Position numbers and translations under genes: made by a program
Notes under the pieces: model-generated
What the model was told of the DNA's origin: nothing
Seen by the model: only the letters and a program-made list of their open reading frames with translations
Databases searched by the model: none
DNA from: Candidatus Methylomirabilis sp.
GTDB taxonomy: Bacteria; DYJV01
Direction: 5' to 3'
NCBI GenBank assembly: GCA_020722945.1
Contig: DYJV01000086.1
Coordinates: 1,795-8,131 of the forward strand
DNA length: 6,337 nucleotides
Shown: positions 1 through 6,337 of the stretch, in pieces
Layout: every line of letters starts with the position of its first letter
Position numbering within the stretch: position 1 is the first letter of the stretch

Positions 1-834
1 ACAAAAATTGATGATAAGGAAGAGTATTCAATTGGACTTGGGGGAACTCTTATTGATTTTATCAAATATGGTTTTTTGTTAAAGTATGATAAAGTGGAAG
101 ATGAAAAATATACTGGTTTTAATACTGGATTAATTATTAATATTGCAAAGTGGTGCAAATTAGGATTTGTTGCAATGAATTTGGAGAATAAGGATAAATC
201 ACCATTAAATTTTAATACTGGGATAAATTTTATAATAATTCCTGAACTTAAATTGACATTTGGTTTAAATTTGGATAAAGGATTTAAAGAAATATTGGAT
301 TACAGCAGTGCTGTAGATATTAATCTTATTAAAAATTTCTATTTACTTGGAGGGGTACAGAAGAATATTATACCAGTGGGGTTGGGATTTGCTTTTTCGT
401 TGGAGCAGTATAAAAACAGTAAAAAAAGTATGAAAGTAAGGAGTTGTTATAGGGAAAAAATTTTTGTTACTTTTGATTATAATAAGCAGGTGAAGAAGTT
501 TACAAAAATTATAGTGAGTTTCAATTATAGATTTCACAGTTTTATTCATTCGCCGTATATCATTCCTGAGGGTGTGTCATCCAAGGGAAATATTAGAGAA
601 AGTTATATTGATGAAGAAGAGAAAGTTTTGACTGACAAAGATGTACTTAATGAACAGAAAGAGAGGTTGAATAGGGCAGAATCTTATTTTGCGGGGGATA
701 GATGGAAAGATGCTATTTTTGAAATTGAAAAAATATTAGAGTTGGATAGAGATACAGATTATGCCAAGGATGCTTTAAAATTAAAGAGTAAGATTGAAAA
801 ACTTGAGAAAAAACTTAGGCGGTTGAAAAAGTAA
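1..834 (+). CDS. 5'-truncated outer-membrane-barrel-like protein with C-terminal TPR-like/coiled-coil tail
   Basis: The frame is open from base 1 to TAA at 832-834 (277 codons), so the start lies upstream; the TTG at 76 is internal and not a credible start. Visible residues 1 to about 180 form repeated short amphipathic strands with turns, for example TGFNTGLIINIA, CKLGFVAMNL, ELKLTFGLNL, NFYLLGGVQ, GLGFAFSLEQ, EKIFVTFDY and KIIVSFNYRF. This is the pattern of the C-terminal half of a transmembrane beta-barrel of the PorV/PorQ or FadL-like kind. After a linker, about residues 215-277 are helical and charged: LNRAESYFAGDRWKDAIFEI resembles one TPR, followed by a Lys/Glu-rich coiled-coil end (IEKLEKKLRRLKK). 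By inference, an outer-membrane protein with a periplasmic helical tail. The following gene begins 13 nt after the stop, so the two are probably co-transcribed. The family is not firmly recognised and the signal peptide is outside the window. Confidence 0.6.
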   Translation, partial: TKIDDKEEYSIGLGGTLIDFIKYGFLLKYDKVEDEKYTGFNTGLIINIAKWCKLGFVAMNLENKDKSPLNFNTGINFIIIPELKLTFGLNLDKGFKEILDYSSAVDINLIKNFYLLGGVQKNIIPVGLGFAFSLEQYKNSKKSMKVRSCYREKIFVTFDYNKQVKKFTKIIVSFNYRFHSFIHSPYIIPEGVSSKGNIRESYIDEEEKVLTDKDVLNEQKERLNRAESYFAGDRWKDAIFEIEKILELDRDTDYAKDALKLKSKIEKLEKKLRRLKK

Positions 835-847
835 TGGAGGTAAAAAT

Positions 848-1975
848 ATGGTAGAAATCAAACCTGTTAACATCAATAAGAAAAAAGAGTTGAAGAAATT
901 TATTAAATTCGAATGGGAAGTTTATAAGGGTGATAGGAATTGGGTGCCGCCTTTGATTATAGATATGTTGTCAAAATTTAATCCAAAGAAGAACCCAATT
1001 TTTAAACATTCCAGAATCCAGCCTTTTTTAGCATATAAAGATGGTAAAATAGCGGGTCGAGTGGTTGCAACTGTTAATGAAAATTATAACAAATTTCAGA
1101 ATGAGAAGGTTGTCTGGTTCGGTTTTTTTGAACTTATTAATGATTTTGAAGTTGCAAAAGCGCTTTTGGATACTGTTGCAGAATTTGGGAAAACGCACAA
1201 TATGAAAAATATGCGGGGTCCTGCTTCGTTCACTTCAAATGATATATGGGGAATGCTTCTTGATAATTTTGATGAACCACCTGTTATAATGATGCCGTAT
1301 AATAAACCTTATTACAATGATTTGGTTGTTCAGTATGGTATGAAAAAGATTAAGGATTTGTATGCATATAAACTGGAAGTTGCCGGAGTTAGTTTGCCTG
1401 AAAGAGTACTTCGTATGGTTGATTATTTAAAACAGCGTTCAAATATTAAGTTCAGAAAATTGAATATTAAAGATTTTAATAATGAGGTTGAACGGCTTAG
1501 AATTATTTATAATGATGCCTGGGAGAAAAATTTTGGATTTGTTCCCTGGACCAAAGAAGAATTTTATCATGAGGCTGAAGATTTAAAGCAGATAGTTGTG
1601 CCTGAATTAGCTTTAATAGCGGAAGTGAATGGAGAGCCGGCAGGTTTTACACTCACTATTCCGGATGCCAATCAGGCAATACAGAAAATCAATGGTAGAT
1701 TGCTTCCATTTGGGATTTTTAAACTTTTATACTATTTTAAAAAGATAGACCATGCAAGGCTTTTGACATTAGGGGTTAGAAAGAAATTTCGAAAGCGTGG
1801 TATTGAAGCATTATTTTATGCAGAATCGTTAAAAGTAGGACAGAAACTCGGGTACAAATGGGGCGAGCTCTCTTGGCTGTTGGAAGATAATGAACCGATG
1901 AAGAATGGAATAGAACTTATGGGTGGAAAAGTTTATAAAAGATATCGTGTATATGATATAGGGTTGAAAGTTTAA
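848..1975 (+). CDS. GNAT-like acetyltransferase-family protein (YghO-like), 375 aa
   Basis: ATG 848 follows GGAGG (836-840) with 7 nt spacing, which fixes the start. The protein resembles the widespread, poorly characterised YghO-like family of about 370-390 residues. The N-terminal half (about 5-170) has W32-V-P-P-L, the strand FLAYKDGKIAGRVVA (60-74), which looks like a GNAT beta-hairpin, and RGPASFTSND (123-132). The C-terminal half (about 200-375) has a second GNAT-like unit: ELALIAEVNGEPAGFTLTIPD (253-273), then LTLGVRKKFRKRGIEALF (306-323), whose R315-x-x-G318 fits the acetyl-CoA pyrophosphate loop, and ELSWLLEDNEPM (340-351) followed by GGKVYKRYRVY. The substrate is unknown; a small-molecule or peptide N-acyltransferase is the usual guess. 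No signal peptide or membrane segment is seen, so it is cytoplasmic. It sits 13 nt behind the barrel-like gene. Its last codons and stop lie inside a heptamer repeat tract. Confidence 0.8.
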   Translation: MVEIKPVNINKKKELKKFIKFEWEVYKGDRNWVPPLIIDMLSKFNPKKNPIFKHSRIQPFLAYKDGKIAGRVVATVNENYNKFQNEKVVWFGFFELINDFEVAKALLDTVAEFGKTHNMKNMRGPASFTSNDIWGMLLDNFDEPPVIMMPYNKPYYNDLVVQYGMKKIKDLYAYKLEVAGVSLPERVLRMVDYLKQRSNIKFRKLNIKDFNNEVERLRIIYNDAWEKNFGFVPWTKEEFYHEAEDLKQIVVPELALIAEVNGEPAGFTLTIPDANQAIQKINGRLLPFGIFKLLYYFKKIDHARLLTLGVRKKFRKRGIEALFYAESLKVGQKLGYKWGELSWLLEDNEPMKNGIELMGGKVYKRYRVYDIGLKV

Positions 1976-2004
1976 GGTTTAGAGTTTAAAGTTGAGGGTT
2001 TAGA
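1963..2004. repeat. Six tandem imperfect heptamers (GTTTARA-like)
   Basis: The units are GTTGAAA, GTTTAAG, GTTTAGA, GTTTAAA, GTTGAGG and GTTTAGA, end to end with no gaps (6 x 7 = 42 bp). Every unit begins with GTT, and position 5 is always A. The first unit and part of the second encode the last residues (L-K-V) and the TAA stop of the GNAT-like gene; the rest is intergenic. Heptanucleotide tandem arrays between genes are known in some bacteria, such as the STRR repeats of heterocystous cyanobacteria. Whether this one belongs to a genome-wide family cannot be seen from a single copy. Confidence 0.75.
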
Positions 2005-2059
2005 GAATCTGTATGCTCTGTGTCTTAGAAATAATTATTTAATAACCCAAATAAAAAAT

Positions 2060-2087
2060 TTGACATTTCGTTTGTAAAGTATATATT
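2060..2087 (+). promoter_or_regulatory. Sigma70-type promoter of the rplM-rpsI operon
   Basis: A perfect TTGACA (-35, 2060-2065) is followed after 16 nt by TATATT (-10, 2082-2087); TATTCT at 2084-2089 with 18 nt spacing is an alternative. An A6 tract (2053-2058) and other AT-rich sequence lie directly upstream, resembling an UP element. Transcription would start near 2094, leaving a leader of about 40 nt before the rplM ATG. It is the only strong promoter-like match I noticed between the GNAT-like gene and the ribosomal genes. Confidence 0.65.
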
Positions 2088-2123
2088 CTTTTAAAACTTT
2101 TGATATTTGTATTTAGATTTGGC

Positions 2124-2130
2124 GAGGTGG
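2124..2130 (+). promoter_or_regulatory. Ribosome binding site of rplM
   Basis: GAGGTGG ends 3 nt before ATG 2134. The spacing is short, but better than the 15 nt to the alternative ATG at 2146. The upstream in-frame TTG at 2107 would begin only about 13 nt after the predicted transcript start with no binding site, so 2134 is preferred. Confidence 0.6.
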
Positions 2131-2133
2131 AAT

Positions 2134-2565
2134 ATGGTAACAAAGATGACAAAAAGGCCATCAGTGATTGATAAAAAATGGTATCTTATCAATGCGGAGA
2201 ATGTTGTGCTTGGCAGATTATCTACGAAGATTGCTGAACTACTGCGAGGTAAACATAAACCCGATTTTTCTCCTGATGTTGACTGTGGAGATAATGTAAT
2301 AGTAATAAATGCGAGTAAAGTAAAATTGACAGGAAATAAAATCACTGATAAGTTGTATAAATGGCACACAGGATACCCTGGTGGAATCAAAGAGAGAAAG
2401 GTGGAAGAGATGCTCAAAAGAAAGCCTGAATATATTATTTTTAATGCTGTTAAAGGAATGTTACCGAAGAATAAGTTGAGCGATAAAATTTTGACGCATT
2501 TAAAAATTTATGCGGATAAAGAGCATCCACATACCGCACAGAAACCTGAAGAGATATCAATATAG
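2134..2565 (+). CDS. rplM: 50S ribosomal protein L13
   Basis: The 143-residue protein matches the usual bacterial L13 length of about 142. Family landmarks appear in order: KKWYLINAENVVLGRLST (14-31), the basic stretch LLRGKHKPDFSP (36-47), GDNVIVINASKVKLTGNK (52-69), WHTGYPGG (77-84) and the L13 signature segment NAVKGMLPKNKL (104-115). L13 is an early-assembling 23S rRNA-binding protein of the large subunit. In frame, ATG 2146 would give a start closer to many homologues (MTKRP), but the binding site favours 2134. It is followed by rpsI after 21 nt, the conserved rplM-rpsI pairing, and preceded by a strong promoter. In E. coli L13 represses its own operon; the short leader here shows no obvious structure to support or exclude that. 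Confidence 0.97.
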   Translation: MVTKMTKRPSVIDKKWYLINAENVVLGRLSTKIAELLRGKHKPDFSPDVDCGDNVIVINASKVKLTGNKITDKLYKWHTGYPGGIKERKVEEMLKRKPEYIIFNAVKGMLPKNKLSDKILTHLKIYADKEHPHTAQKPEEISI

Positions 2566-2571
2566 GATAAT

Positions 2572-2580
2572 AAAGGAGGT
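2572..2580 (+). promoter_or_regulatory. Shine-Dalgarno that fixes the TTG start of rpsI
   Basis: AAAGGAGGT is a near-perfect anti-16S match. Its GGAGG core (2575-2579) ends 7 nt before TTG 2587. There is no ATG in a usable position, and the protein begins with typical S9 sequence right after this TTG, so the rare start codon is well supported. Confidence 0.85.
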
Positions 2581-2586
2581 ATAAAT

Positions 2587-2979
2587 TTGGGAGTAAAAGA
2601 GTATATTGCTACAGGCAGAAGGAAAGAATCAACAGCCACAGCACATTTGAAAGATGGAGTTGGAAAGATAGTTATAAATGGCAAGCCAATGGAAGAATAT
2701 TTTGGCAGAAAAGTTTATCACACAGTTGTAAAAACCCCTTTAGTAACTACTTCAACTATCAATAATTATGATATAATGATAGATGCAACGGGAGGTGGAA
2801 CAACTGGACAGGCTGAAGCTATAAGGCTTGCAATTGCAAGGGCTCTTATATTGGCAAATCCTAAATTCAGGGCTGTATTAAAGAAGGCTGGTCTGCTTAC
2901 ACGAGATGCACGGGCTGTTGAACGTAAAAAATATGGGAGACCAAAAGCCAGAAAGAGATTTCAATTTTCTAAAAGATAA
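2587..2979 (+). CDS. rpsI: 30S ribosomal protein S9 (TTG start)
   Basis: The 130-residue product has the normal S9 length. It opens with YIATGRRKESTATAHL (6-21), contains the signature GGGTTGQAEAIRLAIARAL (69-87), and ends with LTRDARAVERKKYGRPKA (104-121) and the conserved RKRFQFSKR tail (122-130), whose terminal S-K-R reaches the P-site tRNA on the small subunit. Translation starts at TTG behind a strong Shine-Dalgarno, which may moderate output. The gene is the second of the rplM-rpsI operon. The next gene is recX, 15 nt downstream, rather than rpsB-tsf, which often follows in other bacteria. There is no terminator between rpsI and recX, so read-through is expected. Confidence 0.97.
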   Translation: MGVKEYIATGRRKESTATAHLKDGVGKIVINGKPMEEYFGRKVYHTVVKTPLVTTSTINNYDIMIDATGGGTTGQAEAIRLAIARALILANPKFRAVLKKAGLLTRDARAVERKKYGRPKARKRFQFSKR

Positions 2980-2994
2980 TCTGTGGTATATTAA

Positions 2995-3642
2995 ATGCCG
3001 CTTATTACGAGTATTGTTCAAAATAAGAAAAACAAAAAATTTTATTCTGTTTTCATTGACGGAAAATTTCGATTTTCCTTATCTGAAAATGACCTCACTT
3101 TTCTTGATTTAAAAGAGAACCAGAATATCTCCAAGGATAAACTTAATCAATTTGTAGAAGAATATTCAATTCAAAAAGCGAGAAGATATGCCTACTTATT
3201 AGTATCAAAAAAACTTTATTCGAAAAATAAATTTATTGAGAAATTACAGAATAAAAAATTCCCTGAAGAGACTATAAATAAAATAATAGAAGAACTTAAA
3301 GAGTATAAGTATATCAATGATAGAGAACTGATATACGAATATGCAAAGAATAAAGTGGAACTTAAGCCAATGGGGAGATATAGACTGCAAAGGGAACTTT
3401 TTAATCAGCGTTTTAAAGAGGATGATATTAAAGAGTGTCTTGAGAGAATCTATACAGAGTTTGATGAGGGTGAGTTGGCACAAAAGGCAGTTGCTGCTCG
3501 GTTTAAAAAATCTTTGGATAATGTAGATGAGGGGTTATTAAAGAAGATTAACAATTTTTTATTGTCACGAGGATTTAATTATGATATTATAAATGATATT
3601 ATAAAAAGCATTAGAGAGAATAGGCGAAAGGATGAAGATTGA
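2995..3642 (+). CDS. recX: RecX-family regulatory protein
   Basis: The 215-residue protein has the RecX layout. A basic beta-rich N-terminal extension (ITSIVQNKKNKKFYSVFIDG, 4-23) is of the kind seen in longer RecX proteins. Three tandem three-helix units follow: about 57-106 (KARRYAYLLVSKKLYSKNKF), 110-153 with the preceding Y-I-N-D109 and KPMGRYRLQRELF (124-136), and 159-206 ending LLSRGFNYDII. RecX proteins bind RecA filaments and usually inhibit recombinase activity; some family members stimulate it. The glycine normally found before the hydrophobic residue in the L...KGF/KGI turn is K88 in unit 1 and R139 in unit 2, but kept (G193) in unit 3. ATG 2995 has only a weak binding site (GTGG, 2983-2986), consistent with coupling to rpsI. 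No recA is in the window. The 3' end overlaps the next gene by 11 nt. Confidence 0.85.
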   Translation: MPLITSIVQNKKNKKFYSVFIDGKFRFSLSENDLTFLDLKENQNISKDKLNQFVEEYSIQKARRYAYLLVSKKLYSKNKFIEKLQNKKFPEETINKIIEELKEYKYINDRELIYEYAKNKVELKPMGRYRLQRELFNQRFKEDDIKECLERIYTEFDEGELAQKAVAARFKKSLDNVDEGLLKKINNFLLSRGFNYDIINDIIKSIRENRRKDED

Positions 3643-6313
3643 ATCTATAAGAAAATATTACCCATTGTTTATAATTATATCTTTACTGTTTCTCTTCATA
3701 AAAACCACAGCACCCGATGTTACAACAGGGGACAGTGGTGAACTTCTTTCATCTGCTTATTATCTTGGGATTGGGCATCCGCCAGGTTATCCTCTTTATT
3801 GGCTGCTTGCAAAATTGTTCTATTATCTTTCATTTATTCTGACACCTCTTTTCTGGCTGGCTGGAGTTAAAATTACTGACCAGTTTGCATATCGGGTTAA
3901 TCTGCTTTCAGGAGTTTTCACTACCATCAGTTCGTTTATGTTCTATTACTTTATTCTTTATCTGTTAAAAAATTTGAATAAAAATAAGAGTGATGATGCA
4001 GAAAAAAAAGATTTTTTTTATGAGATTTCATTGATATCTTCACTCACTTTTGGCACAATCAATCTTATATGGTCTCAATCTACAAATACTGAAGTCTATA
4101 CGTTGAATCTGCTCTTTCTTGTTTTGAATCTTTTCTTAATAACAAAGTTTACATTTTCTAAAAAAATAAAGTATCTTCGACTTTTTTCATTCATATATGG
4201 CTTAAATATAGTTGCACATCAGACGTCTAGTATACTTGCACCTATATTTGGGTTATGGATAATTTATATCTATCCTAAAATAATGAAAAAGCCACGAGTG
4301 ATATTTAGTATGTTCATCTTATTTATACTTGGCTTAACACTCTATTTTTATTTACCGATTCGTTCTGCAGCACATCCGCCTTTAGATTGGGGTAATACAT
4401 CAAATTTTAAAAATTTTGTAAATCATATTTTAAGACGGCAGTATGGTGAATTGATAAAAAATGTGCCAAAAGATAGTATCCTTCAATCCAAAAGAAGTTT
4501 TAAAATGTTTCTTGTTCAAAATTATGAAGTTCTAAAAATTTTATTTAAAAATTTTACATTGATTTTACTTCCGTTACTCCTTGCAGGGATGTTCAGGGTA
4601 TATAAGAAAAACAGGAAATATTTTTTTTTTATAATAGTTTCGTCAATCTTTTTTATAGAAGTAATGACATATATTACAAATTTTAAGATTGCGAAATTGA
4701 GTATATATGTCAATGAGATATTCTATATTCCTGCAATATTATTGTTATATATTTTTATTCCAATTGGAATTGAATATATATTGCATAGAGTATCACCAAC
4801 TTATATCAGATATTTTTTCGCTGTTCCTATTATTATGGGTATATTGAATTATCATACAAACGATGAGCATAACAATTATATAATAGCAGAATATACTGAA
4901 AACATATTAAAGACACTGGATTCAAAAGCCAAAGTTTTTACTATGGGGGATAACACGACATTTCCACTTGCTTACTATCACTATGTAAAACATAAGCGGC
5001 CGGATGTTCTTTTTATTGGTGAGTATGGGTTTATATTTCAGGATATGTTTAAATTAGCAAAAGTTGATTATGACATTCCTAACAATATTAAGAAGAAGAT
5101 AAGGGATAAAATTGAGGAGAAAATAATAGAGAGAGATGATGTCCCAATCTATTATACTTATGATGCTGAAACAAAAGTTCCAGTAGGGAAAAAGATTCAG
5201 CCTTATGGCATAATTTATAAATTATCTTCAGTCAGTAACTCTCCTAAAATGGATGAATACCCGTTTTACTCATATAGTTTCGATTCAATGAATGATAAAA
5301 AGAATTATCAGGATTTGATGGATAGGGATATGGTTTCAATAGTCTATTATCATTTAGGTGAATATTTTGGAAGTATAGGAGATACAGTATCAGCAAGTAA
5401 ATATTCATTAAAATCAAAATTTGTGAGTGGAACAGAATATGCGAAAAAGAGAATACATTACAATTTAGCATTGGATTACAAAAAGAGAGGTCAAATTGAT
5501 AAGGCAGTAAAGGAACTTTTAACAGCGATTGAGATTGATAATAATTATTCTAAAGCCCATTCGCTTTTAGGCAACATCTATAGTGATATGGGGAAACATT
5601 TATTGGCAATTTCTGAGTTTAAACAGGCTTTAAAAAATGAAGAGGATAATCCAAAGACATATAACAATATAGGTATTGAATTTTATAAGATTGGCAAAAT
5701 TGAAGAGGCATTTTCATTTTTTAAAAAAGCAATATCACTTGATAAAAATAATTATGAAGCATACAACAATATAGCAGTTATACTGGAAGAGTTTAAAAAA
5801 TATAATGAAGCAGTTGCAATGTATAAAAAGGCAATTGAACTGAACCCCAAATATAAAGATGCATACTATAATCTTGGGACACTTTATTTAAATGCAAATT
5901 ATATTGATTTAGCATATAAGAGTTTAAAAGATGCAATAAAGGTTTACCCGCAGTATGCTGATGCCTATTTTAATCTTGGGATACTTTTTCAGAAGAAAAG
6001 AGATTATAAAAAGGCGGTAGAATATTTTAAGAAAGCAATAGAGTTTAAACCAAATTTTGCTGAAGGCTATTTTAATATAGGGGTATCTTATTTGTGGTTA
6101 AAAGAATACAGGGAAGCGGAGAAAAATTTTAAAACAGCGGTAAAGATTAAACCGAATTATTATATAGCATATAAGCATCTTGGAAATACATACTATTATA
6201 TGCAAGATTTAAGTTTAGCCTATAAAGAATGGAAGAAGGCGTATCAGTTGAACCCAAATGATAAAGAACTTAAAAACAATTTACAGGTGCTTGAATCACA
6301 AGGAATTCAATAG
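3632..6313 (+). CDS. DUF2723 (TMEM260-like) GT-C-type membrane glycosyltransferase with eight C-terminal TPRs
   Basis: 893 residues. A first membrane helix (about 11-26) leads into the DUF2723 hallmark: PDVTTGDSGELL (28-39), with acidic D34 and E37 in the first non-cytoplasmic loop as in GT-C transferases, and GHPPGYPLYWLLAK (48-61). About ten further hydrophobic segments run to about 405 (roughly 56-76, 90-113, 131-148, 154-173, 183-213, 222-241, 302-321, 330-348, 361-383, 391-405). RSAAHPPLDWGN (244-255) and RRQYGE (268-273) are further family landmarks. A soluble part (about 410-600) contains VFTMGDNTTFPLAYY (435-449) and KRPDVLFIGEYGF (455-467). Eight exact 34-residue TPRs cover 606-877, preceded by a degenerate one. 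Human TMEM260, of this family, is an O-mannosyltransferase with a TPR tail, so lipid-linked sugar transfer to exported proteins is inferred here, unproven. ATG 3632 overlaps recX by 11 nt and has only a weak binding site, so translational coupling is likely. Confidence 0.85.
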   Translation: MKIESIRKYYPLFIIISLLFLFIKTTAPDVTTGDSGELLSSAYYLGIGHPPGYPLYWLLAKLFYYLSFILTPLFWLAGVKITDQFAYRVNLLSGVFTTISSFMFYYFILYLLKNLNKNKSDDAEKKDFFYEISLISSLTFGTINLIWSQSTNTEVYTLNLLFLVLNLFLITKFTFSKKIKYLRLFSFIYGLNIVAHQTSSILAPIFGLWIIYIYPKIMKKPRVIFSMFILFILGLTLYFYLPIRSAAHPPLDWGNTSNFKNFVNHILRRQYGELIKNVPKDSILQSKRSFKMFLVQNYEVLKILFKNFTLILLPLLLAGMFRVYKKNRKYFFFIIVSSIFFIEVMTYITNFKIAKLSIYVNEIFYIPAILLLYIFIPIGIEYILHRVSPTYIRYFFAVPIIMGILNYHTNDEHNNYIIAEYTENILKTLDSKAKVFTMGDNTTFPLAYYHYVKHKRPDVLFIGEYGFIFQDMFKLAKVDYDIPNNIKKKIRDKIEEKIIERDDVPIYYTYDAETKVPVGKKIQPYGIIYKLSSVSNSPKMDEYPFYSYSFDSMNDKKNYQDLMDRDMVSIVYYHLGEYFGSIGDTVSASKYSLKSKFVSGTEYAKKRIHYNLALDYKKRGQIDKAVKELLTAIEIDNNYSKAHSLLGNIYSDMGKHLLAISEFKQALKNEEDNPKTYNNIGIEFYKIGKIEEAFSFFKKAISLDKNNYEAYNNIAVILEEFKKYNEAVAMYKKAIELNPKYKDAYYNLGTLYLNANYIDLAYKSLKDAIKVYPQYADAYFNLGILFQKKRDYKKAVEYFKKAIEFKPNFAEGYFNIGVSYLWLKEYREAEKNFKTAVKIKPNYYIAYKHLGNTYYYMQDLSLAYKEWKKAYQLNPNDKELKNNLQVLESQGIQ
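6300..6304 (+). promoter_or_regulatory. Ribosome binding site for a gene starting at GTG 6314
   Basis: AAGGA lies inside the last codons of the DUF2723/TPR gene and ends 9 nt before GTG 6314, a good distance for initiation there. It supports a tightly coupled downstream gene. Confidence 0.5.
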
Positions 6314-6337
6314 GTGCAGATAACTGTATTTTCCAAT
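6314..6337 (+). CDS. Probable 5' end of a further gene, truncated by the window edge
   Basis: GTG 6314 immediately follows the TAG stop (6311-6313) of the preceding gene and has an AAGGA site 9 nt upstream. The frame is open to the window end and reads (M)QITVFSN, a beta-strand-like start. Eight codons are too few to identify the product; it would be the fifth gene of the operon. Confidence 0.4.

Follow-up and report, generated by a model that had tools for sequence, protein, structure and literature searches.

The window analysed here, a 6,337-nucleotide stretch of a Candidatus Methylomirabilis genome, encodes a protein whose assignment to a known family, the TMEM260-like proteins (PF11028), is well supported; the phylum is poorly known, and the TPR arm of the protein is enlarged. 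The human member of the family, TMEM260, transfers mannose onto receptor proteins with plexin/MET-type domains. The window protein is probably an inner-membrane GT-C glycosyltransferase of this family, which passes a lipid-linked hexose to an exported protein. Its protein acceptor, the identity of the sugar, the roles of its catalytic residues and the function of its TPRs are what we infer, and human-type substrates, namely the Ig-like plexin/MET domains, cannot be assumed for it.

Domain Organization and Membrane Topology

The reading frame of 893 codons given in the earlier note was exact, and both motifs claimed for it, D34-S-G-E37 and H49-P-P-G-Y-P, are present. The note had also described about eleven membrane segments, followed by a soluble domain and eight TPRs; model helices and flank charge gave eleven segments, the soluble domain covers approximately residues 411–560, and the eight repeats, in a 34-residue register, start at residues 606, 640, 674, 708, 742, 776, 810 and 844. 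The claimed anatomy is therefore confirmed as real, far beyond chance (Table 1). Among the family as a whole the TPRs are optional, being found in 26 of 60 members.

Following the charge rule, K and R account for 28 of the 88 residues in the inner flanks of the helices and for 7 of the 88 in the outer flanks. Judged from helix order and these flank charges, the outer face of the membrane carries D34, E37, H49, E154, H196 and R244 together with the soluble domain and the TPRs. The helix at residues 54–76 resembles a membrane span by hydropathy; it was nevertheless assigned to the first outer loop, since an insert that lengthens this loop, at residues 68–83, is absent from nearly all relatives.

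Predicted models were obtained for the whole protein (AlphaFold2, 60 sequences; pLDDT 90.2, pTM 0.86) and for its N-terminal 590 residues (pLDDT 86.8, pTM 0.91), the latter folded and compared separately because TPR proteins dominated the Foldseek matches of the full-length model. The membrane part matched only GT-C enzymes: all top VIA matches of the N-terminal model were GT-C-like membrane enzymes (Z 10.7–25.6), and the first non-GT-C chain followed at Z 6.6. The C-terminal part of the model, in turn, matched designed TPR superhelices and the TPRs of O-GlcNAc transferase. The structure of human TMEM260 was not among the fold matches, and entry 9rql may be absent from the structure set that was compared. 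On the predicted models and the inferred topology of eleven helices, the protein thus has a GT-C core, and its D34/E37 catalytic loop and TPRs share the non-cytoplasmic side, as the earlier note had proposed; a missing core, a cytoplasmic D34/E37 or TPRs opposite the catalytic loop, any of which it had named as grounds for giving up the proposal, were not seen.

Table 1. Features of the TMEM260-like protein, its gene and associated genes (window positions unless another locus is named)
Feature	Position	Strand	Basis or remark
recX-like gene, directly upstream of the TMEM260-like gene	2995..3642	+	ORF and Pfam
TMEM260-like (PF11028, GT-C type) membrane glycosyltransferase with C-terminal TPRs, 893 aa	3632..6313	+	ORF, Pfam, PDB matches, models
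GT-C membrane core, residues 10–410, eleven membrane helices, N-terminus in, C-terminus out	3659..4861	+	model helices, flank charge
First outer loop, residues 34–54, with D34-S-G-E37 and H49-P-P-G-Y-P	3731..3793	+	alignments
H196, near-invariant (58/60), outer end of TM5/TM6	4217..4219	+	alignment
R244, near-invariant (57/60), outer end of TM7	4361..4363	+	alignment
Periplasmic mixed alpha/beta domain, residues 411–560; D440, Y448, R456-x-D458 and G526 conserved	4862..5311	+	alignment, model
Eight 34-residue TPRs, residues 606–877	5447..6262	+	Pfam, repeat register, model, fold matches
Dol-P-Man-synthase-like GT2 gene, contig C158 of the window's genome	L006:3592-4305		3 kb from a PF11028 paralogue

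Relationship to Human TMEM260

PF11028 was matched over residues 34–212 (E 7e-28; 98.0 bits against a cut-off of 24.2). When residues 1–600 of the window protein were searched alone, the sole PDB sequence match was human TMEM260 (9rql; E 6e-30, over residues 11–469), while a profile of 26 relatives reached the same protein at E 9e-93 over residues 30–548, with the next entry at E 0.35. The GD, RPD and G motifs in the lumenal domain of TMEM260 are conserved in the profile alignment, and since this alignment runs to TMEM260 residue 548, the kinship extends beyond the membrane core into the lumenal domain. The relationship suggested previously can therefore be stated as common ancestry with human TMEM260 across the membrane and lumenal domains. 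No relatives were found by scanning genome contigs with the window protein alone; scanning with the alignment instead recovered hundreds.

Human TMEM260 (CAZy GT117; PDB 9rql, 9rqm and 9rqn) has a homologous membrane core and lumenal domain and the DSGE and HPPGYP motifs, as well as C-terminal TPRs and an active-site loop on the outer side. However, it is a distant relative rather than an orthologue. Its TPR region comprises residues 614–696 only (PMC11043032), so the eight repeats of the window protein form a longer array; the parallel drawn earlier to a full TPR superhelix holds for the presence of eight TPRs but overstated the likeness to TMEM260.

D34 is kept in 59 of 60 relatives, E37 in 55 (with D in four others) and H49 in all 60, and the three residues align with D52, E55 and H67 of human TMEM260, as numbered by counting along the profile alignment. 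The two proteins differ at the other near-invariant positions: human TMEM260 has Ser in place of R244, and its counterpart of H196 is shifted by one, with no aligned His; details of the reaction may therefore not be the same in the two. R244 is missing in three of the 60 aligned proteins, two of them members of the TMEM260 group (Ala) and the third a Firestonebacteria paralogue (Ser). Its absence from the TMEM260 clade suggests that the loss marks this group, the window protein keeping the common bacterial state. A long branch in the trees and the insert at 68–83 might fit a divergent paralogue that is no longer catalytic and works instead as a sensor or TPR scaffold, but with D34, E37, H49, E154, H196, R244, D440, R456 and D458 all kept, such a fate is highly improbable.

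Phylogenetic Position

Trees were built with FastTree (109 proteins) and under a mixture model (37 rows). In both trees human TMEM260 falls inside the bacterial family, where it groups with proteins of Acidobacteriota (L120) and Myxococcota (L067), with 99% support in the 37-row tree. The window protein clusters in that tree with proteins from Firestonebacteria (85%), and it joins them in a wider group in the FastTree tree. Because TMEM260 is the single human sequence in the trees and long branches are numerous, the grouping is indicative. The possibility that the window protein is a TMEM260 orthologue was rejected, as the two lie in different supported clades (99% vs 85%). The Bacteroidota PF11028 proteins (about 890–1190 aa, with no named function) have the same core motifs and a long C-terminal extension, but they form a separate, tight clade with those of Chlorobiota, Calditrichota, Latescibacterota and KSB1.

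The Acidobacteriota protein (35% identical) and the Myxococcota protein are the nearest sampled bacterial relatives of human TMEM260 and may hint at the bacteria from which the eukaryotic gene came. As well, one Firestonebacteria genome (G044, locus L044) has ten PF11028 matches, nine of them above cut-off, which is an unusual expansion.

Comparison with Known Protein O-Mannosyltransferases

The protein O-mannosyltransferases TMTC1-4 (GT105) likewise combine a TPR array with a GT-C membrane domain, as the window protein does. Apart from the TPRs, no TMTC-specific domain or sequence match was found in the Pfam and PDB searches, and we know of no solved TMTC structure. The protein O-mannosyltransferases Pmt1, Pmt2 and Pmt4 (GT39) have the GT-C fold in common with the window protein (Z 22–24), with no significant sequence match to it. 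Membership of GT39 was rejected, as Pfam searching (E 0.01) gave neither a PMT match nor a MIR domain; Pfam PMT_2 is also matched by six of the 60 relatives.

Putative Lipid-Sugar Donor

The window's genome, a 2.5 Mb draft, encodes three PF11028 proteins, namely the window protein, a 1032-residue paralogue with TPRs (contig C87) and a 624-residue paralogue in which TPRs were undetected (contig C158). Near the latter lies a Dol-P-Man-synthase-like GT2 gene (Table 1), which is lined up with a GT9 heptosyltransferase gene and, further on, a flippase-like gene. Its best PDB match is the Dol-P-Man synthase 5mlz (E 5e-30), which we take to be from Pyrococcus, and a homologue in another genome matched 5mlz at E 5e-30 versus E 3e-10 for an ArnC-type protein, about 20 orders of magnitude better. 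No NCBIfam equivalog was found above cut-off for the DPM-like GT2, so mannose as the sugar is uncertain.

Among 40 bacterial genomes, each of a different family, the GT2 gene was found in 14 of the 17 with PF11028 and in 5 of the 23 without it (Fisher P 1.8e-4), and P ranged from 7e-5 to 4e-3 across seven E-value cut-offs. Moreover, of 15 other genomes having both genes, four have them within 10 kb of each other and in every case on one strand, where 0.35 would be expected (P 2.6e-4, with the 10 kb limit set after the gene positions were seen). These statistics ignore kinship among the genomes. At the scanned loci, 9 of 1189 genes near PF11028 were DPM-like, four of them strongly so, which is unconvincing; the whole-genome test is clearer. 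Co-occurrence and linkage with a polyprenyl-P-mannose-synthase-like gene support a donor of the polyprenyl-P-mannose type. The TMEM260-type glycosylation route envisaged in the earlier note thus gains partial support, which concerns the mannose-type lipid donor.

Proposed Mechanism and Acceptor

During glycosylation, a cytoplasmic Dol-P-Man-synthase-like GT2 would load mannose, or a hexose like it, onto polyprenyl phosphate, and this donor would then be presented on the outer face. There, the first-loop residues D34 and E37, aided by H49, H196 and R244, might both bind the phosphate-sugar of the donor and activate a Ser/Thr hydroxyl on an exported protein, so that a single sugar is transferred to it. 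The arm of eight TPRs, which lies on this side as well, may recruit or position the acceptor or a partner protein.

The same GT-C enzyme, using the same type of donor, might instead act on a glycan or lipid, such as LPS core, O-antigen, exopolysaccharide or S-layer glycan, in the manner of ArnT or ALG12, with the TPRs holding a partner in the envelope machinery. The closest folds to the N-terminal model include ALG12 (Z 25.6) and ArnT (23.5) beside the protein-modifying STT3 (24.2), Pmt4 (23.9) and Pmt1-Pmt2 (23.7), and with Z values this close the fold cannot separate protein from lipid or glycan acceptors. The surroundings of the C158 paralogue, with the GT9 heptosyltransferase gene and the flippase-like (Polysacc_synt) gene, also fit LPS or polysaccharide work, and the several PF11028 copies, three here and ten matches in the Firestonebacteria genome, may serve different acceptors. 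Against this, the only solved sequence relative is the protein O-mannosyltransferase TMEM260, with which the lumenal domain is common too, and TPR arms typically serve protein–protein contact; a glycan or lipid acceptor is accordingly a possible but rather unlikely alternative.

For transfer to an exported protein, which is the preferred reading, a possible substrate can be named. A 476-residue, possibly secreted protein with LamG-like and fibronectin type III domains is encoded directly upstream of the 1032-residue PF11028 paralogue (both genes at L005:7093-11631), and with their beta-sandwich structure these domains are similar to the Ig-like domains that human TMEM260 modifies.

Implications for Bacteroidota O-Glycosylation

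According to a 2025 review, the O-glycan core of Bacteroidota starts with mannose and its initiating transferase is undiscovered; the review advises seeking homologues of eukaryotic O-mannosylation (PMC12871550). PF11028 was found in 295 of 296 Bacteroidota genomes and, among 14 control genomes, only in the Bacteroides; a polyprenyl-P-mannose-synthase-like gene was found in 287 of the same 296. As both genes are near-universal in Bacteroidota, these counts give co-presence only and carry no signal of co-variation, and by eye the two are apparently not neighbours in the listed Bacteroidota genomes. On the basis of TMEM260 homology, presence in nearly all of these genomes and the cross-phylum pairing with GT2, PF11028 is a strong candidate for the O-mannose-initiating transferase of Bacteroidota, and the gap in this pathway is now directly testable through it.

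In the model proposed for Bacteroidota, the core is moved en bloc by an unknown OTase (PMC12871550). An O-oligosaccharyltransferase role for the window protein, in which protein would receive an oligosaccharide preassembled on polyprenyl-PP or polyprenyl-P, would agree with this model and with STT3/PglB structures matching nearly as well as Pmt. It is nevertheless improbable, given that the sequence kin is the monosaccharide transferase TMEM260 and that the family is associated with a Pol-P-Man-synthase-like gene.

With monosaccharide transfer to protein as the favoured activity, a broader proposal can tentatively be put forward, although we hold it with somewhat less than even confidence: the PF11028 family may be the missing protein O-mannosyltransferase that initiates Bacteroidota O-glycosylation from polyprenyl-P-mannose, with TMEM260 as a branch inside it and the window lineage running its own, parallel route, in which the TPR arm is enlarged. 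If true, a human gene linked to disease (SHDRA syndrome) would have its origin within a family of bacterial enzymes. A literature search of partial coverage found no paper that mentions DUF2723 or links TMEM260 with Bacteroidota, and an earlier statement of the idea is possible.

Genomic Context

In the window, rplM, rpsI and the recX-like gene precede the TMEM260-like gene. The last 11 bases of the recX-like gene are also the first 11 of the TMEM260-like gene, which makes co-translation probable. All three neighbours are housekeeping genes, and the recX-like gene is an uninformative housekeeping context; no recX homologue was found at the other PF11028 loci compared.

In addition, positions 848–1975 of the window encode a 375-residue protein whose GNAT acetyltransferase match is confined to its second half. 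A run of N is present in the contig just upstream of the window (L004, about 1690–1790), and positions 1–834 encode the C-terminal part of a protein that has a weak TPR match at its end and may be an outer-membrane beta-barrel.
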